Below, in pieces: positions 1 through 64,000 of a stretch of DNA of 64,000 nucleotides. This DNA comes from Achromobacter sp. AONIH1 (GTDB lineage: Bacteria; Pseudomonadota; Gammaproteobacteria; Burkholderiales; Burkholderiaceae_B). The translations under genes and the position numbers were made by a program. The notes beneath the pieces are model-generated. The model was not told the origin of the DNA. It ran no database searches and was given only the letters and a program-made list of their open reading frames with translations. Every line of letters starts with the position of its first letter. Position 1 is the first letter of the stretch. The stretch spans positions 6,200,001 through 6,264,000 of the forward strand of contig NZ_CP026124.1 of the NCBI RefSeq assembly GCF_002902905.1. The letters are read 5' to 3'.

Positions 1-231
1 CTCAGCCAGTCGCGCGAGGCTTTCATCAACAGCCTGCGCAACACCGGGCTGACCTACGCCGACGCCAAGATCAAGTTCGACAACTGCCTGGACGAACAGG
101 AAGCCGAACTGCTGCAGCTCCACGAACAGATGCTCTACGCCGAACGCATGCACCAGTACGCGCTGCACCGGATCGCGCTGCAGCACCCCTCGGCCCAGCC
201 AGACCCGACCGAATCCGCGCTGGCCGGTTGA
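1..231 (+). CDS. C-terminal end of an unrecognised protein (5' truncated by the window)
   Basis: Frame 1 is open from the first base to a TGA at 229-231 and gives the last 76 residues of a protein whose start lies outside the window. The visible part is charged and helical in character, with many Glu, Gln and His residues around EAELLQLHEQMLYAERMHQY and a short polar tail. No family was recognised. It points toward the M23 peptidase gene on the other strand, with 33 bases between the two stops. It is called coding because the frame is open to the edge and its third positions are GC-rich like the neighbouring genes. Confidence 0.6.
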   Translation, partial: LSQSREAFINSLRNTGLTYADAKIKFDNCLDEQEAELLQLHEQMLYAERMHQYALHRIALQHPSAQPDPTESALAG

Positions 232-264
232 GCGTCCGGCCGCCGCGCGCCTGCGCGGCGACAA

Positions 265-1137
265 TCAGGGCTTGAAGGCGCCGATGAAGATCGCGGGATC
301 GACCCGCGCATCGTTCAGGCTGACGTTCCAGTGCAGGTGCGGCCCCGTGGCGCGGCCCGTGGCGCCCACCTTGCCCACCACCCCGCCGCGCGGCACCTCG
401 TCCCCCACCTTCACGTCGATCGCCGACATGTGGCAGAACATGCTGACCATGCCCTGGCCGTGGTCCAGGAACACAGTCTTGCCGTTGAAGAAATAATCCC
501 CCACCAGCGTCACCACGCCAGCGGCCGGCGCCTTGATCGGCGTGCCGGCAGGCACGGCGAAATCCAGCCCGGAATGCGGATTGCGCTCTTCGCCGTTGAA
601 GATGCGCCGCAGGCCGAAGGGGCTCGACAGGCGGCCGCCCGGCACCGGACGGTCCAGGATGAGGTTGCTGGGCGTCACGCCGGCGCGATAGCTTCGGTTG
701 ACCGCGCTTTGCTCGGCCATTTCACGCTCGATGCGCTTCATGTCCTCGTCGCTGGGATTGACCTGGCGCGGGTTCTTCAGCGTGATGCGCTGCGCGGCGT
801 ATTCCTTGGGCCGCACCGTGAAGGCAAGTTCGCGCGCGCCCTTGGCATCGCGGATGGACACACGCTGCTCGCCCGCCTTGACCGACAGGGGAATGCCCAC
901 CACGGCGATCCACTGACGCCCTTCCTCGCGCACGACCAGCGCGCGCCGCTCCAGGAACGTGACCTCCGGCGCCGCCGGGCCATCGCCCAGCGCCAGCACG
1001 GCCACGCCACCGGGAACCGGAGCGTTGAGCTTGCGGGAAATGAAACCCTGCTGTTGCTGCGCGCGCAGCGGCCCGGCGGCGAATAACGCCGCCGCGGCCA
1101 CGCCCAGCCGCAGCACGTCGCGGCGCGTGCCCGTCAT
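265..1137 (-). CDS. M23 family metallopeptidase (LytM-type peptidoglycan endopeptidase)
   Basis: A 290-residue exported protein. The N-terminus TRRDVLRLGVAAAALFAAG has a twin-arginine and hydrophobic signal ending near RAQ. The C-terminal third is a LytM/peptidase M23 domain: HSGLDFAVPAGTPIKAPAAG carries the first zinc ligands (H and D), and GPHLHW carries the HxH motif. Proteins of this family cut peptide cross-links of peptidoglycan or, if inactive, activate amidases; here the ligands look intact. The ATG at 1137 was chosen over a GTG at 1149 because it starts the signal peptide directly and lies 2 bases past the stop of the upstream lipoprotein gene. That spacing suggests the two genes are co-transcribed and translationally coupled. 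Confidence 0.9.
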   Translation of the reverse strand: MTGTRRDVLRLGVAAAALFAAGPLRAQQQQGFISRKLNAPVPGGVAVLALGDGPAAPEVTFLERRALVVREEGRQWIAVVGIPLSVKAGEQRVSIRDAKGARELAFTVRPKEYAAQRITLKNPRQVNPSDEDMKRIEREMAEQSAVNRSYRAGVTPSNLILDRPVPGGRLSSPFGLRRIFNGEERNPHSGLDFAVPAGTPIKAPAAGVVTLVGDYFFNGKTVFLDHGQGMVSMFCHMSAIDVKVGDEVPRGGVVGKVGATGRATGPHLHWNVSLNDARVDPAIFIGAFKP

Positions 1138-1139
1138 GA

Positions 1140-1478
1140 TCACAGGCACAGGTTGGCCGGCTCGATCATGCTCTGATCGCGGCGATTGATGCGGGTGGAC
1201 AGGCGGGTCTCGGTCTTGCCCTTCCAGTGCGTAGTGGTCAGCACCGCCTCCACGCCCAGGCTGTCGCTTTGGACCAGCTCGAAACCGTTGCGCACGGCCT
1301 TCTGCTCGAACTTGATGCCCTGCGCCTTCCAGGCGCTGGCCACGCAGGCGGTGTAATCCTCGGCGCTGCGTTGGGTGGAGCCATAGAAGACAGGATCGCG
1401 GCTGCGCACGTCCTTGACGTTGGCGCAGGCCGACAGCGCGGCGAGAACGGTAAGGGACAGGGCGAGGCGGACCTTCAT
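1140..1478 (-). CDS. Small putative lipoprotein
   Basis: A 112-residue protein with the lipoprotein signal MKVRLALSLTVLAALSAC; the lipobox LSAC places the acylated Cys at about residue 18. The mature part is about 95 residues with two further Cys (in YTACVASAWK and near the C-terminal NLCL) that could form a disulfide. No known domain was recognised. The internal ATG at 1478 was preferred to the one at 1490 because it puts the Lys-Val-Arg n-region at the very start. It lies directly upstream of the M23 peptidase on the same strand, so the pair probably works in the envelope together; that role is inference. Confidence 0.75.
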   Translation of the reverse strand: MKVRLALSLTVLAALSACANVKDVRSRDPVFYGSTQRSAEDYTACVASAWKAQGIKFEQKAVRNGFELVQSDSLGVEAVLTTTHWKGKTETRLSTRINRRDQSMIEPANLCL

Positions 1479-1539
1479 GTCGGCGGGCATCTCAAAACGG
1501 GGTTGATCGGCAAGTCAAAAACTATACCGCAGCGGCCGC

Positions 1540-2172
1540 TCAGGCCTGCTGCGCGCGGCGCGCCGATTTCGGGCGGAAGGCGGCGATCACCTCGGGCCGG
1601 GTCTCGGCGTAGGGACCGCCGATCAGATCGATGCAATACGGGATGGCGGCGAACACGCCCGGCACCAGGGTGGCGCCGTCATCGCCCTTCAGCCCCTCCA
1701 GGGTTTCGCGTATGGACTTGGGCTGGCCCGGCAGGTTGACGATCAACGCCGCATGCTCGGTCGTCTCCCTGATCACCGCGACCTGGCGCGACAGGATTGC
1801 GGTGGGCACGAAACGCAGGCTGATCTGGCGCATCTGCTCGCCAAACCCAGGCATTTCGCGAGTGCCGGCGTCCAGGGTGGCCTCGGGCGTCACGTCGCGG
1901 CGGGCCGGGCCGGTGCCGCCCGTGGTCAGCACCAGGTCGCAGCCGCAATCGTCGACCAGTTCGATCAGCGTCCGGGTGATCCCCTCGCGCTCATCCGGAA
2001 TCAGCCGGTCCACCGCCTGCCAGGGCGAGGCCAGCGCCGTTCCCAGCCATTCCCGCAGCGCGGGCAGGCCCTGGTCCTGGTAGGCGCCCGCGGAGGCGCG
2101 ATCGGACACGGATACCAGGCCGATGAGCAATTCGTCGGGGTGGCTGCGGACTAGGCGGGCGGAGGCGTTCAT
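1540..2172 (-). CDS. mog: Molybdopterin adenylyltransferase (Mog/MoaB family)
   Basis: A 210-residue MoCF_biosynth-domain protein. It starts with the beta strand LIGLVSVSDRAS and contains the MPT-binding motif LTTGGTGPARRDVTPEA near residues 105-120, followed by MPGFGE and a conserved NLPGQPKSIRETL segment. Mog adenylates molybdopterin so that MoeA can insert molybdenum, a cytoplasmic step of molybdenum cofactor synthesis. The cofactor is needed by the nitrate reductase encoded at 48-51 kb in this same window. The length fits Mog of betaproteobacteria. It appears to be a single gene, divergent from the phosphate transporter. Confidence 0.9.
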   Translation of the reverse strand: MNASARLVRSHPDELLIGLVSVSDRASAGAYQDQGLPALREWLGTALASPWQAVDRLIPDEREGITRTLIELVDDCGCDLVLTTGGTGPARRDVTPEATLDAGTREMPGFGEQMRQISLRFVPTAILSRQVAVIRETTEHAALIVNLPGQPKSIRETLEGLKGDDGATLVPGVFAAIPYCIDLIGGPYAETRPEVIAAFRPKSARRAQQA

Positions 2173-2363
2173 GGCGGGATGGCGAGTAATGGAGGAACTG
2201 GCGGCGGCTAGCCGCGCGTATCCACGGGCGGCGCCGAAACCCGGATGCTATCGCATTCTTCCGCCCCGGGCCGGCGCCATGCCGAGAGCTTGTCCGGACT
2301 CATCGGGGACAGGTCACAAATCTGCAATAATCGGCACCTTCGCCGGAACCTGCCCCCGCCTCC

Positions 2364-3839
2364 ATGTTCGACCTCTTCCATGGCCTAGACCTCTGGGTCG
2401 GCCTCAGCCTCGTGCTGGCCCTGACCTTCGTCCTGGCCTTCGAATTCATCAACGGCTTCCATGACACGGCCAACGCCGTCGCCACGGTGATCTACACCAA
2501 GGCCATGCCGCCGCACCTGGCGGTGGTGCTGTCGGGGATCTTCAATTTTCTCGGCGTGCTGCTGGGCGGCGTGGGCGTGGCCTATGCCATCGTCCACCTG
2601 CTGCCGGTCGAGCTGCTGATCAACGTGGATACCGGACGCGGCCTGGCCATGGTGTTCGCCATGCTGGCCGCCGCCATCGCCTGGAACCTGGGCACCTGGT
2701 ACTTCGGCATCCCCGCCTCCAGCTCGCACACGCTGATCGGCTCCATCCTGGGCGTGGGCCTGGCCAATGCGCTGATCACCGACCTGCCGCTGGGCGACGG
2801 CGTCAACTGGGGCAAGGCCATCGATATCGGCCTGTCGCTGGTGGTCTCGCCGGTGGCGGGCTTCCTGATCGCGGGCGGCCTGCTGCTGGCGCTCAAGCGC
2901 TGGCTACCGCTGTCGAAGATGCACAAGACGCCCGAGCAACGGCGCGAACTGGACAACAAGAAGCACCCGCCGTTCTGGAACCGCCTGGTGCTGGTGCTGT
3001 CGGCGATGGGCGTGAGCTTCGTGCACGGCTCGAACGATGGCCAGAAGGGCATTGGCCTGATCATGCTGGTGCTGATCGGCATCGTGCCCGCCAATTTCGT
3101 GCTGGACACCAACAGCACCACCTACCAGATCGAGCGCACCCGCGACGCCGCCACGCACCTTAGCGCGTTCTACCACCGCAACGAGGCCACGCTGGGCGAC
3201 TACCTGGCGCTCAAGCGCGGCGGCGGCGCATCGGACCTGCCGCCCAGCTTCCGCTGCGATCCCGAACTGACGCTGCCCACCATCGCCGCGCTGCAGGCCG
3301 ACCTGCAGGGCGTGAGCCACTACGGCGACCTGCCGGCCGCCAAGCGCATCGACGTGCGCCGCTACCTGCTGTGCCTGGACGACACGGCCAAAAAGGTCGC
3401 GCGCCTGAAGGAACTGCCGGCCCGCGAACGCGCCGACCTGCAACGCCTGCGCACCGACCTGACCGCCACCACCGAATACGCGCCCTTCTGGGTGATCGTC
3501 GCGGTGGCGCTGGCGCTGGGCGCAGGCACCATGGTCGGCTGGCGCCGCGTGGTGCTGACCGTGGGCGAGAAGATCGGCAAGCAGGGCATGACCTACGCGC
3601 AGGGCATGTCGGCGCAGGTGACCGCCATGGGCGCCATCGGCCTGGCCAACGTCTTCAGCCTGCCGGTGTCGACCACGCACGTGCTGTCCTCGGGCATCGC
3701 CGGCACCATGATCGCGAACAAGAGCGGCCTGCAGGGTGGCACCGTGCGCAACATCCTGCTGGCCTGGGTGCTGACCCTGCCCGCCTCGATGCTGCTGGCC
3801 GCCGGCCTGTTCTGGGTCGGCGTGCGCATCGCGGGATAA
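2364..3839 (+). CDS. pitA: Inorganic phosphate transporter, PiT family
   Basis: A 491-residue multi-span membrane protein close in length to E. coli PitA. Both PiT signature blocks are visible: EFINGFHDTANAVATVIYTK near residue 30 and SFVHGSNDGQKGIGLIMLV near residue 215, plus the C-terminal NVFSLPVSTTHVLSSGIAGT. A long hydrophilic loop of about 120 residues (roughly 250-370) separates the two halves, as in PitA. The family takes up metal-phosphate with protons at the inner membrane, usually with low affinity and constitutively. No regulator or Pho-box-like element was seen in front of it, and it stands alone. Confidence 0.93.
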   Translation: MFDLFHGLDLWVGLSLVLALTFVLAFEFINGFHDTANAVATVIYTKAMPPHLAVVLSGIFNFLGVLLGGVGVAYAIVHLLPVELLINVDTGRGLAMVFAMLAAAIAWNLGTWYFGIPASSSHTLIGSILGVGLANALITDLPLGDGVNWGKAIDIGLSLVVSPVAGFLIAGGLLLALKRWLPLSKMHKTPEQRRELDNKKHPPFWNRLVLVLSAMGVSFVHGSNDGQKGIGLIMLVLIGIVPANFVLDTNSTTYQIERTRDAATHLSAFYHRNEATLGDYLALKRGGGASDLPPSFRCDPELTLPTIAALQADLQGVSHYGDLPAAKRIDVRRYLLCLDDTAKKVARLKELPARERADLQRLRTDLTATTEYAPFWVIVAVALALGAGTMVGWRRVVLTVGEKIGKQGMTYAQGMSAQVTAMGAIGLANVFSLPVSTTHVLSSGIAGTMIANKSGLQGGTVRNILLAWVLTLPASMLLAAGLFWVGVRIAG

Positions 3840-3846
3840 GGCATCG

Positions 3847-3873
3847 CGGCCGCGCGGAACATCCGCGCGGCCG
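3847..3873 (+). terminator. Perfect 12-bp stem hairpin after pitA
   Basis: Arms at 3847-3858 and 3862-3873 pair perfectly around a 3-base loop (ACA). It begins 8 bases after the pitA stop codon. No U run follows, so it may act as an mRNA 3'-end stabiliser or a weak terminator rather than a classical intrinsic terminator. Confidence 0.5.
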
Positions 3874-3936
3874 GCGCAACAGTCTGGCTACCGCGCCGGG
3901 CTATCTGCCGCCGCGTCCGGCGCCTAACATGACGCC

Positions 3937-4593
3937 ATGAACGCATCCTCTCCCATCCTCCACTACATCTACGACCCGCTGTGTGGCTGGTGCTACGGCG
4001 CCGCGCCGCTGGTGGAAGCCGCCCGCGCCGTGCCCGGCCTGGCCATCGCCCTCCACGGCGGCGGCATGATGGCCGGCAGCAACCGCCAGCCCGTCACCGA
4101 CGCGTTGCGGCGCTACGTCATGCCGCATGACGAGCGCATCGCGGGCCTGAGCGGCCAGCCGTTCGGCGCCGATTATTTCGATGGCCTGCTGCGCGACGGC
4201 GGCGCCGTGTTCGACTCCGAACCGCCCACCACCGCCATCCTGGCCGCCGAGAACCTGGCCGGTCGCGGACTGGACCTGCTCAAGCGCATCCAGCGCGCCC
4301 ATTACGTCGAAGGGCGGCGCATCGCCGATCCCGCCGTGCTGCGGGAGCTGGCGGCCGAGATCGGCCTGGACGCCGACGCCTATGCGGCCGCCCAGGCCGA
4401 CGCCGCCGGCGCCGCCACGCTTGATCACATCGCGCAAAGCCGCCGGCTGCTGTCGCAGATCGGCGGCTCGGGCTTTCCGACCCTCGCCCTGGAGCGCAAG
4501 GGCGGCTACACCTTGCTGGAGCCGGGCCGCTACCTGGGCCGGCCGGCGCAGTGGCAGGCCGAGCTGCGCGAGCGGATCAAGGGCGCGGGCTGA
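3937..4593 (+). CDS. DsbA family protein (thioredoxin-fold oxidoreductase)
   Basis: A 218-residue thioredoxin-fold protein with the active-site motif CGWC in YIYDPLCGWCYGAAPLVEAA near residue 16. The motif sits at the very N-terminus with no signal peptide, so the protein is expected in the cytoplasm, like FrnE or 2-hydroxychromene-carboxylate isomerase relatives. The helical insert and the cis-Pro segment (GGSGFPTLALE) are visible at about residue 180. It probably carries out dithiol/disulfide exchange; the substrate is unknown. It stands alone between the phosphate transporter and the toxin-antitoxin pair. Confidence 0.85.
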   Translation: MNASSPILHYIYDPLCGWCYGAAPLVEAARAVPGLAIALHGGGMMAGSNRQPVTDALRRYVMPHDERIAGLSGQPFGADYFDGLLRDGGAVFDSEPPTTAILAAENLAGRGLDLLKRIQRAHYVEGRRIADPAVLRELAAEIGLDADAYAAAQADAAGAATLDHIAQSRRLLSQIGGSGFPTLALERKGGYTLLEPGRYLGRPAQWQAELRERIKGAG

Positions 4594-4661
4594 GCCGCGC
4601 CGGCGAGATGCGCCAGTCACTTCGGCTTCTACGAATGGGCGAGGTCGACGGGCAGCGGTAA

Positions 4662-4704
4662 GGTGGCGTCCATGCCTCGATTTCCGAGGCCTGGAGATGC
4701 CACC
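4662..4704 (+). promoter_or_regulatory. 43-bp interrupted palindrome over the antitoxin ribosome binding site
   Basis: The arms GGTGGC/GCCACC, TCC/GGA and CCTCG/CGAGG are arranged symmetrically around ATTTC. The palindrome ends immediately before the ATG at 4705 and includes the probable Shine-Dalgarno GGAG at 4693-4696. As DNA it could be the operator for toxin-antitoxin autoregulation; as RNA it would fold into a hairpin hiding the ribosome binding site. Both roles are inference. Confidence 0.5.
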
Positions 4705-4980
4705 ATGACTCACGCCGCCTATTCGAACCCCCTCCGGGGCAACCCTCCTTCGGTCAATACCGGCATGACCGGCCGGCACCGCCTTCAGCCGCAACGCCGG
4801 GTTAGCCTCTCCGGGCAACAGGCCGGCCACCTGCATGCCCAGTCACACTCAGAGACGCTGTCCGGCCAGGCGCCACGGCGGCAAACCATCACCCAGGCAT
4901 TGGCCATGCCCGGCATCGAAAACATCGAATTCGATCCGCCCCGTCTGGAACTCGTGTTCCAGCCATCCCCCGACCAATGA
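4705..4980 (+). CDS. Putative antitoxin, diverged Phd/YefM-like
   Basis: A 91-residue protein that ends in an ATGA overlap with the PIN-domain toxin gene, the usual position for an antitoxin. Its C-terminal part, TITQALAMPGIENIEFDPPR, resembles from memory the C-terminal toxin-binding end of a subgroup of Phd/YefM antitoxins. The N-terminal ~55 residues match that group only loosely and are rich in Arg, Gln and His, so the DNA-binding half is strongly diverged or degraded. The ATG at 4705 was chosen because GGAG lies 8 bases upstream. It might be an antitoxin that has lost repressor function. Confidence 0.55.
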   Translation: MTHAAYSNPLRGNPPSVNTGMTGRHRLQPQRRVSLSGQQAGHLHAQSHSETLSGQAPRRQTITQALAMPGIENIEFDPPRLELVFQPSPDQ

Positions 4981-5402
4981 GGTACGTGCTCGACACCAAT
5001 GTCGTTTCCGAACTTCGCAAGGCAGGCGCCGGCCAGGCCAACGCCAAGGTTTCTGCATGGATAGCCAATGTGGACACGTCTGCCTTGTTCCTGTCCGCCA
5101 TCACCGTCATGGAACTCGAAATCGGGATTCAACGCGCGGAACGCAAGGATCCACGACAAGGCATCGTGCTGCGCGCCTGGATGAACGGTCGCGTGATGCC
5201 CACTTTCGCCGCCCAGGTATTGCCGATAGACGTCAAGATCGCGCGGCGCTGCGCCGCCCTGCATGTGCCGGAACGGCGCTCCGAACGGGATGCGCTGATC
5301 CCGGCGACGGCACTGGTACATGGCATGATCGTCGTCACGCTCAATGTGGCCGACTTCACGCCGCTCGGCACGCCGTTGCTGAACCCCTGGTCATCCGACT
5401 GA
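4977..5402 (+). CDS. VapC/FitB-type PIN-domain toxin (ribonuclease)
   Basis: A 141-residue PIN domain. The acidic catalytic residues are visible: D6 in MRYVLDTNVVSEL, E46 in SAITVMELEIGIQRAE, and Asp residues in the segment RRSERDALIPATAL and in NVADF. Such toxins cut tRNA or mRNA and are neutralised by the antitoxin encoded just upstream. The start codon overlaps the antitoxin stop (ATGA at 4977-4980), so translation is probably coupled. The length is typical. No second component follows; the next gene is on the other strand behind a hairpin. Confidence 0.87.
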   Translation: MRYVLDTNVVSELRKAGAGQANAKVSAWIANVDTSALFLSAITVMELEIGIQRAERKDPRQGIVLRAWMNGRVMPTFAAQVLPIDVKIARRCAALHVPERRSERDALIPATALVHGMIVVTLNVADFTPLGTPLLNPWSSD

Positions 5403-5438
5403 AGCCGCCACACACCGCATGCGTCGCCTCGGTGGACC

Positions 5439-5462
5439 ACCTGACTTGCGAGCAAGTCAGGT
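5439..5462. terminator. Perfect 11-bp inverted repeat between convergent genes
   Basis: ACCTGACTTGC, a 2-base centre, and GCAAGTCAGGT form a perfect dyad between the end of the toxin gene (5402) and the end of cbpM (5476). It may be a shared terminator. There is no U run on either strand and a 2-base loop is too tight, so the top of the stem would have to open in RNA. A protein-binding palindrome is the alternative. Confidence 0.45.
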
Positions 5463-5475
5463 CCTTGCCCGGCGC

Positions 5476-5793
5476 CTACCCCGCGTCGCCCCCCAGCGCA
5501 CGCAGTTGCGCCTTCAGCCTGCGCACTTCCTGGCTCAGATCCAGGATCAGCGCCACGGCATCCAGCCCGGCGTCGAAATCACGTTCCAGCCGGCGGGCCT
5601 CGCGGGCGCGCCGCAGATCCAGGCTATGAAACCGCCATTCTTCCCGGCGGTCGCCGGCGGCGCTGACGATGCCCACTTCCACCAGGCGGGCCACCCACTC
5701 CACTTCGGCGCCGCAGGCGTGCGCCAGCTCGTTCGCGTCCAGTGGCTGCGACTTGCCCACCACGGTGGCGCTGGCGATGACGACTTTCTTCAT
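5476..5793 (-). CDS. cbpM: Chaperone modulator CbpM
   Basis: A 105-residue MerR-like helical protein of the CbpM family. It has a short N-terminal strand, a winged-helix-like part (LDANELAHACGAEVEWVARL), and a C-terminal helix pair DLSQEVRRLKAQLRAL. CbpM binds the J-domain of CbpA and inhibits both its DnaK co-chaperone and DNA-binding activity. It starts 2 bases after the cbpA stop on the same strand, matching the conserved cbpAM operon, which makes the call secure. Confidence 0.88.
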   Translation of the reverse strand: MKKVVIASATVVGKSQPLDANELAHACGAEVEWVARLVEVGIVSAAGDRREEWRFHSLDLRRAREARRLERDFDAGLDAVALILDLSQEVRRLKAQLRALGGDAG

Positions 5794-5795
5794 GT

Positions 5796-6731
5796 TCAGG
5801 CTCCCAGGTGTCGGCGCGGGTTGAAGGGCAGATCCTGCTGCATCTTGCGATAGGCCTGCTTGGCGGCCTCGGTGTCGGCCGGCGGCAGCGCCAGTTCCAA
5901 CACCAGATACAGGTCACCAGGCGGATCGCCAGGTATGCCTCGGCCGCGCAGCCGCAGCTTGCGGCCATTGGCCGACCCCGCGGGGATGGACACTTCCACC
6001 GTGCCCCCGGGCGTGGGCGCCTCGACCTGCGCGCCCAGAGCTGCTTCCCACGGCGCCACGGGCAAGGACATGTACAGGTCGCGGCCCTCGGCGCGATAGC
6101 GCGCATGTGGCTTGAAGCGCACTTCGAGATACAGGTCGCCGTTCTCGCCGCCGCCGTAGCCCGGCATGCCCTGCCCGCCCAGGCGGATGTACTGGCCTTC
6201 GCGCACGCCCGCCGGAATGCGCACGCTCAAGGTGCGCGTGCTCATCTGCGGTCGGCCTTGATCGTCCATGCGCATCGAGCGCAGGCTGATGTCGCGGGTG
6301 ACGCCATGCAGCGCGTCCTCCAGGTCCACCTCGATCGCCGCATGGTGGTCTTCGCCGCGCGCGCGGAAGTCCTGCTGCGGCGCATGCCGCCGCGCCCCGC
6401 CGAACAGGGACGAGAAGAACTCGCTGAATTGCGCCTCGTCGCCGGGCGCCGCCCCCCGGTGGAACTCGAAACCCTCGTCCCAGCCGGGCGGCGGCTGGAA
6501 GCCGCCATCCGGTGACACGCCGGCCGCCAGGTTGTCATAGGCCTGGCGCTTTTCCTGGTCGCGCAGCACGTCATAGGCCTCGTTGACGTCGCGCATGCGG
6601 GCCTCGGCGTCGCTTTCCTTGCTGACGTCGGGATGATATTTGCGGGCGAGCTTGCGGTAGGACCGACGGATCTCGTCGTCCGAGGCGCCGCGCTCCACGC
6701 CGAGTATGCCGTAGTAGTCCTTGAACTCCAT
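5796..6731 (-). CDS. cbpA: Curved DNA-binding protein CbpA (DnaJ-class co-chaperone)
   Basis: A 311-residue protein with an N-terminal J-domain (MEFKDYYGILGVERGASDDE) including the HPD motif in KYHPDVS at about residue 34. A Gly/Phe-rich linker and two DnaJ C-terminal beta domains follow, with VRIPAGVREGQYIRLGGQGM and the closing PGDLYLVLEL. There is no zinc-finger region, which separates CbpA from DnaJ. It stimulates DnaK ATPase and binds curved DNA in stationary phase. The frame is open far upstream to 7202, but that extension has no homology character, so the ATG before EFKDYY was chosen. An ATG 12 bases earlier (6743) is possible; neither has a strong ribosome binding site. Confidence 0.9.
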   Translation of the reverse strand: MEFKDYYGILGVERGASDDEIRRSYRKLARKYHPDVSKESDAEARMRDVNEAYDVLRDQEKRQAYDNLAAGVSPDGGFQPPPGWDEGFEFHRGAAPGDEAQFSEFFSSLFGGARRHAPQQDFRARGEDHHAAIEVDLEDALHGVTRDISLRSMRMDDQGRPQMSTRTLSVRIPAGVREGQYIRLGGQGMPGYGGGENGDLYLEVRFKPHARYRAEGRDLYMSLPVAPWEAALGAQVEAPTPGGTVEVSIPAGSANGRKLRLRGRGIPGDPPGDLYLVLELALPPADTEAAKQAYRKMQQDLPFNPRRHLGA

Positions 6732-6993
6732 GTCCCAGCCCATTGAAAGGGTTGCAGCCGCCAGCCGCGCCGGAATCGGCCATCCAATGGATAGAAGATA
6801 GGGGTTGCGCGCCGTTTTTTCAATGCGTGGGCGCAGACGGTCGGCAACCGCGCCATAATTGCGGACGTGGCCGCTTGCCAGGCATGCTGGCCCCGGCGCG
6901 CCGTCCGACGAGGGCGGCGCAACCAGAACGGGACCGGCCGCTTGCAGGCGGCCAGGAGCCCATGCGCCAAGGCGTAAACGCAGGAACCCCATC

Positions 6994-7479
6994 ATGCTGG
7001 AAATCATCGACGTCGATTTCAACAACCCGGAGCATGGCCGCCAGGTGCTGGCCATGCTCGACGAATACGCCAGCGGCCCCATGGGCGGCAACACGCCCCT
7101 GCCGGCCCATGTCCACCGCGACCTGATCCCGGAACTGGCCCGCCGCCCCACGGCGCGCGCGCTGCTGGCCCGCGTGGATGGCGAGCCGGCCGGCGTGGCC
7201 ATCTATCTCGAGGGCTTTTCCACCTTCGCCTGCCGTCCGCTGCTGAACCTGCACGATCTGGGCGTCTCGCCCCGCTTCCAGGGCCAGGGCGTGGGCAAGG
7301 CGCTGCTGTCCGCGCTGGAGCAACGCGGCCGCGCGCTGGGCTGCTGCAAGATCACGCTGGAAGTGCTGGAAGGCAACGCCGTGGCGCAGGGCCTGTACCG
7401 CAAGCAGGGCTACGAAGGCTACGCGCTGGACGAGCACACCGGCCGCGCCCTGTTCTGGCAGAAGAAGCTGGCCGTCTGA
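6994..7479 (+). CDS. GNAT family N-acetyltransferase
   Basis: A 161-residue acetyltransferase. The acetyl-CoA binding motif A is clear: LHDLGVSPRFQGQGVGKALL (R-x2-G-x-G/A type) at residues ~84-103. Motif B follows (ITLEVLEGNAVAQGLYRKQG) with the usual N and Y positions. It transfers acetyl from acetyl-CoA to an amine; the substrate cannot be read. The ATG at 6994 has AGGA 8-9 bases upstream. The frame is open further upstream, but that part is low complexity. It is followed by the cupin gene 50 bases later on the same strand. Confidence 0.85.
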   Translation: MLEIIDVDFNNPEHGRQVLAMLDEYASGPMGGNTPLPAHVHRDLIPELARRPTARALLARVDGEPAGVAIYLEGFSTFACRPLLNLHDLGVSPRFQGQGVGKALLSALEQRGRALGCCKITLEVLEGNAVAQGLYRKQGYEGYALDEHTGRALFWQKKLAV

Positions 7480-7529
7480 ATCCCCCACTTTGCAACCACC
7501 ACCCGCGCGACCGCGGGGCAGGATCGATC

Positions 7530-7859
7530 ATGAAGATGAGCAACATCCCCTTCGGCACCACCGACTGGAACGAGGTCGAACGTACCGAACATCCCGGCGA
7601 GACCGGCGTCGCCTACTGGCGCACGCGCCAGTTCGACAATGTGCGCGTGCGCATGGTGGAGTATTCCCCCGGCTACCTGGCGGACCACTGGTGCAGCAAG
7701 GGCCATATCCTCTTCTGCCTGGACGGCGAGCTGCACACCGAGCTGGAGGATGGCCGCCGCTTCGTGCTGACGCCCGGCATGAGCTACCAGGTGGCGGACC
7801 AGGCCGAGCCCCACCGCTCATCCACGCCCACCGGCGCGCGCCTGTTCATCGTCGACTGA
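7530..7859 (+). CDS. DHCW-motif cupin-fold protein
   Basis: A 109-residue single-domain cupin. The conserved block ADHWCSKGHILFCLDGELHT places His and Cys residues at the metal-binding strand, and the second cupin motif lies around LTPGMSYQVADQAEPH. Proteins of this kind are annotated by their DHCW motif and have no established reaction. It is small, cytoplasmic and without a signal. It lies 50 bases after the GNAT gene and in front of a strong terminator-like hairpin, so the two may form a short operon. Confidence 0.85.
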   Translation: MKMSNIPFGTTDWNEVERTEHPGETGVAYWRTRQFDNVRVRMVEYSPGYLADHWCSKGHILFCLDGELHTELEDGRRFVLTPGMSYQVADQAEPHRSSTPTGARLFIVD

Positions 7860-7902
7860 GGCGCCCGCGCGACACGCGAAATTTCAATTGCGTTACGCTG
7901 TA

Positions 7903-7940
7903 GGGCCGCACCGCCACGGCGGCGCGGCCCAGGGCTTTTC
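7903..7940 (+). terminator. Intrinsic terminator after the cupin gene
   Basis: GGGCCGC-A-CCGCC and GGCGG-C-GCGGCCC pair across a 2-base centre (7903-7930), with one symmetric mismatch. AGGGCTTTTC follows, giving a short U run. It sits 44 bases after the cupin stop on the plus strand. Confidence 0.65.
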
Positions 7941-7976
7941 CATCTCATCCAGCAACCGCCTGACCGGAGACCTCAA

Positions 7977-8615
7977 TTGGGCGCCCCTTTCACGCTATTC
8001 GTCGATTCCCAGTTTCTCAGCCCCTACGCCATGTCGGCCTATGTCGCGCTGACCGAGAAAAAACTGGCCTTCGAAGTGCGCCCCATCGACCTGTCGGCGG
8101 GCGAGCAGCGCATGGTGCCCTTCCAGAGCCGGTCCCTCACGTCCCGCGTGCCCGCCCTGACCCATGGCGATTTCCACCTGACCGAATCCACGGCCATCGC
8201 CGAATACCTGGAACAGCTCTATCCGGCGCCCGATCATCTGGCGCTGTATCCCGAGGCCCCCCAGGCCCGCGCCCGCGCGCGCCAGTTGCAGGCATGGCTG
8301 CGCAGCGACCTGGGCGCCCTGCGCCAGGAGCGCCCGACCGAAACCGTGTTCTGGGACCAGCCCGGCCAGCCCCTGTCCGACGATGGCCACGCGGCCGCGG
8401 CCAAGCTGATCCATGTCAGCAGCGCGCTCATCGGCGCTGGCCAGGCCACGCTGTTCGACGCCTGGAGCATCGCCGACGCCGACCTGGCCACCGCGCTGCG
8501 CCGCCTGTGGCTGGACGATCTGCTGCCCGACACACTGCGCGCCTATGCCGAGGCGCAGTGGCAACGCCCCAGCCTGCGCAAATGGCTGGATCACAACGCG
8601 GCCGCCCGACGCTGA
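7977..8615 (+). CDS. yfcF: Glutathione S-transferase (YfcF-like)
   Basis: A 212-residue GST. The N-terminal thioredoxin-fold part has FVDSQFLSPYAMSAYVAL with the catalytic-position Ser/Tyr region, the cis-Pro motif RVPAL, and the glutathione-contact motif LTESTAIAEYLEQLYP at about residues 62-77. The C-terminal helical domain includes a conserved Asp in ATLFDAWSIADADLATAL. The overall pattern matches E. coli YfcF, a GST with glutathione peroxidase activity. The start is a TTG at 7977; GGAGA ends 6 bases before it and no ATG occurs before the essential N-terminal strand, so TTG is well supported. Confidence 0.85.
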   Translation: MGAPFTLFVDSQFLSPYAMSAYVALTEKKLAFEVRPIDLSAGEQRMVPFQSRSLTSRVPALTHGDFHLTESTAIAEYLEQLYPAPDHLALYPEAPQARARARQLQAWLRSDLGALRQERPTETVFWDQPGQPLSDDGHAAAAKLIHVSSALIGAGQATLFDAWSIADADLATALRRLWLDDLLPDTLRAYAEAQWQRPSLRKWLDHNAAARR

Positions 8616-8633
8616 CGCCAGCGACGCGCCGCG

Positions 8634-9029
8634 ATGCTGCTGCTCGATCACATCTCCATCACCGTCCCGCGACTGGACGAAGCGCGCCCGTTCTATGACG
8701 CGGTGATGGACGCGCTGGGCGCGTCCAAGGTCTATGACCGCGAGGACGCCCTGGGCTACGGCGAACGCTGCCGCGCGGGCGACGCCGGACACACCTATCT
8801 GTCGGTCTTCGCATCCCCGCAGGCCGGCAGCGACGCGCGCCGCCATTGGTGCTTCAAGGCGCCCAGCAGAAGCGCCGTGGACCGCTTCCATGCCGCCGGC
8901 CTGGCGCATGGCGGCCGCGATGACGGCGCGCCCGGCCTGCGCCCGCACTACCACCCGCATTACTACGCCGCCTTCCTGCTCGACCCCTGCGGCAATCGCA
9001 TCGAGGCCGTCTGCCACGACCCTGAGTGA
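8634..9029 (+). CDS. VOC family protein (glyoxalase/dioxygenase fold)
   Basis: A 131-residue single VOC domain. It begins MLLLDHISITVPRLDEARPF, with the first metal-ligand His at residue 6, and ends with AAFLLDPCGNRIEAVCH, where the Glu is the usual second-half ligand. His-rich HYHPHYY precedes the last strand. Such proteins bind a divalent metal and act as lyases, dioxygenases or resistance proteins; the substrate is unknown. It follows the GST gene by 18 bases and is probably co-transcribed with it. Confidence 0.85.
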   Translation: MLLLDHISITVPRLDEARPFYDAVMDALGASKVYDREDALGYGERCRAGDAGHTYLSVFASPQAGSDARRHWCFKAPSRSAVDRFHAAGLAHGGRDDGAPGLRPHYHPHYYAAFLLDPCGNRIEAVCHDPE

Positions 9030-9088
9030 CGCTCGGGGCGCGCAGATCCGCCTGGATCGTTAAGAAGGGACACATAGTCCACCGAGGT

Positions 9089-9102
9089 TTGACCTGCATC
9101 AA
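9089..9102 (+). promoter_or_regulatory. FNR/Anr-like box upstream of the DUF3141-pta-ackA-fabI operon
   Basis: TTGAC-CTGC-ATCAA matches the FNR/Anr consensus TTGAT-N4-ATCAA at 9 of 10 positions. It lies about 140 bases before the DUF3141 start and about 50 bases upstream of the start predicted from the promoter at 9114-9142. Low-oxygen activation is inferred; that offset is not one of the classic FNR positions. Confidence 0.6.
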
Positions 9103-9113
9103 ACCCATCCATG

Positions 9114-9142
9114 TTGCGACGCAACATCGATTGCGGTGTAAT
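9114..9142 (+). promoter_or_regulatory. Candidate sigma-70 promoter for the DUF3141 operon
   Basis: TTGCGA at 9114-9119 and TGTAAT at 9137-9142 are separated by exactly 17 bases. The -10 matches TATAAT at 5 of 6 positions and the -35 matches TTGACA at 4 of 6. A perfect 7-bp inverted repeat, ATGTTGC-GAC-GCAACAT (9111-9127), overlaps the -35 element and could be an additional regulator site. Confidence 0.5.
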
Positions 9143-9229
9143 GGGGAGGTCAAGTCAGCCGGTTCCACTCTGGAATCGGTCCGGCGTGCGTCCATGCCGG
9201 AAAGCCACCCGCATACTCAGGAGATCGCC

Positions 9230-12200
9230 ATGGCCGAACCCGGCAAGGATCGCGACCCCGCCCCGTCCAACCCCTGGACGGCCGCCTACGAATACGCCGT
9301 GGACGCCTGGCAACGAGGCGTCCTCTACGCCGACGTGATGCGCCAGCGCGGCAACCAATACCACCAGCACATGGCCAAGCGCGCCCCCAACGTGCTGAGC
9401 ATGGAATATGAGCTGGTGCTGGACGGCCGCGAATTCCCCCGCCCGGTCAACTACGGCCTGCTACGCATCACGCCGCCCCAGGGCGTCGAAACCGACCCGA
9501 TCAAGCGCCCCTTCCTGGTGGTCGACCCGCGCGCCGGCCACGGCCCCGGCATCGGCGGCTTCAAGCCGGAAAGCGAGATCGGCGTGGCGCTGCGCGCAGG
9601 GCATGCCTGCTACTTCGCCACCTTCCTGCCCCAGCCCATGCCGACCCAAACGGTCGAGGACGTGATCCAGGCCGAGGCGCGCTTCCTGGAAGAGATCATC
9701 GCCCGCCATCCCGACGCGGAAGGCAAGCCCGTGGTGGTGGCCAATTGCCAGGCCGGCTGGCAGATCATGATGACCGCCGCCGTGCGTCCCGAGCTGTTCG
9801 GCCCCATCATCGTGGCCGGCGCGCCGCTGTCCTACTGGGCGGGCTGGCGCGGCATGAATCCCATGCGCTATTCCGGCGGCCTGCTGGGCGGCAGCTGGCT
9901 CACCGCGCTCACCAGCGACATCGGCAACGGCAAGTTCGACGGCGCCTGGCTGGTGCAGAACTTCGAGAACCTGAACCCGGCCAACACGCTCTGGAGCAAG
10001 CAGTACAACCTGTACTCCAAGGTCGACACCGAGGCGGAGCGCTACCTGAGCTTCGAGAAATGGTGGGGCGGCCATGTGTTCCTGAACGGCACCGAGATCC
10101 AATACATCGTGGACAAGCTGTTCGTGGGCAACCGCCTGGCCACGGCCGGGCTGGTCACGTCCGACGGCATCCGCATCGACCTGCGCAACATCCGCTCGCC
10201 CATCGTGGTGTTCTGCTCCAAGGGCGACAACATCACGCCGCCGCCGCAGGCGCTGGGCTGGATCCCAGACCTTTATCAGGACGACGCCGAAGTGCTGGCC
10301 CATGGCCAGACCATCGTCTACGCCGTGCACGAGAGCATCGGCCACCTGGGCATCTTCGTGTCCGGCAGCGTGGCGCGCAAGGAACACCAGGAATTCACAT
10401 CCAACATCGACATGATCGATGTGCTGCCTCCTGGCATCTACCAGGCCGAGATCGCCGACAAGACGCCGGACACGCCCAACGCCGACCTGGCCCAGGGCAA
10501 CTATGTACTGTCGTTCGAGGAACGCCACCTGGACGACGTGCGCGCCATCGTCGACCGCAAGGAAGACGATGACCGCCGTTTCGCCGCGGTGGCCCGAATC
10601 TCGGACATCAACCTGGGCATGTACCGCAGCTTCGTCCAGCCCTGGCTGCGCGCCACCGTGACGCCGCAGTCGGCCGAATGGCTGCAGCGCCTGCACCCGT
10701 TGCGCCTGCCCTATGAGCTGATTTCCGACCGCAACCCGCTGGTCGCGCCCATCGCCCGAGTGGCCGAGCAGGTGCGCGAACACCGCCAGCCCGTCTCGTC
10801 CGCCAATCCATTCCTGATGGCCCAGGAAATGGTGTCGAACTGGATCGAGACCAGCCTGAACATCTGGCAGGAATTGCGCGACTCCGCCGCCGAACGCAGC
10901 TTCATGAGCATCTACGGTTCGCCGGTGGTGCAGGACCTGGCCGGCCTGGGCGCACAGGACGGCCTGCCGCGCCGCCATCCCGGCGTATCGCCCGAACACC
11001 GCGACTTCATGGCGGCCCGCGCCGCCGAGCTGCGCTCGCAGCTGCAGGAAGGCGGGCTGCTCGTGGCCGCCGTGCGCATGCTGCTGTACGTGGCCGGCGC
11101 CGAGGGTGGCCTGGACGAACGCAGTTTCGCGCTGATCCGCAAAATGCGCGCCGAATCAAACAACACCATCACGCTGCAGGAATTCAAGGACCTGACCCGC
11201 GACCAGGCGCTGATGTTGACGCTGGACGCGCCCGCCGCCATCCAGGCCATGCCGCGCCTGCTGGAGGGCGAAACTCCCGCCGCCATTCGCACCGCGCTGG
11301 ACGAGATGAAGCGGGTGCTGGAAGCCGCCGAGCCGCTGAGCGCGGCGGCGCGCGAAAGCCTGGACGAAATGGAGCACATCTTCGAGGCGGCCGCGCGCCG
11401 CGCCGAGCATCACGGCCGCGACGGCGCCGCGCCGCGCAATGCCGCCGCGCCACGCAAGGTCGCGGCCGCGCGCAAGACCGCCGCGCCGGCGCGCCAGCGT
11501 GTCAAGGCCGCCGTGGCCGATCCCGCCATCGAGCCCGCCGGAGCGGCCGCGAAGCAGGCCGCCAGGCGCACCCGCGCCGTGACGGCCCTGGCCGCCGGAA
11601 CAAGCGCGAAGGCCTCCACGAAGGCTGCAACCAAAACCGCATCGAAGACCACAACCCCAACCGCCGCCAAATCGGCCGCCCCCGCAAACCCGCCAACAAC
11701 AAGACCAAGCCGCAATGAACCTGCCGTCCTCCACGCATTACGACAAGCTCATCGCCCGCGCCCAGACGCTGTCGGCCGCGCCCTGCGCCATCGCCCACCC
11801 CTGCGACGAACCGTCGCTGTCGGCCGCGCTGGAAGCGCGCGACCTGGGCCTGCTGCACCCCATCCTGGTCGGACCGGAACGCAAGATCCGCGACACCGCC
11901 GCGCAATTCCGCCTGAACCTGGGCGACGCGCGCATCGTCGACGCGCCGCACAGCCACGCGGCCGCCGAGACCGCCGTGGCGCTGGTGCGCGCCGGCGAGG
12001 CCAGCCTGCTGATGAAGGGCAGCCTGCACACCGACGAACTCATGCACGAGGTCGTTGCCCGCAACACCGGGCTGCGCAGCAGCCGCCGCATCAGCCATGT
12101 GTTCATCATGGAGGTGCCCACCTACCCGGAACCGCTGTTCATCACCGACGCGGCGATCAACATCTTCCCCGACCTGGAAACCAAGGCCGACATCATCCGC

Positions 12201-12301
12201 AACGTGATCGACCTGCATCACGGGCTGGGCCTGGGCGAGCCGCGCGTGGCCATCCTGTCGGCGGTGGAACAGGTCACGCCCAGCATTCCCAGCACCATTG
12301 A
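9230..12301 (+). CDS. DUF3141 domain protein (PHA synthase/depolymerase-like alpha/beta hydrolase), C-terminus frameshifted
   Basis: The first ~730 residues are a DUF3141 protein, related to polyhydroxyalkanoate synthase/hydrolase folds. FLVVDPRAGHGPGIGGFKPE and VVVANCQAGWQIMMTAA (nucleophile-elbow-like, with Cys) are visible, and VHESIGHLGIFVSG carries the likely catalytic His. An Ala/Lys-rich histone-H1-like tail follows. The frame then runs on 195 codons inside pta, which is not plausible protein. In the -1 frame the tail continues IGRPRKPANNKTKPQ and stops at 11716-11718 in an ATGA overlap with pta. A single lost base near 11640-11673 would therefore explain the run-on. GRPRK is an AT-hook-like core. 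The ATG at 9230 was chosen because AGGAG lies 6 bases upstream. It is the first gene of the pta-ackA-fabI operon. Confidence 0.8.
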   Translation: MAEPGKDRDPAPSNPWTAAYEYAVDAWQRGVLYADVMRQRGNQYHQHMAKRAPNVLSMEYELVLDGREFPRPVNYGLLRITPPQGVETDPIKRPFLVVDPRAGHGPGIGGFKPESEIGVALRAGHACYFATFLPQPMPTQTVEDVIQAEARFLEEIIARHPDAEGKPVVVANCQAGWQIMMTAAVRPELFGPIIVAGAPLSYWAGWRGMNPMRYSGGLLGGSWLTALTSDIGNGKFDGAWLVQNFENLNPANTLWSKQYNLYSKVDTEAERYLSFEKWWGGHVFLNGTEIQYIVDKLFVGNRLATAGLVTSDGIRIDLRNIRSPIVVFCSKGDNITPPPQALGWIPDLYQDDAEVLAHGQTIVYAVHESIGHLGIFVSGSVARKEHQEFTSNIDMIDVLPPGIYQAEIADKTPDTPNADLAQGNYVLSFEERHLDDVRAIVDRKEDDDRRFAAVARISDINLGMYRSFVQPWLRATVTPQSAEWLQRLHPLRLPYELISDRNPLVAPIARVAEQVREHRQPVSSANPFLMAQEMVSNWIETSLNIWQELRDSAAERSFMSIYGSPVVQDLAGLGAQDGLPRRHPGVSPEHRDFMAARAAELRSQLQEGGLLVAAVRMLLYVAGAEGGLDERSFALIRKMRAESNNTITLQEFKDLTRDQALMLTLDAPAAIQAMPRLLEGETPAAIRTALDEMKRVLEAAEPLSAAARESLDEMEHIFEAAARRAEHHGRDGAAPRNAAAPRKVAAARKTAAPARQRVKAAVADPAIEPAGAAAKQAARRTRAVTALAAGTSAKASTKAATKTASKTTTPTAAKSAAPANPPTTRPSRNEPAVLHALRQAHRPRPDAVGRALRHRPPLRRTVAVGRAGSARPGPAAPHPGRTGTQDPRHRRAIPPEPGRRAHRRRAAQPRGRRDRRGAGARRRGQPADEGQPAHRRTHARGRCPQHRAAQQPPHQPCVHHGGAHLPGTAVHHRRGDQHLPRPGNQGRHHPQRDRPASRAGPGRAARGHPVGGGTGHAQHSQHH

Positions 12302-12659
12302 GGCGGCCGCGCTGTGCAAGATGGCCGACCGCGGCCAGATCGCCGGCGGCCTGCTGGACGGCCCGCTGGCGCTGGACAACGCCATCAGCCCGGACGCGGC
12401 CCGCATCAAGGGCATACGCTCGCACGTGGCGGGCGTGGCCCAGGTGCTGGTGGTGCCGGACCTGGAGGCCGGCAACATGCTGGCCAAGAACCTCACCTTC
12501 CTGGCCAATGCCGAGGCCGCCGGCATCGTGCTGGGCGCGCGCGTGCCCATCATCCTGACCAGCCGCGCGGACAGCCCGCGCTCGCGCCTGGCCTCGGCGG
12601 CGGTGGCGGCGATCTACTCGCACCACTTGGCCCAGCAACAAGCCCGCCCGCTGGCCTGA
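11715..12659 (+). CDS. pta: Phosphate acetyltransferase (single PTA/PTB domain)
   Basis: A 314-residue PTA_PTB-domain enzyme, short like phosphate butyryltransferase and without the N-terminal regulatory part of long Pta. It interconverts acetyl-CoA and acetyl phosphate. Conserved blocks include HPCDEPSLSAALEARDLGLL, LLMKGSLHTDELM, FITDAAINIFPD and GGLLDGPLALDNAISPDAA. It starts in an ATGA overlap with the true end of the DUF3141 gene and is followed 52 bases later by ackA, so both enzymes of the acetyl-phosphate route are made together. Use of butyryl-CoA or propionyl-CoA cannot be excluded from sequence. Confidence 0.9.
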   Translation: MNLPSSTHYDKLIARAQTLSAAPCAIAHPCDEPSLSAALEARDLGLLHPILVGPERKIRDTAAQFRLNLGDARIVDAPHSHAAAETAVALVRAGEASLLMKGSLHTDELMHEVVARNTGLRSSRRISHVFIMEVPTYPEPLFITDAAINIFPDLETKADIIRNVIDLHHGLGLGEPRVAILSAVEQVTPSIPSTIEAAALCKMADRGQIAGGLLDGPLALDNAISPDAARIKGIRSHVAGVAQVLVVPDLEAGNMLAKNLTFLANAEAAGIVLGARVPIILTSRADSPRSRLASAAVAAIYSHHLAQQQARPLA

Positions 12660-12711
12660 GACCGGCCGGATCCGGTTTCATCCCTCGCCCACCGCAACGG
12701 ATTCCCCATCC

Positions 12712-13896
12712 ATGTCCGACACCATCCTCGTCATCAACGCAGGCAGTTCCAGCATCAAGTTCTACCTCTACGACATCGACGGCAAGGAGGAGCTGGCGCC
12801 GCGCCTGGGCGGCCAGCTCGAAGGCATAGGCACCTCGCACCCGCGCCTGCGGGTGCGCGACGCCGCCGGCCAAACGCTGGTCGAACGCGACATCGCCCCC
12901 AGCCACGCGCCCGACGTGCCCAATGGCCAGGAGGTCGTGGGCACCTGGCTCAGCGGCCACCTGGGCGGCGCGCCGCTGGCCGTGGGCCATCGCGTGGTGC
13001 ACGGCGGCCCCGAGCTGTCCGAGCCGGTGCTGATCGATGACGACATCCTGGCGCGGCTGGATGCCTACACCCCGCTGGCTCCGCTGCACCAGCCTAACAA
13101 CCTGGCGCCCATCCGCGTGATCCGCGAGCGCCGCCCCTGGATTCCCCAGGTCGCCTGCTTCGACACCGCCTTCCATCGCAGCCATTCCGAGGTGGCCGAC
13201 CGCTACGCCCTGCCCGAATCGCTGTACCAGCAGGGCGTGCGGCGCTACGGCTTCCATGGCCTGTCCTACGAGTACATCGCCCAGCGCCTGCAGCGCGCGC
13301 TGCCCGAAGTCGCGATGGGCAAGATCGTCGCCGCCCACCTGGGCTCGGGCGTGTCGGCCTGCGCCATCCACCAGGGCAAGAGCGTGGACAGCACCATGGG
13401 CTTCACCGCGCTGGAGGGCCTGCCCATGGGCACGCGGCCGGGCCGGCTGGACCCGGGCGTGGTGCTGTGGATGATGGAACGCGGCATGAGCCATGACGAG
13501 ATCGAGCACCTGCTCTATCACGACTGCGGCATGAAGGGCCTGTCCGGCATCGGCAACGACATGCGCGAGCTGCTGGCCAGCGACGCGCCCGGCGCGAAAC
13601 TGGCCCTGTCCTACTTCGCCTGGCGCGTGGCCGAGGGCATGGCCGGCCTGGGTTGCGCCATGAACGGCATCGACGCCATCGTCTTCACCGCCGGCGTGGG
13701 CGAGAATTCCCCCGCCATCCGCCAGGCCATCAGCGAGCACTGGGGCTGGCTGGGCATCAAGCTCGATCCCGAACGCAACGCCCACCATGGGCCGCGCATC
13801 TCCAGCGACGACAGTCGCATCGGCGTGTACGTGGTCCGCACCAACGAGGAGCTGATCATCGCCCAGCACACACTCGCACTGGTGAAACAACGATGA
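12712..13896 (+). CDS. ackA: Acetate/propionate kinase
   Basis: A 394-residue ASKHA-fold kinase of normal length. The N-terminal phosphate-binding signature ILVINAGSSSIKFYLYD is present, as are HRVVHGG, the second signature around RRYGFHGLSYEYIAQRL, and GVGENSPAIR near the C-terminus. It makes ATP from acetyl phosphate, or the reverse. Together with pta it allows substrate-level ATP formation from acetyl-CoA when respiration is limited, which fits the FNR/Anr-like box in front of the operon. Its stop codon overlaps the fabI start (ATGA), indicating coupled translation. Confidence 0.95.
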   Translation: MSDTILVINAGSSSIKFYLYDIDGKEELAPRLGGQLEGIGTSHPRLRVRDAAGQTLVERDIAPSHAPDVPNGQEVVGTWLSGHLGGAPLAVGHRVVHGGPELSEPVLIDDDILARLDAYTPLAPLHQPNNLAPIRVIRERRPWIPQVACFDTAFHRSHSEVADRYALPESLYQQGVRRYGFHGLSYEYIAQRLQRALPEVAMGKIVAAHLGSGVSACAIHQGKSVDSTMGFTALEGLPMGTRPGRLDPGVVLWMMERGMSHDEIEHLLYHDCGMKGLSGIGNDMRELLASDAPGAKLALSYFAWRVAEGMAGLGCAMNGIDAIVFTAGVGENSPAIRQAISEHWGWLGIKLDPERNAHHGPRISSDDSRIGVYVVRTNEELIIAQHTLALVKQR

Positions 13897-14666
13897 ACAC
13901 ACCGCTACCGCTGGCCGGCAAGCGCGGCCTGGTCACCGGCATCGCCAATGCCGACTCCATCGCCTGGGGCTGCGCCAAGGCCTTTCACGCCATGGGCGCC
14001 GAACTGGCCGTGACCTACCTGAACGACAAGGCCCTGCCCCACGTCCAGCCGCTGGCCGAGCAGGTGCGGGCCGACATGCTGATGCCGCTGAACCTGCTGC
14101 ACGAAGGCGAACTGGAAGCGGTGTTCGAGCGCCTGGAGCGCGAATGGGGCGCGCTGGACTTCGTGCTGCATTCCATCGCCTTCGCGCCGCGCGAGGACCT
14201 GCACGGCCGCGTCACCGACTGCTCGCGCGCCGGCTTCCTGCAGGCCATGGACGTGTCCTGCTGGTCCTTCATCCGCATGGCCAAGCTGGCCGAGCCGCTG
14301 ATGAAGAATGGCGGCACGCTGTTCTGCATGAGCTATTACGGCTCGCAGATGGTGGTCGAGCACTACAACATGATGGGGCCGGTAAAGGCCGCGCTGGAAT
14401 CGGCCACCCGCTATCTGGCCGCCGAACTGGGGCCGCAGGGCATCCGCGTGCATGCGATTTCGCCGGGGCCGCTCAAGACCCGCGCGGCCTCGGGCATCGC
14501 CGAGTTCGACACGCTGCTGGACCGCGCCCAGGCCAAGGCGCCGGCGCGCAGCCTGGTATCCATCGACGACGTGGGCGAGGCCACGGCCTGGCTGGCCACC
14601 GACGCCGCGCGCCGCATGACGGGGCAGACGCTGTATATCGACGGCGGTTATCACATCATCGACTAG
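13893..14666 (+). CDS. fabI: Enoyl-[acyl-carrier-protein] reductase FabI
   Basis: A 257-residue SDR-fold enoyl-ACP reductase. The N-terminus GKRGLVTGIANADSIAWG is the FabI-type NADH-binding loop. The active-site Tyr-x6-Lys pattern lies around YNMMGPVKAALES, and SPGPLKTRAASGI precedes the C-terminal YIDGGYHI. It completes fatty-acid elongation by reducing the enoyl-ACP double bond. Its place behind pta-ackA (ATGA overlap at 13893-13896) is shared with related betaproteobacterial operons from memory. It may be a second, condition-specific FabI; whether another fabI exists cannot be seen here. Confidence 0.93.
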   Translation: MNTPLPLAGKRGLVTGIANADSIAWGCAKAFHAMGAELAVTYLNDKALPHVQPLAEQVRADMLMPLNLLHEGELEAVFERLEREWGALDFVLHSIAFAPREDLHGRVTDCSRAGFLQAMDVSCWSFIRMAKLAEPLMKNGGTLFCMSYYGSQMVVEHYNMMGPVKAALESATRYLAAELGPQGIRVHAISPGPLKTRAASGIAEFDTLLDRAQAKAPARSLVSIDDVGEATAWLATDAARRMTGQTLYIDGGYHIID

Positions 14667-14762
14667 TGCGCTGATCCCGCCAATGCGCCCGCATGCGGGC
14701 ACGCACGCCAGGCGTTCGCAAGCGACGGACCCGACGCTCGCGAACGTCCATCCGTCTCTCTG

Positions 14763-16451
14763 CTAGGCCAGCGTGTCCGGCGCCGGCTGGCGCCAGCGCT
14801 CGATGGCGTCCACCGCCTGTTCCGGGCTGCCGAAGATCTTGTCCCGGCCGATCTTCTTCACCAGGCCCGAGCGCTCCAGCGCGGTGCGGAACTGGCCGTG
14901 CCCGCCCGCCACCAACAGGGTCATGCCGCGCGCGTCCAGCTCGCGCTTGAGCTCGTACAGCGCCTCGACCGCGTCGGCGTCGGCCTGGGTCATGGCCTCG
15001 GCGTCCAGCACGAACCATTGCACGTCGCCGGCCTGGTCCATGATCTCGCGCGCGCGCCGCCGGAACGCGTCGGCGTTGAAGAACCATACCGGCGATTCGA
15101 ACAGCCAGATGACCGTGCCGGGCACGGGCTGCGCCTCCGGATTCAGGTGCAGCTTGCCCAGCACCGACTCGCCGGGCTGGCGGCCCAGCAGCGCATCGCG
15201 TGGGTTGCCCGACACATACATGGCGTACAGCAGCGTGGCGCCCACCGACACGGCCACGCCCTGCAGCACGCCGAAGCCCACCACGCCCACGGCGGCCAGC
15301 ACGCCGAACGCCAGCTCGATGCGGGAAATGCGGGCCAGCCGCATGAAGGCGTGCCCGTCGAACAGGCTGGCCGCCGCCAGCAGCAGGATGGCCGACAGAA
15401 CGGCCTGCGGCAGCCAGTAAAGCGGCCCGCTGAGCAGGCCCACGACCACGGCCAGCGCCGCCGCCGCGCTGATGCTGACCAGCGGCGACGAGCCGCCCGC
15501 CACCAGTCCCACGGCCGTGCGCGAATCGGCGCCCGTCACGACAAAGCCCTGGAACAGTCCGGCGGCCACGTTGGCCGCGCCGAAGCCGACCAGTTCGCGG
15601 TTCGGATCGATATGCTCGCCGCTGCGGGCCGCGAAGCTGCGGGCGGTGACGATGCCGCTGGAAAAACTCACCACCAGCACGCCGGCCGCGCCCAGCAGCA
15701 TGTCATCCACGCCGTCCAGGCGCACCGGCAGGCTGAGCGCCGGCAGGCCGGCCGGCACCTCGCCCACCACGGCAATGCCCATGCCGGGAAAATCGAAGGC
15801 CCAGGACGCCGCGCAGGCGCCCACCACCAGCAGGATGGGACCGGGCCAGTTGGGCCGCCAGCGCTTGACGGCGATCAGCAGCAGGCAGGAACCCAGCCCC
15901 AGCGCCAGCGTCGGGATGCGGATTTCCGGCAGGCGGCGCGACAGTTCCAGGAAGGGATGGATCAAGCCGCTGTTGCGCAGGCCCACGCCGGTCAGGCCGC
16001 TGAGCTGCGACAGCGCCAGCGTGATCGCCACGCCCGCCATATAGCCGATCAGCACGGGCCGCGACAGCAGGTTGGCCAACACGCCCAGCCGCAGCACCCG
16101 CGCGATCAGGCAGCCCACGCCCACGGTCAGCGCGATGCCGGTGGCCGCCACCAGCCGGTCCTGCGGATCGGTCAGCGCCATGCCGGTCAGCGTGGCGGCG
16201 ATCAAGGTGCAGGTGGCGGTGTCGGGCCCCACGATCAATGTGCGCGACGATCCGAACACGGCATAGCCGAGCATGCCGGCGATGGCCGCCCACAGGCCGG
16301 CCACCGGCGGCACGCCCATCATGGCGGCATAGGCCAGGCCCACGGGCAGCGCCACGGCGGCCACACTCAACCCGGCCATCACATCGCGGCGGGCGGCGTC
16401 ACGGGTCAGGCCGCGCAGGTGGTTCAGGCCAGGAAAAAAGCGCAGGTTCAT
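14763..16451 (-). CDS. SulP family inorganic anion transporter with STAS domain
   Basis: A 562-residue SLC26/SulP transporter. The N-terminal membrane part has about 12-14 spans, including AGLSVAAVALPVGLAYAAMM and the substrate-site region YAVFGSSRTLIVGPDTATCT. From about residue 435 there is a cytoplasmic STAS domain (LIWLFESPVWFFNADAFRRR, then LDAEAMTQADADAVEAL). Such proteins carry sulfate, bicarbonate or dicarboxylates; specificity cannot be read. There is no adjacent carbonic anhydrase or sulfur gene, so it is an orphan transporter. It converges with fabI across a 96-bp gap. Confidence 0.9.
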   Translation of the reverse strand: MNLRFFPGLNHLRGLTRDAARRDVMAGLSVAAVALPVGLAYAAMMGVPPVAGLWAAIAGMLGYAVFGSSRTLIVGPDTATCTLIAATLTGMALTDPQDRLVAATGIALTVGVGCLIARVLRLGVLANLLSRPVLIGYMAGVAITLALSQLSGLTGVGLRNSGLIHPFLELSRRLPEIRIPTLALGLGSCLLLIAVKRWRPNWPGPILLVVGACAASWAFDFPGMGIAVVGEVPAGLPALSLPVRLDGVDDMLLGAAGVLVVSFSSGIVTARSFAARSGEHIDPNRELVGFGAANVAAGLFQGFVVTGADSRTAVGLVAGGSSPLVSISAAAALAVVVGLLSGPLYWLPQAVLSAILLLAAASLFDGHAFMRLARISRIELAFGVLAAVGVVGFGVLQGVAVSVGATLLYAMYVSGNPRDALLGRQPGESVLGKLHLNPEAQPVPGTVIWLFESPVWFFNADAFRRRAREIMDQAGDVQWFVLDAEAMTQADADAVEALYELKRELDARGMTLLVAGGHGQFRTALERSGLVKKIGRDKIFGSPEQAVDAIERWRQPAPDTLA

Positions 16452-16566
16452 GAGGCGGTGAAAGTAACGTCGGCGGGACCGCCAAGCCTACACCAAGGCG
16501 GACCTCCGGCGGTGGGGCCAGATCAACGATAAGGGCACCCGATCCCGCCGGAAAGGCGGCTGGCAC

Positions 16567-16607
16567 AAGGAAAAACGCCGGTCCCGCCGCAAGGCGGAAC
16601 CGGCGTT
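16567..16607 (-). terminator. Intrinsic terminator after pgk
   Basis: Read on the minus strand, AACGCCGGTTCCGCC, a 4-base loop and GGCGGGACCGGCGTT form a 15-bp stem with one wobble pair (16574-16607). It runs directly into a U-rich tract (16571-16575 are all A on the plus strand). It lies 26 bases past the pgk stop and ends the tkt-gap-pgk operon. Confidence 0.85.
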
Positions 16608-16632
16608 CCGGCCGGATGCGTCAACCAGGAAC

Positions 16633-17826
16633 TCAGGCGGCGCGGGCTTCCAGCACGGCCACGGCCGGCAGGGTCTTGCCTTCCAGGAACTCCAGGAAAG
16701 CGCCGCCGCCGGTGGAGATGTAGCCCACCTGCTCGCCGATGCCGTACTTGGCGATGGCGGCCAGCGTGTCGCCGCCGCCGGCGATCGAGAAGCCCTCCGA
16801 GCCGGCGATGGCGCGGGCCACCACTTCGGTGCCATGGGCGAACTGGTCGAACTCGAACACGCCGACCGGGCCGTTCCAGACGATGGTGCCGGCCTGCTTC
16901 AGGATCTCGGCCAGCTGCGCCGCGGTCTGCGGGCCGATGTCCAGGATCATGTCGTCGTCGGCCACGTCCTCGGCCGCCTTGACGGTGGCCTCGGCGTCGG
17001 CGCCGAAGGACTTGGCGCAGACCACGTCCACCGGGATCGGCACGTCGGCGCCGCGCTGCTTCATCAGCTCGATCACGGCGCGGGCCTGATCGACCTGGTC
17101 GGGCTCGGCCAGCGACTTGCCGATCGACAGTCCGGCGGCCAGCATGAAGGTGTTGGCGATGCCGCCGCCCACCACCAGCTGGTCGACCTTGTCGGCCAGC
17201 GATTGCAGGATGGACAGCTTGGTCGAGACCTTGGAGCCGCCGACGATGGCGACCAGCGGACGCTTGGGCTCATGCAGGGCGCGGCCCAGCGCGTCCAGCT
17301 CGGCTTCCAGCAGCGGACCGGCGCAGGCCACCGGCGCGAAGCGCGCGATGCCGTGCGTGGTGGCCTCGGCGCGGTGCGCCGTGCCGAAGGCGTCGTTGAC
17401 GTAGACGTCGCACAACGCGGCCATCTTCCTGGCCAGCGCCTCGTCGTCCTTCTTCTCGCCGACGTTGACGCGGCAGTTTTCCAGCAGCACGACCTGGCCG
17501 GCGTCGACCTTGACGCCGTCAACCCAGTTCTGCACCAGCGGCACGGGCATGCCCAGCAGCTCGGACAGGCGCTGGCCGACCTTGGCCAGCGAATCGGCCT
17601 CGGTCAGCACGCCCTCTTTCGGGCGGCCCAGGTGGGACGTGACCATCACGGCCGCGCCGGCGTCCAGGGCCAGGCGGATGCCGGGCACGGAGGCGCGGAT
17701 GCGGGTGTCTTCGGAAATGCGACCGGCGTCGTCGAACGGCACGTTCAGGTCGGCGCGGATGAACACGCGCTTGCCGGACAGGGCGCCGGCCTTGGCCAGC
17801 GCGGACAGGGTTTGTACCTTGGGCAT
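16633..17826 (-). CDS. pgk: Phosphoglycerate kinase
   Basis: A 397-residue enzyme of standard length. Characteristic blocks: [20 protein letters not shown] at the N-terminus, [11 protein letters not shown], the Lys-rich [16 protein letters not shown] and the C-terminal nucleotide-binding [16 protein letters not shown]. It interconverts 1,3-bisphosphoglycerate and 3-phosphoglycerate with ATP. It is the last gene of tkt-gap-pgk, separated from gap by 95 bases holding a large hairpin and followed by a strong terminator. AGGAAG lies in front of the ATG at 17826. Confidence 0.97.
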
Positions 17827-17854
17827 ATGCTTTGCTTCCTAGAGTTGGCGAACA

Positions 17855-17904
17855 AAGGGGACGAACCCGCTTTCCGCCGTGGCGGAAAACCCGTTCGTCC
17901 CCTT
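17855..17904. repeat. Large two-segment inverted repeat between gap and pgk
   Basis: AAGGGGACGAAC pairs with GTTCGTCCCCTT, and an inner TTTCCGCC pairs with GGCGGAAA around a 2-base centre; internal 4-base asymmetries lie between. In the mRNA it would form a long hairpin inside the operon. No U run follows, so an RNA-processing or stability element is more likely than a terminator. Confidence 0.65.
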
Positions 17905-17921
17905 CGATCCGACAGCGATGC

Positions 17922-18947
<1,026 letters not shown>

Positions 18948-20984
18948 TTACAGAACTTGCTTGACGGTCTCGGCCACCTTGTCGGCGGTCAGCCCGAAGA
19001 ACTTGAACAGCGCGCCGGCCGGGGCGGATTCGCCGTAGCGGTCGATGCCGACCACGGCGCCTTCCAGGCCCACGTACTTGTGCCAGAAGGCGGTCACGCC
19101 GGCCTCGACGGCCACGCGCGGCAGGCCCTTGGGCAGCACGGACTGCTTCCAGGCGGCGTCCTGCTTGTCGAACACGTCGGTGCTGGGCATGGAGACCACG
19201 CGCACGGCGATGCCGTCCTTGGCCAGCTGGGCCTGCGCGTCCAGCGCGATGGCGACTTCCGAGCCGGTGGCGATGATGACGGCGCGGGCGCCGTCGGCGT
19301 CGCGCAGCACATAGCCGCCGCGGGCGATGGCGGCCACGGTGGCGGCATCGCGCTGCACGAAGGGCAGGTTCTGGCGCGACAGCAGCAGCGCGGTCGGGCC
19401 GCCGTCATGCACGTCCATGCCGATGCTGGTCGGACGCGTCACGGCGGCGTTCCAGGCCACGGCGGTCTCGGCCGTGTCGCAGGGACGCCAGAGCGACAGG
19501 TTGGGGATCAGGCGCAGGCTGGCGGCGTGCTCGATCGACTGGTGAGTCGGACCGTCCTCGCCCAGGCCGATGGAGTCGTGCGTGAACACGTGCACCACGC
19601 GCTGCTTCATCAGCGCGGCCATGCGGATGGCGTTGCGCGAGTAGTCGGAGAAGGTCAGGAAGGTGCCGCCGAACGGCAGGTAGCCGCCGTGCAGCGCCAC
19701 GCCGTTCATGATGGCGGCCATGCCGAATTCGCGCACGCCGTAATTGATGTGGCGGCCGAACTGGATGCCCTGTTCGCCGGCGCGGACGGCGGCGACGCCC
19801 TTCCAGTCGGTGAAGTTCGAGCCGGTCAGGTCGGCCGAGCCGCCCAGCATTTCCGGCAGCAGCGGGGCCAGGGCCGTAATGGCGAACTGCGAGGCCTTGC
19901 GGGTGGCGACGGTTTCGGCCTTTTCCAGCGTGGCGTCCAGGAACGCCTTGAACTGTTCGGCGTAGCCGGCAGGCAGCTCGCCCTTCATGCGGCGCTTGAA
20001 TTCAGCAGCCTCGGCGGGGAATTCGGCGGCATAGGCGTCGAACGCCGATTGCCATTCGGCCTGGGCGGCGGCGCCCTGCTTGCGGCCGTCCCAGCCGTCG
20101 TAGATGGCTTGCGGGATCTGGAACGGCTCGGCCGACCAGCCCAGCGCGGCGCGGGTGGCGGCGATTTCGTCCTTGCCCAGCGGGGCGCCGTGCACATTGT
20201 GGGTGCCGGCCATGTTGGGCGAGCCCTTGCCGATGACGGTGCGGCAGACGATCAGCGTCGGCTTGACCGATTGCGAGCGGGCCTGCTTGATGGCGGCGTC
20301 CACCGCGACGACGTCGTGGCCGTCGATGCCGCGGATCACGTTCCAGCCGTAGCCTTCGAAGCGCTTGGCGGTGTCGTCGGCGAACCAGTGCTCGACGTGA
20401 CCGTCGATGGAGATGCCGTTGTCGTCATACAGCACGACCAGCTTGCCCAGCTTCAGCGTGCCGGCCAGCGAGCAGACTTCGTGCGAGATGCCTTCCATCA
20501 GGCAGCCGTCGCCGGTGAAGGCGTAGGTGTGGTGGTCGACGATGGTGTGGCCGGGCTTGTTGAACTCGGCCGCCAGCAGCGCCTCGGCCAGCGCCATGCC
20601 GACCGCGTTGCCCAGGCCCTGGCCCAGCGGGCCGGTGGTGGTTTCCACGCCCGGGGTGATGCCCACTTCGGGATGGCCCGGCGTCTTGGAGTGCAGCTGG
20701 CGGAAGTTCTTCAGCTCTTCGATCGGCAGATCGTAGCCCGTCAGGTGCAGCAGGGCGTAGATCAGCATGGAGCCGTGGCCATTGGACAGCACGAAGCGGT
20801 CGCGGTTGGCCCAGGCGGGATCCTTGGGATTGTGGCGCAGGTTGCCGGCCCACAGGGCCTGGGCGATTTCCGCCATGCCCATCGGAGCGCCCGGATGCCC
20901 GGAATTCGCTTGTTGCACGGCATCCATCGCGAGGGCGCGGATGGCATCCGCCAAGGCAAGTTTAGGGGCGGTCGGATTGCTCAT
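18948..20984 (-). CDS. tkt: Transketolase
   Basis: A 678-residue thiamine-diphosphate enzyme of normal length. The ThDP-binding motif [20 protein letters not shown] is present, as are the phosphate-site HTKTPGHPE-like segment ([18 protein letters not shown]) and the pyrimidine-domain [16 protein letters not shown]. The C-terminal domain ends around [20 protein letters not shown]. It moves two-carbon units in the pentose phosphate pathway. It is first in the tkt-gap-pgk operon, behind an extended -10 promoter at about 21060. Confidence 0.97.
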
Positions 20985-21055
20985 TCGAAAGGCTCTTTGA
21001 TGCTGGCCGACCCATCGCGAAATAGGGGCCAGTTAAGTAGGTTGCGAAGCAAAAG

Positions 21056-21064
21056 ATTTTAGCA
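21056..21064 (-). promoter_or_regulatory. Extended -10 promoter element for tkt-gap-pgk
   Basis: On the minus strand TGCTAAAAT gives an extended -10 (TG-N-TAAAAT, 5 of 6 to TATAAT), about 70 bases before the tkt start codon. No convincing -35 was found, which is usual for extended -10 promoters. Confidence 0.45.
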
Positions 21065-21143
21065 CCTGGGGATTTCCCCCCGCCCATCGGCCGGAAGGGC
21101 GAGGCGGAGCGCCGTTTTCACCCCTGTCAGAAACAACGTAGTT

Positions 21144-21157
21144 CCCGCAATTGCGGG
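21144..21157. promoter_or_regulatory. Perfect 14-bp palindrome in the tkt / coiled-coil gene interval
   Basis: CCCGCAATTGCGGG is fully symmetric and lies between the two divergent genes, about 85 bases upstream of the tkt -10 element and 55 bases before the coiled-coil gene start. It could be an operator for either gene; no regulator is assigned. Confidence 0.35.
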
Positions 21158-21212
21158 GATCGGGTCCGACATTCAATATGGCAACGCCTGTCACCTTCCG
21201 GATCTCGCTACG

Positions 21213-21794
21213 ATGATCGCCATGCTCAATATCACGCTTCCCGCCAAGGGCTTCGTCGCCTTGCGCAACGCGCTGGGCGAAGCGCCCGCGATCGCGATCA
21301 GCCAGGCGCTTGACGAGGCCCAGGTTCGCGGCGAAGCCGAGCTGGCCGCGAAGATCCTGGCGGATGCCGAAGCCAGGTTGCAGCGCGCCAGCGCAGAAAC
21401 GGCCGCGAGACTGCAAAAATTCCAGGAAGAATCCAACGCCAGGTTCGAGAAGAACCGTGAAGAATCAAATGCCAGGTTTGAGAAGGGCCGTGAAGAATCA
21501 GACGCCAGGTTCGAGAAACGCCGTGAAGAATCAAACGCCAAACTGGAAAGGTCCCGCGCGGAATTCCAGCAGGTGCACCGCGAGCTGCGCGAGCAGATCG
21601 CCCAACTGCCCAACCGCGAGGAACTCAAGCGCTTCCCCACCCACGCCGACTTGGCCGAATTACGCTCCCACGTGCTGCGCCTGGACAAGAAGATGACCAT
21701 GGGCTTCCTGGCCCTGAGCGCGCTGCAGCTGGCGCCAAACGCCCCGCTCTTCCTGGAATGGGGCGCCAAAGTGGTAGGCTACGCGCTCAAATAG
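21213..21794 (+). CDS. Coiled-coil protein with four 11-residue repeats
   Basis: A 193-residue protein of unknown function. Residues ~35-130 are almost entirely charged coiled coil. Residues 72-115 are four tandem 11-residue units of the type EESNARFEKNR, with small changes at positions 4, 6 and 9-11. An eleven-residue period suits a right-handed hendecad coiled coil. The C-terminal ~30 residues (MGFLALSALQLAPNAPLFLE) are hydrophobic and may be a membrane or tail anchor. The start could also be the ATG at 21222; neither has a strong ribosome binding site. It is divergent from tkt and upstream of rsmE. No domain name was recognised. Confidence 0.65.
   Translation: MIAMLNITLPAKGFVALRNALGEAPAIAISQALDEAQVRGEAELAAKILADAEARLQRASAETAARLQKFQEESNARFEKNREESNARFEKGREESDARFEKRREESNAKLERSRAEFQQVHRELREQIAQLPNREELKRFPTHADLAELRSHVLRLDKKMTMGFLALSALQLAPNAPLFLEWGAKVVGYALK
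21426..21557 (+). repeat. Four tandem 33-bp coding repeats
   Basis: Four consecutive 33-base units (starting at 21426, 21459, 21492 and 21525) encode the EES(N/D)A(R/K) repeats of the coiled-coil protein. The first three are nearly identical in DNA, so copy number can vary by slippage or recombination. Confidence 0.85.
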
Positions 21795-21876
21795 GGCTTG
21801 CCTGCACTGACCCGCAGCATGGCGCCGGCATCCGCGCCGCAAGCCCCTGCTCCCGTCACGCCATTTTGCAACATTC

Positions 21877-22617
21877 ATGTCCGACCCTCGCTTCTTCTGC
21901 GATGTCCCCCTAGCCCCCGGCGCCCGGATCGCCCTGCCCGACGCCCTGGCCCATCACGCATTGCGCGTGCTGCGCCTGCGCGCTGGCGAAGCCATCGTCC
22001 TGTTCGATGGCAAGGGCGGCGAGTATCCGGCCGTGCTGGAAACGGAAGGCAAGACGGGATACGCCCAATTGGGGCCGTTCAACCCCAGGGAAGCGGAGCC
22101 AGCCGGCCGCATCACCCTGGTCCAGGGCCTGCCTTCGGGCGACAAGATGGACTGGGTGATCGAAAAAGCCGTGGAGCTGGGCGCGGTCCGCGTCGTCCCG
22201 GTGGCGGCCCAACGCAGCGTGCTGCAACTGACCGGCCCCCGGCTGGAAAAGCGGGTGGCCCACTGGCAACGCATCGCCCAATCGGCCAGTGAGCAATGCG
22301 GCCGCAATCGCCTCATGAACGTGGACGCGCCGCAAACGCTGGCGCAATGGCTGGAGCAGCCCGCCGAGGGCCTGCGGCTGCTGTGCCATCCGGATGCCGA
22401 CGACGACCTGGCGGGCGCCCTGGCCGCCCTGCGAAATCAGGACGGCACGCCAGCGCTGACCTTGCTGGTGGGTCCCGAGGGCGGCTGGTCCGACAAGGAA
22501 CTCGATCAGGCGCGGACGGCGGGCGTGCAGTCAGTCAGGTTCGGCCCCCGGGTGCTGCGCACGGAAACGGCTGGCCTGGCGCTGATCGCCGCCGCGGCAG
22601 CCCTGCTCGGTTGGTGA
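21877..22617 (+). CDS. rsmE: 16S rRNA (uracil(1498)-N(3))-methyltransferase RsmE
   Basis: A 246-residue SPOUT-class methyltransferase. It has an N-terminal PUA-like domain (ALAHHALRVLRLRAGEAIVL) and a C-terminal trefoil-knot SAM-binding part with LLVGPEGGWSDKELDQA and RFGPRVLRTETAGLALIAA. It methylates U1498 of 16S rRNA in the 30S subunit. The length and ends match the family. It stands as a single gene converging on the barstar gene. Confidence 0.93.
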   Translation: MSDPRFFCDVPLAPGARIALPDALAHHALRVLRLRAGEAIVLFDGKGGEYPAVLETEGKTGYAQLGPFNPREAEPAGRITLVQGLPSGDKMDWVIEKAVELGAVRVVPVAAQRSVLQLTGPRLEKRVAHWQRIAQSASEQCGRNRLMNVDAPQTLAQWLEQPAEGLRLLCHPDADDDLAGALAALRNQDGTPALTLLVGPEGGWSDKELDQARTAGVQSVRFGPRVLRTETAGLALIAAAAALLGW

Positions 22618-22622
22618 CACCG

Positions 22623-22643
22623 GCCCTGCCCGGCGGGCAGGGC
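22623..22643. terminator. 9-bp perfect hairpin between convergent rsmE and barstar genes
   Basis: GCCCTGCCC-GGC-GGGCAGGGC begins 6 bases after the rsmE stop. No U run is present on either strand, so its terminator role is uncertain. Confidence 0.4.
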
Positions 22644-22696
22644 AAGATCGGCGCCGACATCGGCGCCCGCTAGCCCGGAGCGGCCTTCCTTCAGTC

Positions 22697-23167
22697 TTAT
22701 TCGTTGTCGCCGTAGGGCGCGGCGGCGACGCCGGGTTCGGGATCGGGATGACGGCCCGCATGCTCGACCACATACGCAAAGATGCGGCCATTCTCGTGGG
22801 CGAACTCGGCCGCGTCGGCGCAGACGGCCTCGATCCGGGCGGCGTCCTCTTCCAGGGCGGGATCGCCGGAATGCAGCCGGTACAGCCACAGCACCACGCC
22901 GACCTTGTGATCCAGGACGGTATCGCACAGGCAATCGTAGAGCGCGTCCAGGTTGCCGCCGAAATATTCGGGAAAATCCACCGCCTTGACGATGGCGCGC
23001 AGCACGGCCGAGCGGCTGCGCGCCGGATCGCAATTCGCCACGAACAGCGCCAGGCCAAGCTCATGCGCGGCATCTACCACGGCCTTCTTGTCCAGCCCCT
23101 CGTCATGGGGCAAGGCGCCGCCGCGCCGCAACTGGCGCTGCAAGGTAGATTGGGCATTGCGCGTCAT
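22697..23167 (-). CDS. Barstar family protein (ribonuclease inhibitor fold)
   Basis: A 156-residue protein with a central barstar domain. LGLALFVANCDPARSRSAVL is followed by FPEYFGGNLDALYDCLCD, the conserved barstar region whose Asp/Trp-position residues plug the active site of barnase-type RNases. N-terminal (~25) and C-terminal (~25) extensions go beyond the minimal ~90-residue fold. No RNase gene is next to it, so the target is unknown. Its start overlaps the patatin gene stop (ATGA on the minus strand), giving an operon maeB-patatin-barstar. Confidence 0.85.
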   Translation of the reverse strand: MTRNAQSTLQRQLRRGGALPHDEGLDKKAVVDAAHELGLALFVANCDPARSRSAVLRAIVKAVDFPEYFGGNLDALYDCLCDTVLDHKVGVVLWLYRLHSGDPALEEDAARIEAVCADAAEFAHENGRIFAYVVEHAGRHPDPEPGVAAAPYGDNE

Positions 23168-24393
23168 GCCTGTGCCTCCTCGAAAAAGGCGATAACTTCG
23201 CGATTACGCTGCATCGTATCGGCATAACCCAGTTCTATCAATCGCCTGGTGTAGCTGGATTCGAATAGCAGATACGACATCAGCGCGCCGCCCCCGGGCC
23301 GGCCTGGATCGGACGATACACCGAGTACGCGAAAAAGGGCACGGGCCTGCGCCGGCATGTCATCCAGGTGCTCCAGCGCCAGCAGGTCGAGCGACTGGCT
23401 GGGCGTGATGCTCAAGACCCGGATCCGGCGCATGGCGCCGTCCTGGCCGTCCGGAACGGCGTGCTCCATCAACTGGTTGATGCGCTCCAGCCGTTCGACG
23501 TCAGCCGACAGGCCGTCCAGAAAGATACTGGACAGCGCATGGCCGCCCACCTGCGCCAGCGACGGATACGGCGGCGTATCCTCGCGGTTCTCCGGATGGG
23601 TCTCGTCGCGGAATCCGGTGCCGACCACCAGCACCCGATGCGCGCCCAGATGAATCGCCGGACTGATGGGCGCGAGCTGGCGCATGGAGCCATCGCCGCA
23701 CCACTCGCCCTTGCCATGGACGTCGACGCGGCGCGCGGGGAAAACGAAAGGAATGGCCGACGAGGCCATCAGGTGGTCGATGCCGATGTCCGTGGGAATC
23801 GCCAGGCGCAGGTAGCGGTGCCAGGGCTCGATGGGTCGGTGCGCCTGATAGAAGGTCAGGTGTTCGCCGCTGGTATAGCCGGATGCCGTGATGGCCAGCG
23901 CCGAGAGCGCGCCCCGCTCCAGGTTGGACTGCAGGTTGCCGAAGTCGAGCACCCGACCCAGCAGCGCTTGCAGGGGGCTGTTGTCCAGCAGCGACTGGGG
24001 CCGCTTGCGCGTCAGGCCCGAATACATCCAGCCCAGCGACAGCAGGCCCAGCCAGCGCACGCCGGTACGGATCAGCCCTGGCGCGTCGGCCCGGTAGATC
24101 ATGTCGGTGCTCAGCGAGGACCACAGGCGGCGCACCCGCCGCACGCCCAGGTGCGGACGGTCGGCCCGGCAGGCCAGCGCGGCGGCGTTGATGGCGCCCG
24201 CCGAGGTGCCGCAGATGATGTCGAAGGGATTCTGGAAACGGGAGTGCCAATCCGGATCCAGCAACTCCATGATGGCGCTGAGCACGCCGACCTGGTAGGC
24301 GGCGCGCGCGCCGCCCCCGGTCAGGACCAGTCCGGTCGGCGTGCGCGGGCACGCCGGGCCGGCGGGAGCGATTTCAACGCGGCGTATTGACAT
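23164..24393 (-). CDS. Patatin-like phospholipase family protein
   Basis: A 409-residue patatin-domain hydrolase. The oxyanion motif is GGGARAAYQVG (residues ~26-36). The nucleophile is Ser64 in IICGTSAGAINAAAL, and the dyad Asp is in WCGDGSMRQLAPISP. Together they form the Ser-Asp catalytic pair of lipid acyl hydrolases. There is no signal peptide, so it probably acts at the inner face of the membrane or is secreted without one. It overlaps the maeB end by 20 bases and the barstar start by 4. The second half (after ~residue 280) is less conserved. Confidence 0.9.
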   Translation of the reverse strand: MSIRRVEIAPAGPACPRTPTGLVLTGGGARAAYQVGVLSAIMELLDPDWHSRFQNPFDIICGTSAGAINAAALACRADRPHLGVRRVRRLWSSLSTDMIYRADAPGLIRTGVRWLGLLSLGWMYSGLTRKRPQSLLDNSPLQALLGRVLDFGNLQSNLERGALSALAITASGYTSGEHLTFYQAHRPIEPWHRYLRLAIPTDIGIDHLMASSAIPFVFPARRVDVHGKGEWCGDGSMRQLAPISPAIHLGAHRVLVVGTGFRDETHPENREDTPPYPSLAQVGGHALSSIFLDGLSADVERLERINQLMEHAVPDGQDGAMRRIRVLSITPSQSLDLLALEHLDDMPAQARALFRVLGVSSDPGRPGGGALMSYLLFESSYTRRLIELGYADTMQRNREVIAFFEEAQA

Positions 24394-26662
24394 CGACCAC
24401 TGTCATGGCGGTCATGTTGACAATGCGGCGCACGGTCGAGCTGGAGGTCAGGATGTGCACCGGCGCGTTCGCGCCCAGCAGGAACGGACCCACCGCCACG
24501 TTGCCGCCAGCCGCCGTCTTGAGCAGGTTGTAGGCGATGTTGCCCGAGTCCACGTTCGGGCACACCAGCAGGTTGGCATCGCCCTTGAGCGTGGACGAAG
24601 GCAGGATGCGCATCCGCAGCGCCCCGTCCAGCGCGCAGTCGCCGTGCATCTCGCCGTCGATCTCCAGCTCCGGATCCGCCTGGCGCACCAGCTCCAGCGC
24701 ACGGCGCATCTTCGCGCCCGAGGCCGAGCTGCCCGAGCCGAAGTTCGAACGCGACAGCAGCGCCGCCTTGGGCGCCAGGTTCATGCGGCGCATCTGCCGG
24801 GCCGCCGCGACGGTGAACTCGGCGATCTGCTCGGCCGTGGGTTCGTCGTTGACGTGCGTGTCCACCAGCACCACCGTGCGCTCGTTCAGCAGCAGGATGT
24901 TCATGGCGGCATAGACGTTGTGCCCGGGACGCCGGCCAATGACCTCGTCGACGAAGCGCAGATGGTCGTGATAGGCGCCCACCGAGCCGCAGACCATGCC
25001 GTCGGCGTCGCCCAGATGCACCATCATCGCGCCGATCAGCGTCATGCGGCGGCGCATTTCCACGCGCGCCATCTCCTTGGTGATGCCGCGACGGCACATC
25101 AGCTCCCAGTACGTGGTCCAGTACTGATGGAAGCGTTCATCATATTCGGGGTTGGTGACTTCCACGTCCTCCCCCAGGCGCAGGCGCAGGCCCAGCTTTT
25201 CGATGCGGGCCAGCAGCACCGACGGCCGGCCCACCAGGATCGGACGCGCCAGGCCTTCGTCCACCACCACCTGCACCGCGCGCAGCACGCGCTCGTCCTC
25301 GCCTTCCGAGAACACGATGCGCGCCGGGCCGCCCTCGCGCACGATGCGCTTGGCCGCCGAGAACAGCGGCTTCATGAAGGCGCCCGAGTGATACACGAAC
25401 TGCTGCAGCTGTTCCTCGTACGCTTCCAGATCCGCCAGCGGACGCGTCGCCACACCGCCTTCCATCGCCGCCTTGGCCACCGCCGGCGCGATCCGCACGA
25501 TCAGGCGCGGATCGAACGGCTTCGGAATCAGGTAGTCCGCCCCGAACGAGATGTCATACGTGCCATAGGCCGCCGCCACCACTTCGTTCTGCTCTTCCTC
25601 GGCCAGCTCCGCGATCGCGTACACCGCCGCCTTTTCCATCTCGCGCGTGATCGTCGTCGCGCCCACGTCCAGCGCACCCCGGAAAATGTACGGGAAGCAC
25701 AGCACGTTGTTCACCTGGTTCGGATAGTCCGAGCGCCCCGTGGCCATCACCACGTCGTCGCGCACCCCGTGCGCCACCTCCGGCAGGATCTCCGGCGTCG
25801 GGTTGGCCAGCGCCAGGATCAGCGGCCGGGTACCCATCGCCGCCACCATCTCCGGCTTGAGCACGCCCCCGGCCGACAGCCCCAGGAACACGTCCGCCCC
25901 CTCGATCACCTCGGCCAGCTTGCGCGCGTCCGTCTTCTGCGCGAAGCGCGCCTTGTCCGGATCCATCAGCGTCGTGCGGCCCTCGTACACCACCCCTTCG
26001 ATGTCCGTCACCCAGATGTTCTCCAGCGGCAGCCCCAGGTCCACCATCAGGTCCAGGCACGCCAGCGCCGCCGCCCCCGCGCCCGAGGTCACCACCTTCA
26101 CCTGGTCGATCTGCTTGCCCACCACCTTCAGGCCATTGATGAACGCCGCCGACACGCAGATCGCCGTGCCATGCTGGTCATCGTGGAACACCGGGATCTT
26201 CATCCGCTCGCGCAGCTTGCGCTCCACCGTGAAGCACTCCGGCGCCTTGATGTCCTCCAGATTGATCCCGCCGAACGTCGCCTCCAGACCGGCGATGATC
26301 TCCACCAGCTTGTCCGGATCCGTCTCGTTGATCTCGATGTCGTACACATCCAGGCCGGCGAACTTCTTGAACAGCACCGCCTTGCCTTCCATCACCGGCT
26401 TGGACGCCAGCGCGCCGATATTGCCCAGGCCCAGCACCGCCGTGCCGTTGGTGATCACGCCCACCAGATTGCCCCGCGCCGTGTAGCGGAACACATTGGC
26501 CGGGTCGGCCACGATTTCCTCACAGGCCGCCGCCACACCGGGCGAATAGGCCAGCGCCAGGTCGCGCTGGTTGGTCAGCTGCTTGGTGGGGGTGACGGAG
26601 ATTTTGCCGGGGCGCCCGAACTCGTGATATTCGAGGGCGGCTTTGCGAAGATTGGCATCCAT
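24374..26662 (-). CDS. maeB: NADP-dependent malic enzyme with C-terminal PTA-like domain
   Basis: A 762-residue protein of the MaeB type. The N-terminal ~430 residues are malic enzyme, with [52 protein letters not shown] for substrate and metal, and [16 protein letters not shown] for the dinucleotide. The C-terminal ~320 residues resemble phosphate acetyltransferase ([31 protein letters not shown]) and in MaeB act as an acetyl-CoA-responsive regulatory domain. It makes pyruvate, CO2 and NADPH from malate. The start was placed at the ATG before [14 protein letters not shown] by alignment from memory with E. coli MaeB, six codons inside the open frame. Confidence 0.93.
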
Positions 26663-26814
26663 GGGATCGGCGAGAAGCAAGTGCTAGTACAGGAAAGGGG
26701 GAAATTCTATTCCTACGGCGGCCGGCGCGATATGGCTGCGGGCGCGGGCCGCGCCCGTCCGCCAGCCCGCGCCGGCGGGGCCAGCCCATCTTACCCGCGG
26801 CCCGCGGACCGCCG

Positions 26815-27705
26815 CTATTGCGCGAAAGCGAGTAAGGGAAAACGACCATCCGGGTCGAACAGCGCCTTGATCCGGGCATCCAGCCGGCGTCCCGCCTCCC
26901 GGGCCGCATCGTCCAACGGCGGCGCGTCGCCGCCTGCCGCTTCCCCGGCCGCCGGCACGGCCGTGAGCAGCACCTCCTGCACCCAGGCCAGCGTGCCGCC
27001 GTGCCCCAGCAGCAGATGCGCCAGGTTGACCGTGGCGGGCGCCTGTGGCCGCAGCGCGTCCAGCCGGTAACGACCGGCCCAGGCGCCGCCCACGGCGCAG
27101 GCGGCGGCGTCCGGCCCCGTGCTCAGCTGGAACAGCGCCGGCACCAGCCGCTGCAGCGTGGCCGAGCGCAGCGGCCGTTCGTCGCTCTCGCCAAAAGGCC
27201 CCAAGGTTTCCTCCACCCCGTCGGCCAGCACCACGTCGGCCGCCAGGACCCCGGACTGCGCGCAGCGTCCCGCCGGCCAGGCGGCTGGCGCCGCCAGCCA
27301 TTCGGCCAGCGTCATGGCGCCGGGCAGGCCGTCGAACTGCCGCAGGCCGGCTTGCGCCAGCACCGCCAGCGGCACGCCGGGCTGGGCCCGCCAGCGCGGC
27401 GTGTCTCCGGCCAGGCGGGCCAGGCCGCTGAGGTTCGCGGGATCCACCCGCAGGCAGGGACCAACGGCGGTTCCCTCCGCGCCGTCCAGCGCCAGGGCCA
27501 CGCCGTACTCGGCGCACAGCGCCCGGGCGTGGGCCAGGTCGCCCTCGCGCGCGGGCGCCAGCCAGCCGCGCGGGCCGTCCGCGCCGGCCTCGCCCAGGTC
27601 GCGCACGGCCCCCTGGCACAACAGCGTCAGGCGCTGGATGAATCGGGCCCAAGGCGTCTGCACGGGACGCCGGCCGAGCAGGAAAGCGCGCCGGGATGGC
27701 TGCAT
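26815..27705 (-). CDS. FAD-linked oxidase-like protein, probably incomplete
   Basis: A 296-residue protein with features of glycolate-oxidase-type flavoproteins. AVGPCLRVDPANLSGLARL and WRAQPGVPLAVLAQAGLRQF followed by LPGAMTLAEWLA look like the FAD-binding PCMH domain in abbreviated form. The C-terminal DARIKALFDPDGRFPLL is the typical end of that family. The N-terminus SRRAFLLGRRP resembles a twin-arginine start. It is shorter than GlcD or GlcE and poor in Gly-rich FAD loops, so it may be a degenerate or structural relative. It is divergent from the aminotransferase gene. The function is not assigned. Confidence 0.65.
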   Translation of the reverse strand: MQPSRRAFLLGRRPVQTPWARFIQRLTLLCQGAVRDLGEAGADGPRGWLAPAREGDLAHARALCAEYGVALALDGAEGTAVGPCLRVDPANLSGLARLAGDTPRWRAQPGVPLAVLAQAGLRQFDGLPGAMTLAEWLAAPAAWPAGRCAQSGVLAADVVLADGVEETLGPFGESDERPLRSATLQRLVPALFQLSTGPDAAACAVGGAWAGRYRLDALRPQAPATVNLAHLLLGHGGTLAWVQEVLLTAVPAAGEAAGGDAPPLDDAAREAGRRLDARIKALFDPDGRFPLLAFAQ

Positions 27706-27747
27706 GACTACAATCCCCCTTCTGCTTCAGATCGCTTCGAGAATCAA

Positions 27748-28908
27748 ATGCCCCGCCTTGCCCATCGCACCAACGACTTTCTGACATTCCGAGTCATGGA
27801 ACTCTTCAAGCAGGCGCAGGCCCTGCAGGCCGCGGGCAAGGACATTATCAGCCTGGGCATCGGCGAACCGGACTTTACCGCGCCGCCCCAGGTCGTGGAA
27901 GCGCTGGAGCGCGCGGCGCGTTCCGGCCTGAGCGGCTACAGCCCGACCGCCGGCCTGCCCGCGCTGCGCGAGACCATCGCCGGCTTCTACCTCGACCAGT
28001 TCGGCGCCCGCGTCGATCCCCGGCGCGTGATCGTGACCGCCGGCGCCTCCGGCGCCCTGACGCTGGCCTGCGCCGCACTGGTCAACGCCGGCGGCGAAGT
28101 GCTCATGCCCGACCCCTCCTATCCTGCCAACAGCAACTTTGTGCTGGCCGCCGGCGGCGTGCCGCGCCTGATCCCCAGCACCGCCGACAAGCGCTTCCAG
28201 CTGTCCGCCCAGGACGTGGCGCAACATTGGACGCCCGCCACCCAGGGCGTGCTGGTGGCCTCGCCCAGCAATCCCACCGGCACCTCGATCGCGCACGGCG
28301 AGCTGGCCGAGCTGCTGGCCCAGGTGCGCGCCCGCGACGGCTTCGCCATCGTCGACGAGATCTACCTGGGGCTGTCCTATGAAGGCCAGCCGCGCTCGGC
28401 GCTGACGCTGGACGACGACGTCATCGTCATCAACAGCTTCTCCAAGTACTTCCACATGACCGGCTGGCGCCTGGGCTGGATGATCGTGCCCGACAGCATG
28501 GTGGAGGCGGTCGAGAAGATCGCCTCCAGCCTGGCCATCTGCGCGCCCACGCTGGCCCAGCACGCCGCGCTGGCCTGCTTCACCGACGACGCGCTCAAGA
28601 CCTTCGCGCACCGCCGCGAAGCCTTCAAGCAGCGCCGCGACTACCTGCTGCCCGAATTCGAGCGCCTGGGACTGCGCGTGCCGGTCAAGCCGGACGGCGC
28701 CTTCTATATCTACGCCGACATCAGCGACCTGGGCATGGACAGCACCGCTTTCTCGCAACGCCTGCTGCTGGAAGCGGGCGTCGCGGCCGTGCCGGGCCTG
28801 GACTTCGGTCCGGCCCACGGCGACCACACCATGCGCTTCTCCTATGCCACCGGCCTGGACCGCCTGGAAGCGGCCGTCGATCGCATGGGCAAGCTGCTGG
28901 GTCACTGA
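27748..28908 (+). CDS. Pyridoxal-phosphate aminotransferase, class I/II (aspartate aminotransferase-like)
   Basis: A 386-residue fold-type I aminotransferase. The N-terminal IISLGIGEPDFTAPPQVVEA, the cofactor-site SPSNPTGTSIAHGEL and the Schiff-base Lys in NSFSKYFHMTGWRLGWMI (near residue 233) are all intact, with the C-terminal Arg in DHTMRFSYATG. It transfers amino groups between amino and keto acids; the closest resemblance is to aspartate/tyrosine/aromatic aminotransferases, but the substrate cannot be fixed. The ATG at 27748 was chosen because it starts the conserved N-terminal segment. A strong terminator follows. Confidence 0.9.
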   Translation: MPRLAHRTNDFLTFRVMELFKQAQALQAAGKDIISLGIGEPDFTAPPQVVEALERAARSGLSGYSPTAGLPALRETIAGFYLDQFGARVDPRRVIVTAGASGALTLACAALVNAGGEVLMPDPSYPANSNFVLAAGGVPRLIPSTADKRFQLSAQDVAQHWTPATQGVLVASPSNPTGTSIAHGELAELLAQVRARDGFAIVDEIYLGLSYEGQPRSALTLDDDVIVINSFSKYFHMTGWRLGWMIVPDSMVEAVEKIASSLAICAPTLAQHAALACFTDDALKTFAHRREAFKQRRDYLLPEFERLGLRVPVKPDGAFYIYADISDLGMDSTAFSQRLLLEAGVAAVPGLDFGPAHGDHTMRFSYATGLDRLEAAVDRMGKLLGH

Positions 28909-28935
28909 ACCGGCGTTCGGGTTCCATGAAAAACA

Positions 28936-28958
28936 ACGCGCCCCTCGGGGCGCGTTTT
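28936..28958 (+). terminator. Intrinsic terminator between convergent aminotransferase and transglycosylase genes
   Basis: ACGCGCCCC-TC-GGGGCGCGT is a perfect 9-bp stem followed by TTT. AAAAACA on the other side gives a U run on the minus strand too, so it probably works in both directions. Confidence 0.85.
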
Positions 28959-28987
28959 CCTGTGGCCGGGGCGCGACCGGATCGGGG

Positions 28988-29806
28988 TCAATCCCTCGCC
29001 AGCGCGATGCCCGAGGCCAGCGCTAGGCGCCGGCGCTCGGCCTGCACCTTGGCGCCATAACCGTTGTCGTCGGGGCCGGTTGCGCCGACGTAGCAGGCCA
29101 GTCCGCCATCGACCGAGCCGCGCCGGTTGATGCAGTCCTTCAGGATGGTGGCGCCCACCATGATGTTGGCGCCGGGATCCAGCGGATTCTTGCCGACCGC
29201 GTCGAACTTGTCCTGGTGGACGCTGGTCATGACCTGCATCAGGCCCTGCGCGCCCACATGGCTTTCGGCCAGCGGGTTGTAGCGCGACTCGATGGCGATC
29301 ACGGCCAGCAGCAACAGCGGATCGAGCTGCTTGTCGCGGCCGACCTTGTACACCGTGCCCACCAGCGGGCCGGTGGCGTCATAGGCGACCTTGTACTTGC
29401 GCGAAATATAGTTGCGCAAGGCTTCGGCCTGCGGGCCGGTGGCGACCATGGCGGGCTTCTTGGGCGCCGGCGGCGCCACGCGGGCCGGCCCGAGCATGCC
29501 GGTGGCGTTGCTGGCGGGCGCGGCGGGCACGGCCATCGCGATGGCCGAGGACGAATCTATGCTGAGTTCGGATCCGGTGTCGGACTCGGAACCCGCTTGC
29601 ATGGATGTAGGCGCGAGGGCGGTCAACAAGGCTTTGTGCACCTGCAATGCCTGGTCGCGCAAACCAGGCAGGGCGAATCCCATGCTTACCGTCACGATCA
29701 CGGCAATGCCCAGGTAGACGGAGCAAATGCGCAGGGATTCGGCAAGATAGTGGTGCACTCCTTGGGCCATGCGCCTGAACAGGCTGGCCACTGACGCATC
29801 GGGCAT
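28988..29806 (-). CDS. Membrane-anchored lytic transglycosylase-domain protein
   Basis: A 272-residue protein. A transmembrane segment near residues 27-48 ([20 protein letters not shown]) is followed by a ~70-residue Ala/Pro/Ser-rich linker. The C-terminal SLT domain has the catalytic Glu in [20 protein letters not shown], the GLMQVM motif and [11 protein letters not shown]. It should cleave glycan strands of peptidoglycan in the periplasm. The ATG at 29806 is preceded by a perfect AGGAGG; the frame is open 22 codons further but without a better start. It is divergent from ubiD. Confidence 0.9.
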
Positions 29807-29888
29807 AAAGACCTCCTGCGTATCAAAGAGGGGGTTAATGTTAACCTCTCTGGCTGATCGAAATGTAACCAAATTGCCGGGATCTGTA

Positions 29889-31433
29889 GTGAAATACCGC
29901 GACCTTCGAGACTTTCTCGCTCAACTCGAACGCATGGGCGAACTCAAGCGCATCGCCGCGCCCGTCTCCACGCGCCTGGAAATGACCGAGATTTCCGACC
30001 GCGTACTGCGCGCCTCGGGCCCGGCCCTGCTGTTCGAGAACGTACAGCACGACGGCCGCCCGGCGCAGATGCCGGTGCTGGCCAACCTGTTCGGCACGCC
30101 GGCGCGCGTGGCGCGCGGCATGGGCGCCGACGACGTCAGCGCCTTGCGCGACATCGGCGAGCTGCTGGCCTCGCTGCGCGAGCCCGAAGCGCCCAAGGGC
30201 CTGCGTGACGCGCTGGCCAAAGTCTCGATGCTGAAGTCGGCGCTGTGGGACATGAGCCCCAAGAACGTCAAGAGTCCGGCCTGCCAGGAAGTGGTCTGGG
30301 AAGGCAAGGACGTGGACCTGACCCGCCTGCCAATCCAGACCTGCTGGCCTGGCGACGTGGCGCCGCTCTTGACCTGGGGCCTGGTGATCACGCGCGGCCC
30401 CAACGCCAAGCGCCAGAACCTGGGTATCTACCGTCAGCAATTGCTGGGGCCGAACAAGCTCATCATGCGCTGGCTGTCGCACCGCGGCGGCGCGCTGGAT
30501 TTCCGCGACCACGCGATCGCCCATCCCGGCACGCCCTTCCCCATCGCCGTGGCGCTGGGCGCCGACCCGGCCACCACGCTGGGCGCGGTCACGCCGGTGC
30601 CGGACAGCCTGTCCGAATACCAGTTCGCCGGCCTGTTGCGCGGCTCGCGCACCGAGGTCGCGCAGGCGATGGGCAGCAACCTGTCGGTGCCGGCCTGGGC
30701 CGAGATCGTGCTCGAAGGGCATCTGCTGCCGGCCTCCGACCCGCGCGCGCTGCCGCCCGCCGTGCCCGAGGGCGCCCCGCCGCCCCCGGACACCGGCTAC
30801 GAGATGGCGCTGGAAGGCCCCTACGGCGATCACACCGGCTACTACAACGAGCAGGACTGGTTCCCGGTCTTCACGGTGGAAAGGATCACGATGCGGCGCA
30901 ATCCCATCTATCACTCCACCTACACCGGCAAGCCGCCGGACGAGCCGGCCGTGCTGGGCGTGGCGCTGAACGAAGTGTTCGTGCCACTGCTGCGCCGCCA
31001 ACTGCCGGAGATCGTGGACTTCTACCTGCCGCCCGAAGGCTGCAGCTACCGCCTGGCCGTCGTGTCGATCCGCAAGCAATACGCCGGCCACGCCAAGCGC
31101 GTCATGTTCGGCCTGTGGAGCATCCTGCGCCAGTTCATGTACACCAAGTTCATCGTGGTGGTGGACGAGGACATCGACCCGCGCGACTGGAAGGAAGTGG
31201 TCTGGGCCATGACCACGCGCATGGACCCGGTGCGCGACACGCTGCTGGTCGAGAACACGCCGATCGACTACCTGGACTTCGCCTCGCCCGTCTCCGGCCT
31301 GGGCGGCAAGATGGGGCTGGACGCCACCAACAAATGGCCGGGCGAGACCAGCCGCGAATGGGGCACGCCCATCGTGATGGACGCCGAGGTCAAACAGCGC
31401 GTGGACGCCATGTGGAGCGAGCTGGGGCTCTGA
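29889..31433 (+). CDS. ubiD: 4-hydroxy-3-polyprenylbenzoate decarboxylase UbiD
   Basis: A 514-residue UbiD-family decarboxylase that uses prenylated FMN. It removes the carboxyl group from the polyprenyl-hydroxybenzoate intermediate in ubiquinone synthesis. Conserved blocks: [20 protein letters not shown] at the N-terminus, [40 protein letters not shown] and the C-terminal [20 protein letters not shown]. The GTG at 29889 was chosen because it starts exactly at the family's usual MKYxDLRDF end; an in-frame ATG at 29838 would add 17 unrelated residues. The flavin prenyltransferase ubiX is not in the window. Confidence 0.93.
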
Positions 31434-32070
31434 CCCCGCCGGCGGGCGGCGCGCGGTCTCCCCGCGCAATCGATTGAAGCCGCCCGCGCCGCGCCTCGCG
31501 CATCCAACCGTTACAAGCCGTTCCAAACGGCCTGTGAACGAGCGCTCCGAATCCGCCGAGAGCCGCATCTTTCCAGGCCTGGCGGCCGGTTCTTAAGACT
31601 CTCTTCAACTTTGTATGCGCCTCGTCCGGGGCTTTCTACACTGCCGGCATGATGACTGTTCCGCGACGGTCCCGGCCCGGCAAGCACTGCCGCGCCCAGC
31701 GACACGCGGGCGGTCATTCTCGAACGAATCGGCAACATCAACGCCGTCCCTGTTTTCCCCAGGGATGACGATCCCGACAGTCGTCATGCCGGCCTTTCCG
31801 GATTGAATCACCGCAGGCTCTGGCAGGCGCGCACAGACGCTCCGCCCGCGCCTCGCCCGGCCAGCGCGACCTGTCGGCATCCGCCCCGCCATTCCTGGCC
31901 GGGGCATGCGCCGGACAAGCATCCGTCCCGTCGATCGTTCGCCGCAGTTCCCCGCGCCGGGAGCACGCGCCAGTCCCCTGCCGCGTGTCGAAGCAGGCGC
32001 CCGCTGAATCGCCGCCGCAGCATGCTCGCAATCGCGACGGCGTTCAAAACATTGAATAAGAGGACTCATC
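31434..32070 (+). other. 637-nt non-coding interval before the DUF11 surface-protein locus
   Basis: I see no convincing gene here; open frames on both strands lack ribosome binding sites and recognisable domains. The interval holds a dyad GCCGTT-CCA-AACGGC near 31511-31525 and a direct repeat CTTAAG-N5-CTTCAA at 31592-31608 that resembles an OmpR-family half-site pair. A possible -10 TACACT follows at about 31637. A long transcribed leader or an unrecognised small RNA is possible. GAGG at 32061-32064 before the ATG at 32071 is the ribosome binding site of the first surface gene. Confidence 0.5.
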
Positions 32071-32604
32071 ATGAAGAAGGTTCTGGGATTGATATTTGCC
32101 GCCAGCGTCGTGTTGGCCGCGCCGCTCGCCCACGCCAAGGAAGCCGTTCCGGCCGCCAAGCGCGTCGAACAGCCCGCCCCCGTCAGCGTCACGCTGAGCG
32201 CCTGGTCGGTCACGCTGGACAAGGCCGGCAAGGAGAGATTCAAGCGCGCCGAATCCGCCAAGCCCGGCGACGTCATCGAATACCGCGCCGAGCTGCGCAA
32301 CGTCTCCCGCGCCACGCTAAAGGATCAGGCCCTGACGCTGCCGGTGCCTCCCGGCACCGCCTACGTGCCGTCCTCGGCGCGGCCGGCGCAGGCGCAGGCT
32401 CGCGCGGACGGTGGCAAGTTCGAGGCCATGCCGCTGATGCGCGTCGAGCGCAATGCGCAGGGCCAGGAAGAAAAAATCGCCGTGCCGCCCGAGGCATACC
32501 GCGCGCTGCACTGGCCGGTGACTGACCTTCCCGCTGGCAGCAGCTTCAAGGCCACGGCCCGCGTGCGCGTGACCGACACGCCTGCCGAGGCGGCCAAGGA
32601 CTAA
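32071..32604 (+). CDS. Small exported DUF11-like protein
   Basis: A 177-residue protein with a clear Sec signal peptide, MKKVLGLIFAASVVLAAPLA followed by a cleavage site at AHA-KE. The mature part is one DUF11-like beta domain: AESAKPGDVIEYRAELRNVS, then LTLPVPPGTAYVPSSAR and a C-terminal DLPAGSSFKATARVRV. DUF11 modules are immunoglobulin-like repeats of large surface proteins. No membrane segment or lipobox follows, so it is predicted periplasmic or secreted. It is the first gene of a run of four exported DUF11/SdrB proteins and may be an accessory or pilin-like subunit; that role is inference. Confidence 0.85.
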   Translation: MKKVLGLIFAASVVLAAPLAHAKEAVPAAKRVEQPAPVSVTLSAWSVTLDKAGKERFKRAESAKPGDVIEYRAELRNVSRATLKDQALTLPVPPGTAYVPSSARPAQAQARADGGKFEAMPLMRVERNAQGQEEKIAVPPEAYRALHWPVTDLPAGSSFKATARVRVTDTPAEAAKD

Positions 32605-32761
32605 GCCGCCCGCCATGGCGGCGCGCCCTTTTGCCGCGCCGCCCGCTACCCACATCGCGTTTCCTTCATCGCGGCGCCGGATTTCCGCGCGCCCCGGGGG
32701 ACGCTTTGCGTCCGAACACGGCGGAGGGCCGCGTTCGATGGTTCCACCTCTAAGGAAATTC

Positions 32762-35554
32762 ATGAGAGCTCTACCCAAGAAGAGCGCCACGCGCTGGCTC
32801 GGCGCCGCCGCGCCAGCGCTGGTGGCCTGGTCTTTGACCTCGGGCATGGCCCAGGCGGCAACCCCGGCGGCCGGCACGATCATCAGCAACCAGGCCGCCG
32901 CGTCGTACACCGACGGCCAGGGCGTCGACCGCGTGTCGCAATCCAACGCCGTCGAGACCCTGGTGCTGCCCAAGGCCGCGTTCAGCCTGGCCAGCGACAA
33001 CACCAAGCAGGCCTCGCCGGGATCCACCGTGTACTTCACGCACACGCTGACCAATACCGGCAACGCCGCCGACACCTTCAAGATCACGGTCGACAAGCCC
33101 GCCAACACCGTCGGCTCGCCGGCCTCGACCTGCGATATCTACATCGACGAGGACGGCAACGGCCTGCCCGACTCGAATACCCCGATCGGCGCTTGCGGCA
33201 CGCCCTTCACCACCACCTCGGTGCTGGCCGGCGGCCTCTACCGCTTCGTCATCGGCGCCACGGTCAACGGCCAGGCCTCCATGGGCGATGAAGCCACGAT
33301 CGCCGTCCACGCCAAGAGCGTCACCGACCCGGCCGCGACCGGCGCGCCCGAGCAGAACACGGACACGCTGCAAATCGCCAACGGCGCGGCGTTCAACGTG
33401 AACAAATCGTCCAACAAATCCTCCGGCCCGACGGGTTCGGTGATCACCTATACCTTCACCATCGCCAACACCGGCAACGCGGCCGGCGATCTGACCATCA
33501 CCGACGCGCTCGGCAACGGCCCCACCGCGGGTCTGCGCTACGTGTCGGGCTCGGGCACCTGGTCCAACGGCCAGGGCGCGCTGACGGACGCATCGGACGG
33601 CGCCGAGAAGAGCGACGGCAACGGCGGCTCGATCGACTACCAGGCGCCCACCGAGGCGTCCAAGCCGGGCGACGTGGTGGTCAAGCTGACGGGCTTCAAT
33701 CCCGGCGCGACCCAGACCGTGACCTTCCAGGCCAAGGTGGCCGACACCGCCACGGTCGGCAAGGACATGACGACCAACGCCGCCGACTACACCTGCCAGA
33801 TCGGTGACGGCGGCAAGGACTGCCGCACCAACGAGGTCATCTTCGAAGTGCTGCGCGCCATGAGCGTCGTCGCCAACGGCAGCACCTCCAGCAGCGTCAA
33901 CGGTTCGAACGAACCGCTGACGGTGACCGAGGCGACCGCGGGTTCGACGGTGCACTGGACCGACGTGATCTGGAACACCGGCAACGACACCGAGACCTAC
34001 CAGCTGACGCTGTCCAAGGAGAACTTCCCGGCCGGCACGACCTTCATGCTGTTCCAGGCCGACGGCGCGACGCCGCTGGTCCAGGGCTTGACGCCGCCGA
34101 TTCCCGCCTCGGGCTCCGCCGGAGTCTGCGCGGCGCCGCTGGTCAAGGATGCCGAGACCAACGCTTGCGGCTACCCCGTCGTCGTGCAGGCGCAGCTGCC
34201 CATGAACGCGTCCGGCGACGGCCCGTTCCTGGCCAGCTATATCGCGGCCTCGACATCCGACCCGTCGCAGACCGATTCGGTCGAGAACCAGTTAGCCAAG
34301 CTGTCGTCCGCCGCCTTCGTGCTGGCCAACGACATCTCCGCCGCCCTGCGCGGCACGGCCACGCCGCAGACCACGCTGACGGCGACGATCGGCGGCAGCG
34401 TCACCTTCCCCCTGTACGTCAAGTCCAACAGCGTCGATACCTTCGCCCTGTCGTACTCGGGCACCGACTTCAACGCGGGCATCGTCCCGGCCGGCTGGCG
34501 CGTGGAATTCCGCTCGCCCACGGCCGGCACCTGCGACGCGCCCGGCGCCCAGATCATGAACGCCCGCGTCACCGAGACGGCCGATCCGTCGGACACGACC
34601 ACGCCCGACGCCACGCTGATCGCCTGCGCCGTGGTGTCCGCGCCCGAAGACGCGGCCCAGAGCACGCAGAAGGTGTATTTCAAGGCCACCGGCACCTCGG
34701 GCGTGTCCAGCGCCAAGCTCGACGCCGTCACCATCAGCGCCAATCGCCTGATCTCCCTGGTGCCGAACCAGACCCAGCAGGTCGCCCCCGGCGGCAGCGT
34801 GACCTATAGCCACGTGCTGACCAACCAGGGCAACCAGGCCGAAGGCGGCACCTGCTCGGCCATGAGCTTCTCGGGCGATAACTCGCTGGCGGGCGACGGC
34901 TGGACCTCGGTCGTGTACTACGACGCCAACAACAACGGCGAACTGGATCCGAGCGACCCCGTGGTCGAATCGCTGGCCCAGATCACCGCCTCCGGCAAGT
35001 ACACCGACGGCACCGCCGCCGTGGCGGGCACGCTGCCTTCGGGCAAGGGCCTGCGCCTGTTCGTCAAGGTCTTCGCTCCGTCGAGCGCGGCCGCCGGCGA
35101 AACCGACAACCGCACGCTGCAGGCCATCGTCAAGAACAGCACCGGCGCCGGCGCCTGCGCCAGCCCCGAACCGGCCGCGCAAAGCGTGGTGGACACCAGC
35201 AACGTGATGACCGCGCAGATCCGGCTGCTCAAGGAACAAGGCCTGGATGCGAAGTGCGACGGCGTCGTAGACCTGGCTTTCAGCGCCACCCAGATCCAGG
35301 TCAAGCCCGGCGAGTGCGTGATCTATCGCGTGCAGGCCAGCAATCAGGGCGTGGACGCGGTCACCAACGTGATCATGAACGATTCGGTCCCGGCCTTCTC
35401 GACCTACGTCGACATCAAGGACTCGTCCATCTGCACCCCGGGTCAGGCCACCACGCCGGCCAATGGCGGCACCGGCTCGGTCACCTGCAACGTGGGTGAA
35501 CTCAAGCCTGGCGCCAAGGCCACGATGCAGTTCAACGTCAAGCTGGACGACTGA
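32762..35554 (+). CDS. Large exported DUF11-repeat protein
   Basis: A 930-residue protein with a signal peptide of ~33 residues (ending GMAQA-AT), followed by several DUF11-type modules. Module starts with the pattern PGSxVxYxHxLxNxG occur near residues 85, 222, 392, and again late in the protein in APGGSVTYSHVLTNQGNQ and KPGECVIYRVQASNQG. EF-hand-like acidic loops IDEDGNGLPD and YYDANNNGELDPSDP suggest calcium binding. There is no LPXTG, barrel or membrane anchor, so how it stays at the surface is unknown. The ATG at 32762 has AAGGA 5 bases upstream; the open frame starts earlier but without a signal peptide. The product may be assembled with the barrel protein encoded next. Confidence 0.85.
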   Translation: MRALPKKSATRWLGAAAPALVAWSLTSGMAQAATPAAGTIISNQAAASYTDGQGVDRVSQSNAVETLVLPKAAFSLASDNTKQASPGSTVYFTHTLTNTGNAADTFKITVDKPANTVGSPASTCDIYIDEDGNGLPDSNTPIGACGTPFTTTSVLAGGLYRFVIGATVNGQASMGDEATIAVHAKSVTDPAATGAPEQNTDTLQIANGAAFNVNKSSNKSSGPTGSVITYTFTIANTGNAAGDLTITDALGNGPTAGLRYVSGSGTWSNGQGALTDASDGAEKSDGNGGSIDYQAPTEASKPGDVVVKLTGFNPGATQTVTFQAKVADTATVGKDMTTNAADYTCQIGDGGKDCRTNEVIFEVLRAMSVVANGSTSSSVNGSNEPLTVTEATAGSTVHWTDVIWNTGNDTETYQLTLSKENFPAGTTFMLFQADGATPLVQGLTPPIPASGSAGVCAAPLVKDAETNACGYPVVVQAQLPMNASGDGPFLASYIAASTSDPSQTDSVENQLAKLSSAAFVLANDISAALRGTATPQTTLTATIGGSVTFPLYVKSNSVDTFALSYSGTDFNAGIVPAGWRVEFRSPTAGTCDAPGAQIMNARVTETADPSDTTTPDATLIACAVVSAPEDAAQSTQKVYFKATGTSGVSSAKLDAVTISANRLISLVPNQTQQVAPGGSVTYSHVLTNQGNQAEGGTCSAMSFSGDNSLAGDGWTSVVYYDANNNGELDPSDPVVESLAQITASGKYTDGTAAVAGTLPSGKGLRLFVKVFAPSSAAAGETDNRTLQAIVKNSTGAGACASPEPAAQSVVDTSNVMTAQIRLLKEQGLDAKCDGVVDLAFSATQIQVKPGECVIYRVQASNQGVDAVTNVIMNDSVPAFSTYVDIKDSSICTPGQATTPANGGTGSVTCNVGELKPGAKATMQFNVKLDD

Positions 35555-35599
35555 CCGTCCCTTCCCGTTCGCCTGGGCGCAAGCCCTGGCATCCGATTC

Positions 35600-35625
35600 G
35601 AGGCGGCTCCCGCCGGAGCCGCCTC
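35600..35625 (+). terminator. Perfect 11-bp hairpin between the DUF11 gene and the barrel-protein gene
   Basis: GAGGCGGCTCC-CGCC-GGAGCCGCCTC lies 46 bases after the DUF11 gene stop and 38 bases before the next start. Without a U run it is better read as a partial terminator or mRNA stability element that lowers expression of the very large downstream gene. Confidence 0.5.
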
Positions 35626-35663
35626 GTCATTCCCAAAACCCTGATTCGGAAAGATTGATACGC

Positions 35664-38600
35664 ATGCCTGTAGATTGGAGAAACTTCCTGTCTTTCCCCC
35701 AGGAGCGCGCATCCGGCGCGACGCGACCAGCCCCGGCCGCGCGCGGTCCGGGCCAGCTCGGGCGCGCCTGTCGCGCGCTGACGCTGGCCGCGCTCCTGCT
35801 GCCGGCATGGGCATCCATCTTCAGCGGCCACGCCAGCGCCCAAACCTCGATCGCGGATTCGCCGCAGGCAGGCATCATCCTGCGCACGCAGGCCGATGTC
35901 ACGTTGCTGCCCGCCGGGCACACGCGGGAGGTCCGCATTCTCTCCAACATCGTCGAGGTCCGGGTCTCGCCGGTGGAAGCGTTGCTGCTCACGCCTGGCG
36001 GCTCGCGCGACGGCGTCCCCGGCGCCAGCGTGCAGATGCCGCACGTGCTGACCAATACCGGCAATATCGTCTCCGGTTATGCCTTCGACCTCAACGTCGT
36101 GGCCGGCAGCTTCGCGCCGCAAGCCCCCTACATCGTGCATGACCGCAACGACAACGGCGTCGAGGACGACGGCGATGCGCGCATCCCGTTGCAAGGCCCC
36201 GCGTTCACGCTGGAACCTGGCGAGGCCGCCAGCCTGCTGGCGATCGCCACCGTGCCCGATGATGCGCAGGACGGACAGGCGGCCGTGCTGCGCCTTTCGG
36301 CCAGATCGCAGGCGCGCAGCGTGCTCACGAGCAAGAATGATGTCATCGTCGTGCGCGAAGGCGCGGCCTTCGCCTTGCACAAGACGGCCGACGCGGACCG
36401 CGCGCAGGGCGGCGACGTGGTCGGCTACACGCTCGACGCCACCAACAACGGCAATGCCGACGCCGAAGGCACGGAGACCGGCAAGGACCTCGACGGCGCC
36501 ACAGGCGCGCTGCGCATCGACGGCGTGGCCGCCCGGGCCGTGCTGCTGCGCGACCGCATCCCGGCGCATACCCGGCTGGTCAGCGGTTCGCTGCAAACCG
36601 CCATCGCCGGCGCCCGGCGACTCTGGCATGCGCCGGGCGACGCGCCGTTTTCCTATCGTTCGAGCGAAGTGGCCAATGCCGACGAAGTGGCCATCGCGCT
36701 GCCGGTCGTGCAGCGCAATCAATCGCTGCGCATGGGCTTTTCCGTGCGCGTGGACGACGACCACGCCGGCCGCGTCGACAACGTCGGCGTGCTGAACTTC
36801 CACGCCGCGGCCTCGCCCGACGGCGTGCGCATGCAGCCTAGCAATACCGTGCCCGTGATGGTGGACGGTACCGAGGGCGTGGACCTGACGCTGGTCAAGA
36901 CGCACGACGGCAATTTCCACGCCGGCCTGGAGCAGGCCTACACCCTGAAGGTGCACGCGGCCAACCAGCCCAGCGCCGGCGCGATCTCCGTCGTTGATAC
37001 CCTGCCCGATGGCATGCAGCTGGTCTCGGCCACGGGGCCGCTCTGGACCTGCGACGCGGCCGGCCAGACCGTCAGCTGCCAGACCTCGCAGACCATCGGC
37101 CCGGATTCGCCCAGCGCGCCGCTGACGCTGGTGGCGCGCGTGCCCGCGACCGTGCTGGCAGGCCAATCCGCCGTCACGCTGATCAACCGCGCCGCCGTCT
37201 CCGGCGGCGGCGAACCCGCGGCCTTCGCCGGCAACAACAGCGTCGAGGACCCCACCGTGATCGAAGCCGGCGCCAAGCTGTCCGGCAAGGTCTGGCTCGA
37301 TCTCAATCGGGACCGCCTTCACCAGGGCGGGGAACGCCCCCTGGCCGGCTGGCGCGCGCAACTGCTGCTGCCCTACAACGATCCGGCCGCGCGGACCGCC
37401 GGCCTGCGCAGCGTGGTCATCGGCCCCGGTACGCAGTACCGCCTGGTCCAGGAGGCCGTGACCGACGCCGCCGGCGCCTACCGCATGCAGGACGTGACGC
37501 CGCGCGCGGACTACGCGCTGCGCTTCCTGTCCCCCTCCGGCTACCAGTACGCCACGCCCGTGGACGGCGACAATGGCGCCGCGCAATCGGGCGCGCGCCC
37601 GGATACGGACGCCGGCATGCTGGTGGACCTGTCGATCGCGGCGAACGCCGACATCACCGGCCAGAGTCTGCCCGTCATCCCCAGCGGCGTGGTCTATGGC
37701 TCGTCGAACCGCCAGCCGCTGGCCGGCGCCATGGTGCGGCTGAGCGGCCCGGCCGGCTTCGATCCCGCGCGCCACCTGGTGGGCGGCGCGGGCAATGCCG
37801 AACAGCGCAGCAGCGACGAAGGCATGTACCAGTTCCTGCTCACATCGGACGCGCCCTCGGGCCGCTATCAGCTGCTTACCCGGCCCTCGGCCGGCTATGT
37901 GTCGCCGTCCACGGCGCTGCCGCCCCAGCCGCAAGCCCTGGTCCTGCCCACCGGCGCGGCCCCGCTGGCGGTGCAGCCGCAAGCCGCCCCGCCGCAGCCT
38001 GGCGAGGCCACCACCTACTACACCCAGTTCACGGTATCGTCCGGCAGCCGGCCCGTGGCCAACAACCACCTGCCGCTGGACCAGGCCGCGACCCAGGGCT
38101 TGCTGCTGCGCAAGAGCGCGTCCAAGAGCGTCGTCGAAACGGTGGACTTCGTGGACTACGCGCTCGAACTGAACAACCAGACGGGCGGGCTGCTGGCCGG
38201 CGCGACCTTCGAGGACCTGCCCGCCGCCGGCTTCGTCTACCAGCAAGGCTCGGCGCGGGTCATCACCGCCGCCGGCGCCAGCGCCGTCGAACCGCTGCTC
38301 ACGCCCAACGGCAAGGGCGGGCTGTCGATGCGCTTCGAGCTGCCGTCGCTGCGCCTGGCCGACCAGGAAGCGCTGCGCCTGACCTATCGCATGCGCGTGA
38401 ACGTCGGCGCCCTGCAAGGCGACGGCGTCAACCGCGCCCGCGCCACCAGCGGCGCGCTGCGCTCGAACGAAGCCTCGGCGCGGGTGAAAGTGGTCGGCGG
38501 CGTGTTCGCGGAAGAGGCCTTCGTCATTGGCAAGGTCACGCTGGACTGCAACCGCAATGGCATCCAGGACGAGGAAGCCGGCGAAATCGGCATCCCCGGC

Positions 38601-41600
38601 GTGCGCCTGTACCTGGAAGACGGCACCTTCGCCATCACCGACAGCGAGGGCAAATACAGCTTCTACGGCTTGCGTCCGCTGACGCACGTGCTCAAGCTCG
38701 ACCTGACCACCCTGCCGCAAGGCGCGGTGCTGGGTTCGGCCGGCCACCGCAACAGCGTCGACGAGCAGGCCTCGCCCGCCGTCCGCACCCGCCAGGCCAG
38801 CACCCGCTTCGTCGACCTGAAGAAGGGCGAGCTGCACAAGGCCAATTTCGTCGAACAATCCTGCGCGCCATCGGTGCGGCGGGATGTGATCGCGCGCCGC
38901 GACGCCGCCTCGGCCCAGCGAGACGAAGCCGCGTCCAGCGTGCGCCGCGACTTCAAGGCGCAGGCGCAGCTCGTGGAAACCACCGACGTGCGCAGCCGCC
39001 CGCAGACCGGCTACATGGACCCGGAGCGCGGCACGCCCGGCGCCGACCAGCCCCCGGGACGCGACGGGAAATCGCCGGCGCCGCGTGCGACGCGAACCGA
39101 AGCGGCGAACGCCGCCGGCGCGCCGGACGCCGCCACGGCCCGGCCGCTGGAGGAACTGCTGCCCGAGGCCGACCCGGAACTGGGCCTGCTCAACCTGAAG
39201 GAAGGCCAGACCCTGCCCATCGCCCAGACTTCCATCATGGTCAAGGGCCGTCTGGGGGCCGTCTTCCGCCTCAAGGTCAACGGCGCCGAAGTCGGCCAGG
39301 ATCGCGTCGGCAAGAAAAGCCAGCTGCAGGACCAGGGCGTGCAGGGCTGGGAATACGTGGGCGTGAACCTGCGCCCCGGCGTCAACCGCATCCAGGTCGA
39401 GCAGCTGGACGGCATGGGCAACGCGCGCGGCAGCGCGTCCGTCAGCGTGATCGCGCCCGGCAAGCTGGCCCGCATCGAACTGAGCGCGCCCGAGCGCCCC
39501 ATGGCCGACGGCCGCACGCCGGCCAGATTGCGCCTGCGCCTGACGGACCGCGACGGCGTGCCCGTGGCGGCCCGCACCCAGGTGACGTTGAACGCCACGA
39601 TCGGCCAGTGGCAGCTCGAAGATCTGTCGCCCGCCGAGCCCGGCACGCAGATCTTCGTGGAAGGCGGTCAGGCCGAACTGCCGCTGACGCCGCCCGCCTC
39701 GCCCGGCGAGGGCCATGTCGAAGTGCAGGCTGGCAATCTGCGCAAGAAGATCCCGCTGGTCTTCGTGCCGGAACTGCGTCCGATGATCGCCGCCGGCATC
39801 GTCGAAGGCAGCATCAGCCTGAACCAGATCGACTTCTCGAAGATGGAGCCGGTGCGCTCGGGCGACGTGTTCGAGCGCGAGCTGCGCGCGCACAGCCGCT
39901 CGTTCAACGGCGGCAAGGGCTCGGCCGGCGGTCGCGCCGCGTTCTTCCTGAAGGGCAAGATCCGCGGCGACTATCTGCTGACCGCCGCCTACGACTCGGA
40001 AAAGACCACCCGCGACCGCCTGTTCCGCGATATCCAGCCCGACGAGTACTACCCCATCTACGGCGACTCGGCGCAGCGCGGCTTCGACGCGCAAAGCACC
40101 GGCCGCCTGTATGTGCGCATCGACAAGGACAAGTCGTACCTGCTGTATGGCGACTACACCACCGCCTCGTCCGACACGGTGCTCCAGATCTCGCAATACT
40201 CGCGCTCGCTCAATGGCGTCAAAGGCCATTACGAGACGGACATCCAGGGTCGCAAGGTGGAAGTGACCGGCTTCGCCGCGCACGACACGCTGCGCCAGAT
40301 GGTCGAGGAATTCGCCGCCAACGGCACCTCCGGCCCGTTCCAGCTGCGCCACGGCGATCTGTACCTCAACAGCGAGCAGGTGGTGGTGCTGACGCGCGAC
40401 CGCAACCAGCCGTCGCTGATCCTGCGCAGCGAGACCAGGCAACGTTTCGTGGACTACGAACTCGAACCCTGGACCGGCCGCTTGCTGTTCAAGGCGCCGA
40501 TCCCCAGCTTCGACGCGGACCTGAACCCCAACTCGATCCGCGTGAGCTACGAAGTCGACTCCGGCGGCGAGGCTTTCGCGGTCTATGGCGCCGATGCGCA
40601 GGTCCAGGCGACCGAGAAACTGCGCGTGGGCGGCGTCTACGTGCGCGACGAGGATCCCGGCAAGTCCTTCGGCATGCGCGCGGTGACAGGCGAATACAAG
40701 TTCGGCGAGCGCACCACGCTGTCCGCCGAGCTGGCCAGCACCCGCAACGGCGACAGCAGCCTGCTGGACAGTCAGCTGACCGGTCAGCCCGGCGGCCAGG
40801 GCGAGACGCCGGCCGTCGCGCCCGGCGCCGACCTGCTGGGCGAGCACTCGGGCAGCGCCCGCCGCGTGGAGTTCCGCCACGAAGGCACGGACCTGAACGT
40901 GCTGGCGCAGTACGCCAGCGCCGACGAGGGTTTCGACAATATCTCCGCGCCGGTCTCGCAGGGCCGCACCGAGATCGCCGGCAAGGCCGAGTACCGCATC
41001 GACGAACATACCGCGCTGCGCGGCGAGATCCGCAGCAGCGAGGACGAGCGCTACGGCAGCAAGCGCGAAGGCGCCACCGTGTCGGTGGAACGCCGGCTGA
41101 GCGAAACCGTGGTGGCCGAGGCCGGCATGCGACGCTATGCGGAAACCGTCGCCGACAATGGCTACATGGCCGAACAAGGCGTGGCGCCGTACTCGGGCAC
41201 CACCCTGCGCGGCAAGCTGAGCGTGCAGTGGCCGACCAACCCGAACGCCGTCGGCTACCTGGAATACGAACAGGATGTCAGCGAGTCCGACCGCCGTGTC
41301 GCGGCCGTGGGCGGCGAGTACCGGCTGGGTTCCGGCGGGCGGGTCTATGGCCGCTACGAATTCCTGTCCAGCCTGGGCAGCCTGTATTCGCTGAACGATA
41401 CGCAGCGCCGCTACACCGGCCTGTTCGGCTTCGACACGCAGTACATGAAGGACGGTTCGGTGTTTTCCGAGTACCGGATGAACGATGCCATGGACGGCCG
41501 CAGCGCCCAGGCCGCCGTCGGACTGCGCAACCTGTGGAGCGTGACGGATTCCTGGCGGCTGGGCACGACTTTCGAAAGCACGCGCCCGCTGTTCGGTCCC

Positions 41601-42449
41601 GAGCGCGGCGACACTGGCGGCTACGGCGGCGCCTTCTCGATGCCCGGCGACTACGCCAGCCTGAACGAAAGCTCGGTGGCCGGCACGGTGGCGGCCGAGT
41701 ACGTCGGCAGCGAGCGGATGAAGTTCAGCACGCGCCTGGAAGCGCGCCGCGCCACCTCGCTGGACAGCTATCTGCACACCGCGGCCGTGGCCTACAAGCT
41801 GTCGCCGGACTGGACCCTGCTGCTGCGCAACGGCGTGCAGCTGGACAAGGGCCGCGACGGCAACGCCGGCGACGCCACCCGGCTGCGCCAGCAGATCGGC
41901 GCGGCCTACCGCCCGGTGGACAACGACCGCTTCAATTTCCTGACGCGCTACGAGCATCGCGCCGAGCGCCTGTCGGGCGCGGCCAGCAGCTACCTGGCCG
42001 GCTCGGCCAGCGGCCTGGACAGCCAGTTCCTCGCCAATGGACTGCGCCAGGACACGCACATCCTCTCGGCCCACGCCAACTGGCAACCGATCAGCAAACT
42101 GACGCTGTCGGGCCGCTACGCCTTCAAGTGGACCACCGACGAATCCAACGGACTGTCGTCGAAGAACTGGGCCCATCTGGTCTACGGTCGCGCCATGTGG
42201 GACCTGGCCCGGCGCTGGGACGCCGGCGTGCAGGCCTTCGCCATGACCGGCAAGGGCGGCGCGCGCCAGACGGGTTTCGGCGTGGAAGCCGGCTACATGG
42301 TGACGCCCGACGTGTGGGTGTCGGTGGGCTACAACTTCAGCGGCTTTCGCGAGACCGATCTCGCCGGAGACGCGCAGACCAACCGGGGCGTGTTCCTGCG
42401 CCTGCGGATGAAATTCGATGAATCGCTGTTCGACGGAGCTGGGCAATGA
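35664..42449 (+). CDS. Giant DUF11/SdrB surface protein with C-terminal outer-membrane beta-barrel
   Basis: A 2261-residue protein. Residues 1-60 hold a long n-region and signal peptide ending ASAQ. Residues ~65-530 are DUF11-like modules. SdrB-like domains follow (SGKVWLDLNRDRLHQGGERP at ~540; GVVYGSSNRQPLAGAMVRL at ~675), with another DUF11 module to ~945 and a third SdrB-like domain with DCNRNGIQDEEAGEIGIPGV at ~961. An Arg/Asp-rich linker at 1070-1100 precedes two Ig-like domains (1175-1370). From ~1430 to the end, alternating amphipathic strands with Tyr/Phe/Trp belts suggest an outer-membrane barrel, ending in VFLRLRMKF ten residues before the C-terminus. The ATG at 35664 precedes the signal peptide. 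The stop overlaps the next gene (ATGA). A one-chain passenger-plus-barrel is inferred; I recognise no named secretion family. Confidence 0.85.
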   Translation: MPVDWRNFLSFPQERASGATRPAPAARGPGQLGRACRALTLAALLLPAWASIFSGHASAQTSIADSPQAGIILRTQADVTLLPAGHTREVRILSNIVEVRVSPVEALLLTPGGSRDGVPGASVQMPHVLTNTGNIVSGYAFDLNVVAGSFAPQAPYIVHDRNDNGVEDDGDARIPLQGPAFTLEPGEAASLLAIATVPDDAQDGQAAVLRLSARSQARSVLTSKNDVIVVREGAAFALHKTADADRAQGGDVVGYTLDATNNGNADAEGTETGKDLDGATGALRIDGVAARAVLLRDRIPAHTRLVSGSLQTAIAGARRLWHAPGDAPFSYRSSEVANADEVAIALPVVQRNQSLRMGFSVRVDDDHAGRVDNVGVLNFHAAASPDGVRMQPSNTVPVMVDGTEGVDLTLVKTHDGNFHAGLEQAYTLKVHAANQPSAGAISVVDTLPDGMQLVSATGPLWTCDAAGQTVSCQTSQTIGPDSPSAPLTLVARVPATVLAGQSAVTLINRAAVSGGGEPAAFAGNNSVEDPTVIEAGAKLSGKVWLDLNRDRLHQGGERPLAGWRAQLLLPYNDPAARTAGLRSVVIGPGTQYRLVQEAVTDAAGAYRMQDVTPRADYALRFLSPSGYQYATPVDGDNGAAQSGARPDTDAGMLVDLSIAANADITGQSLPVIPSGVVYGSSNRQPLAGAMVRLSGPAGFDPARHLVGGAGNAEQRSSDEGMYQFLLTSDAPSGRYQLLTRPSAGYVSPSTALPPQPQALVLPTGAAPLAVQPQAAPPQPGEATTYYTQFTVSSGSRPVANNHLPLDQAATQGLLLRKSASKSVVETVDFVDYALELNNQTGGLLAGATFEDLPAAGFVYQQGSARVITAAGASAVEPLLTPNGKGGLSMRFELPSLRLADQEALRLTYRMRVNVGALQGDGVNRARATSGALRSNEASARVKVVGGVFAEEAFVIGKVTLDCNRNGIQDEEAGEIGIPGVRLYLEDGTFAITDSEGKYSFYGLRPLTHVLKLDLTTLPQGAVLGSAGHRNSVDEQASPAVRTRQASTRFVDLKKGELHKANFVEQSCAPSVRRDVIARRDAASAQRDEAASSVRRDFKAQAQLVETTDVRSRPQTGYMDPERGTPGADQPPGRDGKSPAPRATRTEAANAAGAPDAATARPLEELLPEADPELGLLNLKEGQTLPIAQTSIMVKGRLGAVFRLKVNGAEVGQDRVGKKSQLQDQGVQGWEYVGVNLRPGVNRIQVEQLDGMGNARGSASVSVIAPGKLARIELSAPERPMADGRTPARLRLRLTDRDGVPVAARTQVTLNATIGQWQLEDLSPAEPGTQIFVEGGQAELPLTPPASPGEGHVEVQAGNLRKKIPLVFVPELRPMIAAGIVEGSISLNQIDFSKMEPVRSGDVFERELRAHSRSFNGGKGSAGGRAAFFLKGKIRGDYLLTAAYDSEKTTRDRLFRDIQPDEYYPIYGDSAQRGFDAQSTGRLYVRIDKDKSYLLYGDYTTASSDTVLQISQYSRSLNGVKGHYETDIQGRKVEVTGFAAHDTLRQMVEEFAANGTSGPFQLRHGDLYLNSEQVVVLTRDRNQPSLILRSETRQRFVDYELEPWTGRLLFKAPIPSFDADLNPNSIRVSYEVDSGGEAFAVYGADAQVQATEKLRVGGVYVRDEDPGKSFGMRAVTGEYKFGERTTLSAELASTRNGDSSLLDSQLTGQPGGQGETPAVAPGADLLGEHSGSARRVEFRHEGTDLNVLAQYASADEGFDNISAPVSQGRTEIAGKAEYRIDEHTALRGEIRSSEDERYGSKREGATVSVERRLSETVVAEAGMRRYAETVADNGYMAEQGVAPYSGTTLRGKLSVQWPTNPNAVGYLEYEQDVSESDRRVAAVGGEYRLGSGGRVYGRYEFLSSLGSLYSLNDTQRRYTGLFGFDTQYMKDGSVFSEYRMNDAMDGRSAQAAVGLRNLWSVTDSWRLGTTFESTRPLFGPERGDTGGYGGAFSMPGDYASLNESSVAGTVAAEYVGSERMKFSTRLEARRATSLDSYLHTAAVAYKLSPDWTLLLRNGVQLDKGRDGNAGDATRLRQQIGAAYRPVDNDRFNFLTRYEHRAERLSGAASSYLAGSASGLDSQFLANGLRQDTHILSAHANWQPISKLTLSGRYAFKWTTDESNGLSSKNWAHLVYGRAMWDLARRWDAGVQAFAMTGKGGARQTGFGVEAGYMVTPDVWVSVGYNFSGFRETDLAGDAQTNRGVFLRLRMKFDESLFDGAGQ

Positions 42450-45400
42450 CGATGCAGGCCACAAAGAACCGCCGCCCGCGCAAGGCGCACTGGCTGCCGG
42501 CGCTGATGATCGCGGGCGCGCTGCTCATGCCCGGGATGGAACAGGCGCATGCGCAATCGCGCACCATCGTCAACACCGGCTTTGACAAACTGATGAATGG
42601 GGCCAGCCCCAACCCACCGTCGAACGCCCCGCTCTACCTGGACGATGCCCGCTGCACGCTCGGCGTAGCCGGCAAGTGCCTGGCGGGCTGGCAGTCCACG
42701 CATCCGGCTCATTATGAATTCGGGCACATGATCGAGGCCGGTTCGAGCACGGCCATCTATGGCGTCACGCCCAACAGCGGGACGGCCTTTGTCGAGCTGA
42801 ACGCGGCGACCCGTTCCCGGCTGTACCAGAACATCTGCCTGAAATCCGGCGAATCGATACGATTGTCCTACTTCCTGTCGTCGCGCAGCGGAACCAACGG
42901 CGCATTCGCCAGCCAGGTTCAGGCCGGCATCTGGCCGCTGAATCATGCCGGCCCGATCGGCGGAGCGATCATGGCCGTCCCGTCCAGCGTGCGCCCGGCT
43001 GAGCAACCGGGCTGGAACGAGGAAACCGCCGTGCTGACGCTGCCCGCCGGCTACCCGTCCGGCATCTATCAACTGGGTTTCGAGGCCATCCTTCCAGGTA
43101 ACAATTCCAGCTACAGCAATCTGCTGGACAACGTCACCATCCCGATCAAGCCGCTGATCGACCTGGGCGGCAGTCAGATGAACGCGGTGGCGATCGAGGG
43201 GGCTGAGGCGCCGGCGATCAAGGTGCGGATCAATGGCCGCGTGAACACGCCCATCACGCTGGTGTTCAAGGCCTCCGGCACGGCCAAGCCGGACGAGGAC
43301 TACCGCCTGGGCCAACCCGCCGGCCTGCCGGGTTCCACGCCCACGCTGGAGCACAAGGACGGCAGCGATACCTGGACTCTGTTGGTGCCGCAAGGCGAGT
43401 ACCACGGCGGCTTGTCGACGACCGTGGGCGGCGGCGTCATCAGCCTGCCCTTCGAAGCCCTGGCGGATGACGCCGCCGAAGACAACGAGACCGCGGTCTT
43501 CACGCTGCAGGCGCCAGGCGTCAACGGCGCGTCTCCCTCATTGGACTGGAACATGGAAGATCCGGTCTGCAGCGGCACCGGCGATACCGTCAAACAGGCC
43601 AGCTATCTCATCAAGGAAGCGGTACCCACGATCAAGTTCAGCGGCACGGTGTACAACGACCAGAACGGCAACGACGCGCTGGACGAGCAAGAGAACTGGA
43701 CCTCGGTGGAGCCGCTGGCCTCGAACGTCTACGTCAACCTCGTGCGCAAGAACGAAGTCGTGTCCTCGCAGGCGGTGGTGCCCGGCGCGGGCAGCTATCA
43801 GTTCGCCGCGCCCAGCGATACGGACTACACCATCGTCCTGTCGGACTCCCCCGCCAATCCGTCTCCTACGCCCCCGGTCTACTGGCGTTTCAAGAGCCCG
43901 GCGTCCGGCATTCTCGGCCCCTATTCCGAGGGCCAGGATACACAGGACTTCGGCCTGACGCCCGCCACCGACGCCTCGCTGTCCAAGGCGTTCGACCAGA
44001 TCCGCATCCCGCTGCAAGGCAAGGCGAAGGTCATCTTCAAGCTGAAGAACAGCAACAACGGCCTGGATCAGCACGATGGCCTTGCTTTCACCGATCTGCT
44101 GCCAGAGGGCCTGCTGATCGATGGACAACCCCAGGCCGCGCAATGCGGCGGCACCGTGACGGTATCCACCCAGGACGGCCGCTCGCGCCTGCGCTTTGCC
44201 GGCGGCAGCCTGCCCAAGGGCGTCAGCAGCTGCGACGTGACCGCGACCGTGCTGGGCCAGACCCTGGGACTGAAAACCAATGATCAGTCGAATCTGAGCG
44301 AGGTCTCATCCAACCTGGCCGTATCGGTCAATGCCAGCATTCGCGTCGGCCTGAACTACGACGTGGAGGGTGCGGTCTACCGAGACGCCAACGCCAACGG
44401 CCATCTCGACGCGGAAGAAGGCGGCGTCGGCGCAACGTTGTGGGTCAAGTTGACGCCGCGCGCGGGCGGCCAATGCCAGGCGCCGGCGCTGGACGTCGTG
44501 GTCGCCGACGCGGCCAGCGGCCGCTACCACATCAAGGCCGCGCCCGCGGGCGACTATTGCCTGATCCCCTCCGACAACAGGGATCCGGCAGACATCACGC
44601 CATCCACGCCGGGCTGGACGCCGTCGGCGCCGGCGGACGGCCGGCTGTCCATCTCGATCAGCAACGCGGACCTGCGCAACCGCGACCTGGGCCTGTACCG
44701 AGGCCTGATCGTCAAGGGCCGGGTGTTCCGCGATACCGGAACGCCGGACGCCCGGGCCGGCAACACCGCCAACAACGGCGTCGCGGACAGCGCGGAACCT
44801 GGCCTGCCGGGCGTCGGCGTGCGCGTCCAGGCCGGCGGCCGCGTCTATTCCAGCGGCTCGACCGATGCCGACGGCGCCTACGCGCTGTTCGTGCCCGTGC
44901 CGCAGGACGGCGGCCCCGCCGCCGGCCAGCCCATCGAAGTGGCGCAGACCAATCCGCAGGGCCACGTCTCCACCGGCGCCTCGGTGCAGGGCAAGCCGAT
45001 CTCGGGCTCGGCCAGCGTCGGCGGCACGCAATACACCTACGACCGCGACGCCGACATCCTCAGCTTCGCACCCGGCGGTCGCAGCGTCCTGGACGGCCTG
45101 GACTTCGGCGACGTGCCCGACAGCCGCCTCAGCCACGACGGCAACCTGGACGGCACGCCGGGCGCGGCGCTGACCTTCCCGCACGTCTTCACCGCCGGCA
45201 CCCGTGGCAGCCTGCGCCTGAGCAGCAGCGCCGTGCCCTCGCCGCCAGCGGAGAACTGGACCGATGCGCTGTATCGCGACATCAACTGCAATGGACAGAT
45301 CGACGTCGACACGGATACGCTGATTCCATCCGAACAGGTCTTCGATCTGAACACCGGCCAAAACCTGTGCCTGGTGCACAAGCAGTTCATTCCCGCCAAT

Positions 45401-45919
45401 GCGGCCACCGGCCACCGCAACGTCGTCACGCTGCGCGCGGAACTGACCTACGCCAACGCCGCGCCGGCGCTCAGCGCCGTCTACACGCGCGAGGACCGGA
45501 CCACGGTGGCGCAATCCGGCGCGCTGGAACTGGTGAAGGAGGTGCGCCACACCGGCCCCAACTGCACGCCGCTGCCCTCGCCGCAGGGAGACTGGACCAG
45601 CAACAATCAGGCGCGTCCCGGCGACTGGCTGCAATACCGCATCACGTACCGCAACAAGAACATCGATCCCTTGCGCAACCTGGTCATCACCGACGCCACG
45701 CCGGCCTTCACCCGCTACGTCAACGCAACCTGCGGCACCAGCACGCCTGACGGCCTCGCCTGCTCGCCGCCCAGCGCCGGCAGCAATCCCCCATCCGCGC
45801 CCAAGGCGGGCGCCGCCGGCATCCTGCGGTGGGAGTTCCAGGACAAGCCAGGCGCGACGGGCGGCCTGCTGAGCGGCGCAGCCGGCAACGTGGATTTCTG
45901 CATCCAGCTGGAACCCTGA
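42446..45919 (+). CDS. Exported SdrB-like/DUF11 adhesin-type protein
   Basis: A 1157-residue protein with a signal peptide ending GMEQAHAQ near residue 37. The N-terminal ~200 residues form a lectin-like or CshA-like beta region (NTGFDKLM, YQNICLKSGESIRLSYFLSS). A Calx-beta-like segment follows at ~245-360. Three SdrB-type domains have acidic loops: VYNDQNGNDALDEQE at ~402, YRDANANGHLDAEEGG at ~645 and FRDTGTPDARAG at ~761. DUF11 modules lie between the first two and at the C-terminus. It has no barrel or anchor of its own. The start overlaps the giant barrel protein stop (ATGA at 42446-42449), so the two are translated together and may act as partners. Confidence 0.87.
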   Translation: MTMQATKNRRPRKAHWLPALMIAGALLMPGMEQAHAQSRTIVNTGFDKLMNGASPNPPSNAPLYLDDARCTLGVAGKCLAGWQSTHPAHYEFGHMIEAGSSTAIYGVTPNSGTAFVELNAATRSRLYQNICLKSGESIRLSYFLSSRSGTNGAFASQVQAGIWPLNHAGPIGGAIMAVPSSVRPAEQPGWNEETAVLTLPAGYPSGIYQLGFEAILPGNNSSYSNLLDNVTIPIKPLIDLGGSQMNAVAIEGAEAPAIKVRINGRVNTPITLVFKASGTAKPDEDYRLGQPAGLPGSTPTLEHKDGSDTWTLLVPQGEYHGGLSTTVGGGVISLPFEALADDAAEDNETAVFTLQAPGVNGASPSLDWNMEDPVCSGTGDTVKQASYLIKEAVPTIKFSGTVYNDQNGNDALDEQENWTSVEPLASNVYVNLVRKNEVVSSQAVVPGAGSYQFAAPSDTDYTIVLSDSPANPSPTPPVYWRFKSPASGILGPYSEGQDTQDFGLTPATDASLSKAFDQIRIPLQGKAKVIFKLKNSNNGLDQHDGLAFTDLLPEGLLIDGQPQAAQCGGTVTVSTQDGRSRLRFAGGSLPKGVSSCDVTATVLGQTLGLKTNDQSNLSEVSSNLAVSVNASIRVGLNYDVEGAVYRDANANGHLDAEEGGVGATLWVKLTPRAGGQCQAPALDVVVADAASGRYHIKAAPAGDYCLIPSDNRDPADITPSTPGWTPSAPADGRLSISISNADLRNRDLGLYRGLIVKGRVFRDTGTPDARAGNTANNGVADSAEPGLPGVGVRVQAGGRVYSSGSTDADGAYALFVPVPQDGGPAAGQPIEVAQTNPQGHVSTGASVQGKPISGSASVGGTQYTYDRDADILSFAPGGRSVLDGLDFGDVPDSRLSHDGNLDGTPGAALTFPHVFTAGTRGSLRLSSSAVPSPPAENWTDALYRDINCNGQIDVDTDTLIPSEQVFDLNTGQNLCLVHKQFIPANAATGHRNVVTLRAELTYANAAPALSAVYTREDRTTVAQSGALELVKEVRHTGPNCTPLPSPQGDWTSNNQARPGDWLQYRITYRNKNIDPLRNLVITDATPAFTRYVNATCGTSTPDGLACSPPSAGSNPPSAPKAGAAGILRWEFQDKPGATGGLLSGAAGNVDFCIQLEP

Positions 45920-45990
45920 GAGGCGGCGCGGTCACGCGCATGGCCGCCCGATGCGCGATGCCCGCCATGCCGCCACTGTCCAGCGACCCG

Positions 45991-46026
45991 CAAACAAAAA
46001 CGCCATCCTGTTTCCAGGATGGCGTT
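45991..46026 (-). terminator. Intrinsic terminator between the surface locus and the yqjDEK-like genes
   Basis: AACGCCATCCTG-TTTC-CAGGATGGCGTT is a perfect 12-bp stem (45999-46026). On the minus strand it is followed by TTTTTGTTTG, ideal for ending the yqjK-like transcript. It probably also stops the plus-strand surface operon, although the plus-side U run is short. Confidence 0.85.
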
Positions 46027-46063
46027 CATTGCCAGGAAGGCGGCGGATGAAGGACGCCGAACC

Positions 46064-46423
46064 TCAACGCTCGTCCGGATCCTTGCCGCTTGCTTCCTGC
46101 CAGGTTTTCCACAGCTGCCAACCCACCAGCGCGCCCGCCGCGACCTTCAGCAGGCGAAAGCGCTTGCCTCCACGCATGAACATGGCGGACAGCGACGAGC
46201 TGACCAGTGGATAACGGCGCGCCAGGCCGATGGCCTGCAAGGCCCAGCGTGACGCATTGCTGGACGCCAGTCCGGGCAGCAGGCTCTTGAGGAGCGAGGC
46301 CGGCTCCAGCTTGCGGCCGGCGCTGGCGATGCCCTGGGCCAGGGATTCGCGCTCGATGGCGGCGCGCGCGCGCAGCAGCTCGATGCGCACCGCGCGGTCG
46401 ATGGAGGGAGAACGTTTTGCCAT
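46064..46423 (-). CDS. YqjK-like small protein
   Basis: A 119-residue protein, third of a yqjD-yqjE-yqjK type cluster. It begins MAKRSPSIDRAVRIELLRAR, a basic helix, with a second helical part around GLARRYPLVSSSLSAMF. A possible weak membrane helix lies at LLKVAAGALVGWQLWKTW near the C-terminus. Gene order and size fit the YqjK family of inner-membrane-associated proteins, for which no reaction is known. Its start lies 3 bases after the yqjE-like stop. Assignment rests mostly on gene order. Confidence 0.7.
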   Translation of the reverse strand: MAKRSPSIDRAVRIELLRARAAIERESLAQGIASAGRKLEPASLLKSLLPGLASSNASRWALQAIGLARRYPLVSSSLSAMFMRGGKRFRLLKVAAGALVGWQLWKTWQEASGKDPDER

Positions 46424-46426
46424 GGC

Positions 46427-46834
46427 TCAGTCCTCCCCGCGCCGGCGCGGATCCTCGTCATGCGCGTCGCGCACGCGCTCGAGCAGTTCCGCGTCGCGGC
46501 CCAGCTCTTCCAGCGTGGCCGAGAACGGCGGCGGGCCATAGAGCAGCGCCTGCCTGACCGCGACCAGCAGCCCCACGCCCAGCACCGCGTACAGACCGGC
46601 CAGCAGGCCCAGCGCCAGATAACGGTTTTCGGTGGGCCAGAACGCCACCGCGATGCTGACCGTGAACACCAGCACCGCCAGCGTCAGGAACAGCAGGGCG
46701 GCGAAGGCCATGCCCAGCAGCTTCAGCAGCCGCGCCTTTTCATCCGCCGCCTCCAGAGCCAGCAGCTCCAGACGCGTGCGCAGCAGCCCGACCAGGCCGG
46801 AGGCGACGCCAAATACAGATTTACGCAGACCCAT
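46427..46834 (-). CDS. yqjE: YqjE family membrane protein (holin-superfamily-like)
   Basis: A 135-residue protein with two membrane helices, FAALLFLTLAVLVFTVSIAV and YLALGLLAGLYAVLGVGLLV. They follow an amphipathic start, SVFGVASGLVGLLRTRLELL, and a charged C-terminal tail rich in Asp/Glu/Arg. This is the pattern of YqjE/actinobacterial holin-X-like proteins. It lies between the YqjD/ElaB gene and the YqjK-like gene, as in enterobacteria. The role is probably inner-membrane stress adaptation; no lysis function is implied. Confidence 0.85.
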   Translation of the reverse strand: MGLRKSVFGVASGLVGLLRTRLELLALEAADEKARLLKLLGMAFAALLFLTLAVLVFTVSIAVAFWPTENRYLALGLLAGLYAVLGVGLLVAVRQALLYGPPPFSATLEELGRDAELLERVRDAHDEDPRRRGED

Positions 46835-46904
46835 GAGTCATGACGCGACCGCGCGGACGGCCGGACGATGCGTCCGGGCCGCCACGCAAGCCGCGCCGTT
46901 CCCG

Positions 46905-47222
46905 TCAGCGGCGGCTGATCAGCAGGCCGAGCAGCAGGCCGGTCACGCCCGCGATGCCGATGGCCTGCCAGGGATTGTCGTGCACGTAGTCGTCGGTGGC
47001 GCGCGCCGCCTTGCGGCCGCGCTCCAGCACCGCGTCCTGCGCCTCGTAGAGGGCCTCGCGGGTGCGTTTCAGGGAGGTCAGCGCGCGGTCGCGCAATTCG
47101 TTCGCCTTGTCACCGGTGCTGCTGGCGGCTTCGCGCAGCAGGCTCTCGGCATCGTTCAGACTGGTCTTGACACTGTCGATCAGGCGTTCTTTCGCCGCGT
47201 CGTCGGTTTTCTTGGTGGCCAT
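46905..47222 (-). CDS. yqjD: DUF883 family protein (YqjD/ElaB-like ribosome-associated membrane protein)
   Basis: A 105-residue protein with a long N-terminal helix (KERLIDSVKTSLNDAESLLR to KARDDYV-like) and a single C-terminal membrane anchor, NPWQAIGIAGVTGLLLGLLI, ending SRR. This is the DUF883/YqjD/ElaB layout, known in E. coli to tie ribosomes to the inner membrane in stationary phase. It is first of the yqjD-yqjE-yqjK-like group, with 70 bases before yqjE. Confidence 0.9.
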   Translation of the reverse strand: MATKKTDDAAKERLIDSVKTSLNDAESLLREAASSTGDKANELRDRALTSLKRTREALYEAQDAVLERGRKAARATDDYVHDNPWQAIGIAGVTGLLLGLLISRR

Positions 47223-47302
47223 GTGTTGAGCTCCTGTTGTGTGTCGATGACAAAAACATCATACCAGCCGCGTCACGCCCCACGGGCGGTCGCGGCCCCG
47301 CG

Positions 47303-48025
47303 CTACTTGATCTGCGTGATCTCGACGGCGGATTTCACGCCGCCCTGATCGATGTCCTGCTTCATCACCAGGTTCACCGCCGGGCAATACCAGTCAGTGA
47401 CCGTGGTGTTCATGCCGGGAATCGGAATCGTCAGCCCCTGGAACGAAGCCATGGTGGGATCGGAATTGCGGGTGTAGGTGATCGGGTGGCAGGACTGCTT
47501 GCCCAGCGCCGTGTCCACCGGCTTCTGCTGCCCCACCGTCTTCTGGCCGATGCGCACGGTGGTGCTGGGCTGACCGCCCACCGGCGCGTCCTTGCCGATC
47601 TTCAGGCGGAAGGACGAGCCCGGCAGCTTCTGGCCGGCATTGAGCTTGCCGTCATAGGCGAACAGGCCCAGCATGCGCAGGTCGAACTGGCCCTCGGAAG
47701 GCTGGGGCGCCTCGCCTGCGGATGCGTACTTCAGAAAGGTCGCCTGGCCGTTCTTGACCGTCATCAAATAGTCCAGCTTCGATTTGCCCGGCGGCAGGCC
47801 GGCGTAGCTGAAACGCGCCACGCCCTGCACCCGCGCGCGGCAATTGTCGCCATTGCTTTTTGTAACCTCGGCAAAGCTGAGGTCGGCGCCTAGCGCCAGG
47901 TTGCCCGTGCCGGTCAGCTGCACGGCGCCGCCGTCGTGCATGAATTGCGCGTCGCACACGCCGGCCTGCGCCGCGCCCGCCGCCGCCATCATCACCGCCA
48001 AGCCTGCCCAATTTCGCAATGCCAC
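47303..48025 (-). CDS. Secreted protein of unknown function
   Basis: A 240-residue protein with a signal peptide MALRNWAGLAVMMAAAGAAQ cleaved near AQA-GV. The mature part has six Cys-region residues including VCDAQF, NCRARV, KQSCHPIT and DWYCPAVNL, so disulfides are likely. The C-terminal pattern TDWYCPAVNLVMKQDI resembles the end of periplasmic beta-sandwich proteins of the DUF3108 kind, but this is weak. It stands alone between nasA and the yqjD-like gene; it does not appear to belong to the nitrate operon (130-bp gap). Confidence 0.75.
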   Translation of the reverse strand: MALRNWAGLAVMMAAAGAAQAGVCDAQFMHDGGAVQLTGTGNLALGADLSFAEVTKSNGDNCRARVQGVARFSYAGLPPGKSKLDYLMTVKNGQATFLKYASAGEAPQPSEGQFDLRMLGLFAYDGKLNAGQKLPGSSFRLKIGKDAPVGGQPSTTVRIGQKTVGQQKPVDTALGKQSCHPITYTRNSDPTMASFQGLTIPIPGMNTTVTDWYCPAVNLVMKQDIDQGGVKSAVEITQIK

Positions 48026-48155
48026 TCGTCGCTCCAGTAATCCGGAAAATACGTCCCGCCCGCGAGCGGAAACTGGATCGATACTACACCGGGCGGCGCG
48101 GACGGCATATGTCCGAACGTGACAGTCCGATCAAGCGGCAACGGCATCCGGCCGG

Positions 48156-50867
48156 TCACCCCGCCGGCGCCAGCCGCGCGATGCGCGCGCGGATTTCCGG
48201 GACGCAGGAACCGCAGCCCGTGCCGCAGCCCAGCCCGGCCTGCAGCCCGTCCCAGTCCAGGCCGTCGGCGATGGCGGCGTCGATGGCCGCCTCGTCCACG
48301 CCCTTGCATATGCACACCATGCGCTTGCGCGCCGCCTCGATGCGCCCGGTCAGCAGCGCGGCCAGGCTGGCCGGCGCCGCATCGCCGCCGGCCCAGGCCA
48401 GCAGCGCGTCCTGCGCGCGCAGATCGCCGGTGAGCAGGAACGCCGCGGGCGCGCCGTCGGCGGTCCGCAGGCGCCGCAGCACGCCGCGCGCCGGATCGTC
48501 GAAGGCGGCGTCCGGACAACGCAATTCCAGGGCATCCAGCAGTTCCTCCAGCGCCGCGCCGTCGGGCGCGTCCGCCGCGCCCAGTTGCAGGCGCGCGCCG
48601 CCCACGGCGGCCGGCAGGACCACCGCGTAGTCGTAGCGGCCCAGCCACGGGGCCAGGCGGGCGCGCAGCGCCGGGCCGTCGCCCTGGATCCAGCCACACG
48701 CCCGCCAAGTCAGCTTGGCCGGCTCGGCCGAGATGGCCGCGTGCTTGAGTTCCGGCTGGCGGGAGATGGGATCCGCCGCGTCATGCGTCAGCGCGTTCAC
48801 GCCCAGTCCGGCCATGTAGGCGCTGCCCCAGTGCATCGGCAGGAAGGCCTGGCCGGGCCTGAGTCCCTCGTCCGGCCGCGCCGGCAGCACGATGCTGCCA
48901 CGCCGCGACTTGAGCCGGGCCAGCGCGCCGGGCGCGAGCCTGAGCCTGCGCATGTCCTCCGGATGCAGCGACACCCAGGGCTCATCCACATGCTGCGTCA
49001 GCGCGCGGGCGAGCGAGGTGCGCGCCAGCGTGTGCCAATGGTCGCGCAGCCGTCCCGTGGTCAGCTTGAGCGGGTAATGCGCCGACACGGATTCGACGGG
49101 CGGCCGGTAGCCCAGGTCATGGAAACGGGCGCGCCCGTCCGGCGTGGGATAGCGTCCATCGCCATACAGGCGCGCCCTGCCCTGCCCCGCGCGATACGGC
49201 CACTGCTGCGGACCGTCGCGCTCCAGCGTCGGGTAGTCCAGCGCGCTGTAGTCCAGATCCCGGCCCGCCGTCATCCTGGCGTGCTCGGCGTACACCTCGC
49301 TTTCATCGCGATAGCCGAACAGCGCGGCCTTGCGCGGCGCGATGCGGGCCGCCAGCCTGAGCGCAACCGCCTGCGCCAGCCGCCAGTCGGGCATGGCGTC
49401 GCCCGGCGGCGCGATGGCGGCCCGCACGCGGCTGATGCGGCGCTCCGAATTGGTCATGGTGCCGGATTTCTCCGGCCAGGTCGCGGCGGGCAGCACCAGG
49501 TCGGCATGGGCCAGCGTCTCGGCGCCGGCATAGGCTTCCTGCACGATCACGAAATCCGCGCGCGCCAAAGCGGCGCGCGCGCGGGCCTGGTCGGACATGG
49601 ACTGAGCCGGGTTGGTGGCGGCGATCCACAACACCTTGATGCGGCCCTCGCGCGCGCGCTCGAACAGCTCCAGCGCGCTGGCGCCGGGGGTTTCGGGCAA
49701 GGCGTCCACGCCCCATAGCGCGGCCGCCTCCGCGCGGTCGCCGGCGTCGGCCGGATCGCGGTGCCCCGGCAGCAGCGTGGCCATGCCGCCGGCTTCGCGC
49801 CCGCCCATGGCGTTGGGTTGGCCGGTCAGCGAGAACGGCCCCGCGCCCGGCTTGCCGATCTGGCCCGTGGCCAGGTGCAGATGGATCAGCGCGGTGTTCT
49901 TGTCGGTGCCGCTGGCCGACTGGTTCAGGCCCATGGTGTACAGCGACAAGGCGGCGTCCGCGCCGCCGAACCAGCGCGCGGCCTGGATGATGTCCCGCGC
50001 GGGAATGCCGCAGACCTCGGCGGCCGCGCCGGGCGTGAACTCATGGATGCGGGCCTTGAGCGCCTCGAAGCCCGAGGTATGGGCTCGGATGTAGTCCTGG
50101 TCGACCAGCCCTTCCCACACCATCACGTTCAGCATGGCGTGGAACAGCGCCACGTCCGAGCCCGGCGTCAGCGGCAGGTGCAGGTCGGCGCCAGAGGCCG
50201 TGTCGGTGCGGCGCGGATCGACCACGATGAGCTTCATGCCGGGCCGGCGCGCGCGGGCGGCTTCGAGCCGGCGGAACAACACCGGATGGGCATAGGCCAT
50301 GTTGGACCCGGCGATCAGCACCGTGTCGGCCAATTCCAGGTCCTCGTAGCAGGCGGGCGGCGCGTCGGCGCCCAGCGTGCGCTTGTAGCCCGACACCGCG
50401 CTGGACATGCAGAGCCGCGAATTGGTGTCGATGTTGTTGGTGCCGACCAGCGCCCGCGCCAGCTTGTTGAAGACCGCATAATCCTCGGTCAGCAGCTGGC
50501 CGGACAGGTAGAAGCCGACAGAATCCGGCCCGTGCCGGACGATGGCGTCGGCCAGCCGGTCGGCAGCGATGTCCAGCGCCTGGTCCAGCCCGACCGACTT
50601 GCGCGGCTCGTCCTTGCCCGCGCGCCAGGACGCGGCGAGCACGCGCGCATGATCGGCGCGGACCGTGTCGGCCAGGGCCAGGCCCTTGCTGCACAGCCGG
50701 CCGTGGTTGGCGGGGTGGCTGTCGTCGCCGCGCACCGCCAGCACCGCGCCCTGGCTGACCCGCACGCGCACGCCGCAGCCCGTGCCGCAGTAGCAGCACA
50801 CGCTGGCTACCTCCGCGCCCTCGTCCCGCGCCGGATGGATGCTGACCGGAATCGCCGCCGCGTCCAT
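48156..50867 (-). CDS. nasA: Assimilatory nitrate reductase, molybdopterin catalytic subunit with C-terminal [2Fe-2S] domain
   Basis: A 903-residue cytoplasmic molybdoenzyme that reduces nitrate to nitrite. The N-terminal [4Fe-4S] site is CCYCGTGCGVRV with a later CSKG. The molybdopterin domains include SRLCMSSAVSGYKRTLGADA (active-site Cys), GSNMAYAHPVLFRR, NQSASGTDKNTALIHLHLAT and the dinucleotide-binding C-terminal GRLRDHWHT region. A BFD-type [2Fe-2S] domain follows at ~850-895 (VCICKGVDEAAID, then CGTGCGSCVPEIR), typical of NasA enzymes that accept electrons without a separate small subunit. It is the last gene of nrtABD-nirBD-nasA; its start is 2 bases past the nirD stop. Confidence 0.93.
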   Translation of the reverse strand: MDAAAIPVSIHPARDEGAEVASVCCYCGTGCGVRVRVSQGAVLAVRGDDSHPANHGRLCSKGLALADTVRADHARVLAASWRAGKDEPRKSVGLDQALDIAADRLADAIVRHGPDSVGFYLSGQLLTEDYAVFNKLARALVGTNNIDTNSRLCMSSAVSGYKRTLGADAPPACYEDLELADTVLIAGSNMAYAHPVLFRRLEAARARRPGMKLIVVDPRRTDTASGADLHLPLTPGSDVALFHAMLNVMVWEGLVDQDYIRAHTSGFEALKARIHEFTPGAAAEVCGIPARDIIQAARWFGGADAALSLYTMGLNQSASGTDKNTALIHLHLATGQIGKPGAGPFSLTGQPNAMGGREAGGMATLLPGHRDPADAGDRAEAAALWGVDALPETPGASALELFERAREGRIKVLWIAATNPAQSMSDQARARAALARADFVIVQEAYAGAETLAHADLVLPAATWPEKSGTMTNSERRISRVRAAIAPPGDAMPDWRLAQAVALRLAARIAPRKAALFGYRDESEVYAEHARMTAGRDLDYSALDYPTLERDGPQQWPYRAGQGRARLYGDGRYPTPDGRARFHDLGYRPPVESVSAHYPLKLTTGRLRDHWHTLARTSLARALTQHVDEPWVSLHPEDMRRLRLAPGALARLKSRRGSIVLPARPDEGLRPGQAFLPMHWGSAYMAGLGVNALTHDAADPISRQPELKHAAISAEPAKLTWRACGWIQGDGPALRARLAPWLGRYDYAVVLPAAVGGARLQLGAADAPDGAALEELLDALELRCPDAAFDDPARGVLRRLRTADGAPAAFLLTGDLRAQDALLAWAGGDAAPASLAALLTGRIEAARKRMVCICKGVDEAAIDAAIADGLDWDGLQAGLGCGTGCGSCVPEIRARIARLAPAG

Positions 50868-50869
50868 GG

Positions 50870-51214
50870 CTAATCCAGGTCCAGGCTGACCACGCCGGCC
50901 TCGACCCGGACAGCGACCGCCCGGGCGCAGCCCACGTCGGGCGCCTGCGCCTGGCCGCTGTCCAGGTCGATTACCCAGTTGTGCAAGGGGCAGGTGACCG
51001 AACGGCCGTGCACCAGGCCGGCCGACAAGGGACCGCCCTTATGGGGGCAGCGGTCGATCAGGGCGAACACCTCGTCGCCATGGCTGCGAAACACGGCGAT
51101 GTCCTCGCGGCCGGGACGGCGCACGATGCGGGCGCCCTGCGGCGGAATGTCCTCGACCCGGCAGATCTCGGACCAGTTTTGCGTGATGGTGGCGGTTGTC
51201 ATAGCGGCGCTCAT
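50870..51214 (-). CDS. nirD: Nitrite reductase small subunit NirD (Rieske-type)
   Basis: A 114-residue Rieske [2Fe-2S] protein: CPHKGGPLSAG supplies the first Cys-x-His pair and TCPLHNWVIDLDSG the second. NirD partners NirB to reduce nitrite to ammonium with NADH. The start at 51214 overlaps the nirB stop (ATGA); an ATG four codons later (51202) is also possible. Position and size match the nirBD pair. Confidence 0.93.
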   Translation of the reverse strand: MSAAMTTATITQNWSEICRVEDIPPQGARIVRRPGREDIAVFRSHGDEVFALIDRCPHKGGPLSAGLVHGRSVTCPLHNWVIDLDSGQAQAPDVGCARAVAVRVEAGVVSLDLD

Positions 51215-53646
51215 GCGGAAAGGATCTCGAACTCGCGCGCGGCGGGCGCGCCCGCCGTTCTCTCGCGCCAGGGATCGGACTCGAAGGACAGGGCGAAGCG
51301 CAGCCGCGCGTACAGGAGCTTGCGGTTTTCCGGGTCCTCGACCACCTGCCGCCTGGCGTGCTCCAGGCCGACGCGGGCCAGATAGTGCACCGTGCGTTCC
51401 AGGTAGAAGGCTTCCTCCCGATAGAGCTGCAGGAACGCGCCGGCATACTCCAGCACCTCGTCCTGCGTCTGCACCTTGACGAAGAACTGGGCCACCTCGG
51501 TCTTGATGCCGCCGTTGCCGCCCACGTACAGCTCCCAGCCCGACTCCACCGCGATGATGCCCACGTCCTTGATGCCCGATTCGGCGCAGTTGCGCGGGCA
51601 GCCCGACACCGCCAGCTTGACCTTGTGCGGACTCCACATGCCCACCAGGTCCTTCTCCAGCGCGATGCCCATGCCCGTCGAATCCTGCGTGCCGAAGCGG
51701 CAGAACTCGCTGCCGACGCAGGTCTTCACGGTGCGCAGGCTCTTGCCGTAGGCATGGCCCGAGGGCATGTCCAGGTCCTGCCAGACCTTGGGCAGGTCTT
51801 CCTTGCGCACGCCCAGCAGGTCGATGCGCTGCCCGCCCGTCACCTTCACCATGGGGATCGCGTACTTGTCCGCCACGTCGGCGATGCGGCGCAGCTCGGC
51901 CGCGTTGGTCACGCCGCCCCACATGCGCGGCACCACGGAATAGGTGCCGTCCTTCTGGATGTTGGCGTGCATGCGCTCGTTGGCCAGCCGGGACTGGCTG
52001 TCGTCGCGCGCCTCGCCCGGCCAGGTGGACAGCAGGTAGTAATTGATGGCGGGACGGCAGGTCGCGCAGCCGTCCGGCGTGCGCCATTCCATGAAGGCCA
52101 TCACATCGGCCACGCGGGTCAGGTGATGCTCGCGGATGGCGCGGCGCAGCTCGCCGTGGGTATGCGAGGTGCAGCCGCACACCGGCTTTTCCGAGCGGGG
52201 CTTCACGTCCGCCGCGCCGCCCACGCAGTTGATCAGGATCTGCTCGACCAGCCCCGTGCAGGAGCCGCAGGAGCTGGCCGCCTTGGTGTGTTTCTTGATC
52301 TCGTCCACCGTGAACAGGCCCTGCTCGCGGATGGCCTTGACGATAGTGCCCTTGCAGACGCCGTTGCAGCCGCATACTTCGGCGCTGTCCGCCATGCCGG
52401 CGGCACGGCTCTCGCCCGCGTGACCGGTATCGCCCACGGCGTGCTCGCCGAACATCAGCTGGTCGCGCAGCGCGCCGATCTCCTTGCCCTCTCGGATCAG
52501 CCGGAAATACCAGGCGCCGTCGGCCGTGTCGCCATACAGGCAGGCGCCCACCAGACGGTCGCCCTGGATCACCAGCTTCTTGTAGACGCCGGCCGAGGGA
52601 TCGGCCAGCGTGATCGCCTCGGTCAATCCGTCGCCCACGAAATCGCCGGCCGAGAACACGTCGATGCCGGTCACCTTGAGTTTGGTGGACGTGACGCTGC
52701 CCTCGTAGCGCCCGATGCCATGCAGCGCCAGATGGTTGGCGGCCACCTTGGCCTGCTCGAACAGCGGCGCGACCAGGCCGTAGGCCATGCCCCGGTGCCT
52801 GACGCATTCGCCCACGGCATAGATGCGGGGATCGTAGGTCTGCAGCGTGTCGCTCACCACCACGCCCCGGTCCACATGCAGGCCGCAGCTTTCGGCCAGC
52901 TCGGTGTTGGGCCGGATGCCCACGGCCATCACCACCAGGTCCGCGGCGATCTCCTCGCCATCGGCGAAGCGCAGCGCGCGCACCCGGCCGTCATCGCCCG
53001 CCAGGATCGCCTGCGTCTGACGCTGCATCAGGAAGCGCAGTCCCCGCGCCTCCAGGCTCTGCCGCAGCAGGCCGGCGGCCGCGCCGTCGAGCTGGCGATC
53101 CAGCAGCGCTTCGCCCAGGTGCACCACGGACACGTCCATGCCGCGCGCGGCCAGGCCATTAGCCGCTTCCAGGCCCAGCAGGCCGCCGCCGATCACCACG
53201 GCATGGCGGTAGCGCGCGGCCGCGTCGATCATCAGGTTGACGTCGCGGATATCGCGGAACGTGACCACGCCGTCCAGCTCGCATCCCGGCACCGGCAGCA
53301 TGAACGGATTCGATCCGGTCGCCAGCAGCAGGCGGTCATAGGGCAGCGTGGCGCCATCGTCGAGCTGCGCGATGCGCCGCGCCCGGTTCAGGCCCGTGAC
53401 CTTGCGGCCCAGCAGCAGCCGGATGCCGTTCGACGCGTACCAGTCCTCGCGGTTGAGGATGATGTCGTCCAGCGTCTGCTCGCCGGTCAGCACCGGCGAC
53501 AGCAGGATGCGGTTGTAGTTGACGTGCGGCTCGGCGCCGATCACGGTGATGTCGTACAGGTCGGGCGCCAGTTTCAGCAGTTCCTCGACCGCGCGGATGC
53601 CGGCCATGCCGTTGCCCACCACCACCAACTTCTGTTTCTCTTGCAT
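51211..53646 (-). CDS. nirB: NADH-dependent nitrite reductase large subunit NirB
   Basis: An 811-residue enzyme. An N-terminal FAD/NADH domain (LVVVGNGMAGIRAVEELL, then the second Gly-rich AVVIGGGLLGLEAANGLAAR) is followed by a BFD-like [2Fe-2S] site (CGCNGVCKGTIVKAI). The siroheme/[4Fe-4S] domain has CVGSEFCRFGTQDST and SGCPRNCAESGIKDVG as the Cys-x5-Cys and Cys-x3-Cys halves. It carries out six-electron reduction of nitrite to ammonium in the cytoplasm. The siroheme comes from CysG, encoded just beyond nasT. It lies 33 bases after nrtD. Confidence 0.96.
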   Translation of the reverse strand: MQEKQKLVVVGNGMAGIRAVEELLKLAPDLYDITVIGAEPHVNYNRILLSPVLTGEQTLDDIILNREDWYASNGIRLLLGRKVTGLNRARRIAQLDDGATLPYDRLLLATGSNPFMLPVPGCELDGVVTFRDIRDVNLMIDAAARYRHAVVIGGGLLGLEAANGLAARGMDVSVVHLGEALLDRQLDGAAAGLLRQSLEARGLRFLMQRQTQAILAGDDGRVRALRFADGEEIAADLVVMAVGIRPNTELAESCGLHVDRGVVVSDTLQTYDPRIYAVGECVRHRGMAYGLVAPLFEQAKVAANHLALHGIGRYEGSVTSTKLKVTGIDVFSAGDFVGDGLTEAITLADPSAGVYKKLVIQGDRLVGACLYGDTADGAWYFRLIREGKEIGALRDQLMFGEHAVGDTGHAGESRAAGMADSAEVCGCNGVCKGTIVKAIREQGLFTVDEIKKHTKAASSCGSCTGLVEQILINCVGGAADVKPRSEKPVCGCTSHTHGELRRAIREHHLTRVADVMAFMEWRTPDGCATCRPAINYYLLSTWPGEARDDSQSRLANERMHANIQKDGTYSVVPRMWGGVTNAAELRRIADVADKYAIPMVKVTGGQRIDLLGVRKEDLPKVWQDLDMPSGHAYGKSLRTVKTCVGSEFCRFGTQDSTGMGIALEKDLVGMWSPHKVKLAVSGCPRNCAESGIKDVGIIAVESGWELYVGGNGGIKTEVAQFFVKVQTQDEVLEYAGAFLQLYREEAFYLERTVHYLARVGLEHARRQVVEDPENRKLLYARLRFALSFESDPWRERTAGAPAAREFEILSA

Positions 53647-53679
53647 GATGTCCCTCTCAGCCTGTAGTTCCGGATGCGC

Positions 53680-54555
53680 TCAGGCCACGGCCCGCGAGGC
53701 TCCGGCGTCGTCCGGCGCGCCGCCCTCGGCCCTGCCGGCCTGGACGCCGGGCTCGCGAGCCGCGGCGATCTCCGGATTGCCATGGCGGCGGTGCAGGAAG
53801 TCCACCACCGCGGCGCGGCAGGCGAGGTAGACCGCGTCATTGGCCAGCGCCACGCGGTCGCGCGGTCGCGCCAGCGGCACGGCCAGGATCTCGCCGATGG
53901 TGGCGGCCGGCCCGTTGCCCAGCATGACGATGCGGTCCGACAGCAGCACGGCCTCGTCCACGTCGTGCGTGACCATGATGGTGGTGGTGCGCGTCTTGGC
54001 CACGATCCTGAGCAGCTCGTCCTGCAGATGCGCGCGCGTCAGCGCGTCCAGCGCGCCGAACGGCTCGTCCATCAGCAGCACGCCCGGCTCGATCGCCAGC
54101 GCCCGCGCGATGCCCACGCGCTGCTTCATGCCGCCGGATATCTCGCGCGGCAGCTTGTTCTGCGCGGGCAGCAGTCCCACCAGTTCCAGCGCCGCGCGCG
54201 TGCGCTCGGCCAGCCGGGCGCGGCTTTCGCTGCCGCCGAACACACGCTCCACCGCCAGGTGCACGTTCTGGAAGCAGGTCAGCCAGGGCAGCAGGGAATG
54301 GTTCTGGAACACCACCGCGCGGTCGGGCCCGGGTCCGGTGATCTCGCGCTCGGCGCACAGCAGCACGCCGGTGGTGGGGCGCGTCAGGCCGGCGATCAGG
54401 TTCAGCAGCGTGGACTTGCCGCAGCCCGAATGCCCGATCAGCGTGATGAACTCGCCCTGGTCCACGGTCAGGTCGATATCGCGCAGGGCCACGAAATCGC
54501 CCTTGCGCGTGGCGAAGGTCTGGCCCACGCGTTCTATGCGTACATGCTTCTTCAT
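53680..54555 (-). CDS. nrtD: Nitrate ABC transporter ATP-binding protein (NrtD/NasD-type)
   Basis: A 291-residue ABC ATPase: Walker A GHSGCGKST, Q-loop VFQNHSLLPWL, signature ISGGMKQRVGIARAL, Walker B VLLMDEPFGALDALTRA and the H-loop VTHDVDEAVLLSDRI. The family of nitrate/sulfonate/taurine transporters is clear; nitrate is assigned from the flanking nrtA and nirB genes. The C-terminal ~25 residues are a disordered extension. It starts 5 bases after nrtB. Confidence 0.92.
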   Translation of the reverse strand: MKKHVRIERVGQTFATRKGDFVALRDIDLTVDQGEFITLIGHSGCGKSTLLNLIAGLTRPTTGVLLCAEREITGPGPDRAVVFQNHSLLPWLTCFQNVHLAVERVFGGSESRARLAERTRAALELVGLLPAQNKLPREISGGMKQRVGIARALAIEPGVLLMDEPFGALDALTRAHLQDELLRIVAKTRTTTIMVTHDVDEAVLLSDRIVMLGNGPAATIGEILAVPLARPRDRVALANDAVYLACRAAVVDFLHRRHGNPEIAAAREPGVQAGRAEGGAPDDAGASRAVA

Positions 54556-54559
54556 GCGG

Positions 54560-55393
54560 CTACTCCTCGGCGTAGGTAAAACGGCGCGCCAGCGCGACCA
54601 GCAGCGTTTCCAGCGCCAGCCCCACGATGCCGATCACGAAAATGGCGATGACGATGTGCTCGACCTTCAGGTTGTTCCATTCGTCCCATAGCCAGAAGCC
54701 GATGCCGGTGCCGCCGGTCAGCATCTCGGCCGCCACGATCACCAGCCAGGCCGTGCCGATGGACAACCGCACGCCGGTCAGCACATAGGGCAGCACCGCC
54801 GGCAGCAATACCTTGGTGACGACCTTCCATTCCGACAGATTCAGCACGCGCGCCACGTTCAGGTAGTCCTGCGGCACGCGCGTCACCCCAACGGCGGTAT
54901 TGACGATCATGGGCCAGATGGAACAGATGAAGATCGCCCAGATGGCGGCCGGATTGGCGGCCTTGAACAGCAACAGGCCCAGCGGCAGCCAGGCCAGCGG
55001 CGACACCGGCCGCAGCAGGCTGACGATGGGCGAGAACATGGCGCGCAGCGCGGCATAGCGACCGATGGCGAAGCCCGCCGGTATGCCCACGATGGCGGCC
55101 AGCCCGAAGCCGACGGCCACTCGCTGCAGCGAGGCCAGCAGGTTCCAGCCTATGCCCTTGTCGTTGGGCCCGTTGTCGTAGAAAGGATCGGCGAACAGCG
55201 CCTGGGCCGCGTGCCAGGTGACGCCGGGCGTGGGAATCTCGGGAATGCCCATGGCCACCGCCTGCCATGCCAGCACGAACACCGCGAATCCAGCCACCGG
55301 CCCGGCCGCGGCCTTGAGCAGGCCCTCGACGCGGTCGCGCCAGAAGGCGCCCGTCCGGCCCGCGCCCGCCATGGAGGAGATCACATTGAACAT
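54560..55393 (-). CDS. nrtB: Nitrate ABC transporter permease (NrtB-type)
   Basis: A 277-residue inner-membrane permease with about six spans, starting with GPVAGFAVFVLAWQAVAMGI. The EAA-loop-like coupling helix is VARVLNLSEWKVVTKVLLPA, followed by LPYVLTGVRLSIGTAWLVIV. The ATG at 55393 was chosen because GAGAAGGAA precedes it; the frame is open upstream into nrtA, but those codons are a shadow. It forms the channel of NrtABD for nitrate or nitrite uptake. It lies 23 bases after nrtA. Confidence 0.92.
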   Translation of the reverse strand: MFNVISSMAGAGRTGAFWRDRVEGLLKAAAGPVAGFAVFVLAWQAVAMGIPEIPTPGVTWHAAQALFADPFYDNGPNDKGIGWNLLASLQRVAVGFGLAAIVGIPAGFAIGRYAALRAMFSPIVSLLRPVSPLAWLPLGLLLFKAANPAAIWAIFICSIWPMIVNTAVGVTRVPQDYLNVARVLNLSEWKVVTKVLLPAVLPYVLTGVRLSIGTAWLVIVAAEMLTGGTGIGFWLWDEWNNLKVEHIVIAIFVIGIVGLALETLLVALARRFTYAEE

Positions 55394-55416
55394 TTCCTTC
55401 TCCCTCGTTGCGGCGC

Positions 55417-56718
55417 TCAGGCCTTGACCTTGAAGCCGTCGGCATAGGCCGCCGGATCGCTGCCGTCCCAGGCCACGCCGTCGACCAGCGTGGACTTGCG
55501 CATCTCGCCGGCGGGCAGCGCCACGCCGGCGGCCTGCGCCGCCTGGCGGTACACGTCGATGCGATTGATCTGCCGGGCCACGGCCAGGTAGTCGGGATGC
55601 GTCTTGAGCAATCCCCAGCGCTTGTGCTGTGTCAGGAACCACATGCCGTCGCTAAGGTAGGGGAAGTTGGCCGCGCCATCGGCATGAAAGCGCATGGCAT
55701 GCGGATCGCTCCAGGACTTGCCCAGGCCGTCCTCGTAGCGGCCCTGCATGCGGCCGACGATGCCGCCCGCGTCGGTATTGACGTAGGACTTGGCGGCGAT
55801 GGTCTCGGCGGTCTTCTGGCGATTGGCCTCGGAAGCGTCGATCCACTTGCCCGCCTCCAGCACCGCAGCCGTGACGGCCCGCGCCGTGTTGGGATGGCGC
55901 GCCACGAACTCGGCGCTGGCGCCCAGCACCTTTTCGGGATGATCGGCCCAGATGCCCTGCGTCGTGATGGCGGTGAAGCCGATCTTGTCCATGATCGCGC
56001 GCGCGCCCCAGGGCTCGCCGACGCAGAAGCCGTCCATGTTGCCCACACGCATGTTGGCGACCATCTGCGGCGGCGGCACGGTGATGGCCTTGGCGTCGCG
56101 CATCGGATCGATGCCATGCGCCGCCAGCCAGTAATACAGCCACATGGCGTGGGTGCCTGTGGGAAAGGTCTGGGCGAAGGTGTATTCGCGCTTGTCGCTG
56201 GCCATCAGCCTGGCCAGCGACTCGCCGTCGCGCGCGCCAGCCTGCAACAGCTTGTTGGACAGGGTGATCGCCTGGCCATTCTGGTTCAGCCCCATAAGCA
56301 CCGCCATGTCCTTGCGCGGACCGCCGATGCCCAGGTGCACGCCGTAGACCAACCCATACAGCACATGAGCGAAATCCAGCTCGCCGTTCATGAGCTTGTC
56401 CCGCACGCTGGCCCAGGAAGCCTCCTTGGACAGCGTGATGGTGACGCCGTGCTTCTTGTCCAGGCCCAGCGCCGAGGCCATCACCACGGACGCGCAATCC
56501 GTCAGCGGGATGAAGCCGATCTTCACCTCGGTCTTTTCCGGCGCATCGGTGCCGGCCGCCCAGGCGCCGGCTCGCACCAGCGGATCGACCAGGGACAACA
56601 GGCCCGCGCCCGTCGCCGCGCGCGCGGCCCCCGCGAGCCAGCTGCGGCGTCCGGCATCGGCGCCATCGCGCGGGTCGGGTTTCGGGGCGTGTTCCGAACG
56701 GTCATGGTGTGACGACAT
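55417..56718 (-). CDS. nrtA: Nitrate ABC transporter substrate-binding protein (NrtA-type)
   Basis: A 433-residue CmpA/NrtA-family binding protein. The N-terminus has a twin-arginine-like signal, GRRSWLAGAARAATGAGLLS, so it is periplasmic. The ligand domain shows VKIGFIPLTDCASVVMASAL, FAHVLYGLVYGVHLGIG, QTFPTGTHAMWLYYWLAAHG and MDGFCVGEPWGARAI. Two ATGs lie in front; the one at 56718 was chosen because AGGAG sits 8 bases before it, while 56724 would leave only 2 bases. It is first in the nitrate operon, behind an attenuator leader. Related cytoplasmic NasS proteins lack a signal peptide, so this one is not NasS. Confidence 0.92.
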   Translation of the reverse strand: MSSHHDRSEHAPKPDPRDGADAGRRSWLAGAARAATGAGLLSLVDPLVRAGAWAAGTDAPEKTEVKIGFIPLTDCASVVMASALGLDKKHGVTITLSKEASWASVRDKLMNGELDFAHVLYGLVYGVHLGIGGPRKDMAVLMGLNQNGQAITLSNKLLQAGARDGESLARLMASDKREYTFAQTFPTGTHAMWLYYWLAAHGIDPMRDAKAITVPPPQMVANMRVGNMDGFCVGEPWGARAIMDKIGFTAITTQGIWADHPEKVLGASAEFVARHPNTARAVTAAVLEAGKWIDASEANRQKTAETIAAKSYVNTDAGGIVGRMQGRYEDGLGKSWSDPHAMRFHADGAANFPYLSDGMWFLTQHKRWGLLKTHPDYLAVARQINRIDVYRQAAQAAGVALPAGEMRKSTLVDGVAWDGSDPAAYADGFKVKA

Positions 56719-56734
56719 GGGCATGGCTCCTGGC

Positions 56735-56779
56735 AAAAAAAACGCCCCGCCCGCCACGGACCGGATCCGGTGGCGGGCG
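56735..56779 (-). terminator. Intrinsic terminator in the nrtA leader (attenuator)
   Basis: On the minus strand a perfect 10-bp stem, CGCCCGCCAC with GTGGCGGGCG (arms 56770-56779 and 56748-56757), is followed by GGGCG and eight U residues (56735-56742). It stands between the sigma-54 promoter and the nrtA ribosome binding site (AGGAG), so transcription would stop before nrtA unless antitermination occurs. Confidence 0.9.
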
Positions 56780-56843
56780 AGACGTCGTTGTCCCTGGCCG
56801 CGAATGCGCGGCGTTCAGCGTGGGCGACCGCCGTTGGCCGCCA
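56779..56843 (-). promoter_or_regulatory. Two-hairpin ANTAR (NasT) target leader RNA
   Basis: P1 at 56823-56842 is GGCGGCC-AACGGC-GGTCGCC, a 7-bp stem with one G-U pair. P2 at 56779-56794 is GGGAC-AACGAC-GTCTC, a 5-bp stem with one G-U pair. Both loops have six bases with A at position 1 and G at position 4, the published recognition rule for ANTAR proteins. A small GCCGCG-CATT-CGCGGC hairpin lies between them. The last base of P2 is the first base of the terminator stem, so P2 and the terminator compete at that base. NasT is encoded divergently next door. Confidence 0.85.
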
Positions 56844-56851
56844 CTACCCCA

Positions 56852-56870
56852 CAAGCAAGCGCCGTGCCAA
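56852..56870 (-). promoter_or_regulatory. Sigma-54 (-24/-12) promoter of the nrtABD-nirBD-nasA operon
   Basis: Minus-strand TTGGCAC-GGCGC-TTGCTT matches the RpoN consensus TGGCAC-N5-TTGCW perfectly. The -12 C is at 56855, which predicts transcription from about 56843, one base before hairpin P1 of the leader. Sigma-54 dependence implies an activator such as NtrC. Confidence 0.88.
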
Positions 56871-57002
56871 CCCCCGCCCCCCCCAGGCGCGGACCGGCGC
56901 AAAGTCCGTGATACCGCATGGATACTGGCTTGACGGCCGATCGACGCGGGCGCGGACCAACACCTTGCGGACACACACGGATGCGCCACAACGTGCGCCG
57001 GC

Positions 57003-57017
57003 GCACCAAGCCTGTGC
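57003..57017. promoter_or_regulatory. NtrC-like binding site (enhancer) for the nitrate operon
   Basis: GCACC-N5-TGTGC matches the NtrC consensus GCACC-N5-GGTGC at 9 of 10 positions and extends to a wider dyad GCGCAC-N7-GTGCGC. It lies about 140 bp upstream of the sigma-54 promoter, a normal enhancer distance. A second palindrome, GTGCGCCGGCGCAC, overlaps its left side. Confidence 0.55.
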
Positions 57018-57019
57018 GC

Positions 57020-57074
57020 GCCATGCCCCGCGCTTGTGCGCGCCGCGCGGCGGTTGCGCGCGCCGCGGCATGGC
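57020..57074. repeat. Inverted repeat in front of nasT
   Basis: GCCATGCC (57020-57027) pairs with GGCATGGC (57067-57074), and GC-rich inner arms (CGCG/CGCG) extend the stem. It lies 50 bases before the nasT start and may form a leader hairpin or hold a regulator site. Confidence 0.4.
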
Positions 57075-57124
57075 ATGGAAATTGCGTGATCACCGCTATC
57101 CGGATTTGCAGGATCGAACGCCCC

Positions 57125-57706
57125 ATGCTGAAAGTCATGCTGCTCAACGATGGCGAGGGACGCGCGGCGTCGCTGCGGCAGACGCTGGCGGCCGCGGGCG
57201 TGCGCGTCGTGGCCGAGGCCGCGCCGGGCATGGATCTGGCCGCCGCGATCGAAGACGCCGCTCCCGATGTGGTGCTGATCGACAGCGACGCGCCCGGTCG
57301 CGACACGCTGGAATATGTCTGCGTGGCCAGCGAGCACAGCGACCGGCCGGTGGTGATGTTCACCGGCGACGGCACGCGCGCGGCCATCCGCGAGGCGTTG
57401 CAGGCGGGCGTGGCCGCCTACGTGGTCGGGGACGTCCCCGCCGCCCGCATCGAAAGCCTGCTGACCGTGGCGATCGAACGCTTCGCCGTGGAGAAGTCCC
57501 GGCGCGAGGCGCTGCGCGAAGCCAAGCTTCGGCTGGCGGACAGGCAATGGGTGGAAAAAGCCAAGGGCATCCTGATGCAGACCCGCTCAATTTCCGAGGA
57601 CGAGGCCCACCGGCTGTTGCGCGAACGCGCCATGCAGGCCCAGAAGCGCCTGGGCGAGGTGGCGCGCGAGGTCGTTGAGTTCAGTCAATGGCTGGGCCCG
57701 GGCTGA
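57125..57706 (+). CDS. nasT: Nitrate-responsive ANTAR antiterminator NasT
   Basis: A 193-residue two-domain regulator. Residues 1-115 are a receiver-like domain with the Asp at position 53 (DVVLIDSDAPGRD). The acidic pocket is reduced (LLNDGE) and the usual Lys near YVVGD is missing, so phosphorylation is doubtful. Residues ~130-185 are an ANTAR domain (RQWVEKAKGILMQTRSISED with EAHRLLRERA). NasT binds double-hexaloop RNA hairpins and prevents termination; exactly such a leader lies in front of nrtA, transcribed the other way. The partner sensor NasS, usually encoded beside nasT, is absent. The ATG at 57125 begins the first beta strand. Confidence 0.92.
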   Translation: MLKVMLLNDGEGRAASLRQTLAAAGVRVVAEAAPGMDLAAAIEDAAPDVVLIDSDAPGRDTLEYVCVASEHSDRPVVMFTGDGTRAAIREALQAGVAAYVVGDVPAARIESLLTVAIERFAVEKSRREALREAKLRLADRQWVEKAKGILMQTRSISEDEAHRLLRERAMQAQKRLGEVAREVVEFSQWLGPG

Positions 57707-57818
57707 GCGTTAATAAGTTTTGGATATATGAATTCAATAAATCAAAAGTTGTGGGGATGAAACCCCATCCCTATGATCGACTGACATTTGCCGGGCCAGC
57801 CCGGAGCGGGTTTATTCC

Positions 57819-59249
57819 ATGAAGCTCTTCCCCCTGTTCGCCGATCTGAACGGCCGCCCCGCGCTGGTCGTGGGCGGCGGCGCCGTTGCCGAACGCAAGA
57901 CGCTGGCGCTGCTCGAAGCGGGCGCCGCCGTGACCGTGGGCGCGCCCGGGCTGACGCCCGCCCTGGCCGCGCTGGCCGCCGATGGCCGCATCCGTCACCA
58001 TCCGGGCCGGTTCGACCCCGCCTGGCTGGACGCCGTCTGGCTGGTCGTGGCCGCCACCGACGACACCGGGGTCAACCGCGAGGTCTCCGAAGCCGCCGAG
58101 GCCCGCCGCCTGTTCTGCAATGTAGTGGACGATCCGGCGCTGTCCTCGTTCCAGGTGCCGTCCATCGTGGACCGCTCGCCGGTGATCGTGGCGATCTCGT
58201 CCTCGGGCGTGGCCCCGGTGCTGGCCCGCCGCCTGCGCGAACGCATCGAATCGCTGTTCGACCACACCCTGGGCCAGCTGGCCGGACTGGCCGATCGCTA
58301 CCGCCAGCGCATCCGCGCCGGCCATCCCGACCTGGGCGCCCGGCGCCGCTTCTACGACTGGCTGCTGGACGGCCCCGTGGCCGGGCTGCTGCGCCAGCAG
58401 CGGCCGGACCAGGCCGAGGCCGCGCTGGCCACCGCCCTGGACCAGCCCCTGCGCCCCGCCGAGGGCAGCGTGGTGCTGGTGGGCGCCGGACCGGGAGACC
58501 CCGGCCTCTTGACGCTCAAGGCGCTGCGGGCGCTGAACGAGGCCGACGTGATCATGTACGACCGCCTGGTCAGCGATGACATCATGGCCCTGGCGCGGCG
58601 CGACGCGACGCGCGTGTCGGTGGGCAAGCAGCCCGGCGAAGACCATCACGCCACCCAGGCCCGCATCCACGCGCTGCTGGTCGAGCACGCGCGCGCCGGA
58701 CGCCGCGTGGTGCGGCTCAAGGGCGGCGACGCCTTCATCTTCGGACGCGGCGGCGAGGAACTCGAATACCTGCGTGAGCACGGCGTGCGCTATGAGGTGG
58801 TGCCCGGCATCACGGCCGCGCTGGCCTGCGCCGCCTACGCCGGCATTCCGCTGACGCACCGCGAGCACGCGCAATCGGTGCGGCTGGTGACGGCCCACTG
58901 CCGCGACGACGAAGACAACCTGGATTGGCCCGCGCTGGCCCGCGAGAAGCAGACGCTGGCGTTCTACATGGGCGTGGGCCAGCTGGACGCGCTCAGCCGC
59001 CGGCTGATTTCGCACGGCCGCGCGCCGGACACGCCGTTCGCGCTGATCGAGAACGGCAGCCGCCCGGAACAGCGCGTGCTGTCGGGCGCAGTGAAGGACC
59101 TGCCCGATCTGGCGCGGGCGCACGGCATCCGCTCGCCCGCCCTGCTCATCGTGGGCGAGGTGGCGGGACTGGCGTCCCGCCTGCAATGGTTCGGCCGCCA
59201 TATCGATGGCGGCCAGGGCGACGGCCAGCCGCAGCGCCTGGCCGCCTGA
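57819..59249 (+). CDS. cysG: Siroheme synthase CysG (trifunctional)
   Basis: A 476-residue fusion. The N-terminal ~210 residues are the dehydrogenase/ferrochelatase module ([60 protein letters not shown]). The C-terminal ~260 are uroporphyrinogen-III methyltransferase ([59 protein letters not shown]). It makes siroheme, the NirB prosthetic group, which explains its place next to the nitrate genes. The 112 bases in front are unusually AT-rich (TTTTGGATATATGAATTCAA), a probable promoter region. Confidence 0.95.
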
Positions 59250-59291
59250 GGCCGCCGCGCCGAAAAGGCTGCGCGGCGCTTAAGGCGGCCT
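59249..59291. terminator. Bipartite hairpin between convergent cysG and upp
   Basis: AGGCCGCC pairs with GGCGGCCT and an inner GCGCCG with CGGCGC; a TTAA segment bulges on one side. It begins at the cysG stop codon and fills the gap to upp, so it is a likely shared terminator, though without a long U run. Confidence 0.55.
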
Positions 59292-59298
59292 GATCCCG

Positions 59299-59937
59299 TC
59301 AGTCGGTCTTCTGGGTCGTGCCGAAGATGCGGTCGCCGGCGTCGCCCAGGCCCGGCACGATGTAGCCGTGCTCGTTCAGGTGGTCGTCGATGGACGCCGT
59401 GTAGATATGCACGTCCGGATGCTTGGCCAGCACGGCGTCGATGCCCACCGGCGCGGCCACCAGCACCAGCGCGCGGATTTCCTTGCAGCCGGCCTTCTTC
59501 AGCAGGTCGATGGCGGCGACCATGGAGCCGCCGGTGGCCAGCATGGGATCGACGATCAGCGCCAGACGCTGGTCCAGCTCGCCGACCAGGCGTTCCAGGT
59601 AGGTATGGGCTTCGAGGGTTTCCTCGTTGCGGGCCACGCCCACCACGCTGACCTTGGCGCCGGGGATCAGGCTCAGCACGCCATCCAGCATGCCGATGCC
59701 GGCGCGCAGGATGGGCACCACGGTGACTTTCTTGCCGGCGATCTTCTCGACCTGGACCTGGCCACACCAGCCTTCGACGGTGGCGGGCGCCAGCGGCAGA
59801 TCCTTGGACGCCTCGTAGGTGAGCAAAGCGCCCACTTCCTGCGACAGTTCACGGAAGCTCTTGGTGCTGAGGTCGGCGCGGCGCATGATCCCGAGCTTGT
59901 GGCGAATCAGCGGGTGACGGATTTCGTGCACGGGCAT
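59299..59937 (-). CDS. upp: Uracil phosphoribosyltransferase
   Basis: A 212-residue enzyme of standard length. It shows the N-terminal [40 protein letters not shown] and the PRPP-binding loop [20 protein letters not shown], with the C-terminal uracil-site [17 protein letters not shown]. It salvages uracil to UMP in the cytoplasm. It is a single gene; no uracil permease lies next to it in the window. Confidence 0.96.
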
Positions 59938-60136
59938 GTGCGTAAATCTCCAGAATATTGAGAGTCGGGGGTGTTCGCCTCAGGCGCGGCGGCGGGCGGC
60001 GCGGCGCTTTCGCGCCGGCTCGCGGTCCGCCTTGGATACCGCGCCAGAGAATCGTAATCGGTTTGCGGGAATTTTTATCGCCGGACCGCCCAGGGTGAAA
60101 AAGACCGCCCTGGCGGAACCCGGCATGGACCATGCC

Positions 60137-61591
60137 CTATTGTTCGGCCAGCCAGGCGATGAGCGCGTCGTCGAAGGCGCGCACCGCGCCTGCCTGCTCG
60201 TGGTTGACCATGCTGACCAGCACGTAGCGCTTGCCGCTGGCGCCCAGCACATAGCCGGCGATGGAACGCACGTCGCGCAGCGAGCCGGTCTTCAGGTGAG
60301 CCATGCCCTGCGTGCCGTCGCCCTTGAGGCGGCGGCGCACGGTGCCGTCCACGCCGGCGATGGCCAGGGACGAAATGTATTCCGGCATGACCGGCGAATT
60401 CCAGGCCACGGTCAGCATGGACGCCAGGCTGTCGGCGGACACGCGCGCCTCGCGCGACAGGCCGGCGCCGTTGTCGATGACCAGTTCCGGCATGTCCAGG
60501 CCCTGGCGCGCCAGCAGGCTCTTGGCCACGGCTTCGCTGCTGGCCACGGTGGCCGGCTTGCGGCCCCGCTCGGCGCCCAGCGTCAGCAGCAGCGTGCGCG
60601 CCATGACGTTGTTGCTGCGCTTGTTGATCTGGCGGATGACCTCGGCCAGCGTGGGCGAGTCGTGCGAGGCCAGCACCACGGCGTCGCCCGGCACCATGCC
60701 GGTACGGACCTGGCCCTTGAAGGTGCCGCCCAGCTCGCGCCACAGCATGCGGAAGACCTCGGTGGCGTAGTCGGGCTGCGACAGCGCCAGCCGGTACAGG
60801 CTGAACTCGCCGCAGGAGCCCGCCACCTTGCCGCTGACGCGCAGGGTCACGCCCTGCTGGGTGATGAGCGGCTCGGTCGAGACCACGGGCGCGCCGGGGC
60901 AGCGCGCCTCTGTCCATTCCACCTTGCCCTCGATTTTCAGGCCGGGCAGCGGCGGATCGATCAGCGGCACCCACTTATGGGCCGCCGCATCCGGCAGGAA
61001 CATCAGGCGCACGGCGCCGAATCCCACCATGAGCGCGTCCGGGCTGGCGTTGTAGGCGCGGTCGGGCGCGCCGTCGAAGGCGCCGGGATCGGTGCCCACC
61101 TGACCGAAGATGCTGCGGTCGATCACCAGATCGTTGATCTGCTTGACGCCGCGCAGGCGCAGCTCGCGCAACAGCACCCAGAGATCCTGCATCAGGAACT
61201 GCGGATCGCCACCGGCGCGCAGGTACAGCGGGCCGGACAGCGCGCCCTTGGCGTCGGGCCGGGCGCCCGGCTCGGTCATGAATTCGGTGCGCCAGACGTA
61301 ATTGGGCCCCAGCTCGGACAGGGCCGCCCAGGTGGTCACCAGCTTCATGACCGAGGCGGGATTGCGCGGCTCCTTGGCGTTGAGCGCCACCAGGCGCGGG
61401 CCGCCCACCTCCTGCACCACCAGGGACAGGGCGCTGTCCGGCAGCTTGGTTTCCTTCCAGGCCTTGACCACGGCCGGCGGCAGGCCCGGCACCTGGGCGC
61501 AGGCCGCGCCGCCAGCCAGGGCCAGCAGTCCGCCCGCCAGCCACCGCCTGAACCGGCCCGTTCCCGCCACCGCCCTGTTGTATCCCGTCAT
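60137..61591 (-). CDS. dacB: D-alanyl-D-alanine carboxypeptidase/endopeptidase (PBP4, S13 family)
   Basis: A 484-residue penicillin-binding protein of class C. After a signal peptide (WLAGGLLALAGGAACAQ) come the three active-site motifs: SVMK in NPASVMKLVTTWAAL, SNN in NKRSNNVMARTLLL and KTG in AHLKTGSLRDVRSIAGY. The insert between the first two motifs is typical of S13. It trims peptide stems and cuts cross-links in the periplasm. The ATG at 61591 was chosen because it puts the signal peptide near the start; the frame extends 28 codons further without one. Confidence 0.92.
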   Translation of the reverse strand: MTGYNRAVAGTGRFRRWLAGGLLALAGGAACAQVPGLPPAVVKAWKETKLPDSALSLVVQEVGGPRLVALNAKEPRNPASVMKLVTTWAALSELGPNYVWRTEFMTEPGARPDAKGALSGPLYLRAGGDPQFLMQDLWVLLRELRLRGVKQINDLVIDRSIFGQVGTDPGAFDGAPDRAYNASPDALMVGFGAVRLMFLPDAAAHKWVPLIDPPLPGLKIEGKVEWTEARCPGAPVVSTEPLITQQGVTLRVSGKVAGSCGEFSLYRLALSQPDYATEVFRMLWRELGGTFKGQVRTGMVPGDAVVLASHDSPTLAEVIRQINKRSNNVMARTLLLTLGAERGRKPATVASSEAVAKSLLARQGLDMPELVIDNGAGLSREARVSADSLASMLTVAWNSPVMPEYISSLAIAGVDGTVRRRLKGDGTQGMAHLKTGSLRDVRSIAGYVLGASGKRYVLVSMVNHEQAGAVRAFDDALIAWLAEQ

Positions 61592-61732
61592 GCCCCGACC
61601 ACCTGAATGCTTATCCGGCAAAACCGAGAGCATACAAAACCTGGAGCGCTTGCGGGCGCAGGGCGGGGCATGCAAGCGCCCGGCCGGCCCTGGAATCGGC
61701 CCGCCGGCTGATCGCCGGCAGCCCTCCTTCCT

Positions 61733-62899
61733 CTACTGCACGCGCCACTTGCCGCCCGCAACCGTCGCCATGACCAGGGCGCGCTCGTCCAAGCCGTTGT
61801 GGTCAGCCGGGCTCATATTGACCACGCCGGTGGCCGTGGGCAGGTTTTTCACATTTTCCAGCGCGTCGCGCAGCGCCGCGCGGAATTCGGGCGTGCCCGG
61901 CCTGGCCGCCTTCAGCGCCACGGGCACGGCCTGTTGCAGCAACAGCCCCACGTCCCAGGTGTAGGCGGCGAACAGGGACACGCTGCCCGCGCCATGGACG
62001 GCCTCGTACTTGGCTGCGAAGGCCTGGGCGCTGGCCTTGACCGGGTGGCTGTCGGGCAGCAGGCCGGCCACCATCACCGGCCCCACCGGCACCCAGGCGC
62101 CCTCGCAGGCCGCGCCGCAGACGCGCAGGAAGTCGTTGTTGGCCACGCCGTGGTTGAAATAGATCTTGCCCGGGTAGCCGCGCTCGCGCAGCGCCCGGGC
62201 CGGCATCGCGGCCGGCGTGCCGGACGCCCCCACCACCACCGCGTCCGGCGCCGCCCCGACCAGCTTGAGGGTCTGCGCCACGGCCGAGGTGTCCGTGGGC
62301 GCGAAGCTCTCCTTGCCCACCAGCTCGATGCCGTGCTTCTTGGCCGCCTTCTCGACTTCCACCCAGAAAGTCTCGCCCAGCGCGTTGTTGAAGCCGATGA
62401 ACGCCAGTTTCTTCACGCCCTGGGCGGCGGCATGGCGCGCGATGCCCTCGGCCATCAGCGAATCGGAATGCGGCGTCTTGAACACCCAGCGCCGCTTGTC
62501 GTCCATCGGCTCGATCAGGCGGGCCGAGGACGCCAGCGTGATGACCGGGGTGGCGCCCGCCGCCACCGTGTCCAGCATCGCCATCGTATTGGGCGTGGTG
62601 CTGGAACCGATGATCAGGTCGACTTTGTTCTCGGAAATCAGCTTGTGCGAGTTGCTGACGGCGCGGGTCGGGTCCGAGGCGTCGTCCAGCACCACGTACT
62701 CGACCTTCGCCCCGCCGATCTCTGCGGGCAACAGGCTCACGGTGTTGCGCTCGGGAATGCCCAGCGAGGCCTGCGGCCCGGTGGCGGACAAGGTGGCGCC
62801 GATCTTCACTTGCGCCTGCGCGGGCGCGGCGCCCCCGGCAAGCAGGCCGGCCGTCAGCGCGAGCGTCAGGGCGGCGTTCAGGGTGCAACGTGGGCTCAT
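61733..62899 (-). CDS. ABC transporter substrate-binding protein, branched-chain amino acid type
   Basis: A 388-residue Leu/Ile/Val-binding-family protein. The signal peptide ALTLALTAGLLAGGAAPAQA is followed by VKIGATLSATGPQASLGIPE, then KVDLIIGSSTTPNTMAMLDT and GVKKLAFIGFNNALGETFWV, the usual two-lobe periplasmic binding fold. AAGGAG precedes the ATG at 62899. No permease or ATPase gene lies next to it in the window. With the flavin reductase and monooxygenase behind it, it may belong to a catabolic cluster for an aromatic or organic acid; the ligand is unknown. Confidence 0.9.
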   Translation of the reverse strand: MSPRCTLNAALTLALTAGLLAGGAAPAQAQVKIGATLSATGPQASLGIPERNTVSLLPAEIGGAKVEYVVLDDASDPTRAVSNSHKLISENKVDLIIGSSTTPNTMAMLDTVAAGATPVITLASSARLIEPMDDKRRWVFKTPHSDSLMAEGIARHAAAQGVKKLAFIGFNNALGETFWVEVEKAAKKHGIELVGKESFAPTDTSAVAQTLKLVGAAPDAVVVGASGTPAAMPARALRERGYPGKIYFNHGVANNDFLRVCGAACEGAWVPVGPVMVAGLLPDSHPVKASAQAFAAKYEAVHGAGSVSLFAAYTWDVGLLLQQAVPVALKAARPGTPEFRAALRDALENVKNLPTATGVVNMSPADHNGLDERALVMATVAGGKWRVQ

Positions 62900-62967
62900 A
62901 CGCGATCTCCTTTGGGGTCGGGGGCTTTGTTTTCGGGATGTGCCGGCCCCCTGCGGCGGGCAAGGGT

Positions 62968-63468
62968 TCAGACGGGCATGCCTCCGTGCGTCGAGAACGC
63001 GCCGTTGCAGAACACCAGCGCGCCGGCCTCGTCGTCGTACAGGTGCAGGCGCAGGACCTGGCCGATCAGGATGGCGTGGTCGCCGGCGTCCAGCACCTGG
63101 CGGGTGGCGCATTCGAAGCGCGCCACGCAGTCGTCGAACACCGGCAGGCCGTCATGGCCCGGATACCAGTCCAGCCCGGCGTAGCGGTCCTCGGCCGTCT
63201 GCGCGAACGCCCGCGCCAAATGGCGATGGCTGGCGCCCAGCACATGCACCGCGAAGGCCGGCCGGGCGATGAACTCGGCATGCAGCAGGCTGGCGCGGCG
63301 CAGGCTCCACAACACCAGCGGCGGATCCAGCGAGACCGAGGCGAAGGAATTCACGGTCATGCCGATCGGCCCCTGCGCGCCCGCGGCAGTCACCACCGTG
63401 ACGCCGGTGGCGTAGCGGCCCAGCGCCTGACGCATGCGGGCCGGGCTCAGATCCAGGCAGTCGCTCAT
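62968..63468 (-). CDS. Flavin reductase family protein
   Basis: A 166-residue flavin-reductase-like (HpaC type) domain. ALGRYATGVTVVTAAGAQGP, GMTVNSFASVSLDPPLVLWS and the C-terminal HAILIGQVLRLHL are the conserved FMN-binding segments. It supplies reduced flavin to a partner monooxygenase. The luciferase-like gene directly upstream on the same strand (27 bases) is the likely partner. Confidence 0.92.
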   Translation of the reverse strand: MSDCLDLSPARMRQALGRYATGVTVVTAAGAQGPIGMTVNSFASVSLDPPLVLWSLRRASLLHAEFIARPAFAVHVLGASHRHLARAFAQTAEDRYAGLDWYPGHDGLPVFDDCVARFECATRQVLDAGDHAILIGQVLRLHLYDDEAGALVFCNGAFSTHGGMPV

Positions 63469-63494
63469 CGGACGCTCCGTGGCTGACCGCCGGC

Positions 63495-64000
63495 TCAGGC
63501 GGGCTGGGCGGCGGCCGACGCCACGCCGGACAGCGGCATGGCCTCTTCCATCAGCCCGCGCATGGAATCGAGCACCAGGTCCTGGGACAGCAGGCCGAAG
63601 TTGTGCAGGCTCATGACGTGGTCCAGCCCCATGTCGGCCAGCCGCGCCAGCTTGTCGGCCACCGTGCGCGGCGAACCGAACAGCGACAGGCCGCTGGCGA
63701 TGATATCGGCGTAGACCTGCTTGCGCGCGTACAGGCGCGTGTCCACGTACAGGTCGAAAGCGCTGGCGGCGCGCTCGCGCGCCAGCGCGTCGGTCGGGGC
63801 GACATGGGTGTGCAGCGCCACCGCCGCCATGCCGGACGCGTCTTCGATGCCCGCCTCGGCCAGCCCGCGCCGGTAGTCCTGCATCATCAGGCCGATTTCC
63901 TCGAAGCTGTCCACCGCCGCGTAGGGCACGAACAGCATGCGGCGCCCCTGGCGACCCACGTGATAGGCGGCCTCGCGGCGCAGGATGGCCACGTAGACCG
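63495..64000 (-). CDS. LLM class flavin-dependent oxidoreductase, C-terminal part (cut by window end)
   Basis: The frame is open from the right edge and gives the last ~168 residues of a luciferase-like monooxygenase; the start lies beyond base 64000. The segment SLFGSPRTVADKLARLADMG is the conserved C-terminal motif of LLM proteins, followed by LDHVMSLHNFGLLS. A GTG at 63992 is in frame but is not a start, because the upstream codons continue the fold. Such enzymes use reduced flavin, here probably from the adjacent flavin reductase. Confidence 0.85.
   Translation of the reverse strand, partial: VYVAILRREAAYHVGRQGRRMLFVPYAAVDSFEEIGLMMQDYRRGLAEAGIEDASGMAAVALHTHVAPTDALARERAASAFDLYVDTRLYARKQVYADIIASGLSLFGSPRTVADKLARLADMGLDHVMSLHNFGLLSQDLVLDSMRGLMEEAMPLSGVASAAAQPA

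Follow-up and report, generated by a model that had tools for sequence, protein, structure and literature searches.

The window, the whole 64,000-nucleotide stretch of Achromobacter sp. AONIH1 that was analyzed, carries a nitrate assimilation operon (nrtABC-nirBD-nasA) on its minus strand and a divergently transcribed nasT gene. The genes at this locus are as follows.

55417..56718, minus strand: nrtA, encoding a nitrate-binding protein that by eye has a twin-arginine signal (the first ATG lies at 56724; the start at 56718 is better spaced from the Shine-Dalgarno sequence)
54560..55393, minus strand: nrtB permease (TIGR01183 above cut-off; start placed from the frame)
53680..54555, minus strand: nrtC/D ATPase (TIGR01184 above cut-off)
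51211..53646, minus strand: nirB, nitrite reductase large subunit (TIGR02374 above cut-off)
ending at 50870, minus strand: nirD-like Rieske frame after nirB (frame reading only)
48156..50867, minus strand: assimilatory nitrate reductase-like molybdoprotein (best models Fdh-alpha, NasA and NasC, all below cut-off)
57125..57706, plus strand: nasT, divergent, encoding a REC-ANTAR protein (PF03861, 63.1 bits; alignment)

The divergent nasT had been named in an earlier reading of this DNA made from the letters alone (the sequence-only reading), and the match to PF03861 bears this out. Among the NasT loci listed, the closest relative of the encoded protein is from Achromobacter aegrifaciens (86% identical), and the leader of that species has the same layout as the one described here. 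The region between nasT and nrtA contains the following elements.

56853..56870, minus strand: sigma54 -24/-12 promoter, TTGGCACGGCGCTTGCTT (sequence and pattern search)
56823..56842, minus strand: hairpin P1, GGCGGCC-AACGGC-GGUCGCC, 7 bp, -12.5 kcal/mol, hexaloop AACGGC (A1, G4)
56822-56795, minus strand: linker between P1 and P2, 28 nt
56797..56812, minus strand: middle (spacer) hairpin within the linker, GCCGCG-CAUU-CGCGGC, -9.8 kcal/mol
56779..56794, minus strand: hairpin P2, GGGAC-AACGAC-GUCUC, 5 bp including one G-U, -4.3 kcal/mol, hexaloop AACGAC (A1, G4)
56742..56785, minus strand: intrinsic terminator stem-loop, 5' arm 56785-56770 and 3' arm 56757-56742, which excludes P2 (folding)
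56735..56742, minus strand: U tract of eight U (sequence)
56727..56731, minus strand: nrtA ribosome binding site, Shine-Dalgarno AGGAG (sequence)

The promoter, which the sequence-only reading did not mention, is a perfect match to the sigma54 -24/-12 consensus, and the pattern TGGCACN5TTGCW occurs once in the window against 0.04 expected. A count of 12 bases from the C of the -12 element gives a predicted transcription start near 56843, at the base of P1. The 142-nt leader folds better than all of 200 dinucleotide shuffles (z -3.42). Both A1/G4 hexaloop hairpins claimed in the sequence-only reading were found on the minus strand by sequence and folding, as were the third hairpin between them, the eight U residues after the terminator stem and the ribosome binding site. 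In terms of the Ramesh 2012 definition of an ANTAR target RNA, the leader has two A1/G4 hexaloop hairpins with stems of 3 bp or more, joined by a variable linker, and a P2 and an intrinsic terminator that are mutually exclusive, with 7 nt and the full 3' arm of P2 in common; its genome codes for ANTAR proteins, namely NasT in the window and a second protein, which is AmiR-like. As in the NalA type of leader, a sigma54 promoter immediately precedes P1.

Two statements about the terminator required revision. The perfect 10-bp stem that had been described is present as a Watson-Crick core, which stops 5 nt before the U run, but the full stem extends from A56785 to U56742 and comprises about 16 bp, G-U pairs included. 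P2 had also been said to share only its last base with this stem; since the stem begins at A56785, it takes bases 5-6 of the P2 loop and the entire P2 3' arm, an overlap of 7 nt. The terminator region has a folding energy of -36.1 kcal/mol, compared with -29.2 kcal/mol for P2 plus the residual stem. With P2 formed, the residual stem (-24.9 kcal/mol) has its base 6 nt away from the U tract. These energies and the position of the residual stem are those of a switch as expected for such a leader.

A search of the window with the Rfam families resulted in no match at gathering thresholds. With an E-value threshold, RF03032 ("narK RNA") matched positions 56868-56779 with 38 bits (E 1.5e-5). The sequence-only reading would have counted as refuted if no covariance model scored the leader; RF03032 does score it, but below its gathering score of 43.2, and a formal placing of the leader in this family was therefore rejected. 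The 5' end of the RF03032 model, GGCaCAgcucUUGCU, reads as a sigma54 site (GGCAC-N5-TTGCU), its only annotated helix is P1 with the loop AACGGC, and its 3' end, CGACAAAGACGUCGC, left unpaired in Rfam, is able to form P2 (CGAC-AAAGAC-GUCG). The family thus reads as a sigma54 promoter followed by a putative NasT leader. It reportedly originates from Weinberg et al. 2017; in the literature searched, no mention of "narK RNA", "narK motif" or RF03032 was found. Scores at or above gathering were obtained in three of 300 genomes of the order, four of 268 genomes of the family and one of 24 named NasT loci scanned. In the window's own genus, 25 of 43 genomes have a match to RF03032, and four genomes other than that of the window score 43.6-45.0 bits. 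Elsewhere in the genome of the window, eleven equal matches of 23.3 bits lie exactly 627 bases apart near 5.48 Mb (C1:5475513-5481856), presumably in a tandem repeat, and were set aside as presumed copies of one repeat.

The distribution of RF03032 follows that of ANTAR genes. Among 300 genomes of the order, RF03032 was found at E <=0.01 in 54 and PF03861 in 148; PF03861 was present in 52 of the 54 genomes with RF03032 and in 96 of the 246 without (Fisher p 2.4e-16, a value that ignores relatedness and is too small because the genomes are related, while the direction is clear). Two A1/G4 hexaloop hairpins of at least 4 bp were present in 27 of 30 narK loci read (the best 30 of 56 places listed). 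In an alignment of 29 leaders, the covariation score was 0.587; slid pairings reached no more than 0.153. In 63 cells both sides had changed. The P1 helix covaries and the outer pairs of P2 vary together; in these seed leaders the P2 pattern itself imposed the two inner pairs (A-U, C-G) and, in part, the third, so the evidence for P2 comes from its outer pairs only.

A two-hairpin leader model, R1, has the window site in its own seed, and its score for that site (45.7 bits, E 1.7e-9 over the whole genome, with the runner-up at 25.1 bits) is for this reason no independent proof. This is the sole good R1 match in the genome, which suggests a single target operon for NasT there, nrtABC-nirBD-nasA. 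There are nine other matches (E <=1, at most 25.1 bits); the five that were read (L264-L268) lack a terminator overlapping P2, with L266 having a terminator farther on that leaves P2 free, and were therefore taken as chance. The genome's second ANTAR gene (C1:4759183-4759341), AmiR-like and by reading adjacent to an AmiC-like sensor, has none of the ten R1 matches near it.

A search with a NasT alignment gave 80 named loci (the best of at least 557). At E <=0.05, R1 gave 75 matches in 62 of these 80 loci over 0.91 Mb, with about 0.05 expected by chance at this rough E-value cut-off, and it matched 22 of the same 24 loci that were scanned with RF03032. From a different set of 147 R1 matches, 131 were passed on and 16 omitted (the weakest, second matches and duplicates of one place). 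Four of the 131 could not be parsed, and 11 of the 127 parsed leaders were dropped for their loops or terminator. The remaining 116, in which both loops have A1/G4 and the terminator overlaps P2, were kept; parsing rewarded A1/G4, so the loop counts from this step are no evidence. Two places (G178 and G082), both of the short-linker class, are counted twice among the 116, leaving genus-level counts unaffected. Of the kept leaders, 106 have a sigma54-like box; its distance upstream of the P1 loop is 32-48 nt in 83 and 56-114 nt in 23. Two Caballeronia loci have divergent NasT-type leaders roughly 320-350 bases apart (L230, 4595-4671 on the minus strand and 5015-5074 on the plus strand; L228, 4608-4695 and 5018-5084, likewise).

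The gene downstream of nasT in the window encodes a siroheme synthase rather than NasS. A search of the whole genome with the NasS of Pigmentiphaga (L240) at E <=0.001 did not find NasS, a cytosolic, nitrate-binding relative of NrtA without an export signal; the only matches were NrtA itself (443.7 bits, 54%) and a relative with 54 bits and 26%, both with twin-arginine signals by eye. Across the 43 genomes of the genus, which were covered less sharply, an NrtA-grade match (440-455 bits) was present in 33 and no second match exceeded 200 bits, while 26 hold one of 178-195 bits that is 32-35% identical. For the 80 NasT loci the search covered 6-kb flanks. Only Tat-type relatives were present in 31 of them (29 with an R1 match), 37 have at least one relative without a signal, and 12 are ambiguous; these labels come from a crude motif in stop-to-stop frames, and a few (e.g. 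L197) may be wrong. A nasT-leader-nrtA module without NasS alongside thus occurs in about 30 of the 80 sampled loci, raising the question of what informs NasT of nitrate where NasS is missing. One speculative answer, which we regard as improbable, is that NrtA, Tat-exported and presumed to fold in the cytosol first, would itself sense nitrate and hold NasT. An autoregulatory loop would then be closed by the leader before nrtA, and the module without an adjacent NasS would represent a signalling design of its own, with an ANTAR leader of the spacer-hairpin or triple-hairpin form as its output.

A second Rfam family overlaps with these leaders. RF00625, "Pseudomonas sRNA P11", matched above gathering over R1 matches at L184:10221-10356 and L186:9724-9871, and the frame behind both begins nirB-like by eye. 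The P11 consensus has, in order, a sigma54 site, a hexaloop P1, a middle hairpin, P2 (GGAC-AAAGGC-GUCC) and an overlapping terminator. A leader of the Pseudomonas nirBD operon, NalA, was reportedly described by Romeo et al. 2012. NasT is reported to bind and antiterminate this sigma54-driven leader, with inhibition by c-di-GMP (PMC12830290). P11 is probably NalA, an identity that may already be in print. One paper on inheritance in worms states that P11 regulates the nitrogen assimilation operon (PMC12080996), and NasT does not occur in the main text of that paper or of PMC10977744.

Taken as a whole, the leader in the window is very probably the 5' leader through which NasT, an ANTAR protein, controls the nrtABC-nirBD-nasA operon by antitermination. 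Observed here were the elements and how they are conserved, folding energies by which P2 and the terminator exclude each other, and the genomic association with NasT. The antitermination function proposed in the sequence-only reading is thus supported by the identity of the loops, the covariation of the helices, the co-occurrence with ANTAR genes and the 62 of 80 NasT loci, and is itself read from sequence. The RF03032 match across promoter, P1 and P2, the folding energies and the NalA precedent also speak for it. Weighing against it are the score of that match under gathering, a linker longer than EutV tolerates, the weak shuffle statistics of the spacer hairpin and the failure to find NasS in the genome of the window. 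Under nitrogen limitation, transcription would start from the sigma54 promoter, with NtrC as the likely activator. When active NasT is absent, the leader would fold into P1, the middle hairpin and the long terminator stem, and the last of these would halt the polymerase before nrtA. Active NasT would bind as a dimer and hold P1 and P2; P2 would consume the 5' base of the terminator, leaving a residual stem 6 nt off the U tract and allowing read-through. By folding up some of the linker, the middle hairpin may allow P1 and P2 to be bridged in spite of the linker's length.

If the terminated leader acted primarily as a small RNA in trans, as claimed for P11 of Pseudomonas, cis antitermination would be secondary. 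Rfam does type P11 as "Gene", and it has been reported as an active sRNA in PA14 (PMC12080996). The leader of the window, however, lies directly before the nrtA ribosome site, and its promoter, hexaloops and terminator are conserved in a manner that fits control in cis, so that we judge this explanation very unlikely. Still less credit can be given to a riboswitch, in which the RNA itself would sense nitrate or another ligand. The function of the operon and the structured leader are all that speak for it, whereas the A1/G4 hexaloop rule, the adjacency of NasT and the co-occurrence in genomes indicate a protein partner, and conservation was seen only in the promoter, hairpins and terminator.

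More weight attaches to a third explanation, which concerns one part of the NasT leader: its middle hairpin and long linker could be neutral GC-rich filler, NasT bridging any linker in the family. We give this an appreciable, though minority, chance. The linker is the unusual part of the leader. Targets of EutV have linkers of 5-12 nt, and a 14-nt linker strongly lowers antitermination (PMC3369931); an additional 20 nt abolishes it in vitro (PMC8934654), and a survey of actinobacterial ANTAR targets accepted 2-25 nt (PMC8164766). A short linker is usual but lies outside the Ramesh 2012 definition. The 28 nt here are beyond lengths that abolish EutV antitermination, which justifies the earlier statement that the linker is longer than expected for known ANTAR targets. 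Among the 116 kept leaders, the linker is 2-16 nt long in 50 (33 genera) and 19-55 nt in 66 (29 genera). With each genus represented by its median leader, 10 of 29 genera had long linkers whose stability exceeded that of 95% of their shuffles, compared with 1.45 expected (binomial p 8e-7; Fisher combined 4e-8), which argues against filler. In favor of it are the modest results of shuffling GC-rich leaders (for the spacer hairpin of the window leader alone, L001, p 0.08; median p 0.149 over its genus) and the fact that some long linkers look unfolded (L034, L127). The proposal that the spacer hairpin keeps the unpaired linker short was also tested and is unsupported, as the bases outside helices in the 29 long-linker genera were no fewer than in shuffles (median 9 vs 8.7), with 22 of the 29 genera having at most 13 such bases compared with 25 for shuffle means. 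Only the greater stability of long linkers across genera is supported.

Comparison within the genus of the window also speaks against filler. The loop-to-loop distance is 39 or 40 nt in all 24 leaders parsed from the 25 genomes with an RF03032 match. Twenty leaders have the length 40, and among them the spacer stem (columns 19-23/29-33) is 0.95-1.00 identical while the loop (columns 24-28) varies (0.45-0.80); the single departure in the 5' arm is that of the window's own leader, with the arm one column earlier. Hairpins of different sequence in the linkers of other genera of the family (L057, L045, L162, L175, L055) also tell against filler, but they may be non-homologous. On the other side, the spacer stem shows no compensatory changes within the genus, which counts against the proposed role of the hairpin.

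Several of the related leaders have three hairpins of the ANTAR type; that of the window has two and a plain spacer hairpin. In short-linker leaders with the promoter box 56-90 nt away, an extra A1/G4 hexaloop hairpin precedes P1 in 9.0 of 14 genera (genus-averaged) compared with 0.52 for shuffles, and among the 29 long-linker genera the middle hairpin itself has such a hexaloop in 5.5 versus 0.78 expected. None of the 24 leaders of the window's genus has a middle hairpin of the A1/G4 type. Examples with the third hexaloop either before P1 or between P1 and P2 are L035, L072, L020, L039, L085, L088, L103, L105, L113, L101, L114, L030 and L151. A limited literature search found no description of three-hairpin ANTAR leaders, which is no proof of novelty. 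Together, these leaders suggest that natural NasT leaders break the short-linker rule of EutV, often with a third hairpin, making the geometry of ANTAR dimer binding testable on natural variants.

The analysis links the Rfam narK family, and probably P11 as well, through a shared mechanism in which a sigma54 promoter precedes a terminator under NasT control. P11 has been described as an sRNA and is the PA14 RNA of the disputed work on inheritance in worms. By its sequence, the leader system of the window appears to be of a known kind, with the same architecture as Rfam P11 and a fit to the published NalA leader. It shares with RF03032 the sigma54 site (GGCAC-N5-TTGCU), the CCAACGGCGG hairpin and GACAAAGACGUC (P2), and differs by a 22-nt insertion at the linker, by the pairing of P1 alone in Rfam and by its score under gathering. 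With Pseudomonas NalA it would have in common a sigma54/NtrC promoter, NasT-dependent antitermination and a nitrogen assimilation operon (PMC12830290, PMC9196836) and, if NalA is P11, as the nirB-like frames behind both matches suggest, also the order of P1, middle hairpin, P2 and terminator. Unlike NalA, it stands before nrtA of an ABC transporter operon with nasT divergent, NasS was not found, and the sequence of its spacer hairpin is another. The EutV targets of Enterococcus likewise have two A1/G4 hexaloops and a P2 overlapping the terminator (PMC3369931), with linkers of 5-12 nt in contrast to the 28-nt, hairpin-containing linker and the sigma54 promoter found here. The nasF leader of Klebsiella is also subject to nitrate-responsive ANTAR antitermination (PMC3369931), by NasR, which has its own nitrate-sensing NIT domain where NasT has a receiver domain.
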